From Pelotomaculum thermopropionicum SI (lineage in GTDB: Bacteria; Bacillota; Desulfotomaculia; Desulfotomaculales; Pelotomaculaceae), in contig AP009389.1 in NCBI GenBank assembly GCA_000010565.1, forward strand, positions 1,674,001 to 1,738,000: a stretch of 64,000 nt of DNA, read 5' to 3'. The translations under genes were made by a program, and so were the position numbers. The notes beneath the pieces were generated by a model, which saw nothing but the letters and a program-made list of their open reading frames with translations, had not been told where the DNA came from and ran no database searches. Below are positions 1 through 64,000 of this stretch, one piece after another. Each line of letters begins with the position of its first letter. Positions within the stretch are counted from its first letter, which is position 1.

Positions 1-1
1 C

Positions 2-2674
2 CCGGAGCTTGGAAGCATGGATGATTTCCTTAAGTTCACAGAAACCCTGAGGCATTACCGGATGGGTCTTCTGCTTGACATCGTGCCCAACCACATGGCG
101 GCAAGCACCGAGAACAGATGGTGGCTAGACGTCCTGCGGAACGGGCAGGACTCGGCCTATGCCTCTTTCTTTGACATCGACTGGACCCCGTTAAGAAAAG
201 GTCTGAGCGGCAAAATCCTGCTCCCGGTACTGGGCGATTATTATGCCAGAGTTTTGGAAAAGCGGGAGCTCAATCTTGAATTGGGGGAAGACGGTTTCTG
301 GGTGAGTTACTATGATAAGCGCTTGCCGGTAAATACCGGTTCTTCCAGAACAATTCTCACAGGCTGGCTTGAAAAGCTTTCAAAAAAATGTGAGGCAGCA
401 ACGGAAACAGCAAAATCGCTTGACCTCCTCAAAGGAACAGATGGCCGCACCGGAAAAGAAAAAGATGCAGATATTTTCCGGCAGGCCTGGAAAATTTTCT
501 GGCGACTCTACGGCACTTCACCTGAAGTGAGGCAATTTGCCCTTGAGGAGTTGCATTCTTTAAACGGGCAAGCAGGCCAACCGGATACCCTCGTCCTCCT
601 TGACCGGGTGCTTGCGGCGCAGGCCTACCGCCTGGCCTACTGGCGGGCCGCCAGTGAGGAAATAAACTACAGGCGCTTTTTTGACATAAACGAGCTGGTA
701 TCATTACGAATCGAGGACGAAAATGTTTTTGATACCACCCATGCCTTCATTTTCCGGTTGGCCGAAGAAGGGCTGGTTACCGGTTTCAGGATCGACCACA
801 TTGACGGCCTGCACGATCCCCAGGCTTATCTGGAAAGGCTCCAAAACCGCCTGGCCGGCAACGGAAAGCGCCCCGGCTTTTATGTGGTAGCAGAAAAAAT
901 ACTGGGCAGCGGTGAAGAACTGCCCGCCGGGTGGCAGGTATACGGTACCACCGGTTACGACTTTTTAAACGCCGTAAATAAACTATTTATTGACAGAAAA
1001 GGGGCTGCAGAGCTAGGTAGCTATTATGCGGGCCTGAGCGGCAGCAGTAAGGACTTCGCCACCGTTGTTCACGATCAAAAACGCCGGGTTATGACCAGCC
1101 TTTTTAGGGGTGAAGTGCGCAACCTGACGCACCGGCTGGGCCTGCTGGCAGAGGAGGACCGGCGCGGTCGCGATCTCACCCTGGCCGAACTTGAGCAGGC
1201 CCTCATAGAGGTTACCGCCTGCCTTAGCGTATACCGCACTTATATACGCGGTTTTACGGTGGCAGAGAGGGACCGCAAGTATATCGAAGATGCCTTTTCC
1301 GGAGCCGTCCGGCGGTGCCCGGAGGCCAGACAGGCCAGCGAATTCCTGAAGCAAGTGCTTCTTTTGGATTTCCCGGAGAACCTTACTGAAGTGAAGCGCG
1401 AGGCCTGGCTGGCCTTCGCCATGCGCTGGCAGCAGTTTACCGGCCCAATCACGGCTAAAGGCTTAGAGGATACCGCCCTGTACCTTTACAATCGGCTTAT
1501 TTCACTTAACGAGGTAGGGGGCAACCCCGGTTCCACCGGAATTACCGCGGCATATTTTCACCGCCTGAACCGGGCCAGAAAGGAACGACTGCCTCACACT
1601 CTCAACGCCACTTCAACCCACGATACCAAGCGGAGCGAGGATGTAAGGAGCAGAATCAACGTGCTTTCGGAGATTCCCGCCCTCTGGAGGCAAAGGGTGG
1701 AACGCTGGCGCAAATGGAACAGCCGCAAAAAACAAGAGTTAAACGGCCGGCCGGTACCAGATACCGTAACGGAATACTTTATCTACCAGACTCTGATTGG
1801 GGCCTGGCCGCTGCAGGATGATGATGTTCCGGGTTTTGTCAAAAGAATGCAGGGTTATGTTGTTAAGGCCGCCCGGGAAGCCAAGGTTTTCTCTAGCTGG
1901 CTTAAGCCTGACATGACTTACGAAAAGGCGCTGGTACAATTCACGGAATCAGTGTTGGTGCAGGCAGACGACAACCGTTTTCTGCAGGATTTTATTGAAT
2001 TTCAAAAAATTACCGCCTTCTACGGGGCTATATATTCCCTGGCCCAGGTGCTTCTTAAAATTACCTCACCAGGAGTGCCTGATTTTTACCAGGGAACAGA
2101 ACTATGGGATTTCAGCCTTGTGGACCCGGACAACCGGCGCCCGGTTGATTTTACAAAGAGGGTAAGATTTTTAGAAAAACTGAAGGAGGAAGAAACCGCT
2201 GGCCAGCTCGAGCTGGCCAGACGGCTCCTCGGCGACTGGCAAGACGGCAAGGTAAAACTCTACCTGACCTGCAAAGCCCTTAATTTTCGCAGGAGCAATC
2301 AAAAGCTTTTTGCCGCCGGCAAGTATATTCCCGTGGCGGCCGGCGGCATCCACAGCAAGCACGTATGCGCTTTCGCCCGGCAACTGGAAAATCGTTGGAT
2401 CCTTGTAGCAATACCCCGCCTGCTGATCAGGCTTCAGCAGGCAGGCCAGGCGGGCTGCAGCGGGGAGCCCGTGCTACCTGCTGCCCTCCTGCCGCCTGAA
2501 GGAATATGGGGTGAAGGCGCTCTCTTTCTGCCCCGTCATTCGCCGGCGGGCTGGCAAAACGTGTTAACGGGTGAAATTTTGCATACAAAAAATTGCTCCG
2601 GCACTTCCCGCAGGGTCATCCTCCTTGAGGAAGTCTTCAGGAATTTTCCCGTCGCCTTACTTGCAGGAGAGTAG
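2..2674 (+). CDS. treY: Malto-oligosyltrehalose synthase, 5' end outside the window
   Basis: Intramolecular transglucosidase of the GH13 family that turns the reducing-end maltose unit of a malto-oligosaccharide into trehalose (TreY of the TreY-TreZ pathway). The reading frame is open to the window edge, and the first visible residues (PELGSMDDF, then LLLDIVPNHMA) belong to a point well inside the family, so roughly 70 N-terminal residues are missing. Family signatures seen are GFRIDHIDGL (nucleophile region), VVAEKIL (acid/base region), the glycine-rich GTTGYDF and STHDTKRSEDVR. The next gene also makes trehalose by a different route. No treZ is visible here, so it must lie elsewhere if the pathway is complete. 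Assignment is firm; the start is not visible. Confidence 0.93.
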   Translation, partial: PELGSMDDFLKFTETLRHYRMGLLLDIVPNHMAASTENRWWLDVLRNGQDSAYASFFDIDWTPLRKGLSGKILLPVLGDYYARVLEKRELNLELGEDGFWVSYYDKRLPVNTGSSRTILTGWLEKLSKKCEAATETAKSLDLLKGTDGRTGKEKDADIFRQAWKIFWRLYGTSPEVRQFALEELHSLNGQAGQPDTLVLLDRVLAAQAYRLAYWRAASEEINYRRFFDINELVSLRIEDENVFDTTHAFIFRLAEEGLVTGFRIDHIDGLHDPQAYLERLQNRLAGNGKRPGFYVVAEKILGSGEELPAGWQVYGTTGYDFLNAVNKLFIDRKGAAELGSYYAGLSGSSKDFATVVHDQKRRVMTSLFRGEVRNLTHRLGLLAEEDRRGRDLTLAELEQALIEVTACLSVYRTYIRGFTVAERDRKYIEDAFSGAVRRCPEARQASEFLKQVLLLDFPENLTEVKREAWLAFAMRWQQFTGPITAKGLEDTALYLYNRLISLNEVGGNPGSTGITAAYFHRLNRARKERLPHTLNATSTHDTKRSEDVRSRINVLSEIPALWRQRVERWRKWNSRKKQELNGRPVPDTVTEYFIYQTLIGAWPLQDDDVPGFVKRMQGYVVKAAREAKVFSSWLKPDMTYEKALVQFTESVLVQADDNRFLQDFIEFQKITAFYGAIYSLAQVLLKITSPGVPDFYQGTELWDFSLVDPDNRRPVDFTKRVRFLEKLKEEETAGQLELARRLLGDWQDGKVKLYLTCKALNFRRSNQKLFAAGKYIPVAAGGIHSKHVCAFARQLENRWILVAIPRLLIRLQQAGQAGCSGEPVLPAALLPPEGIWGEGALFLPRHSPAGWQNVLTGEILHTKNCSGTSRRVILLEEVFRNFPVALLAGE

Positions 2675-2756
2675 AAAAATGATTAGAAATTATTTATCTT
2701 ATAATTTTTAACTTTTTATTTAAAACTTATTATTTTGGTTAAGGAGGAACCCAAAC

Positions 2757-3971
2757 ATGACCCGTTTTAAACTTCAAGATTACGAAGGCATAGCAGGCAG
2801 CGCTCTGATCGAAGAAATACGGAACCTCGGTGAAAAATTAAAGGGCTTTAACATTCTGCACATAAATTCCACTTTGGTCGGCGGCGGCGTGGTAGAAATT
2901 CTTAACTCGCTGGTACCCCTGATGCAGGAAGCAGGACTGTTGGCCAGGTGGGAGGTGCTTGAAGGCGGTCCCGAATTTTTCAACACCACCAAGCAGTTCC
3001 ACAACGGCATGCACGGGCAACCGGTTAATATCACCGGTGAAATGCTTAAAAGCTATTTAGCCGCAGCACAGCAGAACCATCACCTGGTGGAGGGACATGC
3101 TGACCTCATTGTACTCCACGACCAGCAACCGCTGGGGCTTACCGCCTTTCGCGGCGAGAGCGAGGCCTGCTGGCTTTGGTACTGCCACATCGATCCCCGC
3201 TACGCCGTGCCGGAAGTATGGTACTTTCTGGCGCCAATGGCTGCCGTCTGCGATGTAGCCGTTTTCCACCTGCCCGAATACGCCCGCGACTTGCCTTTGC
3301 TTCAATACTTCATGCCACCGGCCATAGATCCCCTGTCCGATAAAAACAGGGATGTTTCACCTAAAGAATACGAGGAGGTTTTAAAAAGAATCGGCGTTGA
3401 TCCTGAAGGGCCGCCTGTCATCCTGCAGGTATCCCGGTTCGACCGGCTGAAGGATCCTATTGGAGTTATCCAAGCCTTTAAACTCGTAAGAAAAAACCGT
3501 GAATGCCGCCTGATTTTAGCCGGCGGCAGCGCCGACGACGACCCAGAAGGGGCTGCCGTACTGGAGGAAGTGCGGGCAGAGGCTGAAGGCAATTCGGATA
3601 TTATGGTGCTTTCGCTGGCTCCGGACGCCAACCTGGAAATAAACGTGCTCCAGAGGCGTGCCGAGGTAATAATCCAGAAATCGCTGCGGGAAGGCTTTGG
3701 GCTCACGGCTACCGAGGCCCTGTGGAAGGCCAAGCCGCTGGTGGCAACACCAGCAGGGGGGCTGGTACACCAGGTGCTGGACGGGAAAACAGGCCTTATT
3801 GCCAGAACGGTGGAGGAAGCCGCAGAAAAACTGATAACACTGCTCGATAACGAGGAACTTGGTAAATTCCTGGGCGCTACCGGGCGCGAGCATGTCCGGC
3901 AGAATTATATCCTGCCGGTTTACCTGCGCAACTGGATGAAGCTCTTAACAATGATTGCCAGAAAACGTTAA
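2757..3971 (+). CDS. treT: Trehalose synthase TreT-like, GT4 glycosyltransferase
   Basis: A 404-residue retaining GT-B glycosyltransferase. It resembles TreT, the trehalose glycosyltransferring synthase that joins NDP-glucose and glucose. The N-terminal domain has the TreT-like INSTLVGGGVVEILNSL segment. The C-terminal nucleotide-sugar domain has VSRFDRLKDP, an EGFGLTATEAL acceptor/donor motif and a GGLVHQV turn. The start is set by a strong AAGGAGGAA site about 8 bases upstream of ATG. It follows treY by 82 bases of AT-rich sequence in the same direction, so the two may be co-transcribed. Trehalose phosphorylase of the same fold is the main alternative; motifs alone cannot separate donor specificity. 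Confidence 0.85.
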   Translation: MTRFKLQDYEGIAGSALIEEIRNLGEKLKGFNILHINSTLVGGGVVEILNSLVPLMQEAGLLARWEVLEGGPEFFNTTKQFHNGMHGQPVNITGEMLKSYLAAAQQNHHLVEGHADLIVLHDQQPLGLTAFRGESEACWLWYCHIDPRYAVPEVWYFLAPMAAVCDVAVFHLPEYARDLPLLQYFMPPAIDPLSDKNRDVSPKEYEEVLKRIGVDPEGPPVILQVSRFDRLKDPIGVIQAFKLVRKNRECRLILAGGSADDDPEGAAVLEEVRAEAEGNSDIMVLSLAPDANLEINVLQRRAEVIIQKSLREGFGLTATEALWKAKPLVATPAGGLVHQVLDGKTGLIARTVEEAAEKLITLLDNEELGKFLGATGREHVRQNYILPVYLRNWMKLLTMIARKR

Positions 3972-4070
3972 AACGGCCCGCCCGGGGGCTCCGCTTAGCA
4001 CAAAACCGGAGCTTCTGGCGTCCCCAGCTCAAAATTTTTTAAAAAAGAGCATAAAATGGGCACACGAAAG

Positions 4071-4092
4071 GGGGCGCCTTTAAGGGCGCCCC
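4071..4092 (-). terminator. GC-rich hairpin after the SLH protein gene
   Basis: An 8-bp perfect stem, GGGGCGCC/GGCGCCCC, with a 6-base loop lies 8 bases past the stop of the minus-strand gene ending at 4100. On the minus strand it is followed by TTTC and then a T/A-rich stretch, so it is a modest intrinsic terminator. It could also stop readthrough from treT on the plus strand, although no T-tract follows on that side. Confidence 0.5.
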
Positions 4093-4099
4093 GTGCTCC

Positions 4100-6397
4100 T
4101 TACCTGACGCATTTTAGAAGTTTAACCAGCGTAACGGCGGCTTCGGCCCTGGTAACGGGTGCTTTAGGCATAAACTTTCCTTCCAGCGGCTCGATCAGAC
4201 CCAGCCCGGCTGAGATCGCGACGTGGCCCCTGAGATGATCGGCTATTTCACCCGCGTCGGCAAAATTGAGCAGGTAAATGTCACCCAGCCGGGCCGCCTG
4301 GTACAGCCCTAGGGCGTGTACCGTCAGCCTGGCCAGAAACTCCCGGCTGACCGGCGCATCTGGATTGGGCTTCTCACCGTACTGGATGATTCCCATGCTG
4401 GCCGCCATATCGTAATACCGCTGATACCACGGTTCCTTGCCGGCTGCCGCTCCGGCCCGGTATTCCCTGTCCGGCCTCTGGCTTTTCACCAGCATGGCAA
4501 TCAGTTCGGCCTGGGTTATAACGTCATCCGGCCGGAATTTTCCGTTATCACCGGCAACCACACCGGCACCGGCCAGCAGTTCCACCGCTTCACGGGCAGG
4601 ATGCCCCTCCAGGTCGGTAAATTTTTCCACACCCTTATGCTTTGTTACTATCTCTCCCTGAAAATCCAGGGGCAGGCCGGTAAAAGCATCCAGCATGGCA
4701 AAATCCCGCCTGGACAGGCGATATACCAGTTTCATCGCATTCTTTCCGGACCCTGCCAAGCCGTCCCGGGAGCCGGCCCGTACATAGGCCAGCGTTAGCG
4801 GGGCTTCCTGCAGGTACCTGTTGGCGGCTTCCTCCCGGCTCATAATACCCGCCTGGGCGGGAAATTCCACATCCCACCAATCCATCCGGTAGCTGACAAT
4901 CTCCCCTGTAGAGCTTTCCACACTCACATAAAAGCCGTTCGCGGGAAACTTTGCCCCGCCGGTCAGCCGAACCCAGTTAAAGACGTACAGGCCGGGCAAA
5001 GGTTTTCCGGCCGGATCAGCAAACATTTCCGGGCGGCAAAACCTGAATGCCGTCTGCCCCCATTTGGCAGGCTGAACCTTTTTAATGAATTCTTCGGCAA
5101 TCCGGCGGGCAGCATCCTCGCCGTACTTTACCTCCTCCGGCTTAAGAACGTAAAGCGGACGGTAACGGCCGGCATTGAAGGAAACCAGTTCTCCGGTTGC
5201 CGCATCAACCCCAACACTGAGCCACTTCTGCCCAGCCCCGTTTTCCTGCTCGTCATCAGCACACCAGCTAAAGTGCCAGGTCTTTTTATCTTTGAACATA
5301 TAATCCTGTTCCAGCCTGCTGCTGTTCAAAATATAGCCGGCAGGGATTTTTACCGCAGACATGGCTGCCTGCAGAGCTTTTTCCACCGGCAGCAATTTTT
5401 TTGCCTCCTCCACGGCAACCTCCTCAACCGGGGACAGGGAGGTCAGATCTCTGGCAAATTTCATGTGCTCGTCCCCGCCGCCACCGCCGGGATAGATGTA
5501 GTAATTGCTTTCGTCCCGCTTAAGCAGCTTGCCGGTAAAAGCATCGATAAGCACCTCGCCGTTTTGCTCGGGCAGCCGGTAGACTAGCTTCAGGGGCACT
5601 TCCCTGCCCCCCGGAATGCCCGGCCGGAAATATTCCAGCTCAGGCGCCGCCTCAGAACGAAACGCCTGCCCGGCCTGCGACGGAGTTATGCATCCGGTTG
5701 CCGGCGGGAACTCCGCGATTTCCTCCCAGTTTAAGCCGAAGCCGGTCACCTCGCCAGTGTCGCCGCTGACACTGACGTTGATCCCGTTTTCCGGATAGGT
5801 TACACCGTTGACCACCCTGGCAAAATCATAACTATATATCACCGGCCCCCGGGCCTGCAGCAGCGGCACCGGGTAATAATCGCCGCCGGGCTGGAGCCTG
5901 GTCTGCCTGAAACGCTCCGGCTGCAGCTTTTTTGCCATTGCGGCGGCAATGCCCTCGGCCTGTTCCCTTGTATACCTAGGCAGGCCGTGGTTTTCCCGGC
6001 CGGGCGTTTCCGGTACCCACCGGTTCATGCTCCAGATCTCCCCTGTTTCAGCGTTCACCATGACGTTCATATAGCCGCCGGGCTCCCTGCTGCGGCTCCA
6101 GCGCAGCTCCCAGAATGACCTTCCCTCCGACCGGCTAAAGCCGGTAGAAAACTGGTCGAAAAAATCCTCCGGCACCGGAAAGGCCTCCTTGGCTATCACC
6201 ACGGCCTGTTCCAGGCTGACGGCATATTGTCTTTCTGACGGTTCTACAGCTTTTATGCCTGCCGGAATTATCACTCCGGCCTTTTCCTTTGCCCCAACGC
6301 CTGAAGCAGAAGTTCCAGCCAGCACCTTTCCCGGCAGCAAAAACATAAGGCTTAGGGCAAGGCCCGCTGCAGCCGCTCCGGTAACCACCCTTTTCAA
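4100..6397 (-). CDS. Secreted protein with two YcdB/PepSY-like repeats and C-terminal SLH domains
   Basis: An exported cell-surface protein of about 765 residues. After a signal peptide (KLKRVV, a hydrophobic stretch, then GKVLAG) come two tandem copies of a YcdB/PepSY-type unit, at about residues 55-300 and 320-590. Each contains lines such as VNAETGEIWSMN and VDAATGELVSFN and ends in a variant of KLVYRLPEQNGEVLIDAFTG. S-layer homology repeats follow at about 600-765, which anchor proteins to the wall. The frame is open 40 codons further upstream, but the TTG at 6397 has GAAGGAAC 7 bases before it and puts the signal peptide at the true N-terminus, so I prefer it. Function unknown; PepSY units often inhibit or chaperone peptidases. 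Single gene, divergent from nrdJ. Confidence 0.8.
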   Translation of the reverse strand: MKRVVTGAAAAGLALSLMFLLPGKVLAGTSASGVGAKEKAGVIIPAGIKAVEPSERQYAVSLEQAVVIAKEAFPVPEDFFDQFSTGFSRSEGRSFWELRWSRSREPGGYMNVMVNAETGEIWSMNRWVPETPGRENHGLPRYTREQAEGIAAAMAKKLQPERFRQTRLQPGGDYYPVPLLQARGPVIYSYDFARVVNGVTYPENGINVSVSGDTGEVTGFGLNWEEIAEFPPATGCITPSQAGQAFRSEAAPELEYFRPGIPGGREVPLKLVYRLPEQNGEVLIDAFTGKLLKRDESNYYIYPGGGGGDEHMKFARDLTSLSPVEEVAVEEAKKLLPVEKALQAAMSAVKIPAGYILNSSRLEQDYMFKDKKTWHFSWCADDEQENGAGQKWLSVGVDAATGELVSFNAGRYRPLYVLKPEEVKYGEDAARRIAEEFIKKVQPAKWGQTAFRFCRPEMFADPAGKPLPGLYVFNWVRLTGGAKFPANGFYVSVESSTGEIVSYRMDWWDVEFPAQAGIMSREEAANRYLQEAPLTLAYVRAGSRDGLAGSGKNAMKLVYRLSRRDFAMLDAFTGLPLDFQGEIVTKHKGVEKFTDLEGHPAREAVELLAGAGVVAGDNGKFRPDDVITQAELIAMLVKSQRPDREYRAGAAAGKEPWYQRYYDMAASMGIIQYGEKPNPDAPVSREFLARLTVHALGLYQAARLGDIYLLNFADAGEIADHLRGHVAISAGLGLIEPLEGKFMPKAPVTRAEAAVTLVKLLKCVR

Positions 6398-6557
6398 TTT
6401 TTCAGTTCCTTCTTTTTCGAACAATTTTCTTCCAGCCCCCTTTCTAAATAAATAATACCTGCATACATCCCGCCTGGCAATAAAAACCAGAGGCGCCCTG
6501 GCAATTTTATCCGACAATTGTTAGACGGCTGCCGCCGCCCTCCGGTTCGGCGCCGTA

Positions 6558-6587
6558 TTTACATTTTTATTCTTTAAGTGCTATCAT
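6558..6587 (+). promoter_or_regulatory. Candidate sigma-A promoter for nrdJ
   Basis: TTTACA and TATCAT separated by 18 bases, about 85 bases upstream of the nrdJ start. This is a reasonable match to the vegetative consensus. No cobalamin riboswitch was recognised in the short leader, although the enzyme needs B12. Confidence 0.45.
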
Positions 6588-6672
6588 AAAATGAAGCGCA
6601 CATAAAAAGCGCATACCAGGCCTGGGAAAAATCTTTGACTAAAATCTATGACTGGCAGGAGCTGGCAGTTAA

Positions 6673-8394
6673 ATGAAGGTTGACAATAGCCAGATGAAGG
6701 TTCTGGCAGGCCGTTACCTGCGCCGGGACGAAAACGGGAATGTAATTGAAACGCCTGAGGAAATGTGCTGGCGGGTGGCGCGGTGCGTGGCGGCAGCAGA
6801 GGAAAAGTTTGGCGCGGATTGCAAAGAAGTTGCGGAATGGGCGGAAAGGTTTTTTGCCGTAATGGACGCTCTTGAATTTCTTCCGAACAGCCCCACACTG
6901 ATCAACTGCGGCCCAGCCGGAGGACAACTGGCCGCCTGTTTCGTCCTGCCCCTGGCAGACAGCATTGAAAAAATATTCAGCACGCTCAAGTACACCGCCA
7001 TCATCCACAAAAGCGGCGGCGGTACAGGCTTTGACTTTTCCCGGCTGCGCCCAAAAAACAGCCCGGTGCGCGGCACGGGGGGTAGGGCTTCCGGTCCGGT
7101 GAGCTTCATGCGGGTTTTTAACGCCGCCACGGAAGAAATAAAACAGGGCGGAGTGCGGCGCGGAGCCAACATCGGCATCCTGCGCGCGGATCATCCGGAC
7201 ATTATGGAATTCATTGCCTGCAAGGCAGATGAAGGCACCTTCCGCAACTTTAACCTGTCCGTGGCTGCAACCGGCGATTTTTTTACCGCAGTCGAGCGCG
7301 GCAGCAGGTGGCCACTTTCGTTTAACGGCAAGGTTTACCGGGAAGCAGAGGCCCGGGAGATTTTTTATAGCATAGCCCGCCACGCCCACGCCAGCGGCGA
7401 GCCGGGAATGCTCTTTATCGACTCCATTAACCGCGCCAACCCGACACCCTCTCTGGGGCAAATCAGCGCCACCAACCCCTGCGGCGAACAGCCACTCCTG
7501 CCCTATGAGTCGTGCAACCTGGGCTCCATCAACCTGTCGCGCCTGACAAAAGGCACGGGGGTGGACTGGGAACGCCTTGGCCTGTTAGTGCAACTGGCCG
7601 TGCGGTTTTTGGACGATGTAATCGAGGTCAACCGCTTCCCCCTTCCGCAAATTGCCAAAGCCACCTTGCGCACCCGCAAAATAGGGCTGGGCGTAATGGG
7701 CTGGGCGGATATGCTGTTTAAGTTAGGCATTCCCTATGACTCCGGCGCGGCGTTGGCCCTGGCGGAAGAGGTAATGTCCTTTATTTTGCAAAAAGCGCGG
7801 GAGGCTTCGGCCGGGCTTGCCCGTCAACGAGGGCCCTTTCCCTCCTGGCGGCAGTCGGTTTATTATCCTGAACTGCCCCTTCGAAACGCCACCCTCACCA
7901 CTATCGCCCCGACCGGGTCGATCAGCGCCATTGCCGGCACCTCATCCGGCATTGAGCCAGTATACGCCCTGGTTTACTCACGCCTTGTCCTGGATGACGA
8001 AAAAATACTGGTGATTAACAAGCCCTTTTTGCAATACCTGGAAACTGAAATTAAACCTGAATCAGGAGAAAACATTCTTAAAAAGCTGGAGACGGGCGTT
8101 AGCCTGCAGAGCCTGCCCGCAATAAAGCCGGAAGCGCGGGCGGTTTTTAAGACGGCCCTGGAAATTGCGCCGGACTGGCACCTAAAGATGCAGGCCGCCT
8201 TTCAAAAATATACAGACAATGCCGTAAGCAAGACGATAAACCTGCCTGCCAATGCCACGGTGGATGAAATAGCCTCCATTTTCCGGAAGGCATACCAGCT
8301 CGGTTTAAAAGGGGTTACCGTCTACCGCACCGGTTCAAGGAGCGGCCAGCCGCTTGTGCCGCCGCACGGCTGCAGTTCCTGCCGCCCCGCTTAA
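6673..8394 (+). CDS. nrdJ: Adenosylcobalamin-dependent (class II) ribonucleoside-diphosphate reductase
   Basis: Reduces ribonucleotides to deoxyribonucleotides using a radical from coenzyme B12, so it works with or without oxygen. The 573-residue protein has the class II/I core: [18 protein letters not shown] (first active-site Cys), [11 protein letters not shown], the [20 protein letters not shown] centre with the thiyl-radical Cys, and [18 protein letters not shown]. It ends in GCSSCRPA, a C-terminal CxxC pair that could serve as the reducible tail. It is short compared with the 700-plus residue NrdJ enzymes and lacks an N-terminal ATP-cone. An in-frame TAA directly before the ATG fixes the start region, and an AGGAG site lies about 11 bases upstream. 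Assignment is firm. Confidence 0.92.
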
Positions 8395-8413
8395 TTTTAA
8401 TGCTTTTCGCCGG

Positions 8414-8438
8414 CACTCCGGGCGGTATTGCCGGAGTG
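8414..8438 (+). repeat. Inverted repeat after nrdJ
   Basis: CACTCCGG/CCGGAGTG, a perfect 8-bp stem with a 9-base loop, 20 bases after the nrdJ stop. No T-tract follows, so it is a stem-loop that could cap or slow transcripts rather than a classic intrinsic terminator. Confidence 0.4.
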
Positions 8439-8451
8439 GGGCTGCGGCAGC

Positions 8452-8483
8452 AAAAAAGCGCCCGGAAATTGCTTGCCGGGCGC
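8452..8483 (-). terminator. Intrinsic terminator after a 30-codon reading frame
   Basis: On the minus strand the perfect stem GCGCCCGG/CCGGGCGC (10-base loop) is followed directly by six T residues. It sits 7 bases after the stop of the small minus-strand reading frame at 8491-8583, which suggests that this short region is really transcribed. Confidence 0.7.
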
Positions 8484-8490
8484 CCTGCCT

Positions 8491-8583
8491 CTAAAACTCA
8501 ATGTACCGGATGCGGTTCGGATCCACCTTCTCCAGGGCCGCCAGTTCCTCCTGGTGTGAAATAATCTTTTTCTTAGCTGTCAT
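8491..8583 (-). CDS. Possible small protein, 30 residues
   Basis: ATG to TAG, 30 residues, charged and helical-looking: MTAKKKIISHQEELAAL, then a segment with DPNRIRY and a final IEF. It has no strong ribosome site (only a weak AACAGG stretch) and no family I recognise. Support comes from position: a strong intrinsic terminator follows 7 bases later and another terminator (8662-8690) isolates it from the gene upstream. It could equally be the end of a small RNA. Low confidence as a protein. Confidence 0.35.
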   Translation of the reverse strand: MTAKKKIISHQEELAALEKVDPNRIRYIEF

Positions 8584-8641
8584 AGCCTGTTTAACCCGGC
8601 CCGGCATTTATTGTTTAAAAAGCATTTCAAAAACCGCGGAG

Positions 8642-8663
8642 CGTTTAAATAACGTTTAAATAA
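8642..8663. repeat. Perfect tandem 11-bp repeat
   Basis: CGTTTAAATAA occurs twice in direct succession, one helical turn apart, each containing the palindrome TTTAAA. It lies upstream of the 30-codon frame and just past the terminator of the response regulator operon. It may be promoter or operator sequence; no function can be read directly. Confidence 0.5.
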
Positions 8664-8690
8664 AAAAACCGGCAGCTTTTTAAGCCCCGG
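8662..8690 (-). terminator. Terminator of the response regulator operon
   Basis: On the minus strand, just past the TGA of the regulator fragment, CCGGGGCTT and AAGCTGCCGG can pair around a short A-rich loop and are followed by seven T residues. It marks the original end of the kinase / HD-GYP / response regulator operon. Confidence 0.65.
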
Positions 8691-8698
8691 CCTTAGCC

Positions 8699-8866
8699 TC
8701 ATTCAATTCCCAAAACTTCCCTGGCTATTCTTATTATTTCATCGGGATTAAAAGGCTTTGTAATGTAAAGATCGGCCCCGACTTCTCTCCCCCTGCGCCT
8801 GTCCACTTCCTGCCCTTTGGCGGTAAGCATGACAATATAAACATTTTCCATTTTTAAATCGTTTTT
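8699..8866 (-). pseudogene. 3' half of a split single-domain response regulator
   Basis: Reading on the minus strand from 8866 to the TGA at 8699 gives the end of a receiver domain: MENVYIVMLTAKGQEV, then GADLYITKPFNPDEI and EVLGIE. It contains the conserved Thr after beta-4 and the Lys-Pro after beta-5. It continues exactly from the fragment at 10761-11011 on the other side of an insertion element. Joining 8866 directly to 10802 restores one open frame of about 123 codons. Without its own start it is not expressed as a receiver. Confidence 0.9.
8826..8866. repeat. Left copy of the 41-bp target-site duplication
   Basis: Identical over 41 bases to 10761-10801 on the far side of the insertion element. 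Both copies come from the response regulator coding sequence, around the codons for MENVYIVML. The IS1634 family is known for long, variable-length direct repeats, and this fits. Confidence 0.92.
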
Positions 8867-10760
8867 CCTGACTTTATCAGTTGAAATCCTGAAACCCGCA
8901 TGAAATCTAGAAAAATAGAAAACAATATGCGCATTTTGCCACTACTGCCTGTTTTGCTGGCGAGTGGCAAACTCTTCTACGCTGGTAATATTACCCGGCG
9001 GCGCAATCCGCATCAAACGTAAAATCTTTTTGCTTAACTCCATACTCTGTGTCTTGATAAAATACGCATTTCCGCCAATTTCGACCTCGGCAAAGTTGAG
9101 AGAATTCAAGGCTTCCCGAATAGCTTCCGGGGAAGCATTTTCTCCGGCTTGCCGGAGCTTAAATTCCAGGGTGCGTTCGAGTAGAAAAGCAAGGAAGCAA
9201 ATTACAAAATGTCCCTTAATCCGCCGTTCGGTCCAGTGAAAAACCGGCCGGACTTCCAAGGTGCTTTTCATTACGCGGAAAGATTCTTCTATCCGCCACA
9301 GGTTGTGGTAGGCAGCCAGAATATCTCTGGCGCTCATTTCTTTCTCGCTGGTCTGGATGCCGTAATAACCGTCAAATTGCTCCTCCCGAGCAATGGCTTC
9401 TTCGTCCAGGATCCATGTCCCAGTACAATCTATTTCTTTGAGATATTTCTTGCCGCCGCGTTTGTTGCTGGCTTGAATTTTCGCCTTGCTTTCCAAAAGA
9501 TTTTGGGCCTTGGCAATTAGCCTCTCCCGGTCGGCCCGGTCTTTTTCCGCCCGGCGGCTAGAGTAGGTAACGATCAATTTCTCCGGTAATTGGTATTTTT
9601 GACCTTCGGCAGTAAATTCGTTTAGATATTCAATAACTTTATAGCGGATAACTTCTTCACCATCGTTTATTTCTTGGTACCCATTCTCGCTTAAGATTTC
9701 ATCAGTAATCTCTTTCTTCATATTCTTGATCCGGGCGGCAAAGATATAGCTATAGCCACGATCCACTATACGTTTTAGATTAAGCTTGCTGTTGATTCCC
9801 CGGTCGGCAACGATAATCACCCGGCGCAAGCCAAAACGTTCTTCAAGCTTGACCAAGGCCTTTTCCAAAGTCTTACCATCAAAGGTGTTGCCGGGGAAAA
9901 GCTCATAGCCGATGGGCCTCCCCTCGCAATCAATCAATAAGCCCAATACTACCTGAACTTCATTGAACTTGCCATCTTTGCTAAAGCCAAAGTTACGCAG
10001 GGAATCAGCTTCAACACTGGCAAAGGAAAAGGTCGTTACATCGTAAAAAACCACATCCACCTGCATGTTAAAAAGGTGGTGGTTTTTTTTGAATATCTCC
10101 ACCTCCAGCAATTCCTTATGCTCCCAGAGCAAGTCCAAAGAGCGATAGAGGTGGTTCAAGGAAACATTGGGCAAACTGGCATAACGGTGCTGATGAGTGT
10201 AAGTTCCTAATTTGCTTCTGGGTTCAAGAAGATGCTGGACAGCCATGAGAAAAGCGGCGTTATTCAGGTCGAATTGCACCTTGCGTTGGGCGCTAATTTT
10301 GCGGAGGAGGTTTGGTAGATCAAATTGGTTCCAGATTTTTTGATAGACCACATAGCCCCAGTTTTTGATCTGCGCCTCGGAAAAATTCGCTAAACTGGAC
10401 ACCTCCCTGGCCTTGGATAATTCTAACAGGCGCTTACCGAGTCTTTGGAAACTGGGATTATTTTCAATTTCATCAAGGCGACCCAAATTAAAGAGTACTT
10501 TGTGTTTAACAACACCGTTTTCGCGGTAAGACTGGACTAGCTGAACATATTGATAGTTTTTAGTTTTGGTTAATTTGATGAACATACTTAAATGATACCA
10601 CTATGACCATATATTGTCCAGATAATATATGGTAATTAGTAATAATAGTTGCCACTACACTTTTTAAGATTTTTGCATTTTCAATTCCTGAAAGCCAGAT
10701 TTTATGCGGCTTCTTATATCATTAGGGTATCATTTGGGCGTCCCAACTGATAAACTCGGG
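8867..10760 (-). mobile_element. IS1634-family insertion sequence, 1894 bp
   Basis: The ends are imperfect 17-bp inverted repeats: CCTGACTTTATCAGTTG at 8867-8883 and, on the minus strand, CCCGAGTTTATCAGTTG from 10760 to 10744 (15 of 17 identical). A single transposase gene fills most of the element. It is bounded by a perfect 41-bp direct repeat and splits a response regulator gene. The repeat and the open transposase frame are undamaged, so the insertion looks recent. Confidence 0.93.
8942..10585 (-). CDS. IS1634-family DDE transposase
   Basis: A 547-residue transposase of the IS4 superfamily, IS1634 group, which cuts and joins the element ends. The N-terminus (LTKTKNYQYVQLVQSYRENG and LFNLGRLDEIE) is typical of the group. 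The catalytic triad is likely Asp in VVFYDVTTFSF, Asp in VIIVADRGIN and Glu in YHNLWRIEESFRVMK, the last being the YREK-like signature of the IS4 clan. The frame is full length and intact. No clear ribosome site precedes the ATG, which is common for transposases and keeps expression low. Confidence 0.93.
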   Translation of the reverse strand: MFIKLTKTKNYQYVQLVQSYRENGVVKHKVLFNLGRLDEIENNPSFQRLGKRLLELSKAREVSSLANFSEAQIKNWGYVVYQKIWNQFDLPNLLRKISAQRKVQFDLNNAAFLMAVQHLLEPRSKLGTYTHQHRYASLPNVSLNHLYRSLDLLWEHKELLEVEIFKKNHHLFNMQVDVVFYDVTTFSFASVEADSLRNFGFSKDGKFNEVQVVLGLLIDCEGRPIGYELFPGNTFDGKTLEKALVKLEERFGLRRVIIVADRGINSKLNLKRIVDRGYSYIFAARIKNMKKEITDEILSENGYQEINDGEEVIRYKVIEYLNEFTAEGQKYQLPEKLIVTYSSRRAEKDRADRERLIAKAQNLLESKAKIQASNKRGGKKYLKEIDCTGTWILDEEAIAREEQFDGYYGIQTSEKEMSARDILAAYHNLWRIEESFRVMKSTLEVRPVFHWTERRIKGHFVICFLAFLLERTLEFKLRQAGENASPEAIREALNSLNFAEVEIGGNAYFIKTQSMELSKKILRLMRIAPPGNITSVEEFATRQQNRQ

Positions 10761-11011
10761 AGCATGACAATATAAACATTTTCCATTTTTAAATCGTTTT
10801 TTACTACACGGCATAAATCAAACCCATTCATTTTCGGCATCATTACATCCAGAAAAACCAGTTGGGGACTTTCCTTTTTAATGATTTCCAGGGCATCTTC
10901 ACCGTTACCGGCGGTAATCAGCCTGACTCCTTTTTCTTCGATTTCCTCGAGCGTCTGTTCCAAAAGAAGCCTAATATGCAACTCGTCATCCACTATTAAT
11001 ATGTTTGGCAT
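10730..11011 (-). pseudogene. 5' part of a split single-domain response regulator
   Basis: Starts at the ATG at 11011, overlapping the end of the HD-GYP gene by 26 bases. It shows a receiver domain: NILIVDDE (acidic pocket) and LVFLDVMMPKMNG with the phospho-acceptor Asp55. After MENVYIVML the frame runs into the insertion element and ends in nine foreign residues at 10730. The truncated product lacks the Thr and Lys switch residues and the last alpha/beta unit, so normal phospho-signalling is unlikely. Its missing end lies at 8699-8866. Confidence 0.9.
10761..10801. repeat. Right copy of the 41-bp target-site duplication
   Basis: Identical to 8826-8866; together they bracket the insertion element and show that the staggered cut was about 41 bp wide. 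Confidence 0.92.
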
Positions 11012-12368
11012 CTGTATCAGCCTCTTTACTCAGCAGCTTTTCGCTCTCATATGCCTTCATAAAAGCCTTCACAACATCAGGATCAAACTGGGTACCTGCG
11101 TTTTTCCTAAGCTCTTCCAGGGCAACCGCAAGACCCAGGCTTTTTCGGTAGGGACGGTCGGTTGTCATGGCGTCAAAAGCATCTGCCACAGCAATTATTC
11201 TGGCAATTACGTCTATGCCGTCACCCTGCAGTCCCTCAGGGTACCCCTTGCCGTCAAAGCGTTCATGATGGTGTTTAACGCCCGGGATGATCTTCTTCAG
11301 ATTTTTAATGTGGTTTAGGATTTGTTCGGCATAAATGGTGTGCATTTTTATTTCTTCAAACTCTTTGAATGAAAGCTTTCTTTTCTTAAGCAGAATTCCA
11401 TCCCTGATGCCGATTTTCCCTATGTCGTGAAGCACGGCAGCAAGCTGCAGCCTTTCCAGCTCTGCCTCTGAAAGTCCCAGTTCACTTCCGATGGCCAGGC
11501 TGTAATTCATAACTCTCTTTGTATGTCCGCCCGTGTAGGGGTCTCTCTTTTCTATAGTTTCTGCCAGGGTATGAATGGTTGTCAGAAATGTCTCCTTTAA
11601 ACTGTCGTACAGCCTGGCATTCTCTATATCGGCTGCCGCCTGAAAGGCCAGAGCGGATAAAAGCTTCATGTCTTCGGCAGTATAATTTATGCGTTCCCGG
11701 CTGCCGATAATGATCAGCCCGATAACCCTGTCCTTTACCTTTAAAGGGACGCACATCAGGGAACTAACCCCTATTGCCTTTCGGACATATCTGGAATCGG
11801 AAAGAATGTCGTTTATTATTTCTGGCTTGCCGGTATGCACTACGTTACCCTTAATTCCCGTTAATGCTTCAATGACATCCGTGTAACACCCCCCCTCTCC
11901 CGATACAGCCACCACTTCCAGCATGCCGGTATCTTCGTTAATCAGCATAACCGAAATATAATCGGCCCTGATCAGCCTCTTGGCCTGATCAACAACCAGC
12001 TGGGCAACGTCTTTCGGATTGAGGCTTGCGGTCAGTTTTTCTGTAATATCGTAAAGTAGCGTTATCTCCTTATATTTTTCAAGTGCCTCCCGTCCAATGG
12101 CTTTCTTTTCAAGTTCCACGGTAGCCAGATACGAGAGCAGGGAGGCCAGAACCAGCGCCCTCTCTCCGCCGTTTACCCAGCCTATCACCCTTTCCCCAAG
12201 TTTGATCGGATGCCTGTTTTTAAAACATCCTTCTCCGGCATTACCAAGAAGCACCCTGCCTTCCGAATCTTGAACAAACACCGGTGTTCCCAAGAGAGCC
12301 ATAATCTCTCTGACAATAAAAGACACTTCTTTTTTCAAAAGGAGACGCTTAAGACTGATGTGAATCAT
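10986..12368 (-). CDS. GAF and HD-GYP domain protein, putative c-di-GMP phosphodiesterase
   Basis: A 460-residue cytoplasmic signalling protein. About residues 1-95 form a short PAS-like sensory region, about 110-255 a GAF domain (LNPKDVAQLVVDQAKRLI to DIENARLYDSL), and about 260-430 an HD-GYP domain. Metal and signature residues are present: ETIEKRDPYTGGHTKRV, VLHDIGKIGIRDGI, HHERFDGKGYPEGL and DAFDAMTTDRPYR. This is the complete set expected of an active cyclic-di-GMP hydrolase. It is co-directional with the hybrid kinase upstream (60-base gap) and overlaps the response regulator downstream, so all three form one operon. Confidence 0.88.
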   Translation of the reverse strand: MIHISLKRLLLKKEVSFIVREIMALLGTPVFVQDSEGRVLLGNAGEGCFKNRHPIKLGERVIGWVNGGERALVLASLLSYLATVELEKKAIGREALEKYKEITLLYDITEKLTASLNPKDVAQLVVDQAKRLIRADYISVMLINEDTGMLEVVAVSGEGGCYTDVIEALTGIKGNVVHTGKPEIINDILSDSRYVRKAIGVSSLMCVPLKVKDRVIGLIIIGSRERINYTAEDMKLLSALAFQAAADIENARLYDSLKETFLTTIHTLAETIEKRDPYTGGHTKRVMNYSLAIGSELGLSEAELERLQLAAVLHDIGKIGIRDGILLKKRKLSFKEFEEIKMHTIYAEQILNHIKNLKKIIPGVKHHHERFDGKGYPEGLQGDGIDVIARIIAVADAFDAMTTDRPYRKSLGLAVALEELRKNAGTQFDPDVVKAFMKAYESEKLLSKEADTDAKHINSG

Positions 12369-12428
12369 ATTTGCCTCTAATCCGTAAATATACTGTTAAT
12401 CCTTAAAAGCAATAAATACATTTTCTGG

Positions 12429-14294
12429 CTAATTTCCTGTACTATCTCCCTTGCCTTCGCCCAGAAGAAAGAAGAATATGTTCTCAAGGCCCTTTTCAAA
12501 TCTTAATGTTTTAACCACATCGCTGTAATCTGAAAACAATGCATCGATTATAATCATGTCCGGTTTTTCTTCACTGGCCAGCTTTATGCACCCTTCCAGG
12601 TCATTGACGGCAACTACTGTATAGCCTTTGGCCTCAAGCACCTCGGTCAGCGTTTTCACCGCCGACTCGTCTTCGTCCACCACAAGAACCTTCTTCTTCG
12701 AACAGCCGCGGGACATCAGCAGCCCTATTTCATTGAGAAGCTTTTCGGAGTCCACCGGCTTTGTAAAATAGCTGTCTATGCCAATGCGGTACCCTCTTTC
12801 CCTGTCTTCAATGATTGAGAGAATTATAATCGGAATGCCCATGGTATCGGGATCGTTTCTGAGCACCGCAGCAACATCAAAACCGCTCATTTTAGGCATC
12901 ATCACATCGAGAATAATAAGGTCCGGTTTTTCTTTCTTGGCCACGCAAATTGCTTCCATACCGTCTTTTGCTTCTCTTACACGGTAACCCACCCCCTCCA
13001 GTTCCTGTCTGAGGAGAGCCCTTATGTGAGCATCATCATCAACCACCAGAATATTCTTCCTGCCCTCGAAATGAGCAGGCGCCACCGTTACCACGCGGTC
13101 TTTCAACTGCTTTACCAGGGAATCTATATCGACCGTCCTAACCAGTACATCTGCCTGCCGGCTTACCGGAAGGGCAAACGAAAAACTGCTGCCTTTGCCC
13201 GGCTCGCTTTCCACCCATATCCTGCCCCCGTGATGCTCCACGATTTGCTTGCATATTGCCAGGCCCAGGCCGGTGCCTTTTGGCTTGTCTGTCAAAGTCT
13301 CCCCAGCCTGTTTGAACTTTTCAAATATTCTTTCGTGATCCTCCCTGGCTATTCCTATCCCCGTATCAATTACGCTTACGGTAATTTCATCGCCTATCAT
13401 CCTGGCCCGGCAGGTCACGGACCCTTCATTGGTAAATTTTACTGCATTTGAAATCAGGTTGATAATTACCTGGATCAGCCTGTCCCTGTCGCCGGTTAAA
13501 TCAGGCAGCCCTTCTTCGATTTCCTTAAAAAAAGCCAGGCCTTTTTGTTCAAAGAGGTACGACGATGCCGCCGTTGCCCTTTCAATGACATCTGCCATTG
13601 AAAGCTTTTCCATTTTCCATTCGATTTTCCCGGCTTCCAGCTTTGCTATGTCCAGAACGTCGTTAATCAGTTCCGTCAACCTTTCGCCTTCCGATACGAT
13701 GATTTCAAGATTGTCCTTAACCTGCTTGACCGTTTTTTCAATTCTTCTGTCAGTTGATATAATCAGCGGGAATATATGTTCTTCCAGCCTTTTTTGGGTT
13801 ATCTTGGCAAAACCCAGCACGGAAGTAAGGGGGGTTCTGAGCTCATGAGACACGGTAGATAAAAAGTCGGTCTTAAGCTCGTCCAGCTCCGTCAGCTTCT
13901 CATTGGACTGTCTTAACGCTTCTTCAACCTTTTTCCGTTCGGTAATTTCCATTTTAAGCTTCCTGTTAGTCTCCAGCAGTTCTTCAAAAAGGTCCATCAT
14001 CAGTTTGGCAACCCGGGCGTCCACTATTTCTACAGTAGCCGGGCAGTCTTTATGCACCGCTTCCCGTACCAAGTCGCTGCCCGTAACCTCAAACACCAGG
14101 TTTAGACCCGGCTGCCAGAGCAAATCGCGGTAATCGTAAAATGCGCGCACTTTTAACTTTTTAGCCAGAGCCAATCCGGCGGCATTTGGATTAATATCGC
14201 AAATGCCGATTACTTCGACTTCTTTTAAAGTAGACAGGGCGTCCAAAATCGACGTCCCTCCCCGGCCGCCGCCGATTATGCCCACCTTGATCAT
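12429..14294 (-). CDS. Hybrid histidine kinase with N-terminal Rossmann (NAD-binding) domain and two receiver domains
   Basis: A 621-residue soluble sensor kinase. Residues 1-95 look like an NAD(P)-binding Rossmann domain of the dehydrogenase type: VGIIGGGRGGTSILDAL, then VIGICDINPNAAG and VFEVTGSD. A coiled linker follows, then HisKA with His150 in TVSHELRTPL, an HATPase domain (NLISNAVKF, DTGIGIAREDHERIFEKF, GTGLGLAICK), a first receiver (about 415-530, IILDVMMPKMSG) and a second, shorter receiver (about 535-615) with MIIIDALFSD but no clear conserved Lys. There are no transmembrane segments. The fused Rossmann domain suggests sensing of a dinucleotide or metabolite; this is inference. Confidence 0.88.
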   Translation of the reverse strand: MIKVGIIGGGRGGTSILDALSTLKEVEVIGICDINPNAAGLALAKKLKVRAFYDYRDLLWQPGLNLVFEVTGSDLVREAVHKDCPATVEIVDARVAKLMMDLFEELLETNRKLKMEITERKKVEEALRQSNEKLTELDELKTDFLSTVSHELRTPLTSVLGFAKITQKRLEEHIFPLIISTDRRIEKTVKQVKDNLEIIVSEGERLTELINDVLDIAKLEAGKIEWKMEKLSMADVIERATAASSYLFEQKGLAFFKEIEEGLPDLTGDRDRLIQVIINLISNAVKFTNEGSVTCRARMIGDEITVSVIDTGIGIAREDHERIFEKFKQAGETLTDKPKGTGLGLAICKQIVEHHGGRIWVESEPGKGSSFSFALPVSRQADVLVRTVDIDSLVKQLKDRVVTVAPAHFEGRKNILVVDDDAHIRALLRQELEGVGYRVREAKDGMEAICVAKKEKPDLIILDVMMPKMSGFDVAAVLRNDPDTMGIPIIILSIIEDRERGYRIGIDSYFTKPVDSEKLLNEIGLLMSRGCSKKKVLVVDEDESAVKTLTEVLEAKGYTVVAVNDLEGCIKLASEEKPDMIIIDALFSDYSDVVKTLRFEKGLENIFFFLLGEGKGDSTGN

Positions 14295-14821
14295 AGCTGG
14301 TCTTTTACACCGTCCCGTTTTTCAGGTTAACTGCATGCGGTCAGTTTTTTAACCGCTTAAACCGCCCCAGTTTCAAGAGCACATTTCCTTATTTTTTTAA
14401 ATTATAATAAAATGGTAATTACTAATCATTTTCGGTACTTCTACAAAAAGGCAACAATTCCTACCAACCGGTAAAAAAATAATAAATTCATCGAAATAAA
14501 GAATCCCGGCGATGCAAAAAGTCATCCTCCCCAAACCTTTTTCCCGTTTAAGGCAAACCTTTCCGTTAATGCTTAAAATCAGGCATAAACGGCATAAACG
14601 ATCAAGTAAAACTTTGAAATTAATTATCAATCAGCTATAATAATTACAGTCCTGTTTTTGTGTCCTTAATTCCAGAATCATTAATTTATACGGCTCTAAG
14701 TTAAGGGGAGCAAAAATTATACCTGCAACAATACCTGCCCGCCGGCCGGCATGTCCCCCAGATATGCCGCAGTTTGGCGAGGTGCGTTAAATAACGGAAT
14801 TGCTAAAGGAGCGCTGTCTTA
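14295..14821. other. 527-bp intergenic region between divergent transcripts
   Basis: AT-rich non-coding stretch holding the 5' regions of the kinase operon (minus) and apgM (plus). A good plus-strand promoter lies at 14614-14641. The only longer reading frame (minus, 14397-14630) has no ribosome site and odd composition, so I do not call it. No riboswitch was recognised in the roughly 170-base apgM leader. Confidence 0.5.
14614..14641 (+). promoter_or_regulatory. Sigma-A promoter for apgM
   Basis: TTGAAA and a perfect TATAAT with a 16-base spacer, about 175 bases before the apgM ATG. It is the best promoter match in this gap. Confidence 0.55.
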
Positions 14822-16024
14822 ATGAAATATGTAATCTTACTTGGCGACGGCATGGCCGACGAAAAAATTGCCGAACTGGACGGCAAAACGCCTCTTCAAT
14901 ACGCCAGCACACCCAATATGGACAGGCTGGCGGCAGGCGGGGAAACCGGCATGGTACATACCGTCCCGGATGGATTTCCGCCTGGCAGCGATGTAGCCAA
15001 CCTCTCGGTAATGGGGTACAATCCGCGGGAATATTATACCGGGCGTTCTCCGCTGGAAGCGGTAAGCATGGGGGTTGAACTTTCAGATGACGATGTAGCC
15101 TTCCGCTGCAACCTGGTTACCCTGTCAGAAGAAGAGGTATATGAAAACAAGATTATGGTGGATTACAGCTCGGACGAAATTACCACCTCTGAATCGCATG
15201 AACTGATCAGGGAAGTCGCCAACCGCCTGGGCAGTAAAGAGTTGCGCTTTTACCCGGGTTTCGGATTTAGACACCTTCTTGTATGGAAAACAGGGCCTGT
15301 TGGCGGGAAGCTAACACCACCCCACGATATCTCGGGGCGTACCATTGCCCCATACCTCCCCAAAGGCGAGGGTAGCGACACTTTAAAGCGGTTAATGAAA
15401 GAAAGCAACAGGTTCCTGCCAGAGCACCCGGTTAACCAAAAAAGGGTAAGGGCCGGTCTTAGGCCTGCCACTTCCATCTGGTTCTGGGGACAGGGAAAGA
15501 AACCCTCGATACCGAAGTTCTACGACAAATACGGGGTAACCGGCTCTGTTATCTCTGCCGTGGACCTGATTAAGGGGATTGGCATCTGTGCCGGCTTCGA
15601 TATAGTTAAGGTGGAGGGTGTAACGGGCACCATCCATACCAACTTCCGGGGGAAAGTGCAGGCCGCCCTGGAAGAACTGAAAAAGGGAAAGGACCTGGTC
15701 TACATTCACGTTGAGGCTCCGGACGCAGCAAGCCACAGGGGTGAAACTGTTACCAAAGTTAAAGCTATTGAAATGGTGGACAACATGCTGGGCCAGCTTT
15801 TAAACAAACTGGACGAATTCGGCATGTACAAAATAATGCTCTTGCCCGATCATCCAACCCCGCTCAGCACTAAAACCCACTCTAACAGCCCTGTCCCCTT
15901 TGTTATCTATGCCAAGGGGCGGAAAAATAAAAGCGCCGCTTCTTTTGACGAAGAAACGGCGGCAAAAAGCGGACTTGTTTTCCGGGCGGGCCATGAGTTA
16001 ATGGATTACTTTATCCGCAGCTAA
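14822..16024 (+). CDS. apgM: Archaeal-type cofactor-independent phosphoglycerate mutase (ApgM family)
   Basis: A 400-residue alkaline-phosphatase-superfamily enzyme. It should interconvert 2- and 3-phosphoglycerate in glycolysis/gluconeogenesis with two bound divalent metals. Seen are the N-terminal YVILLGDGMADEKI metal site, the PDGFPPGSDVANLSVMGY segment with the Ser that becomes phosphorylated, KVEGVTG, VEAPDAASHRG and the LLPDHPTPLSTKTHSNSPVPF metal ligands. A subgroup of this family has been proposed to be homoserine kinase from its clustering with threonine genes. Here it faces the hom-thrB-lysC operon, but a normal thrB is present, so mutase is the safer reading. The AAAGGAG site 10 bases before ATG fixes the start. 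Confidence 0.87.
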   Translation: MKYVILLGDGMADEKIAELDGKTPLQYASTPNMDRLAAGGETGMVHTVPDGFPPGSDVANLSVMGYNPREYYTGRSPLEAVSMGVELSDDDVAFRCNLVTLSEEEVYENKIMVDYSSDEITTSESHELIREVANRLGSKELRFYPGFGFRHLLVWKTGPVGGKLTPPHDISGRTIAPYLPKGEGSDTLKRLMKESNRFLPEHPVNQKRVRAGLRPATSIWFWGQGKKPSIPKFYDKYGVTGSVISAVDLIKGIGICAGFDIVKVEGVTGTIHTNFRGKVQAALEELKKGKDLVYIHVEAPDAASHRGETVTKVKAIEMVDNMLGQLLNKLDEFGMYKIMLLPDHPTPLSTKTHSNSPVPFVIYAKGRKNKSAASFDEETAAKSGLVFRAGHELMDYFIRS

Positions 16025-16040
16025 AAATCCAAAACAATTA

Positions 16041-16080
16041 AAAAAAGGCTGCTGAAGACTTTTCGGCAGCCTTGTTTTTA
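16041..16080. terminator. Bidirectional terminator between apgM and lysC
   Basis: AAGGCTGC (16046-16053) pairs with GCAGCCTT (16066-16073) around a 12-base loop. A-tracts lie on the left and T-tracts on the right, so it works for both converging genes: 17 bases after the apgM stop and directly abutting the lysC stop. Confidence 0.8.
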
Positions 16081-17304
16081 TTACTGGTCATGCTCCTGGG
16101 CCAGATTAAATTTTTTGTGCAAAGCCTTAACTGCTTTTCCGGCCTCATGGGCTTTGATAATGCAGGATATTTTAATTTCAGAAGTGCTGATCATTTCCAG
16201 GTTGATCCCTTCCTCATAGATGGCCTCGAACATCCTGGCCGCCACACCTGGATTGCTGACCATGCCGGCCCCGACAATCGAAACTTTTGCCACGCTGTCA
16301 TCGCTGGTATAACCGCTTGCGCCCAACTCCGGCAGGAGCCTTTCCACTACCTGAAGCGCCTTTTTTAAATCGCCCTGGGTACAGGTAAAGGAAATATCGT
16401 TTCTGTCGCCACGCATTGCACTCTGTACAATCATATCCACGTTTATATTTTCGTCGGCCAGGGCTTTGAAAAGCTTATAAGCAATGCCGGGCCTGTCGAA
16501 AACATTGTATAGGCCGACCTTGGCCACATTCATATCATAGGCTACACCGGTTACTACAAGCGCTTTTTCCATATTTTCCGCCTCCTTGACTACAGTTCCG
16601 GAGTTATGGTTAAAACTGGACCGCACATGCAAGGGTATTCCGTATTGCATGGCCAGTTCAACCGACCGGGGATGCAGGACGACCGCTCCAAGATTGGCCA
16701 GTTCGAGCATTTCTTCGTATGAAACGACATCCAGTTTGCGCGCTTCGGGGACAAGCCGCGGGTCGGCCGTATAAACCCCGTCAACATCGGTATAAATTTC
16801 GCACAAATCGGCCTTCAGCGCCGCAGCAAGGGCAACGGCGGTGGTATCTGAACCGCCCCGCCCCAGGGTGGTGATATCATTTGCACTGTTTATACCCTGA
16901 AAACCGGCCACCACCACTATATTGCCCCGGTTAAGCTCATCCATGAGGCGCGCCGTATTAACGTGCAGTATTTTTGCCTTGGTATGGACGTTGTCGGTTA
17001 AAATTCCCACCTGGGCCCCGGTCAATGAAATCACCGGTTCCCCCAGATCCTTGATGGCCATGGCCAAAAGGGCTATGGAAACCTGTTCCCCGGTTGAAAG
17101 TATGACATCCATCTCCCGCTCCGGAGGACTGTCCGTTACTTCTTTAACCAGTTGGATCAGTTCATCAGTTGTGTCCCCCATGGCTGACACGACTACTACC
17201 ACCCTGTGGCCATCCGCCCTGGCACCGGCAACCCGGCGGGCTACCTGGCGGATCCGTCCGGCGTCTGCTACCGAACTGCCACCGTATTTTTGCACTATCA
17301 GCAT
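16081..17304 (-). CDS. lysC: Aspartate kinase
   Basis: Phosphorylates aspartate, the first step to lysine, methionine and threonine. The kinase domain begins LIVQKYGGSSV and includes VVVVSAMGDTTDELI, TLGRGGSDTTAVALAAAL and EIYTDVDGVYTADPRLV. Two ACT domains follow from about residue 265 (VGLYNVFDRPGIAYKLFKAL and VSIVGAGMVSNPGVAARMF), which bind the feedback inhibitor. At 407 residues it is the usual length of the monofunctional enzyme. I start it at the ATG at 17304, giving the usual MLIVQKYGG; a TTG two codons upstream has a slightly better-spaced AGG and cannot be excluded. It is the last gene of the pheB-hom-thrB-lysC operon. Confidence 0.93.
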   Translation of the reverse strand: MLIVQKYGGSSVADAGRIRQVARRVAGARADGHRVVVVVSAMGDTTDELIQLVKEVTDSPPEREMDVILSTGEQVSIALLAMAIKDLGEPVISLTGAQVGILTDNVHTKAKILHVNTARLMDELNRGNIVVVAGFQGINSANDITTLGRGGSDTTAVALAAALKADLCEIYTDVDGVYTADPRLVPEARKLDVVSYEEMLELANLGAVVLHPRSVELAMQYGIPLHVRSSFNHNSGTVVKEAENMEKALVVTGVAYDMNVAKVGLYNVFDRPGIAYKLFKALADENINVDMIVQSAMRGDRNDISFTCTQGDLKKALQVVERLLPELGASGYTSDDSVAKVSIVGAGMVSNPGVAARMFEAIYEEGINLEMISTSEIKISCIIKAHEAGKAVKALHKKFNLAQEHDQ

Positions 17305-17364
17305 CAACAATTTCGCCTGCCTTTATTGTCATTTAAAAATTAAAAATAATATAACTGCATCAAA

Positions 17365-18267
17365 TTATTTAATTTCAAATGCCCTAACACCTACCGGGCT
17401 CGGTTTTAAAACCATAACTCTCGATTTCACGCCGTTCTGCCGAAAAGTATCGCTCATGACCCTGGCAATCAGATCGAAGTTTGAATCGGCAAAGGCAATT
17501 ACCGCGGGCCCTGCCCCGCTTAAAGTAACCCCCCGGGCCCCGGCCAGCTTTGCAGCAGCCAGAACCTTCTTCAGGCCGGGAATAAGGGAGGAGCGCAGGG
17601 ACTGGTGAAGCCGGTCTTCCATTGCCGGCCCCAGGAGGCTTAAATCCCCTTGCTGGAGGGCCGCCACCAGCAGGGCCACCCTGCCTAAATTAAAAACGGC
17701 ATCCTGAAACGGTACCTGTGAAGGAAGAATTTCCCTGGCGGTTCTGGTGGCAAGGGGAAAATCCGGCACCGCCACCACTCCCTTCAAGCCCTGGGGCGGT
17801 TGTATTTTCAGGCATTTTACCTCGCCATCCATCTGTACAGACACTACAATCCCGCCCAGTATGGCCGGAGCCACATTGTCCGGGTGCCCTTCAATTGAAC
17901 TGGCCAGGTTAATCATGTCTTTAACGCCAAGCTTTCCTCCGGAAAGGAGGTTAGCGGCAACAACCCCGCCCACAACCGCCGCAGTGCTGCTACCCAGCCC
18001 GCGGGCAGCAGGAATTTGATTGATAAGCCTGAGCTTAAGGCCGGGCGGCGAAAAACCCGTATTTCCGAAAACACGCTGGGCGGCCTGAAACACCAGGTTT
18101 CGCTCGTCCCGCGGGATATCGGCCGCGCTTTCTCCCGAAACCTCAATAACCAGGCCGCGGGAAGCGGGGATCATCTCTACAATGTTATACAGCTCCAGCG
18201 CCATGCCCAGGCAGTCGAAACCCGGCCCAAGGTTCGCAGAGGTGGCAGGCACCTGCACTCGGATCAT
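17365..18267 (-). CDS. thrB: Homoserine kinase
   Basis: A GHMP-family kinase (300 residues) that phosphorylates homoserine for threonine synthesis. Motifs: VRVP-like VQVPATSANLGPGFDCLGMA at the N-terminus, the ATP-binding PAARGLGSSTAAVVGGVVAA, and VTLSGAGPAVIAFA near the C-terminus. It starts at ATG with AGGAGG 10 bases upstream, 32 bases after the stop of hom. Threonine synthase itself is not in this window. Confidence 0.94.
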   Translation of the reverse strand: MIRVQVPATSANLGPGFDCLGMALELYNIVEMIPASRGLVIEVSGESAADIPRDERNLVFQAAQRVFGNTGFSPPGLKLRLINQIPAARGLGSSTAAVVGGVVAANLLSGGKLGVKDMINLASSIEGHPDNVAPAILGGIVVSVQMDGEVKCLKIQPPQGLKGVVAVPDFPLATRTAREILPSQVPFQDAVFNLGRVALLVAALQQGDLSLLGPAMEDRLHQSLRSSLIPGLKKVLAAAKLAGARGVTLSGAGPAVIAFADSNFDLIARVMSDTFRQNGVKSRVMVLKPSPVGVRAFEIK

Positions 18268-18299
18268 CAGGGTGAATCCTCCTGTTCCGGCGTACCTTC

Positions 18300-19592
18300 T
18301 TACTCTCCCTCGACCCTGATTACGTTAGATATTTCATTTACCGTTGAAAGTTCTTTTATAATCCTCAGGGCATCCTGCAGGTTTCGCTCCAGGACCTCAT
18401 GAGTGACCAGCACTATCTCGGCAAATTTTCCGTCTGTATGTTTTTGAATTACAGATGCCAGGCTCACCTCATTGCTGCCCAGGACAAAGGCTATGCCTGC
18501 CAATACTCCCGGTTTGTCGGCTACTTTTAAGCGGATGTAATATTTAGTTGAAGTCAGCCCCATCGGTTTGACCGGCTTTTCCTCAAAGCAAGTGCAACTG
18601 ATAATCCCCGGAACTTTCTTTATCAGGTTGCGGGCTGCATTCATTACATCCGCTACCACAGCACTGGCGGTGGGCATCTCGCCAGCCCCCCGGCCGAAGA
18701 ACATAACGTCGCCGACGGCATCCCCGCTTACGAAAATAGCATTGTAAACATCGTTCACCGACGCCAACGGGTGGTTCTTTGGAAGCAGCGCCGGATGCAC
18801 CCGCACTTCGATCCCTTCTTCGCTTTCCTTGGCTATAGCGAGAAGCTTTACGACATAGTTGAGCTCGGCGGCATATCTTATATCTTCGGCGGTAATCCGG
18901 GTAATTCCTTCTACGTAGACTTTATCCAGGGCAATCCTGGTGTTAAAGGCGATGGAGGCCAGTATCACCAGCTTGCGCGCTGCGTCATACCCACCTATGT
19001 CGGCACCGGGGTCGGCCTCGGCATAACCCAGGGCCTGGGCTTCTCTGAGAACGCTCTGAAAATCAAGCCCTTCCCTGCTCATCATGGTCAGCATATAATT
19101 GGTCGTACCGTTGATAATGCCCATTATCTTGTGGATGCGGTTGGCCGCGAGGCATTCCTTGAGCGGCCTGATAATGGGTATTCCCCCGCCCACGCTACCT
19201 TCAAAAAGAAGGTCACAGCCGTTTGCGGCAGCAGCTTCAAAAAGCTCTCTGCCATGCTCGGCAATCATGTCCTTGTTGGCCGTAACCAGGCTCTTGCCCC
19301 GCTTTAGCGCCTGCAGCGAATAATCTAATGCGGGGCGGATCCCGCCCAGAACTTCAACAACGACATCGATATCGGGGCTGTCCAGAATATCGCCGGCATT
19401 GTCGGTGAGCAGACCCTCCTCCACTTTAAATCCCCGGTCTTTTGTGACGTCGCGCACCAGAATTTTTTTTACTTTTACCGGCAGGCCGACTTTTTGTTCT
19501 ATTAAGGCCTGATTTTCCATTAGAATGCGATAAACACCCCGGCCAACGGTTCCCATCCCCAGTAAACCAACACCAATTTTGCAGCGTGACAC
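18300..19592 (-). CDS. hom: Homoserine dehydrogenase
   Basis: NAD(P)-dependent reduction of aspartate semialdehyde to homoserine. Of 430 residues, the N-terminal Rossmann domain shows VGLLGMGTVGRGVYRIL, followed by VTANKDMIAEHG, the catalytic-domain GIINGTTNYMLTMM and EADPGADIGGYDAARKL, and a C-terminal ACT domain (YYIRLKVADKPGVLAGIAFV) for feedback control. It starts at GTG with AGGGGAG 8 bases upstream. It lies between pheB and thrB in one operon. Confidence 0.95.
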   Translation of the reverse strand: MSRCKIGVGLLGMGTVGRGVYRILMENQALIEQKVGLPVKVKKILVRDVTKDRGFKVEEGLLTDNAGDILDSPDIDVVVEVLGGIRPALDYSLQALKRGKSLVTANKDMIAEHGRELFEAAAANGCDLLFEGSVGGGIPIIRPLKECLAANRIHKIMGIINGTTNYMLTMMSREGLDFQSVLREAQALGYAEADPGADIGGYDAARKLVILASIAFNTRIALDKVYVEGITRITAEDIRYAAELNYVVKLLAIAKESEEGIEVRVHPALLPKNHPLASVNDVYNAIFVSGDAVGDVMFFGRGAGEMPTASAVVADVMNAARNLIKKVPGIISCTCFEEKPVKPMGLTSTKYYIRLKVADKPGVLAGIAFVLGSNEVSLASVIQKHTDGKFAEIVLVTHEVLERNLQDALRIIKELSTVNEISNVIRVEGE

Positions 19593-19611
19593 TTGCGATA
19601 CTCCCCTTTCC

Positions 19612-20064
19612 TTAAACCAGGCTGTGGCCTACGGGATTTACCTCCCGCACGCCGTCCAGTTCCCGAATGCGTTTGGTTATATTATCCAAATCGCCCTCCA
19701 GGCCTGCCGTTTCAAAGGTAACGGTAACGCTGGCCAGCCCGTGCACCGGGACGTTCTGGTTGATGGTGAGAATGTTTGCCCTGGCCGCAGCCAGAATACC
19801 GAGAACCTTTGAGAGTATGCCCGAACGGTGTTCCAAAACCATGGCCAGCGTTACCGTTACGCCAGGGCTCCACTGGTGAAATGGGAACACCCCGTCCTTA
19901 TATTTGTAGAATGCACTCCGGCTTAAATCCACCTTTTCTACAGCCTCATTAACTGTAGCCGCATCCCCCCTCAGGAGCAATTCCTTGGCCAGAACCGTTT
20001 TTAAAATAGCTTCCGGCAGGAGATCCTCCTGAACAAGGTAAAACTTGCGCTCCTTCTTGGCCAT
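19612..20064 (-). CDS. pheB: ACT domain protein of the PheB (UPF0735) family
   Basis: A 150-residue regulatory protein. The N-terminal half ([20 protein letters not shown] and [18 protein letters not shown]) resembles a small helical DNA-binding-like domain. The C-terminal half is a complete ACT domain ([17 protein letters not shown] and [13 protein letters not shown]). The family is found beside hom/thr genes in many Firmicutes. The biochemical role is not established; amino-acid sensing is the inference. It is first in the operon, with its own promoter 50 bases upstream and an AAGGGG ribosome site. Confidence 0.88.
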
Positions 20065-20115
20065 TGCAAATCCCCTTGTCCTTTAACTATGGATATATTT
20101 CCACCCATGGTAGAC

Positions 20116-20143
20116 ATTATAACACTGGCAGTGCAGCTGGCAA
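20116..20143 (-). promoter_or_regulatory. Sigma-A promoter of the pheB-hom-thrB-lysC operon
   Basis: On the minus strand TTGCCA and a perfect TATAAT are separated by 16 bases, about 50 bases before the pheB start. The leader is short and shows no riboswitch or T-box. Confidence 0.65.
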
Positions 20144-20254
20144 GACCTTAAAAACCTTCTCATGTTTTAAAAGGAATATTGTTTTCCACTTCCGGCAACA
20201 ATATTTTCATTATTTAACAACATGACTGTTAAGAATAATAATGGTGATTAAATC

Positions 20255-21022
20255 ATGAAGAATATTTTTAATAACCAGCGCCGCCAGAAAGCGGCCATCT
20301 CAGCATTTTCAATCAACGCTTTACACTTAAGAAATCCTTGGGTAGCTGCATGGTGGTCCGCAGCCTTTCCTGGCTTCGGGCACATGTTCATAGGCAATTA
20401 TATCAAAGGATATATCTTTACCATATGGGAATTCTATGTAAATATTAATAGTAATCTTAACACCGCTATTATATACTCCTTTACCGGTCATTTTGACAAG
20501 GCAAAAGCCGTTCTTGACACCAGATGGCTGCTTCTTTATACGGCCGTGTATGTTTACGCCATCTGGGACAGCTACCGCTCAACGGTAGACCTGAACAAGC
20601 TTGCCGCGCTTGCTGATAAAAACCACCCTCATATTTCTCCTTTTGCGATTAACTCCTTTGAAATAAACTACCTGGACAAAAGAAACCCGTGGGTAGCAGC
20701 AGTTTGGTCTGCCTTCACCCCGGGGCTTGGTACACTCTATTCACTCAGAACTATCACAGGATTTTACGCCCTCAGCTTATGGATAATTACCGCGTATTTT
20801 TCGCATATCTTCCAGGCAATCTATTATACTGCGATAGGAGCATTCGAGCAGGCTGCAGCTGCAGCCGACCCAGAATGGCTGCTTTTTATGCCTTCGATTT
20901 ATTGCTACGGCATTTACGGATCATATGTACATACGGTTGAGTACAACAAGCTCTTTAAACTTGAACAATCCAGGTTTTTAAAAGAAAGTTACCAAAACCG
21001 GGATTTTGATATGCCGGTGTAA
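20255..21022 (+). CDS. Membrane protein made of two tandem homologous halves
   Basis: A 255-residue protein with several hydrophobic segments. The first half (about residues 16-125) and the second (about 138-245) align well: INALHLRNPWVAAWWSAAFPG versus INYLDKRNPWVAAVWSAFTPG near the start, and YVYAIWDSYRSTVDLNKL versus YCYGIYGSYVHTVEYNKL near the end. This is an internal duplication of a unit with about three membrane passes. I do not recognise the family. The ribosome site is weak (GGTGATT). It is followed after 2 bases by another membrane protein gene, so the two are probably co-expressed. Confidence 0.7.
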   Translation: MKNIFNNQRRQKAAISAFSINALHLRNPWVAAWWSAAFPGFGHMFIGNYIKGYIFTIWEFYVNINSNLNTAIIYSFTGHFDKAKAVLDTRWLLLYTAVYVYAIWDSYRSTVDLNKLAALADKNHPHISPFAINSFEINYLDKRNPWVAAVWSAFTPGLGTLYSLRTITGFYALSLWIITAYFSHIFQAIYYTAIGAFEQAAAAADPEWLLFMPSIYCYGIYGSYVHTVEYNKLFKLEQSRFLKESYQNRDFDMPV

Positions 21023-21024
21023 AG

Positions 21025-21504
21025 ATGCAAAAAAGGCTGGCAGGCAAAATGTATGTGATATCTTCCTTTGAACACTCGCTCTTTTTGGAACTGGCCATTA
21101 CAGCTTTGGAACAGAAAGGTATCGCAAAAGAAAAGATACTTGCTGTCCCGCTCGAACAAAAAGTTGAAAAAAGAAAATTTTTTGACACGATCCACCGGTC
21201 GGACGGGATCAGCCTGTTTGACGGGGCAGCCGCCCTGGGGACGGCCTTTATGGCTTTAGGGGTCATTTACGGTTTTGTCTGGAAATGGGGGCCAATAATA
21301 TGGGGCTTAATCGGGCTGCTTTGCGGCGTTTTTTTGGGTTTTCTCCTGGATTTTTTTACCGGCAAAGAACGCCGCAATAAAAAAAAGGTGAAGAATATAG
21401 CAACAGAAGTGATCCTTATTATAAATTGCAGCGAAAACCAGGGCGAAATGGTGGAAAAAGTCCTCTGGGACCATTTTGCCTTAGGTGTTGGAAAAATAGA
21501 TTAA
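21025..21504 (+). CDS. Small membrane protein, unknown function
   Basis: A 159-residue protein with a soluble N-terminal part (MYVISSFEHSLFLELAITAL), two closely spaced transmembrane segments at about residues 75-115, the second glycine-rich, then a basic patch (KERRNKKKVK) and a short beta-rich tail. It is coupled to the duplicated membrane protein upstream with a 2-base gap. The start may be the second ATG (residue 9), because the first has no ribosome site. No family recognised. Confidence 0.6.
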   Translation: MQKRLAGKMYVISSFEHSLFLELAITALEQKGIAKEKILAVPLEQKVEKRKFFDTIHRSDGISLFDGAAALGTAFMALGVIYGFVWKWGPIIWGLIGLLCGVFLGFLLDFFTGKERRNKKKVKNIATEVILIINCSENQGEMVEKVLWDHFALGVGKID

Positions 21505-21518
21505 TAAAAAATGATATT

Positions 21519-21977
21519 TCAATCATTATTTTTATAAAGCCATTTATAAAACCAGTACCAGACAAACCAGCTAAAAAACCATAAGATATAAGAGTAGTAC
21601 CAGTCATACCCATTGTGATATTTAATAAGCCCTGTATATCTCTCAGCAAGATATTCAAAACCTGTCAGAAGGGTTGTCAATAAAAAAGCCCATGATATTT
21701 GCCTGCCAAGCCCCCGGGGAATATACCTGACCCAAAACATAGCCATTATCGGTACCACAACGAAATTAACCGGCCAAGAAATGTCATCTGGTTTATCAAA
21801 AATTCTGGTCGGAAAATTCCACCAATTAAAATTCATTGCCAAAAAACACCAGATATTTGCGTAATAACTAGCAAAAAATCCAACAGGTATGTATTTCTTC
21901 ATCCCTTTTCTTTTTATCATAAACATTAATATGGCAGCAGCCATTGAACCATACTGAATCCATTTTTCTATAGCCAT
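21519..21977 (-). CDS. CBO0543-like integral membrane protein
   Basis: About 152 residues with four to five hydrophobic segments rich in Trp, Phe and Tyr and a C-terminal WYYSYILWFFSWFVWYWF segment. It resembles the CBO0543 family of small clostridial membrane proteins of unknown function. The frame stays open to a TTG at 22064, but that codon sits inside the T-tract of the spoIVA terminator. The ATG at 21977 (MAIEKWIQYG) has AAGGAT about 10 bases upstream, so I use it. Confidence 0.6.
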   Translation of the reverse strand: MAIEKWIQYGSMAAAILMFMIKRKGMKKYIPVGFFASYYANIWCFLAMNFNWWNFPTRIFDKPDDISWPVNFVVVPIMAMFWVRYIPRGLGRQISWAFLLTTLLTGFEYLAERYTGLIKYHNGYDWYYSYILWFFSWFVWYWFYKWLYKNND

Positions 21978-22061
21978 ACCCGGTCTATCCTTATCGTTTA
22001 ATTGAATCCTATAAAATTTTATAATATTTTTCTTCAAAAAATAAAAATTATACTTTTCAGC

Positions 22062-22090
22062 CAAAAATAAAAACCGGCCAGTTGACCGGT
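22062..22090 (-). terminator. Terminator of spoIVA
   Basis: On the minus strand ACCGGTCAACTGGCCGGT folds into a short hairpin followed by TTTTTATTTTT, beginning 11 bases after the spoIVA stop. Confidence 0.7.
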
Positions 22091-22100
22091 AGTAACTTTT

Positions 22101-23579
22101 TTAGATTATAATACAGATCAGGCCGCCGGAGCCCGCGTTGACAATGCGCGTGAGGGTTTCCTGCAGCTTGAGCTGGGCGTTCTCCGGCATGCGGTGGAGC
22201 TTGTTCTGGATGCCTTCCCGCACCAGGTCGTGCACTGACTTGCCGAATATTTCCGAGTTCCAGATCTTTTGCGGGTTATCCTCGAATTCTTTGAGCATGT
22301 ACTGCACCAGTTCCTCGCACTGTTTTTCAGTGCCGATAATCGGAGTAAGTTCCGTAGTAATGTCGGCCTTTATAATATGCAGGGAAGGGGCAGTGGCTTT
22401 CAATTTGATTCCAAAGCGGCTGCCCTGGCGAATCAGCTCCGGTTCCTCCAGCACCAGTTCATCCAGGGTCGGGGTAACCACACCATAACCGCTCTCCTTG
22501 ACTTCGTTCAGGGCCTGTGCCACCTTGTCGTATTCCCGCTTGGCAACGCTCAGCTCTTTCACCAGTTTGAACAGTTCCCTCTCGCCGGCAATATTAAAGC
22601 CGGACTGTTCGCTGAGCACCTGGTAGAACAGGGACGGCTCGGCCGTTACGCTGATGGAGGCAGAACCGGTGCCCATATCCATGCTTCGCAGGCTGACCTG
22701 GTCCACAAAGTCGTAATCGGACAGGCACTCCACCGCCCCGTTGACATCCCTCAGGCGGCGGACGTTTTTAACGGTCTCCCGGACCGAATCCTCAAACTTC
22801 TGGCGCAGCCAGTGCTTGACATCAAGTTCTTCCACCCAGGGCGGCAGGCTGATGTTGACTTCGTTTACCGGGAACTCGTAAAGGAGCTTTTCCATTATAT
22901 TTAAAATATCGGCCTGGGTCATCTGGGCACAGTCCAGGGGAAGCACCGGCACATCGTATTTCTCGCTCAGTTCGGCGGCAAGCCTCAAGGCCTCTTCGCC
23001 GGCGGCATCAGCGCTGTTTAAAAGCACCAGAAAAGGGCGGTTAATGTCTTTCATTTCTTCAATGACCCTTTCCTCGGCCTCAACATAGTTTTCCCTGGGA
23101 ATATCTGTTATTGTCCCGTCGGTAGTCATTACCAGCCCCATTGTGGAATGTTCGGAAATTACCTTCCTCGTTCCAACCTCGGCTGCTTCCTGAAACGGAA
23201 TGGGCTCTTCAAACCAGGGAGTGGACACCATCCGCGGGCCGTCCTCCTCCTCGTAACCTAAAGCACCTTCCACCCGGTAGCCAACACAGTCCACCATGCG
23301 GATTTTCACGTTTAAATTGGGCGTTATTTGAATTTCCACGGCTTCGTTAGGAATAAACTTCGGTTCGGTGGTCATCACTGTCCGCCCCGCCGCGCTCTGG
23401 GGCAGTTCGTCCTTGGCCCGTTCCCGGTCATAAACATTTTTTATGCTGGGAAGGACCATTAGCTCCATAAACCGCTTAATAAAGGTGGACTTGCCGGTGC
23501 GTACACCCCCAACCACGCCAAGGTACAGATCTCCCCCGGTGCGTTCCGCAATATCGCGGAAAATATCGGTTTTTTCCAT
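22101..23579 (-). CDS. spoIVA: Stage IV sporulation protein A, spore coat morphogenetic ATPase
   Basis: SpoIVA polymerises on the forespore surface by ATP hydrolysis and forms the basement layer of the spore coat. The 492-residue protein begins MEKTDIFRDIAERTGGDLY and has a Walker A motif (GVVGGVRTGKSTFIKRF), the GYRVEGALGYEEEDGPRMVSTP segment conserved in the family and a C-terminal part ending GSGGLICIII. The start is at 23579, which has AAGGAAGGAG upstream, rather than an ATG 11 codons earlier. A mother-cell sigma-E-like promoter lies about 160 bases upstream. It is monocistronic, with a terminator downstream. Confidence 0.95.
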   Translation of the reverse strand: MEKTDIFRDIAERTGGDLYLGVVGGVRTGKSTFIKRFMELMVLPSIKNVYDRERAKDELPQSAAGRTVMTTEPKFIPNEAVEIQITPNLNVKIRMVDCVGYRVEGALGYEEEDGPRMVSTPWFEEPIPFQEAAEVGTRKVISEHSTMGLVMTTDGTITDIPRENYVEAEERVIEEMKDINRPFLVLLNSADAAGEEALRLAAELSEKYDVPVLPLDCAQMTQADILNIMEKLLYEFPVNEVNISLPPWVEELDVKHWLRQKFEDSVRETVKNVRRLRDVNGAVECLSDYDFVDQVSLRSMDMGTGSASISVTAEPSLFYQVLSEQSGFNIAGERELFKLVKELSVAKREYDKVAQALNEVKESGYGVVTPTLDELVLEEPELIRQGSRFGIKLKATAPSLHIIKADITTELTPIIGTEKQCEELVQYMLKEFEDNPQKIWNSEIFGKSVHDLVREGIQNKLHRMPENAQLKLQETLTRIVNAGSGGLICIII

Positions 23580-23737
23580 GTGCACACTCCTTCCTTTATA
23601 AAAATTTTTCAAGCAATATATAAATTAAATGGCTGCATCCCTCCCCCGCTATAAAACGCAAAGCCAAACTCACCGAATTCTGCCGTATAAACCTAGTCCA
23701 CGTCTATTTTTTTCCAGTACCATACAGTAACAATATA

Positions 23738-23766
23738 TATATATGAGCTCATTGGCGGATTATGAC
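23738..23766 (-). promoter_or_regulatory. Candidate sigma-E promoter for spoIVA
   Basis: Minus strand: GTCATAAT, 13 bases, CATATATA. This agrees with the Bacillus sigma-E pattern (GTCATATT, 13-15 bases, CATACANT) and with the known mother-cell expression of spoIVA. It would give a leader of about 150 bases. The rest of 23580-23855 holds nothing else I can name. Confidence 0.4.
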
Positions 23767-23855
23767 CATTGTGAACGGGCCGGCAAAGAATATCGTTTTT
23801 GTTTTGCCTTATACAAGCGGCCAGCCTTAATAAAAAAATATTTTATATTAACAAA

Positions 23856-23880
23856 AACAAAAAAACTGCCGCTGGGCAGT
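23856..23880 (-). terminator. Terminator of the UGA-containing glutaredoxin-like gene
   Basis: ACTGCC/GGCAGT stem with a 4-base loop followed on the minus strand by seven T residues, about 45 bases past the TAA at 23924. Confidence 0.75.
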
Positions 23881-23904
23881 TCATTTTAAAAACTAACTTT
23901 GGAG

Positions 23905-23932
23905 CGGCCCACGGGCCGTTTCTTTAAACCCC
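23905..23932 (-). promoter_or_regulatory. Candidate bacterial SECIS hairpin
   Basis: Just after the UGA at 23935-23933 (minus strand) a hairpin CGGCC-CGUG-GGCCG can form. The apical loop begins 19 bases after UGA and has G at its second position. Bacterial SECIS rules ask for a 16-37 base distance and a G among the first two loop bases, and both are met. The stem is short (5 bp, or 6 with a tighter loop). Confidence 0.6.
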
Positions 23933-24148
23933 TCAGGTTCCGCCAAAACCAATTTTGACGTTACCGTTTTCCACAATTACCGGCACCTTGCGCACTCCGC
24001 CGGTGAGCTTAAGCATCTCCTGCATGGCCTTCTGGTCTTTTTGCACGTCATAGTATGAATAAGGCACTTTACGCTGGGACAAGTCTTTTTTGGCGGCTAA
24101 AGTGTACGGGCAGCCTTCCTTGCCGTACACCAGTACCTTAGCGGACAT
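23924..24148 (-). CDS. Glutaredoxin-like candidate selenoprotein ending Sec-Gly-Val (UXX-star type)
   Basis: A small thioredoxin-fold protein starting MSAKVLVYGKEGCPYT, with a single-Cys CPYT site at residue 13, KVPVIVENG as the cis-Pro strand, and IGFGGT before an in-frame UGA at 23935-23933. Reading UGA as selenocysteine adds Sec-Gly-Val and then TAA, giving 74 residues. A C-terminal Sec followed by two residues and stop is the hallmark of a glutaredoxin-like family that I recall being named UXX-star. A SECIS-like hairpin follows in the right place. ATG at 24148 has AAGGAGGGGG upstream. If UGA is a stop, the protein simply ends at GGT. Confidence 0.72.
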
Positions 24149-24253
24149 ACTCCCCCTCCTTATTCCCGGTATTACCATCAGTTTAACAAAATATTATATA
24201 AATGGCCAGCATATTCATCGATTTTATTTATAATCGCTTTGTTCAATACCGCC

Positions 24254-25303
24254 TTACAGTTTTATTTTCCCTACCATGGCGGCGGCCAGGGCCACCTCTT
24301 CCATTTCATGGGTTTTGCCTCTGGTCATTAGCTTATTTACGGCAACAGCCGGCGACAGTCCCTCAAAAAGCACCCTGTGGATCTGCTCGGTGATGGGCAT
24401 CTGGACGGCGTGCTTTTCAGAAAGCCGCCTGGCCGCCCGGGTGGTGCGGACGCCTTCCACCACCATTTTAACCATAGAAAGGGCCTCCTCCAGTGACTTT
24501 CCCTGCCCTATGGCCATGCCCGCCCTCCTGTTGCGGCTGTGCATGCTGGTGCAGGTAACGATCAGGTCGCCCACCCCGGAAAGGCCAGCAAAGGTCAGTG
24601 GATTTGCGCCCATCACCATGCCGAGGCGGGAAATTTCGGCCAGTCCTCTGGTCATCAGGGCGGCCTTGGTATTGTCGCCGAAGCCAAGGCCATCGGCAAT
24701 GCCAGTGCCCAGGGCGATTATGTTTTTTAGAGCTCCCCCCAATTCAACGCCGACCACGTCCGGGTTGGTATAAACCCTGAAACTCTCGCACATAAACAGG
24801 TCCTGAACCTGCTCGGCCCTTTCCATATTAGGCGATGCCACCACGACCGCGGTGGGTATGTCCCGCCCCACCTCCTCGGCATGGCTCGGCCCGGAAAGAA
24901 CCACATACCGGTCGAGCATGCTCAGGCCGGCTTCTTCCGCAAAAACCTGAGACATCCGGTACAGGCTTTCTTCCTCAATGCCTTTGGCAACATTTACCAG
25001 CACGGCATTTTCAGGCAGGTACGGCAACGACCTGCGCGCAACTTCCCGGAAAGCGTGGGATGGCACTCCGTAAACCACCGCTTTCGCTTTATATAAGGCT
25101 TTTTCCAGATCCAGGGTAACTTCTATATCTGCAGGGAGCATTACACCTGGTAAATAATGTCTGTTTTCCCTGGTTTCGTTAATCTCCCTGGCCTGTTCAG
25201 AAGAAGCAGACCACATCACAACCTGACAGCCCTTTTTCGACAGCAACCTGGACAGGGCGGTGGCCCAGCTTCCCGCTCCTAAAACAGCAACTTTTCCGCT
25301 CAC
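24254..25303 (-). CDS. gpsA: Glycerol-3-phosphate dehydrogenase [NAD(P)+]
   Basis: Reduces dihydroxyacetone phosphate to sn-glycerol-3-phosphate for phospholipid synthesis. 349 residues: [17 protein letters not shown] nucleotide site, [40 protein letters not shown] with the catalytic Lys, and [12 protein letters not shown]. It starts at GTG 25303, with GGAGG 7 bases upstream inside the end of plsY. The two are translationally adjacent (4 bases apart) and functionally linked, since PlsY uses the product. Confidence 0.95.
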
Positions 25304-25307
25304 TTGA

Positions 25308-25907
25308 TTACCTCCGTAAGTCTTTTTTCAGGCTGATCCGCGGTTCGGTGCCGGCCACAAGCCTTTTAATGTTCGGGATGTGCTTGTAAACGGCAAAAAC
25401 GGCAACAAATGCACCTACCGCCAGGTAAGGCCCTTCCAGATGAAAGGCCAGCATCAAAAAGGGAACAGAAACGGCCGCCAAAATCGACCCGGCGGAAACA
25501 TACCTTGATATACCAACCACTAGAAGCCAGACCGCAAAGGCCAGAACCGCCACCGGCAGGGATAAGGCAATAATTACACCCAAACCGGTAGCAATGAGTT
25601 TGCCTCCTTTAAAACCTAAAAATACAGGCCAACTGTGCCCGGCCAGGACCGCCATTGCCGACAGGCAAACCAGCAGCGGACCACCGAAGCAGTGCGCCAG
25701 TTCCACTGCCAGCAGCCCCTTGCCGGCATCCCCGGCCAGGGCTATAATCCCTGCGGCAGGCCCTGCGTTGCGCCAAACGTTGGTTGTCCCAACATTACCG
25801 CTTCCCAGGCGGCGAATATCAATTCCCTTTCCGTAACGGGCCACCAGGTAGCTAAAAGGTATGGAGCCAATCAAGTAGCTAGCTATAACAACCCAGTAAT
25901 CCGACAT
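25308..25907 (-). CDS. plsY: Glycerol-3-phosphate acyltransferase (acyl-phosphate type)
   Basis: Integral membrane enzyme that moves an acyl group from acyl-phosphate to glycerol-3-phosphate, the first step of phospholipid synthesis. 199 residues with about five membrane segments and the three PlsY motifs: [20 protein letters not shown] then [23 protein letters not shown], and a conserved C-terminal loop. It is followed by gpsA and preceded by der in the same direction. Confidence 0.95.
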
Positions 25908-25918
25908 TGCCCATCTCC

Positions 25919-27241
25919 CTAAGCTTCTTTTGTCTTCTTGCGCAAGACAAACCGGATTGGTGTTCCTTCAAAGCCAAAGGCCGCTCTAATCTGGTTCTCC
26001 AGGTAACGCAGGTAAGAAAAGTGCATCAAGTCAGGGGCGTTTACAAACAAAACAAACTTTGGCGGCTTTATCCCGCCCTGGACGGCATAAGTTATTTTCA
26101 ACCTCCTGCCTTTGTCCGACGGAGGAGGCGTACGCAGTACCGCCTCCCTGATCAAGGCGTTTAATCCGGGTGTGCTTATGCGCATCGAGTGCCGGCCGGC
26201 AACCATATCGACCAGTTCCATTATTTTCCCAACGCGCTTTCCGGTTGCTGCCGATGTAAATAGCAGCGGCGAATAATGCATGAAGGCCAGTTCCTCCCGG
26301 ATTTTCTCAGTATAGCGGTTCATAGTATGGCCGTCCTTTTCCACCAGATCCCACTTGTTTACCACTATCACCGAAGCTTTTCCGGCTTCGTGGGCATAGC
26401 CGGCAATGCGCTTGTCCTGGTCGGTTACCCCTTCAACAGCGTCGAGCACCACTAAAACCACGTCGCTCCTGTCTATAGCCCGCAATGCCCGGATAACGCC
26501 GTATTTCTCGGTGGGCCTGTCGATCCTGCTTTTGCGGCGCATTCCGGCAGTATCGATAATTACGTAATGCCTGCCGTTTGCTTCGAAAGGGGTATCGATG
26601 GCATCCCGCGTTGTTCCCGGCACATTGCTTACTATCACCCTTTCCTCACCCAGGATCAGGTTCACCAGGGATGACTTGCCCACGTTGGGCCGGCCGATTA
26701 CCGCTATTTTAATAGCTTCCGGAGGGTATTCGTCCTCTTTTTCGGGCGGAAGCATTTCCACCAGTCTGTCCAGCAGGTCGCCCGTGTTCAATCCTTCCGC
26801 CGCAGATACTGGCAGCGGGTCGCCAAGCCCCAAACGGTAAAAGTCGTAAATTTGCTCCAGCGAGTCAAATTTTTCTACCTTATTGGCAACCAGCAAGGCC
26901 GGTTTTTCAGCTCGGCGGATGATTGAAGCTACTTCTTCGTCACCCGGATTCAAACCGGCCTTGGCATCAACCACTAAAAGTACAGCATCGGCTTCCCTTA
27001 TGGCTATCTCGGCCTGCCGGCGCACCCCCTGGATAATTTCATCGCTTTCCTTAAAGTCAAGTCCGCCTGTATCGACCAAGGTAAAGCTGCGGCCCGACCA
27101 TTCAGCATCCTGGTAAAGCCGGTCTCTAGTTACTCCCGGCTCGCCTTCCACGATGGCCACCCGGTTACCTACAATCCGGTTAAAAAGGGTGGACTTGCCC
27201 ACATTAGGCCGTCCAACTATTGCCACTACCGGCTTGGGCAT
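25919..27241 (-). CDS. der: Ribosome biogenesis GTPase Der (EngA)
   Basis: Tandem-domain GTPase required for 50S ribosome assembly. 440 residues: the first G domain with [18 protein letters not shown] and NKVE; the second with [20 protein letters not shown] and NKWD; then the C-terminal KH-like domain ([21 protein letters not shown]). The ATG lies within the 3' end of the DUF512 gene (38-base overlap), so translation is probably coupled. Confidence 0.96.
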
Positions 27242-28499
27242 TATTGCACACCTCTAACCTGTATTGCTGCTTTTTCGGGGCCCTCCAGCAGGACCTGGCT
27301 AACTGCCGCGGCCCTTCTACTGCCGCCACGCAAGCTTTCAGACGGCTGGCCAGGCCCTTAAGGGTCAAACCGTCTAAAAAAACGGCACCTTCCTTTCTCA
27401 GCATAACTGAGGGAAGTAAAAGCACATCGCCAGTTTCGCCAGGTCCTATCTGGTTAAGCAGGTCACGGCCCGTGAGCAGCCCCGCCACGGTAACCTGTTC
27501 TCCAAAAAAATAATTTTTTATTACTTTTATTGATACCTCTAAATTTTTTATCTCGTTTAACCTGCGGACAATCGGCCTGAGCACTTTTTCGCCCAGTACC
27601 CCCGTTATAAGTACAGCTTTAAGCGGGGCCGCCTGTCCAGGCAGGTTTTTTTCTGTTTTTTTCCACTCATCCAGAAAAAGGCGAGTAAGGCCGACTCCGT
27701 TTTCGGCCTGGGGAAAACCGGCATACCTCTCTGCCGGAGGTACAGGCTCCCCTGCCAGCAGGTAAAATTCATCCGAGGGAAAAACAAAAGGGGAGCCCAT
27801 TTCCAAAAGATATTCCTCCTGTTTCAAACCAAGCCAACACACCAGCCTGCGGGCCTCTTCCGGATTGAAACTGCGCAAAGCGTAGAGACCCTTTCTGAAA
27901 CGGGTCAGCCCGACTGGCACCACCGCCAGGGAGTTGACGGCAGGCCACAGCCCGGCCAGATCGGCAATTGTTTTTTCCAGTTCTTCTCCGTCGTTTAAAC
28001 CGGGGCAGAGCACCACCTGGGCATGCATTTCAATACCGCCCGCAGCCAGGTACCGCAACTGTTCCATAACCAGCCCCGCCTTCGGGTTGCCCAGCATTTC
28101 TGCCCGCAACTTTGGATTTGTCGCGTGTACCGATATGTAAAGCGGGCTTAGCCGCTGCTTGACAATCCTCTCAAGCTCCTTGCTGCCGAGATTGGTGAGG
28201 GTTATGAAACTGCCGCTCCAAAAAGAAAGCCGGTAGTCATCGTCCTTAACGTAAACGGACCTCCTCAGGCCGGAAGGCATTTGATCCACAAAACAAAAAA
28301 CGCACTTGTTGGAGCAGCGTTTTATCCGGCCAAAACCCATCTCGCCGAATTCTATCCCCAGGCTCTGGTCATAATCTTTCTCCACTTCCAGAACCCATTC
28401 CTCGCCGTCCGCTTTTTTAACATCTATGTTTAATTTCTCCTCGGCTTCCAGAAAGCGAAAATCAATTAAATCGCGAACAGGCTCACCGTTAATTGCCAC
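27204..28499 (-). CDS. DUF512 radical SAM protein, N-terminus probably frameshifted
   Basis: Radical SAM FeS protein of the PDZ-radical SAM-DUF512 family; the reaction is unknown. The [14 protein letters not shown] motif supplies the cluster cysteines (CxxxCxxC). [20 protein letters not shown] and the C-terminal DUF512 lines are typical. The visible frame starts at a GTG (28499, with GGAG 8 bases upstream) in the middle of the PDZ domain. Just upstream the same frame reads [19 protein letters not shown] after a TGA, while a different frame supplies ATG at 28584 and MKRRGLYIARVGSV. Together these make a normal PDZ start, so a one-base change near 28541-28545 seems to have split the N-terminus. 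The stop overlaps der. Confidence 0.85.
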
Positions 28500-28640
28500 A
28501 ATCCAATCTCCGGCCTTTAGCCCGCATTCCTCCGCAATGCTTCACACTGCCTACCCTGGCAATATACAAGCCGCGCCGTTTCATACGGGGCGTTCTCCCT
28601 CTTTTACTTTAAAACATTATCTATAATTTCCATTGTCCAG

Positions 28641-29105
28641 TCAAGGGACATTTGTCAGGCCGGCTTTAACATCCTGTACCAGCTTTGCCAGCCTGCCATA
28701 TGCCTTTCTAATACCTGCCGAGGCAAGCAGACGGCCAACCGGGGAAAGAAAATTGGAGCGGCACAAAAACAGGCCGGCCAGAAGGAGCCAGTTGTCTTTG
28801 ATTCCGCTGTCAATCAAGCGCAATTCGCCCTCCTTAATTTTATACATTTCCAGGAAACTTTCAATAAGCCGGTAGACCATGCCACGCTCGCCTTTGACAG
28901 AAATGGCAAATATCTCGCTGCCCCGGACATCTTTTCCCAGGGTGATTATCTTGCCTTCCTTATTTTTTCTTAAATTCATAAACGGCAGTTCCCATAATTT
29001 TCCCCTTTCCGGTTTCCCCTCCGCCGTCAGCAGTCCGGCATGAATCGCACCGGCCAGGGCGGCCAGAGGAAACTTGCTGTCGCTGAAATAAATTATTTTC
29101 CTCAA
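28641..29105 (-). CDS. DUF3189 family protein (second copy)
   Basis: A 154-residue protein of the DUF3189 family, found almost only in spore-forming clostridia; function unknown. It starts KIIYFSDSKFPLAALAGAIHAGLL and shares with its neighbour the pattern of an opening beta-strand, a serine/alanine-rich helix, LGKDVRGSEIFAISVKG, and a basic C-terminal helix ending in LVQDVKAGL. It overlaps the upstream copy by 4 bases. The two copies have diverged strongly and the catalytic-looking GGAHSS of the first is replaced here. Confidence 0.75.
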   Translation of the reverse strand: MRKIIYFSDSKFPLAALAGAIHAGLLTAEGKPERGKLWELPFMNLRKNKEGKIITLGKDVRGSEIFAISVKGERGMVYRLIESFLEMYKIKEGELRLIDSGIKDNWLLLAGLFLCRSNFLSPVGRLLASAGIRKAYGRLAKLVQDVKAGLTNVP

Positions 29106-29572
29106 TTATTCATGTGCTCCTCCAGCCTGCATTTTACTTTTTGCACCAGCCTGGCAACCTCGAAGTAAGCTGCCTGTGTCCCCCACGTCACAATAGGACG
29201 CCCGAGCCTGATCAGTCCCCACCGCCGGGAGAGGTAACCCCCGAATTTCATTCTCAGGTTGACTTTATGCATGACGTTAACCAGAAGAAAGCTGTTCTGC
29301 GGAATTTTAAAAATTCCGGCCAGGCCTGCAATTATGTTTTCCAGAATTTCCGCCCGGCCGCGCCGGGCGGTCACGTACACCTCGTTACCCATTTCATCCC
29401 TTCCCATAAAAAAAATATGTCCGTGCTGGTAAGGCTCCTGCCGGTCATAAAGCGGTATGCTCCAGAACATCTCCTGGCTGGGAATGCGGTCTGCGGGCAG
29501 CAGGCCAAGGTGAATGGAAGCGGCGGTTACCGATGAATGAGCACCGCCATAGCAGTGATAGATGACCTTCAT
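29102..29572 (-). CDS. DUF3189 family protein (first copy)
   Basis: About 156 residues beginning MKVIYHCYGGAHSSVTAASI, the typical DUF3189 start, followed by PLYDRQEPYQHGHIFFMGRDE and a C-terminal ARLVQKVKCRLEE helix. The frame is open 14 codons further up, but the ATG at 29572 has GGAG about 11 bases upstream and gives the family N-terminus. Function unknown. It lies between the YIEGIA pair and the second DUF3189 gene in a sporulation-rich run, so a role in spores is likely. Confidence 0.78.
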   Translation of the reverse strand: MKVIYHCYGGAHSSVTAASIHLGLLPADRIPSQEMFWSIPLYDRQEPYQHGHIFFMGRDEMGNEVYVTARRGRAEILENIIAGLAGIFKIPQNSFLLVNVMHKVNLRMKFGGYLSRRWGLIRLGRPIVTWGTQAAYFEVARLVQKVKCRLEEHMNN

Positions 29573-29624
29573 AATGAACGTCACTCCGTGCAAAAATAAT
29601 TTCTCCGGTTGCAAGGACGCGCCT

Positions 29625-29816
29625 CTAATGCTTTACCACAATGTAGATGCCGTTTCCCAGATCGTGCACCATCGCATCCAGGATCTTCGACATATAGAGG
29701 GCTATTTTATCCTGTTCCGCCTCGTCCCGGGCAAAAAAAATAGGTGCACCCCCGCTTACCTTGTCCATATTGAGGGTAATTACCGCTAAAATCTTGCCTG
29801 CAGAGGCTTCGCTCAA
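29625..29816 (-). CDS. Small partner protein of the YIEGIA membrane protein
   Basis: A 63-residue protein (MSEASAGKILAVITLNMDKV, then GGAPIFFARDEAEQDKIA and GIYIVVKH). It overlaps the end of the YIEGIA gene by 4 bases. Short proteins of this type accompany YIEGIA proteins in spore formers; the family is, as I recall, annotated as a capping complex subunit for YIEGIA. There is no signal peptide or membrane segment. Function otherwise unknown. Confidence 0.7.
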   Translation of the reverse strand: MSEASAGKILAVITLNMDKVSGGAPIFFARDEAEQDKIALYMSKILDAMVHDLGNGIYIVVKH

Positions 29817-30733
29817 CTTTTAACCACCTTCTTCCTGGCCGGCCTGATGCTGAGAGTTGCATTCAGTGGCTTGCTCCTGGCGCTTTCCAGAACCGGCGTA
29901 AGTTTTACTGCCGCAATTAACTGCTCCATGTCTTTTTCTACGGGCAGGATGAAAAGCCCGACTTCGCCGGTGTCCGGGTTTTTTCTCGCCATTGGTGTAA
30001 ATTCCGGTATATCTACGTCTTTTTTGGTTCCCACGATCACCGCGGCCGTAAAAGCAATGGCCGTGCGCTGGCCGATATCGTGAACGGTTGCCCTGGCGTT
30101 TCCGTCCCTCGGCCTGATCTTGACGGCCAGACCTTCCTGCAGTATCCTTTCCCGCATCGATTTTAACCCCACGTTCATAATGCCGATCTCGTCCACCATC
30201 AGAATAGGACCTTCAAAACTCAGCCTGGCCGGCACAACGTCACAAATGTCTCCAACTACTTCACCGGACATGAAATACCGGCTCACCAAAAGCGCCACCA
30301 GCGCCGTGACGGCAGCAGCAGGAAGGCCTCCGAACTGAGCTGCCAGGCTGGTCGCGAAAGAGGTTCCCATTACCAGGTAGTTCCTGGCCTCAAAGGTTCT
30401 GGCTATTCCTTCTATATAATCCAGCCCTCTTTTAACAAGTTCGCTTTTCTCCAGGCTTTCCAGGGTCCGGCGCTCCATCGTCCGGATCTCCCGGAACTGC
30501 TGTGCCGCCAGAGCCAGAAAGGTAACCGCGGTAAAATCCGGCTTTAAAATGGCGGGTACGGCAACGGCCCCCAGCGCAGAAGCAATGAAACCAAGCGAAA
30601 TATGCGCCAGGTAGCCGTGCGGATAGCCTGGATACTGGCGGTAGTCGATACGCAGCAGGATGGCGCGGGCGGCGGTGCCGGCCACAACGCCGGCCAGAAT
30701 CACCATCAGGTAATCGGGCACATAATCCGGCAT
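29813..30733 (-). CDS. YIEGIA family integral membrane protein
   Basis: A 306-residue membrane protein with the diagnostic RGLDYIEGIARTFEARNYL segment near residue 115. The N-terminal half carries several membrane passes; the C-terminal half is soluble and includes VDEIGIMNVGLKSMRERIL. The family is restricted to spore-forming Firmicutes. It is followed by its small partner (4-base overlap) and preceded by spoIIP, all on the minus strand, which supports a role in sporulation. Confidence 0.82.
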   Translation of the reverse strand: MPDYVPDYLMVILAGVVAGTAARAILLRIDYRQYPGYPHGYLAHISLGFIASALGAVAVPAILKPDFTAVTFLALAAQQFREIRTMERRTLESLEKSELVKRGLDYIEGIARTFEARNYLVMGTSFATSLAAQFGGLPAAAVTALVALLVSRYFMSGEVVGDICDVVPARLSFEGPILMVDEIGIMNVGLKSMRERILQEGLAVKIRPRDGNARATVHDIGQRTAIAFTAAVIVGTKKDVDIPEFTPMARKNPDTGEVGLFILPVEKDMEQLIAAVKLTPVLESARSKPLNATLSIRPARKKVVKS

Positions 30734-30763
30734 TCTCTTCCCCCAGATAATTTTTATCAGCTC

Positions 30764-32053
30764 TTAATCTTCAGTCACATCGTCCCGCGCATCCCGCAGC
30801 ACCTCATTGCCACGGGGATCACAACCCTTGGGCGCCCTTTCCCGGTCAGGACTGGAAATGCCTCTCTTCACCCGCCTGCGGACCGTCCGCAGGGGACCTA
30901 AAAAGCTGGTAAACTCCCTGCCGAAGCCGGACAGCCTCTTTTTAGCGTTCTCCCAGGTGCCTGAACTGATCAGAAGGAAGGCCAGCCCGCCAATTAAGGT
31001 AAGACCCAAAATCCAGCCAAGCGCCTTCAAGGACCCCCTGTCGGCACCTGCAGGCCTGCCGCCGGCGCCAGGTGCCGTCGGCGCGGCGGGAGCAGGCGCT
31101 ACTCCAAGAACTGCCGGGATGGCCTCCGAAAACATTGCCACGCCGCGGGCAGCTTCCTCTTTGCTGTTGGTATGGGTGCCTGCCTCAATCAGCAGTGCCG
31201 TGGGCATCAGATCCTGGTTGTAATTGCCCTTCCCGATGAAAATTTCCTTCACAATTTTCGGGTGCATATTATTTGCAGCCGCCATCATGCGCTTGGCAAA
31301 GTCCATGTTGGCGTCCATCCGGGGATTTTCCCGGCCGACAACCAGCCTGAGCTTGGCCACGTCCTTGCCGTCTATGTTCGCCCGGTAATAGCCCGGATCG
31401 GGCACGCCGTCCCGGTGCACATCGAAAATCGCAGCCGGGTTGGACTTCATCAGATTGGCTGCCGTCCGGCGGGAGCGGGCATAAGCGTTATTGTCATGCG
31501 GGTCATGAGGAGTCTGGTCGTAGTTAACCTGCATCCCCTTCCCCTGCAGTCTGTCCACAAGCGCCCTGCCCACCTGATAGATGCCTCCCTTGAAAGGGAT
31601 GGCCTCGGTTCCGTCCGAAGGAACGTAAGATTCGTCCGAATGGGTATGGTAAACTGCAAAACTACTTTGCTTCTGCTCGGCCAGGTTTTTCATTGCGGGT
31701 ATATCCTGCCTGGAATAAAACTCATTGTAGGCCACAATTTGAGGGTCCATCCCCAGAAAACGGGCTTCCGCCCTGTCGCCCTGAACCCTTTCCACCCGGT
31801 AGCCGCGCCCCTCCGCAGTATAAATCTCATCGCCGACGTAAGCTGTCCGGGCCATCATGCTCAGAATATTTCCCTGCTCATCAATTATGGTTGTAAATTT
31901 TCCGGTGAGATGATCAGGAGTCTCTCTTCTAAATATTGCCGACATGGTAAGGGCCGGGCGCAGACGCTGGTTAAAAGCAGCATAACAGGTCAAAAACAAA
32001 ACCCCCGCCAGAATCAAAAACAGCCAGTAAATTTTCGCCTTATTCCTGTTCAC
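30764..32053 (-). CDS. spoIIP: Stage II sporulation protein P-like amidase
   Basis: SpoIIP is the peptidoglycan amidase/endopeptidase of the engulfment machinery. The 429-residue protein has an N-terminal membrane anchor (IYWLFLILAGVLFLTCYAAF), the catalytic domain at about residues 140-320 with VYHTHSDESYVPSDG, FDVHRDGVPDPGYYR and LLIEAGTHTNSKEEA (Zn ligands and catalytic Glu), and a second hydrophobic segment near residue 355 followed by a basic tail. The C-terminal membrane span is less usual. It overlaps the DUF1614 gene by 14 bases. Confidence 0.88.
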   Translation of the reverse strand: MNRNKAKIYWLFLILAGVLFLTCYAAFNQRLRPALTMSAIFRRETPDHLTGKFTTIIDEQGNILSMMARTAYVGDEIYTAEGRGYRVERVQGDRAEARFLGMDPQIVAYNEFYSRQDIPAMKNLAEQKQSSFAVYHTHSDESYVPSDGTEAIPFKGGIYQVGRALVDRLQGKGMQVNYDQTPHDPHDNNAYARSRRTAANLMKSNPAAIFDVHRDGVPDPGYYRANIDGKDVAKLRLVVGRENPRMDANMDFAKRMMAAANNMHPKIVKEIFIGKGNYNQDLMPTALLIEAGTHTNSKEEAARGVAMFSEAIPAVLGVAPAPAAPTAPGAGGRPAGADRGSLKALGWILGLTLIGGLAFLLISSGTWENAKKRLSGFGREFTSFLGPLRTVRRRVKRGISSPDRERAPKGCDPRGNEVLRDARDDVTED

Positions 32054-32837
32054 CTAAATCACCACCTTTTATCTGCTCTTTCACCGAAGCTTCCGAGTCT
32101 TTCTTCGCGTTTAACGTTTCTTCAAGTACGCTCGGCGCACCGATTCCTGGTTTTTTCAGGCCTTTTACCAGTTCCGGCGGTCGCCCTTCAACACCTGGCC
32201 CGCCTGCCAGCCTTTCCACTGACTCGCCGATCAGTTCGGCCAAAAGCACCGCCACAATGCCGGCCAGCACAATAGTATCGAAAGCTCCTGCACCGCCTAT
32301 GCTGACGGTATAGCTGGCGGGAGCCCCCCGGTACAGAAGCCATGCGTAGTGAAAAATATCTACTAGCAACACTCCCAGGGTAGCTGCAATAAAAGCCGAC
32401 CTTCTGGACCTCCCGAAAAGGTACGCAACAACACCGCCGGCCAGGGGGTAGAGATAAATTGCATCCAGCACGGCATAACGGCCCGCAGGCTCTATTGTAG
32501 GCCCGGTATTAATCAGCGAGCCTATAGCATAAACAATTGCCGCCGTGGCAACAGCCCCCGTCAGCGCCCTGACCCATTCCCTGCCGGTGCCTGCCTGGGC
32601 TAAGAGGTATACCACAAGCGCCACAGGCACTAGTGCTCCTCCAACGTTAATTGATGTGTTAAAAGGAAGAAACGGAAGCGGTATATTGATGTAACTGCCT
32701 AAAATGATGGCTGCGATAACAACCAGCGCTCCCCGGTCGGAAAGCCTCATCCGGTCAAGAGCGCGCTGGGCCAGCCCCAGGTAAATTAGAACCGACACAA
32801 TTATCATTGCGATAATACCGATGGGAAAACGCTCCAA
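32040..32837 (-). CDS. DUF1614 integral membrane protein
   Basis: A 265-residue membrane protein with about seven hydrophobic segments and family features such as INIPLPFLPFNTSINVGGAL, GRYAVLDAIYLYPLAGGVVA and YTVSIGGAGAFDTIVLAG. The C-terminal tail (about residues 215-265) is soluble and charged. Function unknown. It is first in the run DUF1614-spoIIP-YIEGIA, overlapping spoIIP, so the operon is probably switched on in sporulation. Confidence 0.82.
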   Translation of the reverse strand: MERFPIGIIAMIIVSVLIYLGLAQRALDRMRLSDRGALVVIAAIILGSYINIPLPFLPFNTSINVGGALVPVALVVYLLAQAGTGREWVRALTGAVATAAIVYAIGSLINTGPTIEPAGRYAVLDAIYLYPLAGGVVAYLFGRSRRSAFIAATLGVLLVDIFHYAWLLYRGAPASYTVSIGGAGAFDTIVLAGIVAVLLAELIGESVERLAGGPGVEGRPPELVKGLKKPGIGAPSVLEETLNAKKDSEASVKEQIKGGDLGEQE

Positions 32838-32984
32838 AAGAATTCAACCTCCTTAAATCTTGGAAATATTATTAGATAGGCTCCCCAATTTGACTAAAAA
32901 TATACAGGATTAGGCTTCAAATTTGCTTCCTCCTAAGTGTTTTCAGACCTGCCTGCAAAGAAAAAACGAAACTGTTCTCTTCAA

Positions 32985-33010
32985 GGTTAAACTGCATATA
33001 TACAGCCATC
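32985..33010. promoter_or_regulatory. Palindromic operator-like site 1
   Basis: A 26-bp element with the core CTGCATATATACAG, an almost perfect palindrome, preceded by GGTTAAA. It matches site 2 at 33048-33073 at 24 of 26 positions. The start-to-start distance is 63 bp, six helical turns, so both sites face the same side of the DNA. Confidence 0.6.
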
Positions 33011-33047
33011 AAGGATCCAGGCCGTCACAGTTTGGGTGTGCAAGAAC

Positions 33048-33073
33048 GGTTAAACTGCATATATGCAGCTATC
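33048..33073. promoter_or_regulatory. Palindromic operator-like site 2
   Basis: Same element as site 1, here with the perfect 14-bp palindrome CTGCATATATGCAG. A dimeric regulator binding both sites, with possible looping, is the natural inference. The regulator is unknown. Confidence 0.6.
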
Positions 33074-33300
33074 CGGGTAGAATAATACGGTAAAAAGGTA
33101 TTTTTTTATTTTTTCCATCAATCAAGATCAGGCCGTTCCGTTACGGCAAAACAGGGAGGTTTACTCCTAAGTTGCTACTTTTTTAAAAAACTATTTAATT
33201 TAACCGGCAATGGATCAAAAAAAAGGAAATAAAACTTTAAGTGTAGAATAACCAAGTTAGTGTTGTTTTTAAGCAGGAAATAACTATCAGGGGGAAAGCA

Positions 33301-33981
33301 ATGAATTCCTTTCCCAACATCGCCATAGACGGGCCGGCAGGTGCCGGAAAAAGCACGGTTGCCAGGCTTTTATCAAAAGAACTGGGATTTTTATACATAG
33401 ATACAGGAGCAATGTACCGGGCAGTAGCTCTAAAAGCAATCCGTAAGGGCGTGGACCTTGCAGATCAGCCCGGCTTAAGCCGTCTGGCTGCAGTCACGTC
33501 GGTAAACCTTAAAACAGACGCAGAAGGCAACCTGCGGGTGTTTTTAGACGGTGAAGATGTTACCGAAGAAATTCGCAGCCCCGCTGTATCGAAAGCCGTT
33601 TCTTTGGTCGCCAGGGTGCCTGCAGTAAGAGAACGCCTGGTTGAGCTTCAGAGGGCAATGGCCTCAGGAGGCGGTGTGGTAATGGAAGGCCGGGACATCG
33701 GAACGGTAGTCCTGCCCGATGCAGAGATTAAGATTTTTCTCACTGCCTCGCCGGAAGAAAGGGCCAGAAGACGCCGGGAAGAACTAGCTGCAAGGGGATA
33801 CATTGTCGATCAGCACCAGATGGTAAACGAAATAACGGAAAGGGACCGGATCGATACAACCAGGGCAGCCGGTCCCCTGGTTCCGGCTGCAGATGCTGAA
33901 ATTATAGATTGTTCATCCATGCCTGTGGAAAAGGTGGTAAAGATGATCGTCGCCCGGGTTTCGGCGGGGAGGCGGGAATAG
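33301..33981 (+). CDS. cmk: Cytidylate kinase
   Basis: Phosphorylates CMP and dCMP. 226 residues: the P-loop GPAGAGKSTVARLL, IDTGAMYRAVALKA, the lid-proximal GRDIGTVVLPDAEIKIFLTAS and RARRRREEL. The start has GGGGGAAAG 5 bases before ATG. It is the first gene of a three-gene operon (cmk-plsC-ispH/rpsA), an arrangement common in clostridia. Confidence 0.96.
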   Translation: MNSFPNIAIDGPAGAGKSTVARLLSKELGFLYIDTGAMYRAVALKAIRKGVDLADQPGLSRLAAVTSVNLKTDAEGNLRVFLDGEDVTEEIRSPAVSKAVSLVARVPAVRERLVELQRAMASGGGVVMEGRDIGTVVLPDAEIKIFLTASPEERARRRREELAARGYIVDQHQMVNEITERDRIDTTRAAGPLVPAADAEIIDCSSMPVEKVVKMIVARVSAGRRE

Positions 33982-34575
33982 ATGTTTTACCGGTTCTCCA
34001 GGCTGCTCTGCCGGATAATCCTGGCATTGTTACGCCGTTGGCAGGTCCGGGGAGCAGAAAACATGCCCTCAAGCGGCGGCATGGTGGTGGTTTCAAACCA
34101 CATCAGTTACTGGGACCCTGTGGTGGTAGGTTGCGCCTTTGACAGGCAGATATACTTTATGGCCAAGTCCGAACTTTTTGACATACCTTTACTCGGCCCT
34201 GTAATCCGGGCCCTCGGCGCCTTTCCGGTGCGACGCGACAGATCCGACCGGAAGGCTATTAGAACCGCCATTAGACTTCTTGAGGAAGGCAATATTATAG
34301 GAATTTTTCCGGAAGGAACCAGGAGTTATACGGGGGAAATCCTGCCCCCCCACATGGGTGCCGCCATGCTGGCATTTAAGGCAGGGGTTCCCATCCTGCC
34401 CGTAGCCGTTAGCGGAACTAGGGGTATCTTCGGCAAGGTAAGGGTTAAGGTGGGCAAGCCTTTTTACTGCCAGACCGGCACAAAGGCTGGAAAAACAGAG
34501 CTGGAAAAGGCCAGCAAAGAAGTTATGTCCCGGATAGCAGCCCTGCTTGATGATATAATGCGGGGAAATTCCTGA
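33982..34575 (+). CDS. plsC: 1-acyl-sn-glycerol-3-phosphate acyltransferase
   Basis: Adds the second acyl chain in phosphatidic acid synthesis. 197 residues with the NHISYWDP catalytic HX4D motif, FPEGTRSYTGE and a typical VPILPVAVSGTR line. The ATG follows the cmk stop with no gap, so it relies on translational coupling. Confidence 0.93.
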   Translation: MFYRFSRLLCRIILALLRRWQVRGAENMPSSGGMVVVSNHISYWDPVVVGCAFDRQIYFMAKSELFDIPLLGPVIRALGAFPVRRDRSDRKAIRTAIRLLEEGNIIGIFPEGTRSYTGEILPPHMGAAMLAFKAGVPILPVAVSGTRGIFGKVRVKVGKPFYCQTGTKAGKTELEKASKEVMSRIAALLDDIMRGNS

Positions 34576-34646
34576 AAATATAAATATCCGGAAGGAAAAT
34601 GGCGTTTATTAGCGAATGCTAACGAGGTAAGCAAAGCGGTGATGAT

Positions 34647-36650
34647 ATGGAAGTGCGGGTGGCCGCAAAAGCGGGTTTTTGCTTTGGCGTAAAAAGGGCC
34701 ATCGAAATAGCCATGGCCACCGTCCGGAACATGGCCGGTCCAATTTATTCCCTGGGCCCTTTAATTCATAATTCCCAAGTAGTTGAATACCTGGCAGCAA
34801 AAGGCATCAGGGAAATTAAAAGTATCGAAGGGATCGATGTGGGCACGCTGATTATCAGATCCCACGGCGTTGGCCCGGCATTGCTGGAAACGGCCCGTGC
34901 AAAAGGTTTAAATATTGTGGACGCTACCTGCCCCTTTGTCCGCAGGGCGCAGGTTCTGGCCCGCGACCTGATCGAAAAAGGCTATCAGGTAGTGGTGGTG
35001 GGTGACAGAGATCATCCCGAGGTAAAGGGTATTGTAGACTGGACCCGTGGCAGGGCCACAGTTATAGAAAACCCCGCCGAAGCTGCCTTAATTAAAAAAG
35101 AAAGCAAAATCGGGGTTGTAGCCCAGACCACGCAACCGCTGGAAAATTTTGAATCCGTCTTAAAAGTCTTAAGTGAGACGGGGGCGGAAATGAAGGTATG
35201 CAATACCATTTGCAATGCAACGGCAGAACGCCAGCAGGCCGCTCTGGATCTTGCCCGGCAGGCCGACGTAATGATCGTCGTCGGGGGTGCAAACAGCGCC
35301 AATACCAGAAAACTGGCCGACATCTGCCGCGAGTCGGGAACTCCTACTTATCACATAGAGACTGCTGGCGAACTGGATCCGGTCTGGTTCCGGGGAGCTA
35401 AGATAGCAGGACTGACGGCGGGAGCGTCCACACCTGACTGGATAATAGAGGAGGTAAAGAATCGAATGAGTGAAATTGAAGAAATGAACTGCCAGGAAGA
35501 AGGCATGAAAGAGGCAATGGAAGTCAAGGCAGTTCGCCATGGCCAGATCGTAAAAGGCACGGTAGTCCACGTTGGACCGGACGAGGTAATGGTGGACATT
35601 GGTGCCAAATCGGAAGGAGTTATCCCCTTAAGGGAGCTGTCCTGCTGTGAAATTGCCTCTCCCCAGGAAATTGTTAAAGTGGGAGATGAAATAGAAGTTT
35701 ATGTTCTGAAAGCAGAGGACAACGAGGGAAAACTAATTCTTTCTAAGGAAAAGGCCGATGCGGAAAAAGCCTGGGGCAGGCTGGAGGAAGCTTTAAACTC
35801 TGGCGAACCGGTTGAAGGGATCGTCCGGGAAGTGGTTAAAGGAGGGCTCTTGGTTGACGTCGGGGTGCGGGCCTTCCTGCCGGCCTCATTGGTGGAAAGA
35901 GGTTATGTGGAAGACCTCTCCAAATACCTCGGCCAGGTGGTGAAAGCCAGGGTAATCGAACTTAATCGCGGCAGAAAGAAGGTAATTCTGTCCCGGAAGG
36001 CAGTGCTGGAAGAAGAATATGCCAGGCTGCGCCAGGAAACTCTGGACACCCTCCAGGAAGGCCAGGTAGTAAAAGGCACCGTGCGCCGCCTGACGCAGTT
36101 CGGCGCTTTCGTTGATATTGGCGGAGTAGACGGGCTTTTGCATATCTCGGAAATGTCTTGGCACAGGATCAACCACCCCTCTGAAGTGGTCAAAGTGGGC
36201 GATGAACTTGAAATTATGGTGTTAAAATTAGACCGGGAGAACGAAAAAATTTCACTGGGCTTAAAACAGGTGCTCCCCAACCCGTGGGACAGCGTTCAGG
36301 AAAAATATCCGGTAGGCAGTATTGTCAAAGCTAAAGTGGTGCGGTTGGCTCCTTTCGGCGCCTTCGTCCAGCTTGAGCCCGGGGTGGAGGGCCTGGTTCA
36401 TATCTCCCATCTGGCGGACAGGCATGTGGTCAAGCCAGATGAAGTGGTCAGCGAAGGAGAAGAAGTAAACGTAAAGGTTCTGAGCGTCGACCAGGCCGAG
36501 AAGAGGATCCGCCTCTCCATTAGAGAAGTGGCCAGGGAAAAACAGGAAAAGGAATACCGTGAATACAACCAGAGCAAAGCTCAGCAAAATCCGGCTGATG
36601 TGGTAACCATTGGCGACATGGTGGGCGGCCTCTTTGAAGGCAAGGAGTAA
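34647..36650 (+). CDS. ispH: IspH fused to four ribosomal S1 domains
   Basis: Residues 1 to about 283 form 4-hydroxy-3-methylbut-2-enyl diphosphate reductase, the last step of the MEP isoprenoid route, with [4Fe-4S] ligands Cys12 (AGFCFGV), Cys95 (DATCPFV) and Cys189 (NTICNAT). From about 300 come four S1 RNA-binding domains, starting GQIVKGTVVHVGPDEVMVDI, GEPVEGIVREVVKGGLLVDV, GQVVKGTVRRLTQFGAFVDI and GSIVKAKVVRLAPFGAFVQL. This IspH-S1 fusion is known from clostridia. The S1 half probably serves as the ribosomal S1-like protein. There is no frameshift between the halves. ATG at 34647 follows GGTGATGAT. Confidence 0.95.
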   Translation: MEVRVAAKAGFCFGVKRAIEIAMATVRNMAGPIYSLGPLIHNSQVVEYLAAKGIREIKSIEGIDVGTLIIRSHGVGPALLETARAKGLNIVDATCPFVRRAQVLARDLIEKGYQVVVVGDRDHPEVKGIVDWTRGRATVIENPAEAALIKKESKIGVVAQTTQPLENFESVLKVLSETGAEMKVCNTICNATAERQQAALDLARQADVMIVVGGANSANTRKLADICRESGTPTYHIETAGELDPVWFRGAKIAGLTAGASTPDWIIEEVKNRMSEIEEMNCQEEGMKEAMEVKAVRHGQIVKGTVVHVGPDEVMVDIGAKSEGVIPLRELSCCEIASPQEIVKVGDEIEVYVLKAEDNEGKLILSKEKADAEKAWGRLEEALNSGEPVEGIVREVVKGGLLVDVGVRAFLPASLVERGYVEDLSKYLGQVVKARVIELNRGRKKVILSRKAVLEEEYARLRQETLDTLQEGQVVKGTVRRLTQFGAFVDIGGVDGLLHISEMSWHRINHPSEVVKVGDELEIMVLKLDRENEKISLGLKQVLPNPWDSVQEKYPVGSIVKAKVVRLAPFGAFVQLEPGVEGLVHISHLADRHVVKPDEVVSEGEEVNVKVLSVDQAEKRIRLSIREVAREKQEKEYREYNQSKAQQNPADVVTIGDMVGGLFEGKE

Positions 36651-36745
36651 TTATAATAAGTTTATTCCGGTTCCTTAAATGCAGATTGCCGGGCAGGGCG
36701 CCTTTTTGCAACGCCACGGCAGCGCGTGGCTCCCTAAATAAAACG

Positions 36746-36780
36746 ACAGCGGCTTTAAAGGCCGCTGTTTTTCTATTTTT
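36746..36780. terminator. Terminator between ispH/rpsA and aroA
   Basis: ACAGCGGC/GCCGCTGT, 8-bp stem, 7-base loop, followed on the plus strand by TTTTCTATTTTT. It ends the cmk operon and touches the stop of aroA on the other strand. A weaker T-rich stretch on the minus side may let it serve both. Confidence 0.8.
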
Positions 36781-38087
36781 CATTGCCAATCCACCATGAC
36801 TTTTGCCAGCAGGTCTGAAAAGCCGGGAAAAGAAACGCTTATGCATTCCGCCCCCCGCACAATGGTTTTTCCTTCGGCCAGCAAGCCGGCCACCGCGGCC
36901 GCCATAGCAATGCGATGATCACCGTGGCTTTCGCAAACACAACCTTTTAAGGCGCGGCTGCCGCGCACCAGCAGGCCGTCGGGCAGTTCCTCCACATCTG
37001 CGCCAAACTTTGCCAGCATACCGGCCACCGCCGCAATCCGGTCGCTCTCTTTAACCTTTAGCTCCGCTGCGTCACGGATTACTGTTTTACCTTCAGCCAA
37101 GGCGGCAGCTACTGCCAGGGCTGGCACCTCATCGATCAGACGGGGGATTATTTCCCCTCCAACAGCCGTACCGCAAAGCCTTCCGTTATAGCGAACCCTG
37201 ATATCGGCAACGGGCTCTTCTTCCTCCCGCAGGTTAAACAGCCTGATTTCCGCCCCCATGCTTGACAGAACTTCAATGATACCGATCCTGGTAGGATTGA
37301 CACCTACCCCGGTCAGGGTAAGGTCCGACCCCGGGATCAGGGAGGCAGCCACAAGCAAAAATGCGGCCGACGATATGTCCCCCGGAACTTTTACCTTCCT
37401 CCCGGTCAACCTTGGACGCCCTTTTACCGCCACAGTGCCCTCTGAAACTTCCACTCCTGCACCGAAAGCTCTAAGCATTCGTTCGGTATGATCCCTGGTG
37501 CGATACGCCTCCGTAACAGCTGTCACCCCGTCGGTAAACAGCCCCGCCAGCAGCACGGCCGACTTAACCTGGGCGCTGGCAACCGGCGATACAAAATTAA
37601 TCGGCCGCAAAGTGCCGCCCCTTACCGCCAGAGGAGCCAGGTTGCCGTTTTGTCTGCCGTCAATCTTTGCCCCCATTGAAATAAGCGGCCCCGTTACCCT
37701 GCCCATGGGACGGCGCCGCAGGGAGGAATCCCCGGTAATCACGCTAAAGAAAGGTTGCCCGGCCAGCACGCCCAAAATAAGCCTCATGGTGGTTCCTGAA
37801 TTGCCGGTATCCAGTACGTCCACAGGCTCGGACAGGCCGTCCAGGCCGCGCCCGCGCACCCTGACGGTATTATTATCCGGCCCATTTATTTCAACGCCCA
37901 GCTTCCTGAAACAGTCTATAGTGGAAAGGCAGTCTTCACCCGGCAGGAAATTTTCAATTATTGTTTCTCCACTTGCCAGAGCACCAAGCATAACTGCCCG
38001 GTGAGAAATCGACTTGTCGCCCGGAACGGCCACCGTTCCTCTCAGGCCGCGAGATTTTCCGACATGCAGGTCCAATTGGTTCACCAT
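36780..38087 (-). CDS. aroA: 3-phosphoshikimate 1-carboxyvinyltransferase (EPSP synthase)
   Basis: Sixth step of the shikimate pathway. 435 residues: GDKSISHRAVMLGALASGET, the LDTGNSGTTMRLI loop, SSLRRRPMGRV, KESDRIAAVAGML and SHGDHRIAMAAAVAGL. It starts at ATG 38087, 18 bases after the tyrA stop, and is the last gene of the aroF-tyrA-aroA operon. Confidence 0.96.
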   Translation of the reverse strand: MVNQLDLHVGKSRGLRGTVAVPGDKSISHRAVMLGALASGETIIENFLPGEDCLSTIDCFRKLGVEINGPDNNTVRVRGRGLDGLSEPVDVLDTGNSGTTMRLILGVLAGQPFFSVITGDSSLRRRPMGRVTGPLISMGAKIDGRQNGNLAPLAVRGGTLRPINFVSPVASAQVKSAVLLAGLFTDGVTAVTEAYRTRDHTERMLRAFGAGVEVSEGTVAVKGRPRLTGRKVKVPGDISSAAFLLVAASLIPGSDLTLTGVGVNPTRIGIIEVLSSMGAEIRLFNLREEEEPVADIRVRYNGRLCGTAVGGEIIPRLIDEVPALAVAAALAEGKTVIRDAAELKVKESDRIAAVAGMLAKFGADVEELPDGLLVRGSRALKGCVCESHGDHRIAMAAAVAGLLAEGKTIVRGAECISVSFPGFSDLLAKVMVDWQ

Positions 38088-38105
38088 CCTTCGATCTTGA
38101 AAACG

Positions 38106-39209
38106 CTATCTCTTCCTTACCGTATACCCTTTCTCCTTAAGCAAGCGGTAAGAGCCTTCCTGCTCACTTTCGGTTGCAAAGCCCACCCTCACGGTACCGC
38201 CCTCACCTTCGCGCACTCTGAGAATCTCTATATCGGTAATATTTATGCCGGCTCCGGCCAGGTGTGCCGTCAGCCTGGCCAGTGCACCAGGCTGATCGGG
38301 AATTGCCGCCACTATTTCAAACAGGCAGGGCAGATAACCCTTGCTTCTGGCCGGAAGGCCGGAGCGGACCCGCCTGGCTTCCTCCAGTTTAGACAGGACG
38401 TAACCGGTTTGATCATGTGCGATTGCGCTTTCAAAAAGGTCCAGTTCAGTCCGGAAACGCCGGATCATATGAAGAAGCCGCTCCCTGTTGGCCATAAAGA
38501 TGTCCCTCCACATTGCCGGATTGCCGGCGGCTATGCGGGTGGTATCCCGGAACCCCCCTGCAGCCAATGGCAGAATTTCATTGCTTTCCGGCATCTGGCT
38601 GATGGTGTTGACCAGCACGGCCGCCAGGAAATGAGGAAGGTGGCTAACCGCCGCAACGGCCAGGTCGTGCCGGTCCGGATCCATCTCAATGACCTTCGCG
38701 CCTATCCCCGCGACCAGCCTCTTCACTGCCTCCAGGGCGTGAGCACCGGTTCTGGCGGTAGGTGTGATTAAATAATAGGCGTTTTCAAATAAATAGGGGT
38801 CCGCTCCGGCCACACCGCTACGTTCTGAACCGGCCATTGGATGACCGCCAACAAAGCTTATTCCGGAGCATACCAGTTCTTCAGCCTGATAGACAATCCC
38901 GGCTTTGACGCTTCCCACATCGGTTATTACCGACCCCGGTGAAAGATGGGGCAAAATCTCCTTTAGCACCGGGATGGTAACACTGACCGGCGTGGCAATA
39001 ATCACCAGATCGGCTCCGGCCACCCCGTCAGCAGGCTTTTCCTTAAAATAATGCACAGCGCCCATCTCTACAGCAAGCCGCAGGTTTTCAAGCCGGGAGC
39101 CCGTTCCCACAACCTCCCGGGCCAGGCCGCGAGCACAGATGGCCATTCCCAGGGAGCCCCCGATAAGACCGACTCCTACAATGGCCACCCGGTTAAACTC
39201 AGGACTCAA
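38106..39209 (-). CDS. tyrA: Prephenate dehydrogenase with C-terminal ACT domain
   Basis: Converts prephenate to 4-hydroxyphenylpyruvate for tyrosine. The nucleotide site [17 protein letters not shown] lies at the N-terminus. [32 protein letters not shown] and a final ACT domain ([20 protein letters not shown]) follow. A longer open frame extends upstream inside aroF. TTG at 39209 has GGGGAGGAAG upstream and overlaps the aroF TGA by four bases (TTGA), so it is the better start, giving about 367 residues. Confidence 0.92.
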
Positions 39210-40222
39210 CCCATCTTCCTCCCCATTACCGCCGCGATTTGCCTTAAATCGTCCATCATGGCCGAAAAGTTTTCGGGAGTAAGCGACTGGGGACCGTCGC
39301 AAAGGGCTTCGGCAGGATTAGGGTGGACCTCCACCAGCAGTCCGTCGGCACCGGCAGCTATGGCCGCCCTGGCCATGGCCGGGACGAACCGCCATTTTCC
39401 TATGGCATGACTCGGATCAACAATAACAGGCAGGTGTGAAAGGTGTTTCACCGCTGGTACGGCAGTAAGGTCCAGGGTATTTCTGGTAAAATTATCAAAG
39501 CTGCGGATACCCCTTTCACAAAGAATGACATTGTAGTTGCCGCCGGCCATGATATATTCCGCCGCCATCAGCCATTCCTCAATTGTGGCCGACGGTCCCC
39601 TCTTCAATAAAACCGGTTTGTCTACTTTGGCAACTTCTTTTAATAAAAAGAAATTTTGCATGTTACGGGCACCTATTTGCAGGACATCGGCATATTCAGC
39701 AACCATGGGCAGGGTCCGGGCATCCATTACCTCGGTTACAACGAGAAGCCCGGTTGCCTCCCTGGCTTCGGCCAGGATCTTTAAGCCTTCTTCCTCCAGC
39801 CCGTGGAAGGAATAAGGAGAAGTTCTCGGTTTGAAGGCCCCGCCCCTGAGCATTGTTGCCCCTGCCTCTTTGACCAGCCGGGCCGTGCTTAACAGTTGCT
39901 CCCTGTTTTCCACCGCACACGGGCCGGCCATAACATGAACGGCATTGCCGCCTATTTCAAGATCTCCTACCCTTACCACCGTTCCTTCTTCGTGGAAGGT
40001 TCTGCTGGCAAGCTTATACGGCTGAAGGATGGGAACAACCTTTTCCACTCCGGGCATGGCCTCCAGGCCCAGATCGCCAAGGCGGGTTTTATCTCCAATA
40101 GCGCCTATAATGGTGCGCTCAACACCCTGCGAAAGATGAATTTTAAAACCATTCTTTTCCAGCCTTAAAAGCACCGCTTCAATATCATCTTCACTGGCCT
40201 TATGGCTCATTACCACAATCAT
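39206..40222 (-). CDS. aroF: 3-deoxy-7-phosphoheptulonate synthase (DAHP synthase, type I-beta)
   Basis: Condenses phosphoenolpyruvate and erythrose 4-phosphate, entry to aromatic synthesis. 338 residues: the N-terminal ferredoxin-like regulatory domain ([17 protein letters not shown]) of the Thermotoga-type enzymes, then the barrel with [54 protein letters not shown] and [10 protein letters not shown]. It is first in the aroF-tyrA-aroA operon, behind a leader with a terminator. Confidence 0.95.
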
Positions 40223-40287
40223 CTTTTAATAGAAACCTCCCCTTGCTACGGAAACGCCGTTTTGAGTATTATAATCTCCCTAATGAC

Positions 40288-40312
40288 AAAAAAGCACTCC
40301 CCACGAGGAGTG
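40288..40312 (-). terminator. Terminator in the aroF leader, possible attenuator
   Basis: On the minus strand CACTCC/GGAGTG (6-base loop) then C and six T residues, ending 66 bases before the aroF ATG and about 165 bases after the operon promoter. A terminator inside a leader implies controlled readthrough. No T-box consensus and no TRAP-like GAG series was found. An 11-base direct repeat, GGCAGGACGGT, occurs twice in the leader. Confidence 0.6.
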
Positions 40313-40458
40313 TTCAACAATCCCGTAAATACATGCATTCAGCCTCCCCTACCGTCCTGCCGCCCTTCTTTTTGAGCATCCCCGGTGTACCTGCCGTTGC
40401 CCTCCCCGGAGCTAAAAACCGTCCTGCCTGATTAACTAAAATAAATAAATTTTTTATT

Positions 40459-40487
40459 ATCTTAGCATATAAATTATAAAATGGCAA
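40459..40487 (-). promoter_or_regulatory. Sigma-A promoter of the aroF-tyrA-aroA operon
   Basis: TTGCCA, 17 bases, TAAGAT on the minus strand, about 45 bases past the end of trpA. It is followed by a leader of about 230 bases. There is no strong terminator between trpA and this promoter, so trp readthrough into aro is also possible. Confidence 0.6.
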
Positions 40488-40531
40488 CGATTGTCGCCGC
40501 CTGAAAAACAAGCCATAAAAGCTTTAAGCTG

Positions 40532-41353
40532 CTAGAAAGATCCCTTCAGGCTGTCAAGCGCTGCCCTGATCCGGGCAACCAGTTGTCCTGCCGCCAGCCC
40601 TGCTGCTGCAGCATCGCTGCATTCTGCAACTGCTTTTACCAGAGCACTTCCTACCACCACCGCATCACAATATGCGGAAGCCTTTAGCGCCTGTTCCGGG
40701 CCTGATATGCCGAACCCCAGGGCCAGCGGCAGGGCGGTATAACGGCGCACCCTTCCCGTAAAAGCGGCGAGATCCGTGTCAATTTCCCTTCTTGCCCCGG
40801 TTACCCCTGTCACGGAGATGCAGTAAATAAAGCCGCTGGCCTCTGCTGCAATTTTCATCAGCCTTCTGTCCGGAGTGACGGGCGCAACAAGGTAAATAAG
40901 GTCCATTCCTTTTTCCGTTGCCGCTTCCCGCAGCGGCCGAGTTTCTTCATAGGGCAGGTCGGGCACTATCAGGCCGTCCACACCTGCAACTGAAGCTGCG
41001 GCCGCAAACTGCCGTATCCCAAATCTATAGATGGGATTGTAGTAACCCATCAGGAGCAGGGGTTTTGTACATACTTTTTTAATTTCCCTTACGGCTTCGA
41101 GAATCCCGGGCAGGGTTGCGCCGGCGGCCAGCGCCCGGGCGGAAGCCATCTGGATTACCGGCCCGTCGGCTATGGGATCGGAGAAAGGAATCCCCAGTTC
41201 AATCAGATCCGCCCCTGCTTCTGCCACGTGCCGTACAATCTCCACCGTGCCTGCCAGGCCGGGATCGCCCGCGGTGATAAAAGCAATCAGCCCTTTTTTT
41301 CCTGCTGCACGCAAATTCTCCAGACATTTTGCAATCCTGCTCCGCCCGGTCAT
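40532..41353 (-). CDS. trpA: Tryptophan synthase alpha chain
   Basis: Cleaves indole-3-glycerol phosphate to indole. 273 residues: [35 protein letters not shown] with the catalytic Glu and Asp, [13 protein letters not shown] and [12 protein letters not shown]. It overlaps the end of trpB by 4 bases. Last gene of trpEGDCBA. Confidence 0.96.
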
Positions 41354-42564
41354 ACACTTACCCCCCGGGCACCTGCAACCACAGGAATATCCTTGTCTCC
41401 CCGTCCAGAAAGATTTACCAGGATCACTTCTTCCTTCGCGAGATCCGGTGCCAGCCGCACCGCCTCAGCCAGGGCATGGGCGCTTTCCAGGGCAGGTATA
41501 ATCCCGTCGGTCCGGCAAAGCAACCTGAAAGCCTCCAGTGCCTCAGCATCGGTGGCCGACGTGTATTCAACCCGGCCCGTATCCTTCATGCAGGCATGCT
41601 CCGGCCCCACACCGGGGTAATCCAGCCCGGCCGCTATGGAATGGGCGCACTTGACCTGGCCATCTTTGTCCTGCAGGATGTAACTCAGCGACCCGTGCAG
41701 TATCCCGGGGCTGCCTCTGTTCAAGGTGGCAGCGTGCTCTTCACCGTCCAGACCCCGGCCGGCTGCTTCGACTCCAATTAGCCTGACCTGACGATCAGCA
41801 AGAAAAGGATGGAAAATGCCAATGGCATTGCTTCCCCCGCCCACACAGGCAACCACGTAATCGGGCAGACGGCCTGCCTGCTCCAGCACCTGACTTTTTG
41901 CCTCAATCCCGATTATTGACTGGAAGTCCCTGACCATGGCCGGGTAGGGATGGGGACCGGCTGCCGAACCGATTAAATAGTAAGTGTTTCTCACATTTGT
42001 CACCCAGTCGCGAAGAGCCTCGTTCATTGCTTCCTTCAAAGTTCTGCTTCCGGCCGACACGGGAATTACCCGGGCCCCCAGAAGCTTCATTCTGTAAACG
42101 TTAAGTTCCTGCCGCCTGATGTCCTCTTCACCCATGTAGACTGCACATTCAAATCCAAACAGGGCTGCTGCCGTGGCGGCGGCCACCCCGTGCTGGCCCG
42201 CCCCTGTTTCGGCAATTATCCTTCTCTTGCCCATTCGGCGGGCCAGCAGGATCTGCCCGATAGTATTGTTTATCTTATGGGCCCCGGTATGGTTTAGGTC
42301 CTCCCGCTTCAGGTAAATCCTCGCTCCGCCGCAGTATTCCGTCAGCCCCCGGGCAAAGTAAAGCGGGGAAGGTCTTCCCACATAATGCCTGAGATAATAA
42401 TTAAGTTCGCCTTGAAATTCCGGATCATTTTTGTAAAAATGGTAAGCTCCTTCCAGTTCCTCCAGGGCCGGCATCAGCGTCTCCGGCACAAAACGCCCCC
42501 CGTAGGCCCCGAAATAACCCCTTTCATCCGGCATTTCTTTATAAACGTCGGCCAATTCAAACAC
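41350..42564 (-). CDS. trpB: Tryptophan synthase beta chain
   Basis: PLP enzyme that joins indole and serine. 404 residues: [20 protein letters not shown], the PLP-lysine region [33 protein letters not shown] and [15 protein letters not shown]. It overlaps trpC by 8 bases upstream and trpA by 4 bases downstream. TrpB1-type, matching the adjacent trpA. Confidence 0.97.
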
Positions 42565-43336
42565 AACCTTTCAGCTCTTTTAATGCCCTGCCCGGGTCGG
42601 GGCGGCAAACCAGGGCCTCACCCACCAGTGCGGCATGCACCCCGCACTCCTTCAGCATCTCAATATCATTGCGGCTTCTTATACCGCTTTCAGACACCAC
42701 GGTAACCTTCTGCCCATCTATCAGCTTTGAAAGAGTAAGCGTTTTGTTCAAATCAGTTTTAAAAGTGCCAAGGTCGCGGTTGTTAATGCCGATAATTTCC
42801 GCCCCTGCGGAAAGTGAGCGGTAAAGCTCTGCCTCAGTATGGACCTCTATCAGGCAAGACATCCCCAGTTCGTCTGCAAGGGCCTTTAATTCGGCGAGTT
42901 GTCCCCCTTGTAGAACGGCAGCAATTAAGAGCACGGCATCGGCACCCAAAACGCGGGACTCAAAAATCTGGTACGGGTCAATAATAAAATCCTTTCTTAA
43001 AACGGGAAGTGCCGTCTCCGACCTTACCGAAACGAGGTCGGAAGGACGGCCCAGAAAAAACCTCTCCTCGGTAAGCACCGATATTGCCGCTGCCCCTGCC
43101 TCACCGTACTCCTGCGCCATTCTGAGCGGGTCAAGATTTTTATTTAAAATCCCTTTTAGCGGCGAAGCCCTTTTTACCTCGGCAATGATTGTAACCTGCC
43201 CCGGCCGGCGCAGGGCGGAAGCCAGCGGCCGCGAAGGCAAATTTCCGGTCATTAGTTCTTTTAAGCGCTCAACAGGCAGCAACTTTTTCTGTCCGGCCAG
43301 ATCCGCCTTTTTGCAAGCAATGATCTTATTGATCAC
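42557..43336 (-). CDS. trpC: Indole-3-glycerol phosphate synthase
   Basis: Ring closure to indole-3-glycerol phosphate. About 259 residues: [46 protein letters not shown] and [14 protein letters not shown]. The frame is open upstream, but the GTG at 43336 has GGAGG 10 bases before it and overlaps the trpD stop as GTGA, so it is the likely start. It passes directly to trpB; the usual trpF is missing between them. Confidence 0.94.
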
Positions 43337-44370
43337 CGGACGGCCGCCTCCCCGCAACTCAGGTTGCCGGTAAATTCAACCAGTTCCCTCAGCTTGGCAA
43401 CGGCTAAACCTGAGTCTATGCTTAAAGCAGCAATTTCCAGGCCTTCTGCAATATTCCTGGCCTTTCCCCCGGCAACCAATCCCAGGGCAGCATTCAATAC
43501 TACCACATCCCGGCGCGCTCCCCTTTCCCCTTCCAGGATTTTCAGGGCTATCGCAGCATTTTCCCGGGGCGTCCCGCCGGCCAGAACGGATACCGGTGCA
43601 TATCTAAAGCCGAACCTGGCAGGGTCCAGCAAACCTCTACGGACCGAGCCGTTTCTCACCTCGCACAAAATTGAAGGGCCGGCCAGAGAGATTTCATCCA
43701 GACCACCGGCACCATGCACCACAAAGGCGCGGCTTACACCCAGCCTGGCCAGCACCTTTGCCAGCATTTCGGCCAGAAAAGGGCTGTAAACACCCAACAC
43801 CTGGGCATTTGCCCCGGCCGGGTTGGTAAGCGGCCCCAGGATGTTAAAAACGGTGCGGATTCCAATCTCCCGGCGCGGGCCGGCAACATACCCCATAGAA
43901 CGGTGCAGGAGCGGTGCGAAAAGAAAGGCCATGCCCACCATATTAAGACATTCCTCAACGGCCTCCCGGTCAAGGTCAACCCTCACCCCCAGTTCCTCCA
44001 GAACATCCGCGCTGCCGCAACGGCTGGACACAGAACGGTTTCCGTGTTTTGCCACGGGCACCCCAGCCCCTGCCACCACAAAGGCAGCAGCGGTTGAAAT
44101 ATTAAATGTGCCGGCCCCGTCTCCCCCTGTACCGCATGTATCAACCAGAACAGGATGTTTTGATTTTACGCGAGTTGATTTCTGCCTCATAACCCTGGCA
44201 AAACCGGTAATCTCATCCACCGTCTCACCTTTCAGGCGCATGGCTGTGAGCAGCGAGGCAATTTGGGCAGGGCTGGCCCCGCCCTCCATAATTTGTTCCA
44301 TTACCGCACCGGCCTCTTCTTCAGATAAATGCTGGCCTGATACCACCTTTTTAATGGCATTTTTAATCAC
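43333..44370 (-). CDS. trpD: Anthranilate phosphoribosyltransferase
   Basis: Transfers phosphoribose to anthranilate. 345 residues: VDTCGTGGDGAGTFNISTAA, KHGNRSVSSRCGSADVLEEL, GPLTNPAGANAQVLGVY and HGAGGLDEISL. Monofunctional, not fused to trpG. It starts 55 bases after the end of trpG. Confidence 0.96.
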   Translation of the reverse strand: MIKNAIKKVVSGQHLSEEEAGAVMEQIMEGGASPAQIASLLTAMRLKGETVDEITGFARVMRQKSTRVKSKHPVLVDTCGTGGDGAGTFNISTAAAFVVAGAGVPVAKHGNRSVSSRCGSADVLEELGVRVDLDREAVEECLNMVGMAFLFAPLLHRSMGYVAGPRREIGIRTVFNILGPLTNPAGANAQVLGVYSPFLAEMLAKVLARLGVSRAFVVHGAGGLDEISLAGPSILCEVRNGSVRRGLLDPARFGFRYAPVSVLAGGTPRENAAIALKILEGERGARRDVVVLNAALGLVAGGKARNIAEGLEIAALSIDSGLAVAKLRELVEFTGNLSCGEAAVR

Positions 44371-44424
44371 TCGGCTCTCCTCCTCTCAGCTTGCTCTGCT
44401 TTACTTTAAGCTACAAACGAAAAT

Positions 44425-44991
44425 TTAACCCTGTCTCAAGAAGTTCTCCAGTATTTTGTACCCATGCTCGCTCATGATCGATTCCGGGTGAAACTGGACT
44501 CCTGCTACCGGGTAGCGCCTGTGGCATATTCCCATAATCTCGCCATCCCCGGTCCAGGCGGTCACCTCAAGGCAATCCGGAATGCATTCCGGATCCAAAA
44601 TAAGGGAATGGTACCTGACGGCATAAAAAGGAGAGGGTACGCCCCGAAAAATCGACCTGCCGCTGTGGTGGACAAGGGATGTTTTCCCGTGCATCACTTT
44701 TCCCGCCTGCACCACCTTGCCGCCAAAAGCCTGCCCAATGGCCTGATGGCCCAGGCAAACGCCAAGGATGGGTATCACCCCTGCAAAACGGCTGATTACC
44801 GGCAGGGAAATTCCTGCCTTGCTGGGAGTACACGGACCGGGGGAAATGACAATATACTCCGGTTTAAGACTATTAATTTTGTCACAGGTAATCCTGTCGT
44901 TCCGGCAGACCAGCACCTTTTCGCCCAGTTCGGCAAAATACTGTGCCAGGTTGTAAGTAAAAGAATCGTAATTGTCAATTACCAAAACCAT
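44425..44991 (-). CDS. trpG: Anthranilate synthase glutamine amidotransferase subunit
   Basis: Supplies ammonia to TrpE; may also serve PabB. About 188 residues: [47 protein letters not shown] with the catalytic Cys, and [14 protein letters not shown] with His and Glu. Start chosen at 44991, which has GGAGAGG 7 bases upstream, rather than an ATG 11 codons earlier. Confidence 0.95.
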
Positions 44992-45061
44992 CGCAAAACC
45001 TCTCCAGCAGATGAGATGTATCATAATTGGTTAAACAGTAAAAGTCATGTGGACGGCCCTG

Positions 45062-46519
45062 TCAGTCCCCTGTAAGCGCCTTTAAAAGCGCCATGGCCTT
45101 GTTTACCGTTTCCTCGTATTCACAGGCGGGGTCGGAATCGGATACAATACCTGCACCCGCCTGGACACTGGCATACCCCCCGTGAATTACTGCGGTTCTG
45201 ATTGCTATGGCGGTATCCATATTTCCTGAAAAACCGAAATATCCTGCGGCGCCGGCATAAACTCCCCGTGCCTCCGGCTCCAGTTCGCTGATTATCTGCA
45301 TTGCCCGCACCTTGGGAGCGCCCGTTACGGTGCCGGCAGGGAAACAGGCCTTCAAGGCATCAAAGCAGTTCTTTCCCGGTGCCAGCCTGCCGGTAAGCCT
45401 GGAAACCAGGTGCATAACATGCGAAAATTTTTCCACTTCCATAAAGCGGGCTACCTTTACTGTGCCCGTTTCGCACACTTTCCCCAGGTCATTCCGTCCC
45501 AGGTCCACCAGCATCAGGTGTTCCGCTTTTTCCTTGGCATTTCCGAGCAAATCGGCTGCTAGCGACTCGTCTGCAGCGCGGTCCTTCCCCCTGGGGCGGG
45601 TACCTGCTATCGGGCAGGTTTCCACCAGTCCGTCTTCAACCCGTACCAGCATTTCGGGGGAAGCCCCGACCACCGCGGCCGGACCAAAATCAAGGTAAAA
45701 AAGGTAAGGCGAAGGGTTTAACTCTCTCAGCCGGCAGTAGGCATCAAAGGCCTCCCCCCGGAAGGGCAGGCGCAGTTTCCTGGAAAGAACCACCTGAAGA
45801 ATGTCACCCGCCCTTATGTATTGCTTGGCCTTAACCACTTTTTTTATAAAATCTTCCCTGGAGATGCTGGCTTCGGCCGGGCTGCCGGCAAGGCCCCCGC
45901 CGTCGCTCCCGCCCTCCGCACAAGCCCTGCTATGTACGGCTTTAATGGTTTCTTCAATCTTCCTTTCAGCATCATCATATGCCAGGTCCGGTTTTTCTCC
46001 AGGCAGGCTGTTAACGACAACCGTTAAAGTGCGCCTGACGTTATCGAAAATCAATACTGTGCCGGCAATCATAAAACTGCACTCGGGCAGGACGGGGGCA
46101 TGCTCCAATTTAACCTTAATGTCCTCGATAAAACGCACCGTTTCATAATTCACATATCCAACGGCACCGCCGAAAAAACGGGGCAGGCCGGAATTGGCAG
46201 CCACCTTAAAAACAGAAAGGATCCGTTCCAGGCTATCAAGCGGCGGCCCCCGGAATTTTGCCTGCCGTCCAAAGTTTATTACCTGTGAGTCTTTCCCCCG
46301 AGAGGCAAAAACAAGAAAAGGATCAAATCCAATGAACGAATACCGGCCCAGCTTTTCGCCTCCTTCACCGCTTTCAAGAAGGTATGCCGGCCCCGCCGGC
46401 CTAACCTTCCTGAAAATGCTTGTGGGTGTTTCCAGGCCGGCGTCAATCTGGCAGCTAACCGGTATCAGGTTGAATTCTTTACTTAAGTTCAGGTACTCCG
46501 CCCTGCCAGGAGCATTCAT
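45062..46519 (-). CDS. trpE: Anthranilate synthase component I
   Basis: Makes anthranilate from chorismate. About 485 residues: an N-terminal domain with PTSIFRKVRPAGPAYLLESG (the feedback-Trp pocket region), GGAVGYVNYETVRF, then the chorismate-binding core CPIAGTRPRGKDRAADESL, VDLGRNDLGKVCETG, FPAGTVTGAPKVRAM and QAGAGIVSDSDPACEYEET. ATG at 46519 has GAGGGG 8 bases upstream; a GTG three codons earlier is the alternative. First gene of the trp operon, behind a TRAP-type attenuator. Confidence 0.96.
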   Translation of the reverse strand: MNAPGRAEYLNLSKEFNLIPVSCQIDAGLETPTSIFRKVRPAGPAYLLESGEGGEKLGRYSFIGFDPFLVFASRGKDSQVINFGRQAKFRGPPLDSLERILSVFKVAANSGLPRFFGGAVGYVNYETVRFIEDIKVKLEHAPVLPECSFMIAGTVLIFDNVRRTLTVVVNSLPGEKPDLAYDDAERKIEETIKAVHSRACAEGGSDGGGLAGSPAEASISREDFIKKVVKAKQYIRAGDILQVVLSRKLRLPFRGEAFDAYCRLRELNPSPYLFYLDFGPAAVVGASPEMLVRVEDGLVETCPIAGTRPRGKDRAADESLAADLLGNAKEKAEHLMLVDLGRNDLGKVCETGTVKVARFMEVEKFSHVMHLVSRLTGRLAPGKNCFDALKACFPAGTVTGAPKVRAMQIISELEPEARGVYAGAAGYFGFSGNMDTAIAIRTAVIHGGYASVQAGAGIVSDSDPACEYEETVNKAMALLKALTGD

Positions 46520-46532
46520 CACAATCACCCCT

Positions 46533-46566
46533 CAAAAAACAAACCGGCACTAAAATGAGTGCCGGT
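46533..46566 (-). terminator. trp leader intrinsic terminator (attenuator)
   Basis: On the minus strand ACCGGCACT/AGTGCCGGT, a perfect 9-bp stem with a 6-base loop, then TTGTTTTTT. It lies only about 14 bases before the trpE start. The 5' arm (46555-46566 region) can instead pair with 46583-46593, giving an antiterminator. Confidence 0.85.
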
Positions 46567-46593
46567 ATATTTTCTAATTAAAACCGAACTCAT
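46555..46593 (-). promoter_or_regulatory. trp leader antiterminator structure
   Basis: On the transcript, ATGAGTTCGGT (46593-46583) pairs with ACCGGCACTCAT (46566-46555): six pairs plus four across a small bulge. It shares the first arm with the terminator and the last GAG triplet with the TRAP site, so the two folds and TRAP binding exclude each other. Confidence 0.65.
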
Positions 46594-46641
46594 CTCAGCT
46601 CTGCTCATCCCAATTTATACTCTTCTCAACTGGCTCTGCTC
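46589..46641 (-). promoter_or_regulatory. Putative TRAP (MtrB) binding site in the trp leader
   Basis: The transcript carries eight GAG triplets and one CAG in two blocks, five then four. Spacing is two bases except one 1-base gap, and 13 bases separate the blocks. Ring-shaped TRAP binds about 9-11 (G/U)AG repeats spaced by 2-3 bases in Bacillus trp leaders. Tryptophan-loaded TRAP would block the antiterminator and stop transcription before trpE. Confidence 0.7.
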
Positions 46642-46648
46642 ATAACAA

Positions 46649-46673
46649 ATTATAGCTGGTGTTACCTTAACAC
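46649..46673 (-). promoter_or_regulatory. trp operon promoter region with inverted repeat
   Basis: A perfect TATAAT (46654-46649, minus strand) lies just upstream of the GAG repeats. The inverted repeat GTGTTA-AGG-TAACAC (46673-46659) occupies the place of the -35 element, for which no good match exists. It may be an operator or activator site. Confidence 0.45.
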
Positions 46674-46727
46674 ACTGGACAAATTTCTGTCAAGACCTCT
46701 AATTATTGTTATCATATTAAAATTTTC

Positions 46728-47216
46728 TTAATTTAAAAACCTAACCACAGATTCACCCAGTTTTGCTATCAACAGGCCATAGCCGAAAAACCGTAAGGCT
46801 TTTCCGATAGAAAGAAAAGAAAAAACCATGGCGGGCCTCTGCCTTAAAAAACCGGACAGTATTACCAGGATTCTGTAGGGAAAGACCGGAAACATGGATG
46901 CTATCACCAGTGCCAAGGGGCCGTATTTGTTGAAAACCCTCACTCCTGTTTCCATCTTTTTAGACGGTATGTACCGATCAATTAAAACCTGTCCGCAATG
47001 GTAAGACATAAGGTAAGTTACCGCCAGGCCCATTACGCTGCCGGCCGCACAACAGGTCGCATAGGGCAAAAGTTTGCTGTGGTTGAGCATTATAACAGGA
47101 ACAAAAACTACCTCTGGCCCAACCGGAAAGAATATGGCGTTGGCAAAAGAAAGGACAAACAAAAATGCGCCCTGATTTGTATTTTGCAACCAATCTAAAA
47201 ATTCCACATTTTTCAC
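46728..47216 (-). CDS. DedA/VTT-type membrane protein (YqaA-like)
   Basis: A 162-residue integral membrane protein with about four hydrophobic segments. It shows family features: FANAIFFPVGPEVVFVPVIM near the N-terminus and FNKYGPLALVIASMFPVFPYRILVILSG, which resembles the proline/glycine re-entrant region of DedA/VTT proteins. These proteins are linked to lipid scrambling and envelope stress. It is shorter than typical DedA, like YqaA. Single gene. Confidence 0.78.
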   Translation of the reverse strand: MKNVEFLDWLQNTNQGAFLFVLSFANAIFFPVGPEVVFVPVIMLNHSKLLPYATCCAAGSVMGLAVTYLMSYHCGQVLIDRYIPSKKMETGVRVFNKYGPLALVIASMFPVFPYRILVILSGFLRQRPAMVFSFLSIGKALRFFGYGLLIAKLGESVVRFLN

Positions 47217-47316
47217 CTTTTTTTCTTGATCATTTCTATGGCCTTTGCTTTAATCCCTTCTTCACAAACACAAAAAAGAAAGCCGGAACAGAGCCGGTTT
47301 CCTTAAAAAAAATACA

Positions 47317-47374
47317 AATATATTGCCGAATATTTCAGTCAGACGAATATATTGCTAAATATTTTAACCAGACG
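47317..47374. repeat. Imperfect tandem 29-bp repeat
   Basis: Two adjacent 29-bp units starting AATATATTGC and ending CAGACG, 24 of 29 identical. They lie upstream of the DedA-like gene and downstream of aroH. Possibly regulatory; nothing more can be read. Confidence 0.55.
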
Positions 47375-47421
47375 GCAATTACATAATATTTGCGAGTTCT
47401 GCCGCCAAGCTTTTAAGTGAA

Positions 47422-47796
47422 TCACTCAGGGAGCAAATCTTCCCTCAGGCAGGCGGCCCCCTTTAAATAGACATGCTTAAGCTCCTTCTGGGACTTGCCG
47501 GTGTTTACGTGCAGCAAAACCCTGATGCATTTGCCCGGCCTGCCCGGAACTGACATTTCGACGGCACAGAGAAGGGGGACATGCTTCCACCCCATCTCCC
47601 GGGCGGCCAGAGCCGGAAATTCGGCATTTAAATCGGGGGTTGCGGTAAAAATAACGCTGGCAATGTCTTCAGGGTCAATTTCGTTTTCCCTGACCAGCAA
47701 TTCCAGCAGTTCTCTGGTGGCTAAAATTATTTCCCGTGCGGTATTCTGCTCTGCCGTAGTTGCCCCGCGGATGCCCCGCAGCATTACCCCGCCCAT
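47422..47796 (-). CDS. aroH: Chorismate mutase, AroH type
   Basis: Rearranges chorismate to prephenate, feeding tyrA. 124 residues, the compact trimeric Bacillus AroH fold: RGIRGATTAEQNTAREI, IASVIFTATPDLNAEFPALA, VPLLCAVEMSVPG and CIRVLLHVNT. Start at 47796 with AGGAGGAG 9 bases upstream. It lies downstream of the hutP-like gene with a 20-base gap, so the two are probably one transcript. It belongs functionally to the adjacent trp/aro block. Confidence 0.93.
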   Translation of the reverse strand: MGGVMLRGIRGATTAEQNTAREIILATRELLELLVRENEIDPEDIASVIFTATPDLNAEFPALAAREMGWKHVPLLCAVEMSVPGRPGKCIRVLLHVNTGKSQKELKHVYLKGAACLREDLLPE

Positions 47797-47816
47797 TCTC
47801 TACTGCTCCTCCTGAA

Positions 47817-48236
47817 TCAGGATTGAACCGCCCTGTGGCCCAACCCTATGGCAACTTCATCCAGATGCAAAAGTCCCACACCAAAAAATACCGCCACGCT
47901 GATGTGGTCATCCTTTCTGGCAATTCCTATCTTTCCGCCGATATTTAACCCTATTGCCTTAGGCATTATCTGAGACAGGGCCTCCCGGGTTGCCCCGGCC
48001 ACGGCCCCTTCGTCGGCGTGCACCTCCCTGATCACGCCCTCGCGCTTTGAAGCCACTATAGCCCGCTCGATGATTTTGCCCACCGAACTAATAAAGTCGC
48101 CGCCGTAATCGACTGCCGCCGTTTTAATTCCTTCCCTGGCAAAACGCTGCTTGTACTCCTTTTCCTGTTCCCTGCTGTCGGTCAAGGCCATTTCAATGGC
48201 CACCCGGGCAACCTTGCGGCTTCCATAATAAGTCAT
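47817..48236 (-). CDS. HutP family RNA-binding protein
   Basis: A 139-residue protein like HutP, the histidine- and Mg-dependent antiterminator of Bacillus hut genes. Typical parts are KVARVAIEMALTDSREQE at the N-terminus and ISVAVFFGVGLLHLDEVAIG then LGHRAV at the C-terminus, including the metal/His-binding region. The start at 48236 has AGGAGG 10 bases upstream. No histidine-use genes are nearby; aroH follows in the same direction. It may therefore regulate something else, perhaps aroH or aromatic genes (inference). Confidence 0.82.
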   Translation of the reverse strand: MTYYGSRKVARVAIEMALTDSREQEKEYKQRFAREGIKTAAVDYGGDFISSVGKIIERAIVASKREGVIREVHADEGAVAGATREALSQIMPKAIGLNIGGKIGIARKDDHISVAVFFGVGLLHLDEVAIGLGHRAVQS

Positions 48237-48268
48237 CTGAATATATCCTCCTGCCCCAATATAAAATA

Positions 48269-48287
48269 CACTCCCAACAAGGGAGTG
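48269..48287 (-). terminator. Hairpin between the 48.4-kb gene and the hutP-like gene
   Basis: Perfect 7-bp inverted repeat CACTCCC-TTGTT-GGGAGTG, followed on the minus strand by TATTTTATATT. It could be a weak terminator for the upstream gene or an attenuator before the HutP-like gene. It also sits between a possible TTGCAC -35 and TATTTT -10. Confidence 0.45.
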
Positions 48288-48350
48288 CAAGCTGCTTTAA
48301 AACCCCCGGCAACATTATACTGAAGCTGCCGCATAAAAGCAATAACGGCC

Positions 48351-48827
48351 CTACCTGCCTTTCAGGCGCACCTTCCCAACCGGGCAGACAGCACCTCCTT
48401 CAACCCTGAAGGAGGTACCAGTCGCTGGAAAAATTACTTCTTTAGAAACATCAAGTATCTCTACCTCAAAAGGACGGCCGTAAAGGGTGCCATCCACCTC
48501 CAGCAGGTCGCCTTCCTGGACAAATACAGTTGCATAACGGTCGCGAAATTCACCCATCGGCTCGCCGTTCACCAGCACTCTGGCCAAAGGGAGCACCGAA
48601 AAACTTTTTAACCGGAACGTGACAGCGGGAGCCTGTAAAACTTCCCGCCGGTTATTCCATCCCCACTGAGCCGCCTCCTGGGAGAAAACTGGAGCAGCCG
48701 GTTGTTCTACAAGATCGAGAGACAGTAAAACCTGGACAATTATAACCATTGCTGCCATAGCCACCGCAAGCCTGATCACGGCACGCTCAAGCCTTTCAGC
48801 CCACGGCCTGTAAAACGGCATTGGCAA
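48351..48827 (-). CDS. Membrane-anchored protein, unknown function
   Basis: 158 residues with one N-terminal transmembrane segment (LAVAMAAMVIIVQVLLSLDL) after a basic patch, then an outside domain rich in beta-strands (LKSFSVLPLARVLVNGEPMG, EGDLLEVDGTLYGRPFEVEI). There is no lipobox. I do not recognise the family. Single gene, opposite to nothing, same direction as its neighbours. Confidence 0.65.
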   Translation of the reverse strand: MPMPFYRPWAERLERAVIRLAVAMAAMVIIVQVLLSLDLVEQPAAPVFSQEAAQWGWNNRREVLQAPAVTFRLKSFSVLPLARVLVNGEPMGEFRDRYATVFVQEGDLLEVDGTLYGRPFEVEILDVSKEVIFPATGTSFRVEGGAVCPVGKVRLKGR

Positions 48828-48899
48828 AAGTCCTCCACGAAAAACTTATCTCCTAAAAGTATATAAGCCTTTCAGGAGAATATTCTTAAAAGGGGCGAC

Positions 48900-49367
48900 T
48901 TATTTTAAATTGTATTTTCTCTCCAACCGAGATCTAAATTCTTTCATTTCCTCGTGCACTTTAAAAAGCAGTCTTTCCACGTCAAGATGGCTTAATGTAA
49001 GAAAGGCCGGGTCGAGAATTTCAATTTTCCTGAAATCTTCCCTGGTAATAAAGCGGATTATATCTTCCAGGCCGTCGGCTTTTACGGTCAGGATCAGGGG
49101 CGCATAGGCAACATCAACATTGGTCAGGTCATCGTAGACGGTATAAACATCTGTGCTGACATCAATATCCAATATCTGTATGCCCTGGATGGGTACATTC
49201 CGAAATACTGACACATGCTGTTCTCTGGCATCTTCAGCAGCCTTATCGGTAGGCTTGCCCCCAAACAAAAAGCGACCAGGCTTGCCGGTACCCTTAAAAT
49301 CGAGACGAATCTTTACCAGGATACCGTTTCTCTCGGCTACGCCGTCCCCGTTCTGGATATTTGGCAA
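48900..49367 (-). CDS. Conserved-looking soluble protein, unknown function
   Basis: About 155 residues. It starts LPNIQNGDGVAERNGILVKI when the TTG at 49367 is used, which has GGGGGGG 6 bases before it; a TTG ten codons earlier lacks a site. Visible features are an RKIEILDPAFLTLSHLDVER segment and a charged C-terminal helix (KVHEEMKEFRSRLERKYNLK). No membrane segment, no recognised family. Confidence 0.6.
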   Translation of the reverse strand: MPNIQNGDGVAERNGILVKIRLDFKGTGKPGRFLFGGKPTDKAAEDAREQHVSVFRNVPIQGIQILDIDVSTDVYTVYDDLTNVDVAYAPLILTVKADGLEDIIRFITREDFRKIEILDPAFLTLSHLDVERLLFKVHEEMKEFRSRLERKYNLK

Positions 49368-49469
49368 AAAAATCCCCCCCGCCGCCCCGGGTGTCAATGA
49401 ATCAGGTTATTCTACCCATATTGCAAAAATCCTGCTTTTCCCGCCTTCATTTGTAATTGAAGCCCTAAA

Positions 49470-50192
49470 CTATCCCATGCCGGCATCTTCTTTCAGCTTC
49501 TTTATTTCCTCTCTGGTAAGGTGACGGTACTGACCCGGCCGCAAGTTACCGATGCTAAGGCTTCCCAGTTTGGTGCGCTTAAGCCTAACTACCGGGTGGC
49601 CAATGCTATCGCACATGCGCCTGATCTGCCTGTTTCGTCCTTCGCTGATGGTTATCTCCAGCAAGACATTTTTGCCCCGCCTGCCGATTAGCCTTACTCT
49701 GGCGGGTGCGGTCGGGCCGTCCTCAAGCATTAATCCGCCGGCCATTTTTTCCAGCTTTTCCCGGCCGGGCAGGCCTTTAACACTTACCACATAGGTTTTC
49801 GGCACCCGGTGCTTCGGGTGGGTCAGGGCATAAGTGAGCTCTCCGTCGTTGGTCAGCAGCAGCAGTCCCTCGCTGTCGTAATCCAGCCTGCCTACCGGGT
49901 ATACCCGCCCGGCAACACCTTTCAAGAGATCGGTCACCTTTTTCCTGCCCTTTTCATCGCTCAAGGTGGTCACATAACCGCGCGGCTTGTACAGCAGGAT
50001 ATAGTACCTGCGCGGGAATAGGGAGATGGTCCTGTTCCCGACCTGTATCTTGTCCCTGGCCGGATCTACCTTGCAACCGACTTCGGTAACCACCTTTCCG
50101 TTTACCTTTACAGCCCCTGCAGCAATCAGCCTTTCACAGTGTCTCCGGGAAGCCACCCCAGCCCGGGCCATTACCTTTTGCAGGCGTTCCAC
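49470..50192 (-). CDS. rluB: Ribosomal large subunit pseudouridine synthase, RluB/RsuA family
   Basis: Makes pseudouridine in rRNA. About 240 residues: the S4 domain (LQKVMARAGVASRRHCERLI), then the catalytic domain with PVGRLDYDSEGLLLLTNDGEL holding the catalytic Asp, KTYVVSVKG and EGRNRQIRRMCDSIGHPVV. GTG at 50192 has AAGGGG 7 bases upstream and gives the family N-terminus; the open frame 12 codons upstream is not used. The exact target position (23S or 16S) cannot be fixed from sequence. Confidence 0.92.
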   Translation of the reverse strand: MERLQKVMARAGVASRRHCERLIAAGAVKVNGKVVTEVGCKVDPARDKIQVGNRTISLFPRRYYILLYKPRGYVTTLSDEKGRKKVTDLLKGVAGRVYPVGRLDYDSEGLLLLTNDGELTYALTHPKHRVPKTYVVSVKGLPGREKLEKMAGGLMLEDGPTAPARVRLIGRRGKNVLLEITISEGRNRQIRRMCDSIGHPVVRLKRTKLGSLSIGNLRPGQYRHLTREEIKKLKEDAGMG

Positions 50193-50258
50193 CGGATCAC
50201 CCCTTCTCGAGCGGTTTAAATTTAACAAAACAAGACCCGGATGTCAACAAAATAACCG

Positions 50259-50290
50259 AAAAAAACCGGGGGTATCAGGCCCGGTTTTTC
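50259..50290. terminator. Bidirectional terminator-like hairpin
   Basis: ACCGGG/CCCGGT stem around a 9-base loop, with seven A residues to the left and five T residues to the right. On the minus strand it ends the spmB-like fragment at 50321. Confidence 0.7.
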
Positions 50291-50320
50291 ATATCCTGCG
50301 TAATTATTTATTTTTTTATC

Positions 50321-50452
50321 CTAAAACATAGCCCTTACAATAAAAACCGAAGCGGCCAGGGTGGTCAGGTCTGCTACCAGTCCCGAAATAACGGAGTAGC
50401 GGTATTTTTTTACCCCGACCGAACCAAAGTAAAGGGTAAGAACATAAAAGGT
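50321..50452 (-). pseudogene. Duplicated 3' fragment of spmB
   Basis: Reads TFYVLTLYFGSVGVKKYRYS, then VISGLVADLTTLAASVFIV and RAMF before TAG. Up to FIV this equals the C-terminus of the intact spmB at 54425-54967, and the DNA is nearly identical over about 110 bp (for example all of the stretch around 50375-50452). The last few residues differ. There is no start and the upstream sequence diverges at 50453, so this is a partial copy followed by a working terminator. Confidence 0.85.
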
Positions 50453-50486
50453 AATTTAGGTGACAATTATAGCAGCTAATTCGTTT

Positions 50487-50803
50487 TTATCCTTCATACA
50501 AGATTCTCCCCTCACATAAAATAGAGGTAATAAAGGCGTTGGGGACCGCTTTCCACTCCTCAACCTCTTTGGGCGTATACACGACAATGTCCTTTGCCGG
50601 GAACAGGCCTGTTAATGCCCGGCGAATCGGCGCCGGGCGCTTCCACCGGGGTAAATCGGAGTCCATTACAATAAGAATATCCAGGTCGCTATCCGGCCTG
50701 GAATTTCCCCTGGCACGGGAACCAAACAAAGCGATCAGTTTTGCTTTTTGGTTACCGAAAGAATCCTTTGTACAACTTCAGACAGCAACTCTTCGGTAAC
50801 CAT
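50487..50803 (-). pseudogene. Frameshifted MNT-type nucleotidyltransferase
   Basis: The intact-looking second part reads LIALFGSRARGNSRPDSDLD, then ILIVMD, the GSxxRG...DxD motif of minimal nucleotidyltransferases. The natural N-terminus, MVTEELLSEVVQRILSVTKK from ATG at 50803, lies in another frame that ends in TGA. Adding one base in the run of five A residues at 50745-50749 (minus strand) joins them into a protein of about 105 residues. Such proteins usually pair with HEPN proteins; none is seen. If the shift is real, only a TTG-initiated 80-residue piece could be made. Confidence 0.75.
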
Positions 50804-51208
50804 AGGAGAACTCTCTTTGCCCAATGTTTTCCACCCCTTTCCTGATAGTATCGACAATTCCCTGGGATCCATAATCCTTGTAGGTATTTTGCTCATTTCT
50901 ATGAAGTAGACGTGACTGATGTAAGCGAAGAAGAGGCGGTACCTCTGCTCATGTACCGGAGTAAAACAAGGGACTTTTCAATAGCCGGCCGAATAAGTAA
51001 ACCGGTGCCGGCAAATACGAAATATCCATGCTGTGCAGGTTTTGTTCAGGCAAAAACTCAGAAAAGCCCGGCTCACGGAATCCATCGTATTTGGATCTAG
51101 GGCACGCACGCTGAATAATACTCAGCAAGGTGCAGAACCTTTGTTTTCATTGAAAAACCCCTTTAGAGCGGGAGGTTCAAGAAAGAAAAGGCCGCACGCC
51201 TGCCGGTA
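50804..51208. other. Degenerate stretch without an intact gene
   Basis: About 400 bp with no convincing gene. On the plus strand at 51078-51107 the reading ESIVFGSRAR recalls a second nucleotidyltransferase motif, and at 50909-50990 another frame reads VDVTDVSEEEAVPLLMYRSK. Neither has a start with a ribosome site or extends far. I take this as decayed toxin-antitoxin-like DNA. Confidence 0.5.
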
Positions 51209-51445
51209 TCAACTTTCTTTGGCGCGCGGCCCGATTTCCCTATAATTCCGTCGTTTTTCAATCGCCGCAATTATTTCATCAAGACTCATTTGATCCAGCC
51301 ACTTTGCCCGCTCCCTCGTATAATCTCCCGCTCCAGTATCGTATTGCTGAATAAACCGAGCCATACCCACAGGACCAAGAGCTTTGGCCAGGGCGACTAA
51401 ACCCGCATTTTTGATTTCATTAGGACTCATTGCTTGAGTGTTCAC
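51209..51445 (-). CDS. Small protein paired with the PIN gene, probable antitoxin
   Basis: 78 residues, MNTQAMSPNEIKNAGLVALA, then GPVGMARFIQQYDTGAGDYT and SLDEIIAAIEKRRN. It overlaps the end of the PIN-domain gene by 26 bases. Small helical proteins of this kind accompany PIN genes. The order is toxin first, antitoxin second, the reverse of most vapBC pairs. No DNA-binding motif is evident. Antitoxin role is inferred from the pairing. Confidence 0.65.
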   Translation of the reverse strand: MNTQAMSPNEIKNAGLVALAKALGPVGMARFIQQYDTGAGDYTRERAKWLDQMSLDEIIAAIEKRRNYREIGPRAKES

Positions 51446-51887
51446 TTTTTGTCACCTCCATAAGCCACAGAACTGGGTTTTCGACTCTTATTTTCAGCTT
51501 GTTCCTATTTCTCTTTGCTTTTCTCAGCAGCTTATCATCTGTTGTCAGAAATACTTCTGCGCCGCCATATTCGGCACACGCAAGGTGTAAAGCATCGTAA
51601 GCCTTCATACCAATTTTTTCAAGCTCTCTGGCGCGTAACTTTATTTTTTCGTCCATTTTCGTTTTTTCTTGGGCTATGGCAGTTAAAGCAGCCACCTTCT
51701 TCTTTCTCTCCTCTTCAGGAATAGCAGAGATCTCAAATTCTATCGCCTCGCTATTGAGCAGCCGCCATTTTTCTTTTTCGCCCCCATTTAAAATTGTTAA
51801 AACGGCTTCTGATTCAAGGCGAATTCTCTCTTGAAACTGATCATCAAATGGTCTATTTAGACAGCAGACATCAAGGTAAATCAGCAT
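51420..51887 (-). CDS. PIN-domain protein, putative VapC-like ribonuclease toxin
   Basis: 155 residues with a PIN-type nuclease core: the first acidic residue in LIYLDVCCLNRPFDDQFQER, a central Glu in NSEAIEFEIS, and YDALHLACAE and LTTDDKLLRKA supplying the later acids. The RNA target is unknown. It overlaps the downstream small gene. The LDVCCLNRPFDD N-terminus marks a PIN subfamily often seen with an uncharacterised small partner. Confidence 0.78.
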   Translation of the reverse strand: MLIYLDVCCLNRPFDDQFQERIRLESEAVLTILNGGEKEKWRLLNSEAIEFEISAIPEEERKKKVAALTAIAQEKTKMDEKIKLRARELEKIGMKAYDALHLACAEYGGAEVFLTTDDKLLRKAKRNRNKLKIRVENPVLWLMEVTKSEHSSNES

Positions 51888-52158
51888 AACTGTTCTCCCT
51901 GGCGCAAAATTTATTTATTGATCCTTCATCTCAAGTACACCTCAGCTCAGTTCATATTATATCTTATGGCCATCCTTAGATTCCAGTATTTTGATTCAAA
52001 AAATTTCCCTCTTTTTTACGGATGAAGTGGAGGGGACCTTTCCCGGCGGAGAACAGCCGGGCTTGACCTTGAGGATCCGCAGAATTCTTTCGGCAAGGTT
52101 TATGCGGAAGCCGACCGATTTAAAAAACATTTTTTTTTTTGGATTAATTTCGATTTCT

Positions 52159-52473
52159 TTAATTCCCTGCTTGCCGGGGCCCGTCCAACCGTTTCAAGTG
52201 TTCGACCACCTGCCGCGGCGGCAGCCCGCCTTCGATAATTACCGTACCGTTGACAACCGCCACCGGCAGTTTCCCGCCAAAAGCACAGCCGGTATCCTGC
52301 CGGTAAATCAACTCCACCCGGCTTCCGTAGAGCCGTTGCAAAACTCCTTCTAAAAGCCGGTATTGGAACACCAGATCGCGTTCACCCAACGCGCATCCTT
52401 CCTGCGCTCATCCTGATGGTTGCCCCTGCTCATTGGCCGGGATGCTCCCGTAGACTTCCACAATCAGTGGCAT
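52159..52473 (-). CDS. Thioredoxin-like candidate selenoprotein with in-frame UGA
   Basis: Minus-strand frame ATG 52473 (AAGGA 8 bases upstream) reads MPLIVEVYGSIPANEQGQPS, Gly, then UGA at 52410-52408, then AQEGCALGERDLVFQYRLLE and on to TAA at 52159. With UGA as selenocysteine the protein has 104 residues, Sec22 and Cys27 (U-x4-C), a long helix and LPVAVVNG as a cis-Pro-type strand, all in thioredoxin-fold order. A six-pair SECIS-like hairpin follows at the correct distance. I recall a thioredoxin-like selenoprotein family annotated SaoT that may match, but cannot check it. Without Sec, a TTG at 52389 with AGGAAGG could make only the C-terminal part. Confidence 0.7.
52377..52393 (-). promoter_or_regulatory. 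Candidate bacterial SECIS hairpin
   Basis: CGCGUU-GGGUG-AACGCG: perfect 6-bp stem, 5-base loop starting with G and containing GGU. The loop starts 20 bases after the UGA at 52410-52408. All three published bacterial SECIS criteria (stem, loop G, 16-37 base distance) are met. Confidence 0.7.
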
Positions 52474-52598
52474 ATTCGCCATCCTTTTCGCCATTTCCTC
52501 TCACTTCCGCCCCATTCTTCCCGCTGCCCACATTAGTCCGGTGGATGTCAAGTGCGCCGGTTTCCAAAGCGTGGTGAGCCAGAATCAGGTGTAAATAT

Positions 52599-53531
52599 TT
52601 ACCTGGGTTTTAATTGAATTACTTTTTGTTTTTTATTTGCAGGTTTGTCCAGATTAATAACTCCATTAACCTTATCTTGCCGGTATAATTTTTCTTTTAT
52701 TTTATCCTGGCTTTCTCCGGCCATCAAAGCCAGGATCGCTTCGCATTTCAAACGGTTATCCGCCTGCGACTTCATAATTTCTTCCAGCAGCTTTAACTCA
52801 TTCTTTGCCCGGTCAGAGACGTTACTTTTCCGGCTTTCTTTGACGATTATATCATCACAGACGTCCATTGCTTCCAGCAGTTCTCTTTGATCGAGACGCA
52901 GGCCCTGCAGAAAATAAGAGTCAGTCAGACTTTTTCTTGGGAATTCCGCTGTTTTTTGCAATAACAGCAAAGGCTGGCCCCAGTTAGAAACCCAATCTGA
53001 ATCTCGCTGGAAGTGGAAGCCAATCCGGTTATAATTTACTTCGGGGATAAACTTGCCGGCAAAGGCTTTATTCAAACGCTCCTTCAAATCATCCAGAATC
53101 TTTGTAATTACCTCTTCGGATAAGACTTCCCCAGGATGAAATTCCTGGTACATCAGATTTGCATCATTGATCACCTGCTCCCGGCGACTCTTCAAAAAAT
53201 TATCCACCCCTCCAGGAAGCGCTTTGTTTAACAGTTCCCGTCCTTCATTATTAATGCGGGCCAATTCTTTTTCGAAGAGTGGCCTGACTTTCTCCGGCAT
53301 CCACCGCTGATCATCGCCAAGGGGGTAGCTGAGCTGGGTTAAAATCCGCCTTCCCGCCTTTTTCTTATTTTCGAGAACGCGGAGCGTTTCTTCATCAAGA
53401 ACGGATATCCTGTACTCCGTTTTGCGGGATACCGCTCCCACCCGGCGAAAACTTTCCACCCCGAACCACTCAGCCCTGATTGGAGCATCCAAAGGCTGGA
53501 TCCGGCTAAACTTATCAAAATTAACCTGCAC
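52599..53531 (-). CDS. Truncated protein of unknown function
   Basis: 310 residues, mostly helical and charged. The open frame continues 14 codons upstream of the GTG at 53531 (AEKVSRLYEKGVQVNF) to a stop, with a poor ribosome site, so the N-terminus was probably longer and has been lost. Readable parts are LTQLSYPLGDDQRWMPEKV and NRIGFHFQRDSDWVSNWGQP. I do not recognise the family. It sits among methylase, helicase and TPR fragments and may be the tail of a large defence-type protein; that is inference only. Confidence 0.5.
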   Translation of the reverse strand: MQVNFDKFSRIQPLDAPIRAEWFGVESFRRVGAVSRKTEYRISVLDEETLRVLENKKKAGRRILTQLSYPLGDDQRWMPEKVRPLFEKELARINNEGRELLNKALPGGVDNFLKSRREQVINDANLMYQEFHPGEVLSEEVITKILDDLKERLNKAFAGKFIPEVNYNRIGFHFQRDSDWVSNWGQPLLLLQKTAEFPRKSLTDSYFLQGLRLDQRELLEAMDVCDDIIVKESRKSNVSDRAKNELKLLEEIMKSQADNRLKCEAILALMAGESQDKIKEKLYRQDKVNGVINLDKPANKKQKVIQLKPR

Positions 53532-53544
53532 GCCCTTTTCATAA

Positions 53545-53859
53545 AGACGGCTGACCTTTTCCGCTAATCTCTATAAAGTATTGGAAAAAATATATAAAGA
53601 GCAACCGGGTAATGCTACTGTTTGTGCCAAAATTGGTTTTGCATATTTACAGGATGGTAACCGGAGATTGGCTATTCAATACTTTAATGAAGCACTAATG
53701 TTTGATAAATATGAACCGACCGCACTTTATTATATGGCTATAATAAGGTATTTAGATGGAAGGGTTGACAAAGCGATGCAGTACCTGGACAGTCTCCGGA
53801 AATCAGATGCCGACCTGGCAAAAGTCAGGCAATTGGAAAAACAGTTAGGGGTTGGATAA
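53545..53859 (+). pseudogene. C-terminal TPR fragment
   Basis: Open from 53545, reading NLYKVLEKIYKEQPGNATV, then IGFAYLQDGNRRLAIQYFNE and ALYYMAIIRYLDGRVDKAMQ to a stop at 53859: two to three tetratricopeptide repeats. There is no start codon with a ribosome site; it begins where the truncated gene on the other strand ends. It looks like the end of a larger TPR protein left after a rearrangement. Confidence 0.6.
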
Positions 53860-54416
53860 GTGAAATAGCCTTTGATGTTTCGCTCTTTCTTCCTCTTCCA
53901 CCCATCAGCCAGGGCATTCATCGGATAAACCACCATGGCCTGGATGCCCCGGCCGTTGCCATGGCGAAGCACGTAATCCACGATGAGCACAAGGTAGGCC
54001 AGACTTTTCCCGGAGCCGGTTCCCGTGGTACAATGATCTGCAGTAGCGATTGTGCCCGCAGACCTTGTCCCCTTTGGTCCAACGTTATAAGGAAGTTTAA
54101 AAAAATAAGTTTTCCCCTGCAAGGTATATTTAGCTCGTTCAACCACCCGTGGATCGTTAACCCTGTCCTCCAGCAATATCCCTTCTTCATCGGGAAAAAG
54201 TTCCCTGGCAATTTTCCGGCGGACGTGATCCAGAACCACCACCAGAAAACCACCGCTGCCGCAGGCCGGGTCCAGGACCATATCTTTTTCGTCCGGATCA
54301 AGCATTTTCACCATAAAACGAATGATGTTGCGATGGGTAAAAAACTGGCCTCGTTCTTGTTTTAAAGTATTAGAAACGATTGTTTCATAGGCCATCCTAT
54401 TTTTAGAATACCACAA
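53730..54416 (-). pseudogene. Chimeric remnant: type I-like DNA methylase fragment joined to a helicase fragment
   Basis: Residues 8-100 match an N6-adenine methylase of the HsdM kind (LKQERGQFFTHRNIIRFMVK, then LDPACGSGGFLVVVLDHV). At about residue 125 this switches abruptly to a superfamily 2 helicase start, TTGTGSGKSLAYLVLIVDYV (Walker A) with AMVVYPMNALA. The last 60 residues are antisense to the TPR fragment and meaningless. Neither part is complete: the methylase lacks its NPPY motif and the helicase everything after motif Ia. It is a deletion scar of a restriction or phage-defence locus. Confidence 0.8.
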
Positions 54417-54424
54417 CTTTAAAA

Positions 54425-54967
54425 TTAACCACCCGCCCCGAAAACCTTCTGCACAATAAACACTGACGCCGCCAGGGTGGTAAGATCGGCTACCAGTCCC
54501 GAAATAACGGAGTAGCGGTATTTTTTTACCCCGACCGAACCAAAGTAAAGGGTAAGAACATAAAAGGTGGTATCACAGCTCCCTTGCATGGTGGAAACCA
54601 GCCGCCCCAAAAAGCTGTCCGGCCCGTAAGTTTTGATTATATCAGAGGCAATTCCCAGGGCCGCACCACCTGAAAGAGGCCGCATGATAGCATGGGGCAG
54701 CACCTCGGCAGGCAGGCCTACGGCGTTAAGGGCCGGGGAAAGCACCTCCACCAGCACTTCCATGGCCCCGGAAGCACGGAAGACGCTTATTGCCACCAGC
54801 ATTGCCACCAGGTAAGGAATGGTTTTGACCGCTGTGGCAAATCCCGCTTCGGCCCCGTCGACAAACGTTTCATATACCTTAACCCCGCGCAGCACCGCAA
54901 TGAGGGGCACTACCAGGAGAATCGCCGGTATGGCCCAGCGGGACAACTCCGAGAGAATCTCAAACAT
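54425..54967 (-). CDS. spmB: Spore maturation protein B
   Basis: 180-residue membrane protein needed with SpmA for spore core dehydration. Nucleoside-recognition (Gate)-type domain with several membrane segments: PAILLVVPLIAVLRGVKVYE, ALGIASDIIKTYGPDSFLGR and GSCDTTFYVLTLYFGSVGVK. It starts 2 bases after the spmA stop. Its 3' end is duplicated at 50321-50452. Confidence 0.93.
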   Translation of the reverse strand: MFEILSELSRWAIPAILLVVPLIAVLRGVKVYETFVDGAEAGFATAVKTIPYLVAMLVAISVFRASGAMEVLVEVLSPALNAVGLPAEVLPHAIMRPLSGGAALGIASDIIKTYGPDSFLGRLVSTMQGSCDTTFYVLTLYFGSVGVKKYRYSVISGLVADLTTLAASVFIVQKVFGAGG

Positions 54968-54969
54968 CT

Positions 54970-55569
54970 TTACCTCCCCTGCTGTTGTCTGCTGTTGTAA
55001 AAGAAGCGCAAGACCCTGTCAACCACCACCGCCACTGCCATGCTGAAAGCGGTGGCCATAATGGTCGGCCCGACGATTTCTGTCGGGTCGGCTGAACCGT
55101 ATAAAACGCGAATTCCTATAATAGTTGTCGGAATCAGCGTAACGCAGGAAGTGTTCAAAGCCAGAAAGGTGCACATTGCATCAGAAGCCACATCGCGGCC
55201 CTGGTTTAACTTCTGGAGCTCCCTCATTGCAATCAAGCCCATAGGTGTGGCGGCGTTACCCAGGCCAAGGATGTTGGCCGAAAGGTTCATAACCATCGCC
55301 CCCATGGCCGGATGGTCTTTAGGCACGCTGGGGAACAGAAAGCGCATGGCCGGCCTTACCAACCAGGCCAGGGCACGCACCAGGCCGGCCTCCTCGGCAA
55401 GCTTCATTATCCCCAGCCAGAAAGTGATGATGGCAATGAGACCGATGGAAATTTTGACCGCACTGTTGGCCCCGTCCAGGGCTGCTTTGGTCACCGTCTC
55501 TATATCTCCCCTGGCGCCAGCAACAATTATCCCGAACACAATCATACCCAGCCAGACGTAGTTAACCAT
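54970..55569 (-). CDS. spmA: Spore maturation protein A
   Basis: About 199 residues, partner of SpmB. Start at ATG 55569 (MVNYVWLGMIVFGIIVAGAR), the usual SpmA N-terminus; an upstream in-frame ATG adds 21 unlikely residues. Other typical lines are FWLGIMKLAEEAGLVRALAW, NLSANILGLGNAATPMGL and FLALNTSCVTLIPTTIIGIR. Co-transcribed with spmB. Confidence 0.93.
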   Translation of the reverse strand: MVNYVWLGMIVFGIIVAGARGDIETVTKAALDGANSAVKISIGLIAIITFWLGIMKLAEEAGLVRALAWLVRPAMRFLFPSVPKDHPAMGAMVMNLSANILGLGNAATPMGLIAMRELQKLNQGRDVASDAMCTFLALNTSCVTLIPTTIIGIRVLYGSADPTEIVGPTIMATAFSMAVAVVVDRVLRFFYNSRQQQGR

Positions 55570-55672
55570 GCCAGACCCCACCCAAAGGTTGTCTAAAGTT
55601 ACTTTATGAAAAGAACTGGGCAAATAGTACAATTATGGAAAATAATTGCCCGCTCCTGCGGGCTTGCCGGCC

Positions 55673-56950
55673 TTATATCAAACGGTTCTTAAATATGCCT
55701 GTCAAACCGGTTTTGGCTACCCTTTTCCTGATCTCGGATACATCGGTAGTATAAAGCCCCAGTTCCTGCATCCGCTGAAAGTAAACCGACCCTGAAAAGG
55801 TATATTTCCTGGCCAGGCCTTCCGGCTTTCTCATCTCTTCATGCATGTACGAAATAATATCTCCGCAGGCCAGTTCGCGAGGCAAGACCAGCAGTTCTTT
55901 GCCGGTCAGCAGCCTAACGGCGTTGTGCCCGGCCAGAAATCCGGTGGCAATTGCTTCGGTATGGCCCACCAGCAGGCCGGTTTTTTCCCCGGCGCAGAAC
56001 AGGTTGTCAACCCCCTGCACCCTTAAGGTGTCATCGCACGGAGCGATGGCCATAAACCGAATCGAGTTACCTTTTCCGCCGGAGTAAGGGTCGGCATAAC
56101 GGGCGTGCTGGAAGCCGTCCAGAGTGCGCAGCACTTCAAGCGGGAAAAACGGCGTCATCAGTTTCGCATGGCCTGTGTCTAGAATAATCAGGTTTTCGGC
56201 AAACTCATTAATGGCATACTGCTGGCAGGCCTTACGGCCAAGTTGATCGCCTTTGCGGAGGTGTTCCGGCAGGGGTATTACCAGAACCCCGTCTTTCTCA
56301 AGTTTTCTTACCAAGGCTGGTGAAAGGGATTTTTTTTCCAGCTTGCAGGAGCCGCTCATTGCTTCAAAATGGGGGAATTCCCCGCCCGCCTTGATTTCCT
56401 CCACGCCCGCCCTGGCAGTCAGGCTTACCCGCGGCCCGAAAGTGGGGCAACGCAAGATGCACATAACGCAGCCGAAACCGTAACGGGAACAATTGTTGGC
56501 CGGGCCGGCCGTGCCGGTGCAATCAATAAAAACATCGCCCGCTATCTTTTCCCCGCCGGCGGTTTCAATTCCGGTAATGGAGCCGTTGTTTTTAAAAACC
56601 CCCGTCATCCTGTTTTGCAGTTTCAGTTGAACCCCGGCAGAACGCAGGATTCCTCTTATAGCCGGCTCTATCCTGGTAACGTCATACAGCATGGCATGAC
56701 GGTGTCCCGGAAAATCGAGCCAGCGGTGGGTGGCGACTCCCTCGATAACCCGCAGGAAATCACCTGCACCCAGGGCCCAGACCTCTTCCATGGCGGTGAA
56801 CCGCCCGTTATTGCGCATGATCCCGCCCACCAGGCCTGTGCCGAGGAGCATGTCGGTCTTTTCGATAATTACCGTATCAGCTCCGGCCGCCGCCGAAGCA
56901 TAGGCGGCGGCGCAACCCGCCCAGCCTCCCCCGACGATTACTACGGTCAT
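55673..56950 (-). CDS. FAD-dependent oxidoreductase with CxxC cluster-like motif
   Basis: 425-residue flavoprotein of the FAD-dependent, GidA-like group. The N-terminal dinucleotide site is VVIVGGGWAGCAAAYASAAA with the following acidic strand end (VIIEK). A central FGCVMCILRCPTFGPRV segment has three Cys that might hold a cluster or disulfide. The C-terminal FAD contact is NLFCAGEKTGLLVGHTEAIA. It differs from MnmG/TrmFO in length. Substrate unknown. It lies between spmA and spoVR in the same direction with gaps of about 80-100 bases, so sporulation timing is possible but unproven. Confidence 0.82.
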   Translation of the reverse strand: MTVVIVGGGWAGCAAAYASAAAGADTVIIEKTDMLLGTGLVGGIMRNNGRFTAMEEVWALGAGDFLRVIEGVATHRWLDFPGHRHAMLYDVTRIEPAIRGILRSAGVQLKLQNRMTGVFKNNGSITGIETAGGEKIAGDVFIDCTGTAGPANNCSRYGFGCVMCILRCPTFGPRVSLTARAGVEEIKAGGEFPHFEAMSGSCKLEKKSLSPALVRKLEKDGVLVIPLPEHLRKGDQLGRKACQQYAINEFAENLIILDTGHAKLMTPFFPLEVLRTLDGFQHARYADPYSGGKGNSIRFMAIAPCDDTLRVQGVDNLFCAGEKTGLLVGHTEAIATGFLAGHNAVRLLTGKELLVLPRELACGDIISYMHEEMRKPEGLARKYTFSGSVYFQRMQELGLYTTDVSEIRKRVAKTGLTGIFKNRLI

Positions 56951-57027
56951 GAAAAAGCCCTCCCCTTATGACAGTATATTCAGGGACGGCCACAAAAACC
57001 TCATGTTTTTCCAGTTAAAGGCTCAAC

Positions 57028-58437
57028 TCAAAGATATTTCTTTTCTGCCTTTTCGCCGTTATATGAAAACAACACCGCTTTATTGTTGAGCACCGTTTCC
57101 AGATGTACCGGACGGCCCCAGAGGGTATAAACATGGGGGAGGGTTTTCTCTACGTAAAAAACGTCCAGTTCGGTTCCCTCGTAGTTGTGCTTCAGGTAAA
57201 GCTCCCCCCGTTTGTTGAAATCCCCGTCCTGAACGACAATATACGGATAGCCACAGTTCGTTAAATTGCTGACCAGTCCGTCGCGCACTTTTTCCCAGTT
57301 TTTCTCGACGATCTTCCACTCAAACCCGACCTTCTTATATAAATACAGGTCCAGTTTCTCAACGAGTTCCCTGGTGAGGTAATTGCGCAGGAAGGAGATG
57401 TCGTTTTCTGTTGCCCTTACTTCAAAAATTTTCTGCTTTCCCTCTCCTCCCGGCCGGCCGTATTTTTCTTTTTCTTCCCGGCCTGGATTGTCCCAGCGCC
57501 TTTCAATGTCTTCAAAAATGTTCAGGCCCAGGTTATAAGGGTTAATGCGCCTTCGCGACGGTTGAATTATCCCTGAATGCATTTTTGCAAATTCAATTGC
57601 CTCGGACTCATCCAGATCGATCTCCCTCATGATCCTCAAGTGCCAGTAAGTGGCCCAGCCTTCGTTCATAATTTTGGTTTCCATCTGCGGCCAGAAATAA
57701 AGCATTTCCTGCCTGATCACCGACATTATGTCTCTCTGCCAGTCCTCCAGTTCCTTGCTGTTCTGAATTATAAACAGCATTACATCTTTTTCTGGCTCGG
57801 GCGGAAACATTTTGGCCTTATTCCCGGTGGAGCCGCCGTCCTGATCTTTTTCATCAAGCGCCCAGAGATCGCTGTACGGTGTGTCCGGTTTCCCGGCATT
57901 AACTTTTTCGGCGTCATTCTTTTTGTTCTTATTTAACGGCCTGGGCTCCACGTGCTCTTGGATGGCAATGGCCGCGTCGATGAAAGATTCAACCTTTTCA
58001 CGACCATATTTAAACTCGTAGCTGCGGAAACGGTCCGCTGCAGCAGCCATGGACTCCACCATATTCCTGAATGTGTTTTTAAAGTAAATGTTATTCTTAA
58101 AAAAATCGCAGTGCGCCAGGACGTGAGCCATGACCAGCTTGTTCTGAATCAAGCTGTTCCCGTCCAGAAGAAAAGCATAGCAGGGGTTTGAATTAATCAC
58201 CAGTTCGTAAATACGGCTTAAGTTATAATCATATTCAGTTTTCATCTTGTGGTAGGCCTTGCCGAAGATCCAGTGAGAAAAGCGGGTAGGCATGCCGTAG
58301 GCGCCAAAGGTATAAATTATTTCTGCCGGGCATATTTCGAAATATATGTCGTAAAAATCCAAGCCCAACTCTCTGGCCTTATCGGTTATTTTCTCCAGTG
58401 CCTTTTCCAGCAGGTACAGATCCTCTTTAGAACCCAT
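57028..58437 (-). CDS. spoVR: SpoVR family protein
   Basis: 469 residues of the SpoVR/YcgB family, linked to spore cortex formation in Bacillus; the molecular role is unknown. Typical lines: [74 protein letters not shown] and [14 protein letters not shown]. It is the third gene of prkA-yhbH-spoVR, the conserved trio that corresponds to yeaG-yeaH-ycgB in enterobacteria. Confidence 0.95.
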
Positions 58438-58481
58438 AATTATACCTCCCCGGGATGCCGCCGGAACAAAGCATTACCCCA

Positions 58482-59630
58482 CTAATTTGCCTGCCGATCC
58501 GGGATCTGGGCAAAAAATTTCTTTAATGCGGGGTACACCCCGCTTTTATCTCTAATGATAACAACTGTAAATTTTGGATCATTAATGCGCTTATAAACGT
58601 TGCGCAGGGTACTGGCATAGTAATAAGGCCCCTCAATCTCCCCGTACCCGACCATGTTGCACACCTTGAGCAGTTCATTTATCAGTTTAACGCAGTTTTC
58701 ATTGTCGGAAGCCAGGTTGTCGCCGTCTGAGAAGTGAAAGGCGTAAATGTTATAGTCCTGGGGGCTGTACCGCTTTTTGATAACTTCCAGAGCCAGCTTA
58801 TAAACCGACGAGCAGCGGGTTCCCCCGCTGGCCCCCTTGGTGAAAAACTCCTCCTCGCTGGTTTCCCTGGCTTCGGTATGGTGGGCCAGGAAAACGATCT
58901 GGACATTGTTGTACTTGGTGCGCAAAAAACGGACCATCCAGAAGAAAAAGCTACGGGCGATGTACTTTTCAAAAGGGCCCATTGATCCCGAAGTGTCCAT
59001 CATTGCCAGCACAACGGCATTGGACTCGTATTTATAGGTGAGATCCCAAGTTTTAAAGCGCAGATCTTCCGGAGTAATCCCGTATAGCCCCGGCTTCCCC
59101 TTCATTGCATTGCGCTTGATGACTTCTTTGATTGTTCTCCTGCGGTCGATGTTGCCGGTTATACCCTTTTTCCGTATATCCCTGAACTCCACCGACTCAG
59201 ATGCTATTTCCGGTTTCTTTTTCTGCTCCAGGTTGGGCAGGCCCAGGTCTTCGAAAATCATTTCGGCCAGTTCGTCGACGGTTATATCAGCTTCGTAGTA
59301 ATCAACCCCGGGTTCATCCCCGGCACCCCTGCCCTTTCCCTGCTGGGGTTCGGAGTATATGACATCCCCTTGCTTGCTTTTTCCGTCCCCCTGACCGCCG
59401 TGCTTTTGCCTTCCGGCGTCAAAACGGAAATGAAACTCTTCCAGTGACCTGATGGGTACCTTAATAACCTTCCGTCCGTCATGCAAGATAATGCTCTCTT
59501 CAGAAACTATATCGGCAAGGTTTTTTTTAATGGCTTCCCGCACCTTCTCCTGGTGCCGCTGCCGATCAATTTCCCCTTTGCGGTGAAGCGACCAGTCTTC
59601 CCGTGAAATGATCAAACAGGTACCGGACAC
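58482..59630 (-). CDS. yhbH: YhbH family protein (DUF444)
   Basis: 382 residues. The N-terminal half is charged, with a basic linker. The C-terminal half is a von Willebrand A-like domain with a MIDAS-type MMDTSGSMGPFEKY and YAFHFSDGDNLASDNENC. Always found between prkA and spoVR; needed for sporulation in Bacillus, exact role unknown. It starts 12 bases after the prkA stop. Confidence 0.95.
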   Translation of the reverse strand: MSGTCLIISREDWSLHRKGEIDRQRHQEKVREAIKKNLADIVSEESIILHDGRKVIKVPIRSLEEFHFRFDAGRQKHGGQGDGKSKQGDVIYSEPQQGKGRGAGDEPGVDYYEADITVDELAEMIFEDLGLPNLEQKKKPEIASESVEFRDIRKKGITGNIDRRRTIKEVIKRNAMKGKPGLYGITPEDLRFKTWDLTYKYESNAVVLAMMDTSGSMGPFEKYIARSFFFWMVRFLRTKYNNVQIVFLAHHTEARETSEEEFFTKGASGGTRCSSVYKLALEVIKKRYSPQDYNIYAFHFSDGDNLASDNENCVKLINELLKVCNMVGYGEIEGPYYYASTLRNVYKRINDPKFTVVIIRDKSGVYPALKKFFAQIPDRQAN

Positions 59631-59641
59631 TTTACTACCTC

Positions 59642-61537
59642 CTAGCGGTTAAGCAGGCTGCCGACGTACTTCAAAAGCTCGTTGGCACATATCGGGCAGT
59701 AGCCATGCTCTTCAATTAATCTGGCGCTTACCTCATTAATCCGTTTTAACTGTTCGGCATCCGGTGTTTTGGTGGAGGTTGTGATTTTCACCACGTCTTT
59801 CAGATCGGAAAAAAGCTTTTTCTCTATGGCTTCGCGGAGGCGCTCATGAGAGTTGTAGTCAAAACGCTTGTTCTTCCGGGCGTAGCTGGAAAGGCGGATC
59901 AGAATTTCCTCCCGGAAGGCCTTCTTGGCGTTTTCAGAAACGCCGATCTGCTCTTCTATTGAACGCATCAGCTTTTCATCGGGGTCCAGCTCTTCATCGG
60001 TGATGGGATCTTTAATCTTTACACCGTTGCAGTAAGCTTCAACATTGTCCAGATAGTTGTCAAACAAAACCTTGGCAGACTCTTCATAAGAGTATACAAA
60101 AGCCTTCTGCACTTCTTTTTTGGCCATCTCGTCGTATTCTTTACGCGCTGCCGAAATGAAGTTGAGCAGCCGGTCCCTTTCTTCCTTGGTTATGGACGGG
60201 TGCTGATCCAGACCGTCTTTCAAGGCCCGCAAAACGTCCAGCGGGTTGATACATCTGGTTGCAGTGCGAATCAGAGCTGAAGAAAGACGGTTAATTACAT
60301 AGCGCGGATCAACCCCGCTCATCCCTTCATCGACTGCCTCCAGCCGGAGCTCATGGACATCCTTTTGTTTAAACCCTTCCACATCCTCCCCGTCGTAAAG
60401 CTTCATTTTTTTAATTAAATCCATCCCCTGCTTCTTGGATTCCTTCAGCCTGGACAGCACAGAGAAAATGCTTGCCACCCGGAGGGCGTGAGGAGCAATG
60501 TGGATGTCGCGCAAATCGCTCTGCTTGATCAGCTTTTCGTAAATCTTGATTTCTTCGCTGACTTTCAAATTATACGGTATCTTCATCACAATGATGCGGG
60601 ACTGCAGAGCCTCATTCTTCTTGTTGCTGATAAAGCTTTTATACTCGTTTTCATTGGTATGGGCGACGATCATCTCATCGGCATATATCAGGGCAAAACG
60701 CCCGGCTTTAAAGTTCCCTTCCTGGGAAAGGCTTAACAGGTTCCACAGAAACTTCTCGTCGCACTTCAGCATCTCCTGAAACTCCATCAGCCCTCTGTTT
60801 GCTATATTCAATTCGCCGTCAAAACGGTAGGCGCGGGGATCCGACTCGGAACCGTACTCGGCAATTGTGGAGAAATCGATGCTGCCGGTCAAATCGGCAA
60901 TATCCTGCGATTTAGGATCTGAAGGGGTAAAGGTGCCGATACCGACCCTGTTGTCCTCCGACAGAAATATTCTTTCCACCATAACCTTTTCAATATTGCC
61001 GTTATATTCCGTCTCAACCATCATCCGGCAGGATGGACAGAGCTCCCCCTCGATATAGACATTGTACTCCTTTTGAAATTCCTCCCGCAGGTCCCTTGGG
61101 ATCAGGTGAAGCGGCTCTTCATGCATAGGACACCCTTTAATCCCGTAAAGGGCCCCCTCATCGGTACGGCTGTATTTTTCCAGACCCCTTTTGAGCATGG
61201 CCACCAGGGTGGACTTGCCGCCGCTAACAGGCCCCATCAGGAGCAGGATGCGCTTGCGCACATCGAGGCGGCGGGCAGCCGGGTGAAAATACTCTTCCAC
61301 CAGTTTCTCCAGGGTTTTGTCCAGGCCGAAAAGCTCGGAATTGAAAAATTTATATTTTTTTATACCCTCTTCTTCAATCACTCCGGCGGATTTGATCATG
61401 TTATAAATCCTGGAGTGGGCAAGCTGTGCCACATAGGGCCTTTTTTTAACAATCTCCAGGTAATCCAGGAAGGTCCCTTCCCAGAAAAGCTTTTTCTCCA
61501 GGGAACGGTATTCTTCCAAACGCCTGATGAAATCCAT
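59642..61537 (-). CDS. prkA: PrkA family AAA+ serine kinase/protease
   Basis: 631-residue cytoplasmic protein of the PrkA/YeaG family, an AAA+ module with a C-terminal kinase-like domain; in Bacillus it acts in sporulation control. Walker A is LMGPVSGGKSTLVAMLKRGL; a sensor/Walker B region is RGLMEFQEMLKCDEKFLWNL and DEMIVAHTNENEYKSF. Cys-rich CPMHEEPLHLI and CPSCRMMVE segments and a final CPICANELLKYVG could bind metal. ATG has AAGAAGGAG upstream. A CATATAAT sequence about 80 bases upstream resembles a mother-cell -10 element. Confidence 0.95.
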   Translation of the reverse strand: MDFIRRLEEYRSLEKKLFWEGTFLDYLEIVKKRPYVAQLAHSRIYNMIKSAGVIEEEGIKKYKFFNSELFGLDKTLEKLVEEYFHPAARRLDVRKRILLLMGPVSGGKSTLVAMLKRGLEKYSRTDEGALYGIKGCPMHEEPLHLIPRDLREEFQKEYNVYIEGELCPSCRMMVETEYNGNIEKVMVERIFLSEDNRVGIGTFTPSDPKSQDIADLTGSIDFSTIAEYGSESDPRAYRFDGELNIANRGLMEFQEMLKCDEKFLWNLLSLSQEGNFKAGRFALIYADEMIVAHTNENEYKSFISNKKNEALQSRIIVMKIPYNLKVSEEIKIYEKLIKQSDLRDIHIAPHALRVASIFSVLSRLKESKKQGMDLIKKMKLYDGEDVEGFKQKDVHELRLEAVDEGMSGVDPRYVINRLSSALIRTATRCINPLDVLRALKDGLDQHPSITKEERDRLLNFISAARKEYDEMAKKEVQKAFVYSYEESAKVLFDNYLDNVEAYCNGVKIKDPITDEELDPDEKLMRSIEEQIGVSENAKKAFREEILIRLSSYARKNKRFDYNSHERLREAIEKKLFSDLKDVVKITTSTKTPDAEQLKRINEVSARLIEEHGYCPICANELLKYVGSLLNR

Positions 61538-61741
61538 TGTTTCACTCCTTCTTGATAGGCTTAAGCCTTCATCTGTACTCAGGCGGGAACTGTAGTCATA
61601 TGGAATATTACATTATATGCAAAGTTTACAAAAAGAAGAATGGTGGCACCAAGCAACAGATGCGGATAAAACGCTGCAAATAATGCCAATTGGAGGTTTT
61701 TTAGGAAAAATTTAGTTTAATATTAAGTTATTCGGTCGAAT

Positions 61742-61768
61742 AAAAAAAGCCACAGGAAAACCTGCGGC
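61742..61768 (-). terminator. Terminator after the GerM-type lipoprotein gene
   Basis: Minus strand GCCGCAGG-TTTT-CCTGTGGC (one G-U pair) followed by seven T residues, about 40 bases after the stop at 61807. Confidence 0.8.
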
Positions 61769-61806
61769 CGGCTCAAGTATAAATATTTAAGTGCACCATG
61801 CGGCAA

Positions 61807-62694
61807 CTACCAGCTAACCGGAACGATTATCTTATCCAGCTCGCTTCCATCCCTGGGGCTTATCCAGTAAACCTCCAGATTCCCGCTTCCCGGCGGGACG
61901 GCATGAAAAGGCAGGGAAAGGATAAAATCGCCGCGCAACGGAGCGCCCTGGGCGGCCGCGGCCGTCCCCCTGGCCAGTTCTCTGCCTGAGCCGTCCAGCA
62001 GCCTGGCATTTACGGTTGCTTCAAAAACCCTGGCACTGCCTCGCACTTCAATAGGAGAGGTTACCTTCTGGCCCGGCACCGGGCTTGTAACCCAGATGGA
62101 AGGTTCGTACACCTTTGAGACATCTCTTGAAAAAGGCTGGCCGTATAGACCGACATGCCCCCACCAGTCCATGGCCTCCTGGTCAAGCCTTCCTTCCACC
62201 AGAAAGCTGACCTTCTGAACCTCGGGGAACTCGGTAAGGGTATTTACAATGCTCTGGATTCCCAGTGCCTCACCGGAAGCACCTGTATTCGCCCGCAACA
62301 CGTCGCGAGAAAAGTCCACGGTGGCAAGCCCGTCCTTTATACTGATACCCCTGATTTTTGTAGCCGGCGGCAGCACCCTTACCGCGCCGGGCGTTGATGG
62401 AGCAGTGTTAATGAGTTCTTCCAGCGCCGCTTTGGCCACCTCCCTGGTAAAAGGCACCTGGTGCACCTCCCGTACCAGGTAGGCGTCGCTTCCGGTCATT
62501 TTTACATAATACACTGCCAGATTTGAAAACTGCGGCCGTACTGTTTCTTCCCCTGGCGGGTAATTTTCCGCGGTTCCTGCCTCCGGCGCCTGCCTGCTTA
62601 AAAAATTGCAGGCGGTCAAAAGCAGCATTATTGACAACAGGGCCGCCAGCGCCCCGGCAATCATCCCCCTTTTATCCCTGCGGCAGTAAGTCAT
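61807..62694 (-). CDS. GerMN and Gmad2 domain lipoprotein
   Basis: 295-residue lipoprotein with signal peptide and lipobox (LLLTACNF). A GerMN domain at about residues 55-170 contains the ADP-like LINTAPSTPGAVRVLPPATK and GLATVDFSRDVLRAN. A C-terminal Gmad2 Ig-like domain at about 195-290 begins SIWVTSPVPGQKVTSPIEV. The GerMN domain occurs in the spore germination/sporulation protein GerM, thought to act on or bind peptidoglycan. ATG has AAGGAGGG upstream. Single gene. Confidence 0.88.
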   Translation of the reverse strand: MTYCRRDKRGMIAGALAALLSIMLLLTACNFLSRQAPEAGTAENYPPGEETVRPQFSNLAVYYVKMTGSDAYLVREVHQVPFTREVAKAALEELINTAPSTPGAVRVLPPATKIRGISIKDGLATVDFSRDVLRANTGASGEALGIQSIVNTLTEFPEVQKVSFLVEGRLDQEAMDWWGHVGLYGQPFSRDVSKVYEPSIWVTSPVPGQKVTSPIEVRGSARVFEATVNARLLDGSGRELARGTAAAAQGAPLRGDFILSLPFHAVPPGSGNLEVYWISPRDGSELDKIIVPVSW

Positions 62695-62751
62695 AGAGTG
62701 CCCTCCTTAGCCTTTTGTTAAGTATATTGTAGCATAACTTAAGGAATAACT

Positions 62752-62790
62752 CTTAAAAAATAAAAAGGCCGTTCTTTTTAAGCCAGCCTT
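62752..62790 (-). terminator. Terminator after the 40-residue gene
   Basis: Minus strand AAGGCTG/CGGCCTT (seven pairs, one G-U), 12-base loop, then TTTATTTTTT. It lies about 95 bases past the stop at 62886. Confidence 0.55.
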
Positions 62791-62885
62791 AACTTACAAT
62801 GACATTAGATTAATAAATAAGATTTATAAATATAAAAACAGGATGAAATAAAATATTCAGGATCAACACCAAAAATATTCTAAAC

Positions 62886-63008
62886 TCAGCTGGGAAGACC
62901 GGCAATTATATACTCCTTGTCATCCTCCAGCAGGCTGTCGATCTCCTCTTCCGAGACAAAACGGTAGAAAACTTCTTCTCCTTCAGTCCAGGTTACAATG
63001 TACTGCAC
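62886..63008 (-). CDS. Small acidic protein, 40 residues
   Basis: Starts at GTG 63008 with a strong AGGGGGT site 7 bases upstream and reads VQYIVTWTEGEEVFYRFVSE, then EEIDSLLEDDKEYIIAGLPS. Acidic, no membrane segment, no recognised family. The ribosome site, sensible composition and downstream terminator support a real gene. It is isolated between gatD and the GerM-type gene. Confidence 0.65.
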   Translation of the reverse strand: MQYIVTWTEGEEVFYRFVSEEEIDSLLEDDKEYIIAGLPS

Positions 63009-63199
63009 AATATTTACCCCCTGGAAACTGTATACAGGATTCTTTATCTTTATTACTATTTTAACAGTTACGGCCGGAAATGGGATAGAAAAAAAAAGAA
63101 CTAAACTAAAAATAATATTAGCAAAAACGATGCGCGGCGGCAGCGCCTCTGATTTTTGACTCTGGCGTAGGAATTTGTGCCGTACTTATGCCATCCGGC

Positions 63200-63931
63200 T
63201 CACCGCCGGCCAAGGCCCAGCCTGGCTAGCATGACATCACGGGCGCGGTCCTCAAAGCTGTCGTCCAGGGGGGTTAATTCACGGTTACAGCCTCGCCTCC
63301 GCAGGGCCAGAGAAATAAGGTAATCGGTCAAACCGGCGTTTTTTGGCAGCAGGGGGCCGTGCAGGTAGGAGCAAAAGACATTCTTATAGCGTGCCCCTTC
63401 AGTTCCGTCCAGTCCGTTATTGCCGTAGCCGGAAAGAACTTTTCCAAAAGGGCTGACCTCACCCAGAAAAGTTTGTCCGGAATGATTTTCAAAACCGATC
63501 ACCTTCAACCGTTTCCCGTCTAATTCCACCTCCACCGCCGCGTTCCCCACCAGGCGCCTGTCCCCGGCCCGGGTGTAAAGGTCCAGCATACCCAGCCCGC
63601 TTATTTCCTTACCGCCGGGGGCCAAATAATACTTTCCCAGCAACTGGTAGCCGCCGCAGATGGCCAGAACCACCAGGCCATCCTCAACAGCCTCTTTAAA
63701 TTCATCCCGGCGATTCATCAGGTCGGCTGCAATCAGGTTTTGCTCCCTGTCCGACCCTCCGCCCAGAAAGACAAAGTCGTATTCCTTGAAATCAATTTTA
63801 TCCCCGAGGCTTACCTGCCGCACCGTCACAGGGATATTCCGCCACTGGCAGCGCATTTTGAAGGCTACGACATTGCCCCGGTCCCCGTACAGGTCCAGCA
63901 GGTCAGGATAGAGATGGCATACGCTGATCAT
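63200..63931 (-). CDS. gatD: Lipid II isoglutaminyl synthase, glutaminase subunit
   Basis: With MurT it amidates D-Glu of lipid II to D-isoglutamine. About 243 residues, class I glutamine amidotransferase of the CobQ type: HLYPDLLDLYGDRGNVVAF, FVFLGGGSDREQNLIA, LAICGGYQLLGKYY with the catalytic Cys, NHSGQTFLG and CSYLHGPLLPKN with the catalytic His. ATG at 63931 has AGGGAGG 6 bases upstream; the ATG two codons earlier abuts that site. It overlaps the end of murT by 29 bases. Confidence 0.94.
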   Translation of the reverse strand: MISVCHLYPDLLDLYGDRGNVVAFKMRCQWRNIPVTVRQVSLGDKIDFKEYDFVFLGGGSDREQNLIAADLMNRRDEFKEAVEDGLVVLAICGGYQLLGKYYLAPGGKEISGLGMLDLYTRAGDRRLVGNAAVEVELDGKRLKVIGFENHSGQTFLGEVSPFGKVLSGYGNNGLDGTEGARYKNVFCSYLHGPLLPKNAGLTDYLISLALRRRGCNRELTPLDDSFEDRARDVMLARLGLGRR

Positions 63932-64000
63932 GGGCATCCTCCCTGAGGGTCAGTTGTTCAAGTACTTTTTGCACAGGCCACAACGCTGTATAGGTAGAAA
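63903..64000 (-). CDS. murT: End of lipid II isoglutaminyl synthase subunit MurT, cut by the window
   Basis: Only the last 31 codons are visible: STYTALWPVQKVLEQLTLRE, then DAHDQRMPSLS and TGA inside gatD. The TYTAL line matches the C-terminus of MurT, and MurT-GatD are nearly always adjacent. The overlap implies coupled translation. The rest lies beyond the right edge. Confidence 0.7.
   Translation of the reverse strand, partial: STYTALWPVQKVLEQLTLREDAHDQRMPSLS

Follow-up and report, generated by a model that had tools for sequence, protein, structure and literature searches.

We found that the gene at positions 23924-24148 on the minus strand of the window (the whole 64,000-nucleotide stretch of DNA that was analysed, from the anaerobic bacterium Pelotomaculum thermopropionicum SI) is, with a probability of about 0.95, a genuine UXX-star family 1 selenoprotein gene, in which selenocysteine (Sec) would be inserted by SelB and a downstream hairpin, and in which Cys13 and Sec72 would most likely act as a redox pair or in metal or metalloid binding. 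The recoding of UGA as Sec was well supported by comparison of related sequences. It belongs to a published, curated family, of which it is an ordinary member. Standard annotation would end it three residues early, and a probable functional residue would be lost. The features of the locus are as follows.

23924..24148, minus strand: gene for a 74-aa UXX-star family 1 selenoprotein, with UGA as the Sec codon and TAA as the stop (from the translation, NF041114 and PF00462)
24152..24160, minus strand: ribosome-binding site AGGAGGGGG before ATG 24148 (read from the sequence)
24101..24112, minus strand: CPYT site (Cys13-Pro-Tyr-Thr16) at the glutaredoxin active-site position (from the translation and the comparison of loci)
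23933..23935, minus strand: predicted Sec UGA codon, residue 72 (UGA in 80/80 loci, Cys codon in three syntenic orthologues)
23924..23932, minus strand: tail codons Gly-Val and stop TAA (from codon-position conservation in 77 distinct sequences)
23905..23918, minus strand: putative bacterial SECIS hairpin CGGCC-CGUG-GGCCG, entirely behind the stop codon (from folding and conservation in relatives)
23863..23882, minus strand: terminator-like hairpin with a T tail, apart from the SECIS hairpin (one found against 0.9 expected by shuffling; fold z of -3.0)

The minus-strand frame from ATG 24148 read MSAKVLVYGKEGCPYTLAAKKDLSQRKVPYSYYDVQKDQKAMQEMLKLTGGVRKVPVIVENGNVKIGFGGT, then UGA (23935-23933), GGG, GTT and TAA (23926-23924). 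In reading order from 24148 to 23924 this amounted to 71 codons followed by UGA, GGG, GTT and TAA, with the protein end GFGGT-U-GV. The coordinates and the GFGGT-UGA-GGG-GTT-TAA reading given in the initial annotation were exact, with the strand being minus, and the Cys that it placed in the N-terminal site was present in the translation as Cys13-Pro-Tyr-Thr16. The start at ATG 24148 was favoured over the ATG at 24178, because the former is preceded by AGGAGGGGG at 24160-24152, a strong ribosome-binding site with a spacing of 6 nt from GGAGG to the ATG.

The 74-aa product scored 113.9 bits against NF041114 ('UXX-star selenoprotein family 1'), a curated NCBIfam equivalog with a cut-off of 72 bits, and it aligned over the full profile (1-70/70) with the tail covered. 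This bore out the earlier proposal of a glutaredoxin-like Sec-x-x-stop family, the C-terminal Sec codon, two residues and stop being present as T-UGA-GGG-GTT-TAA. The wider Uxx_star model gave 107.5 bits against a cut-off of 66, and Pfam Glutaredoxin (PF00462) gave 53.2 bits. All 55 aligned sequences matched the same family models as the window product. Scores below the cut-off were obtained with NF041211 (66.1 against 100), NF047338 (62.9 against 97) and NF045501 (73.1 against 325).

For the comparison of loci, 79 of 80 loci drawn from the genome contigs were used together with the window gene, all with a clear tail (the remaining one, L072, which reads T-UGA-GL-TGA, was left out by the search pattern). 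A second, N-terminal Sec (UxxT) was absent from the window protein, which has CPYT at this site; Sec (UPYT, UPFT or UPHT) was observed there in 69 of the 80 loci and Cys in the other 11. Because the site varies among the loci compared, N-terminal UxxT was not taken as family-defining, and the window gene is a single-Sec CPYT subtype of UXX-star family 1. Since most loci have Sec at the N-terminal site as well, the Sec of the tail does not just replace a missing N-terminal one. The loci with UGA at both the N-terminal site and the tail (69/80, L019-L096) encode double selenoproteins of about 70-75 residues. A second UXX-star group was also observed (L058, L075, L089, L127-L134 and L137-L139), which combines a CPYC/CPHC dithiol site with a Sec tail of GGG-U-x-[V/I]-stop or similar; it was mostly from other Bacillota, and its scores fell short of the family 1 cut-off or lay close to it.

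The tails of homologues, which the initial annotation had proposed as a check, were UGA followed by x-[V/I/F]-stop in 80/80 loci, and GGT-Cys-[Q/R]-Val-stop in three syntenic orthologues. If the UGA were an ordinary stop, the protein would have 71 residues and end in GGT, and the GV-TAA behind it would be there by chance. This would accord with standard decoding, under which ORF tools end the gene there, and with the unremarkable hairpin of the single sequence. It was nevertheless judged extremely improbable: all of the loci use UGA although TAA or TAG would serve equally, and codon-wise conservation runs two codons beyond UGA and ends at the next stop. In the 77 distinct sequences, over the stretch that begins with GG and ends with the second codon past UGA, third codon positions were free (0.05-0.28 bits) and most first and second positions were constrained (about 1.1-2.0 bits), while past the stop codon conservation was less than 0.45 bits per base. 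The codon-wise pattern up to the next stop, and its loss afterwards, therefore indicated translation through UGA and two further codons. In 40 of the 79 relatives (L017-L096), the stop after U-x-x was itself UGA, nine bases past the Sec UGA. Stop-UGA was more common in the relatives than in long neighbouring ORFs (131/400; Fisher p of 0.003, with loci that are not independent).

Reading of the UGA as an ordinary stop was also contradicted by Cys at the tail position in the syntenic orthologues. Among 60 related genomes, including the window's own, 11 had the gene over the cut-off, and in five of these 11, from two sister genera, it had the same setting as in the window, flanked by gpsA and spoIVA, and farther out by plsY and der. 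Two of the five (G012 and G021) showed GGT-UGA-GV and a hairpin of six G-C pairs, compared with five in the window. In the other three, from one genus (G005, G013 and G018; loci L103-L105), the tail was GGT-Cys-[Q/R]-V-stop, and the GC hairpin was absent, with 2, 0 and 1 G-C pairs, respectively. The genomes of the three Cys orthologues still contained selA and selB; it was therefore the gene that had changed, not the machinery. This exchange of Sec and Cys at one locus, with the GC hairpin lost as well, documents the gain or loss of selenocysteine with rare clarity. L103, L104 and L105 also have CSYT in place of CPYT, so that their active site has lost its otherwise invariant proline, and because of this change the Cys orthologues may have diverged in function.

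The genome was also checked for the machinery of Sec insertion, the lack of which would have told against the initial annotation, and the presence of which speaks against an ordinary stop. A tRNA-Sec with anticodon TCA was present in the P. thermopropionicum genome, as were selA (620 bits), selB (380 bits) and selD (402 bits, at 1935066-1935989), the last with one in-frame UGA itself. The selD match agrees with the published P. thermopropionicum selD coordinates of 1934961-1935986 (PMC2432076). In two other glutaredoxin-like loci of the same genome, L015 (G000:C1:1103182-1103376, minus strand) and L016 (G000:C1:2491183-2491377, plus strand), the N-terminal active site (UPHC) contained an in-frame UGA; they probably encode UxxC-type Sec glutaredoxins.

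The hairpin at 23918-23905 had a folding energy of -8.9 kcal/mol. It starts 14 nt after the UGA. In the published bSECIS model, the loop is 3-9 nt and the stem 4-16 bp, with G in the first two loop positions, a distance of 16-37 nt from UGA and an MFE of no more than -7.5 kcal/mol (PMC13188914). The window hairpin agreed with the model in every respect, with a 4-nt loop (CGUG) that starts 19 nt after the UGA and has G at position 2, a stem of 5 bp and the energy given above; the initial annotation had thus been right to place a CGUG-loop hairpin at the proper distance from UGA. Compared by itself with shuffled sequence of the same composition, the window hairpin gave a z of about 0 (47-nt stretch), and nothing in the window was matched by Rfam. 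That the hairpin is above chance follows from the comparison with relatives, not from the window sequence alone. The window stem has five pairs, and most relatives have six or more. When the stem search was confined to the region wholly behind the stop codon, six consecutive pairs were found in 64 of the 77 distinct sequences, whereas 6.7 were expected from shuffles (sd 2.4, maximum 13) and 4-6 were obtained when the search was slid downstream. In the six-pair hairpins of the relatives, 4-6 pair types were observed per stem position, the loop started 17-22 nt after UGA, and 63/64 had G among the two bases at the start of the loop.

Since the hairpin is GC-rich and directly behind the stop codon, it could be thought part of a transcription terminator and not a SECIS element. 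However, the T run is missing after it, and a separate terminator-like hairpin with a T run lies at 23882-23863; the latter would be the terminator that the initial annotation had placed after the TAA without overlap. The fixed distance from UGA and the G at the loop entrance were maintained across phyla, and the GC stem was absent from the Cys orthologues. Assignment of the hairpin to a terminator is thus highly improbable. For the preferred SECIS assignment, a recoding hairpin located wholly in the 3' UTR is less commonly stated; bacterial SECIS elements are placed in coding regions in PMC13188914. It is quite probable that throughout the family the SECIS lies untranslated in the 3' UTR, free of coding constraint, and that in half of the relatives one hairpin causes the first UGA to be read as Sec while the second, nine bases on, acts as the stop, which provides a natural measure of how strict SelB is about the distance between UGA and hairpin. 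These pairs of Sec-UGA and stop-UGA make the distance rule of SelB testable.

On this basis, the ribosome would arrive at UGA at codon 72, and SelB with Sec-tRNA would bind the hairpin that begins 14 nt further on, past the stop codon, a step deduced from established bacterial Sec decoding. Sec would be put in instead of termination, and the TAA two codons on would end the protein. The product would be a minimal glutaredoxin fold that stops shortly after its last strand, once the GG motif has been passed, with Cys13 at the classical active site and Sec72 in a short C-terminal tail. In the AlphaFold model (pLDDT of 90.9), four strands and two helices made up a glutaredoxin core, and no helix came after residue 49, whereas classical glutaredoxins go on into a third helix. 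Positions 13, 14 and 72 were invariant in the alignment, in which Sec was written as Cys. The GG motif that comes after the last strand in glutaredoxins adjoins the active-site Cys, for which reason Sec72 is likely to be close to Cys13.

Cys13 and Sec72 could then form a redox pair through a reversible selenenylsulfide, or jointly bind a soft metal or metalloid. That the two residues are redox partners, as first suggested in the initial annotation, is plausible; the selenenylsulfide redox pair would be the first choice for the chemistry, and metal or metalloid binding the second. It is possible, if somewhat doubtful, that the UGA is indeed recoded but that the Sec tail serves mainly as a metal or metalloid ligand rather than as the redox partner of Cys13. 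A 2026 review suggested that the Sec of UXX-star proteins may bind metal or contact an unknown substrate (PMC13188914), and both Thr16, in place of the resolving Cys of dithiol glutaredoxins, and the occurrence of Sec at both positions in many relatives are consistent with a ligand role. The genomic context pointed the other way: the window gene is flanked by gpsA, plsY, der and spoIVA, with a metal-handling neighbour absent, and recurrent metal genes were not found in the neighbourhoods of the relatives, where neighbours were partly identified. The survey of the relatives' neighbours, which were lineage-specific, revealed no functional partner. Some neighbours, recognised by eye only, resembled HPr, PTS enzyme I, SmpB and a LOG-like protein.

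Among known systems, glutaredoxin and NrdH-type proteins were the structural neighbours, with Z of 10-11 over residues 1-70. The closest solved structures were BC3987 (Z of 11.0) and cGrx1 (10.6), followed by other glutaredoxins and NrdH. The fold is common to the window protein and cGrx1 (PDB 7c10 and 7c12; Z of 10.4-10.6, 33-34% identity), which has a U/CxxC site. Glutaredoxins of the cGrx1 type carry the catalytic residue at the N-terminal site together with a resolving Cys, and their chain runs past the GG motif. In contrast, the window protein has Thr16, and its chain ends two residues past Sec72. Compared with classical dithiol glutaredoxins, it has CPYT instead of CxxC with a resolving Cys, and it ends in GGTUGV where a third C-terminal helix would follow the GG motif. 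With the NF041114 family it shares the length, the glutaredoxin-like core and the tail GxxU-x-x-stop. In PMC13188914 this family is named 'Distant Grx-like protein 1' and credited to the 2008 GOS selenoproteome paper; in the main-text passages found in the latter, the family goes unnamed. The family representative in PMC13188914 has two Sec and the motif UxxT, whereas the window protein has one Sec and CPYT. UXX-star families 2 and 3 (NF041211 and NF047338) and the HUGP/GUXX-star fusion (NF045501) have the fold and the idea of a C-terminal tail in common with the window protein, but differ in that the window product scores under their cut-offs. It was reported that an engineered 3'-UTR SECIS for the C-terminal Sec of thioredoxin reductase works in E. 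coli (PMC3834832). That arrangement is an artificial construct, whereas the arrangement in UXX-star genes is natural and conserved; the natural position of the SECIS behind the stop codon thus mirrors the one engineered in the laboratory.

Follow-up and report, generated by a model that had tools for sequence, protein, structure and literature searches.

The question raised by this locus, in a stretch of 64,000 nucleotides of the Pelotomaculum thermopropionicum SI genome (hereafter the window), is whether a UGA lying inside a short reading frame is a stop or a selenocysteine (Sec) codon and, if the latter, to what kind of protein the frame belongs. We approached it by following the frame, the RNA around the UGA and the encoded protein through related genomes.

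The reading frame and its in-frame UGA

The frame runs on the minus strand from ATG 52473-52471 through UGA 52410-52408 to TAA 52161-52159, with 104 codons before the stop and a single UGA inside the ORF 52473..52159. The initial annotation had described this ATG-to-TAA frame through a UGA at codon 22 without giving a strand, and the frame proved to be real. Also as it predicted, the plain ORF list begins the gene at a TTG past the UGA (TTG 52389) and reports only 76 residues. That ATG 52473 is the exact start is not certain; homologues share the start position, and two further ATGs in the same frame are found 9 and 21 nt 5' of it. The features discussed below are as follows.

52159..52473 including the stop codon, minus strand: predicted selenoprotein gene, 104 residues with Sec at codon 22 (translation with UGA as Sec; homologues in 22 genomes; equal pN/pS on both sides)
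52408..52410, minus strand: in-frame UGA, codon 22, putative selenocysteine codon (UGA in 22/22 aligned members)
52393..52395, minus strand: codon of Cys27, possible resolving cysteine of U-x4-C (found in the window's branch, not in the f8 branch)
52377..52393, minus strand: candidate bacterial SECIS (bSECIS) hairpin CGCGUU-GGGUG-AACGCG, loop 52387-52383 (covariation; offset-specific synonymous-shuffle test; published bSECIS rules)
52483..52488, minus strand: Shine-Dalgarno-like AAAAGG, 9 nt 5' of the ATG (sequence)
51148..53074, no strand: horizontally shared segment (blastn, 97.9% identical to G080, a genome of another taxonomic family)
52108-53305, no strand given: overlapping shared stretch (blastn, 95.5% identical to G067, from a third family)

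Relatives that read through the UGA came to light in a six-frame search of the order. The profile built on the alignment of 22 members (A1), which was used for the searches of both order and phylum, matched 22 of the 113 genomes of the order at E <1e-22, and every one of these 22 has a copy with exactly one TGA and no other stop. Homologues could be aligned across the UGA, as the initial annotation had expected, and UGA is present in all of them. The Sec column is invariant in A1, as are G9, Y57 and G76 (window numbering). Pooled over within-group pairs, pN/pS was 0.33 before the UGA and 0.33 after it, and therefore the two halves of the single frame are constrained alike at the protein level. 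No member of the close family has Cys in place of Sec, and an additional tandem paralogue carries Ser in that column. This paralogue belongs to a tandem pair (L050 7014-7334 and 7490-7804) downstream of an NADH-dependent [FeFe] hydrogenase operon, the first copy having Ser and the next Sec. Elsewhere, an intact family gene is followed directly 3' by a degenerate second copy (L047 5340-5653) whose reading is interrupted by frame breaks and additional UGAs, apparently a decaying paralogue. Outside the order, the sample of 398 genomes from the phylum contained no clear members. Searching named genomes with a UGA-containing DNA pattern gave seven true members, from Desulfofundulus thermosubterraneus, Desulforudis, Desulfocucumis palustris, Desulfovirgula and other Bacillota of like kind, together with seven matches that we did not accept as members.

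The order U-x4-C that the initial annotation had read from the sequence holds in the window's branch, where the second residue is Cys27, but not as a universal feature, since the f8 branch is without that Cys. Some f8 members have a Cys directly before Sec (CU), and one (L027) reads PFU and has neither Cys.

The hairpin and the selenocysteine machinery

The hairpin CGCGUU-GGGUG-AACGCG has a perfect 6-bp stem and a 5-nt loop that starts 20 nt past the UGA. Published rules for bSECIS elements specify a loop of 3-9 nt, a stem of 4-16 bp, a G in the first two loop positions, a distance of 16-37 nt from the UGA and an MFE at or below -7.5 (PMC13188914). With its GGGUG loop, 6 bp, 20 nt and -10.4 kcal/mol, the hairpin falls within all four constraints of the published model (PMC13188914), in line with the bacterial SECIS claimed at this spot by the initial annotation. 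Taken alone, the window hairpin is unexceptional, with a folding z of -0.8 over 57 nt and p ~0.04 against synonymous shuffles; it is the comparison with relatives, not the window sequence by itself, that places it far above chance.

In 14 gap-free relatives, 90.5% of the cells of the 6-bp stem were paired, against at most 54% in the control, where the partner was slid by 1-3 columns. Cells with a double change numbered 17, compared with 5.6 +/- 1.8 in shuffles, compensatory changes were seen in five of the six stem pairs, and the loop G in alignment column 25 is invariant. The peptide encoded by the stem stretch varies (AFGERD, TSGRSQ, AAGGQQ among members); because the peptide changes over the same stretch, the stem is not explained by peptide conservation. 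We also shuffled codons synonymously with local codon usage, keeping the peptide, in 16 non-redundant members. The excess of hairpins at the UGA offset gave a Fisher p = 9e-9, a combined value that is optimistic since the members share ancestry and are not phylogenetically independent. At each of 27 other offsets along the genes, a control in which shared ancestry has no obvious effect, Fisher p was >0.03. From these comparisons we conclude that the hairpin is under selection as RNA.

The genome, a single contig of 3,025,375 bases, encodes the components that the initial annotation had suggested looking for. A tRNA-Sec is present (71 bits; anticodon TCA by ARAGORN), selB (1485779-1487665) and selA (1487710-1489089) are adjacent, and selD, at 1935066-1935989, carries an in-frame UGA of its own; a published table gives the P. 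thermopropionicum selD as 1934961-1935986 (PMC2432076). SelB-like matches occur in all 113 genomes of the order, 109 of them above the SelB cut-off. G029, which is 84% complete, has a family member yet is among the four genomes without a full-scoring SelB.

It can thus be proposed that the hairpin just 3' of the UGA would recruit SelB with Sec-tRNA-Sec, so that the UGA would be read as selenocysteine and a 104-residue product made. Two other ways of reading the codon have to be considered. The UGA could be a true stop, with only the part from TTG 52389 translated and the upstream part a leader or a relic; this is exactly the part that a standard ORF list shows. However, the protein is conserved to the same degree before and after the codon, every aligned member has UGA as its stop here, and the place expected of a SECIS holds a conserved hairpin; we regard a true stop as extremely improbable. 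Just as improbable is that a suppressor tRNA or a changed code supplies some other amino acid, for there is one UGA per gene, at one column, along with a SECIS hairpin and a complete Sec machinery, and nothing was found to favour such a reading. Selenocysteine insertion at the UGA is strongly supported by the comparative evidence, and so is the assignment of 52473..52159 as a genuine selenoprotein gene.

Fold, kinship and likely chemistry of the protein

AlphaFold2, run on A1, gave a model with a pLDDT of 82.7 and a pTM of 0.76, in which the order of elements is E3-9, H31-52, E53-59, E71-74, E77-81 and H86-97, and Sec22 lies after strand 1 and before helix 1. Confidence is among the lowest in the Sec loop, where residues 21-30 average a pLDDT of 60. 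The protein is thus predicted to be a small thioredoxin-like beta-alpha-beta-beta-beta-alpha domain with Sec where thioredoxin-fold proteins have the catalytic Cys, and the thioredoxin-fold order suggested by the initial annotation gains support from both the model and the structure comparisons. Foldseek ranked 1xg8, the DUF1462 structure of S. aureus SA0798, first, at an E of only 5e-3 and a TM of 0.53, and then thioredoxins and SelW. Scores from VIA-align were middling, with Z up to 8.6 for thioredoxins and, for 1xg8, Z 7.3 and rmsd 3.8 over 87 aligned residues.

The window protein has no match to PF07315 (DUF1462) up to E 10 and so falls below the gathering threshold. Remote relatives found with the A1 profile score at or near the DUF1462 gathering score, some of them passing it, and they match 1xg8 by profile at E 9e-5. 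In profile-profile comparison (hhalign) they match A1 with probabilities of 98.7 and 99.1, values that are not independent, as these relatives were recruited by A1; their matches to DUF1462 are independent. By these profile comparisons the window protein is a remote relative of the DUF1462/YuzD proteins, and remote kinship is all that we claim.

The kinship opens onto a wider group. In the 398 genomes of the phylum, about 105 DUF1462-like relatives include 50 with exactly one in-frame UGA (counted by hand), three with only TAG and none with only TAA, and 18 distant or parallel UGA genes show, as a set, a hairpin excess with p ~1e-12, a value for which related sequences are included. NCBIfam cut-offs were reached by none of the distant DUF1462-like members that were scanned. 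The counts and the hairpin excess suggest a larger DUF1462-like group, for the most part unannotated, in which Sec is common. The window gene is probably one branch of a large DUF1462-like, thioredoxin-fold superfamily of Bacillota, with Sec in several branches and in place of different Cys residues. DUF1462-like genes whose single in-frame UGA stands at differing Cys positions are L081, L082, L084, L086, L088, L090, L091, L100 and L073-L080; several distant ones have a strong hairpin at SECIS distance, for example the 12-bp stem with loop GGC in L081.

As to what the protein does, it is most likely a selenol-based thiol/disulfide oxidoreductase. The Sec selenol would attack a substrate that is oxidised or electrophilic; Cys27, in the window's branch, may then form a selenenylsulfide with Sec, to be reopened by a thioredoxin-type reductant, whereas the f8 branch would need a one-selenol, glutaredoxin-like mechanism. 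Because f8 is without Cys27 and L027 has neither Cys, a resolving Cys cannot be required in every branch. The absence of a resolving Cys from one branch would also fit another reading of the same selenoprotein, in which the main task of the Sec loop is to bind a metal or metalloid or to carry selenium, as in an ArsD-like chaperone, rather than to exchange disulfides. Weak matches link distant relatives to ArsD and an ArsD-related family, the Foldseek search with the model also returned ArsD structures, and in G072 a few kb at most separate the family gene from selD. None of the ArsD matches reaches a cut-off, however, and among the neighbours examined there are no recurrent arsenic genes. Sec is moreover unusual as a plain metal ligand in ArsD-like chaperones, which counts against such a role. 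We consider the chaperone function unlikely, while giving it much more weight than either alternative reading of the codon.

Transfer, novelty and relation to known selenoproteins

The gene lies in a segment shared with G080 and G067 at the identities listed above, and the flanks shared with these genomes are about 70% identical (blastn). In the host's own taxonomic family, no match to the gene was found among the listed genomes. Since the identity of the segment is far above that of its flanks, the blastn comparison identifies a recent horizontal transfer of a ~2-kb segment within the order. Relatives of the gene were absent from plasmid records and viral contigs, and therefore no current carrier of the transferred segment has been identified. 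Overlapping the shared segment are a PIN-domain gene and a 310-residue gene (52599-53531); next to it is a broken methyltransferase/helicase gene. On the minus strand, the 310-residue gene lies 126 nt upstream of the selenoprotein gene, was co-transferred with it and is shortened in G080 and G067; it has no Pfam, NCBIfam or PADLOC match. The broken defence gene is a 228-residue ORF (53730-54416, minus strand) that fuses fragments of a type I/II DNA methyltransferase and of a helicase-like protein.

The suggestion that the gene is the survivor of a selenoprotein-containing operon has to be given up: no operon is conserved around the family gene, and the locality is a horizontally acquired segment. 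The neighbours vary by lineage, with Hdr/Tfr-like genes in the g40 lineage, HemL or an [FeFe] hydrogenase operon in the f8 lineage and unrelated genes in the others, and they indicate no substrate or partner. Across g40, the ~340 nt that separate the family gene from an HdrC-like gene are similar (L036 9310-9650, with L035, L037 and L041); no second hidden selenoprotein was found in this downstream gap, which holds no ORF and has no Rfam match. Taking transfer, decoding and kinship together, we consider it very probable that the locus holds a SECIS-recoded selenoprotein gene, horizontally acquired, for what is most likely a thioredoxin-like selenol oxidoreductase remotely related to DUF1462/YuzD.

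Neither NCBIfam 20.0 (June 2026) nor Pfam gave a match to the window protein up to E 10, and PADLOC returned nothing for it. The table of a 2026 review lists 119 families and subfamilies of prokaryotic selenoproteins (PMC13188914), among which there is neither a DUF1462 entry nor a matching motif (PMC13188914). Relative to Pfam, NCBIfam and the 119-family table, the gene would thus represent a new selenoprotein family; priority beyond these is not certain. The review does mention unvalidated deep-Sep candidates from groundwater genomes, but with nothing alike in the databases and the table just named it is quite improbable that the family has already been published or annotated elsewhere. The finding would add one more to the 119 families, probably one branch of a larger group not yet catalogued, and would account for genes that are truncated or missing in many anaerobic members of the Bacillota. 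The branches with and without a resolving cysteine, together with the distant Cys relatives, could serve as a natural series in which to ask why Sec is retained, and the UGA-column profile could go straight into annotation pipelines.

The family can be set beside several known systems. TsoC (NF045708, motif NEPxGxxU) is likewise a small selenoprotein, and one family member gave a weak match to it (E 0.09). Membership in TsoC was rejected, as there was no match in this genome (G000); in the order, TsoC matches number only two, both under the curated 45-bit cut-off of NF045708 and both at loci separate from the family gene. These are thioredoxin-type UGA genes, L103 (G072:C136:2366-2602) and L102 (G048:C16:17937-18176), below the NF045708 cut-off and with the motifs NPAGKTUAGLCALA and RPAGLRURGLCALA, respectively. 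In G072, L103 adjoins selD-like and Hsp33-like genes and is ~1.6 kb from the gene of the present family. Selenoprotein W-like proteins (PF10262) share the general fold (VIA Z ~7.9), the small size and the single Sec, but their motif is CxxU (Table 1, PMC13188914) and the window protein has no sequence match to them.

With the UxxC thioredoxins, Brachyspira Sec.1/Sec.2 (PMC5330540) and SaoT, the family has in common a thioredoxin-type fold, a Sec placed in the catalytic region or close to it and a bSECIS downstream; it differs in having U-x4-C or a lone U, not UxxC, and no family model is common to them. Membership in the thioredoxin-type UxxC proteins (PF00085) was ruled out by the U-x4-C of one branch and the lack of a Cys there in the other. 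In Brachyspira Sec.1/Sec.2, Sec lies in a short N-terminal extension before the Thioredoxin_3 domain (PMC5330540), whereas the modelled Sec of the window protein falls inside a single domain, between strand 1 and helix 1, and this membership was ruled out as well. With the DUF1462/YuzD proteins (PF07315, 1xg8) it would share a small thioredoxin-like domain that has cysteines in the first loop; unlike them, the window protein has no CxxC and carries its Sec in a G-x-x-P...PGU-type loop.
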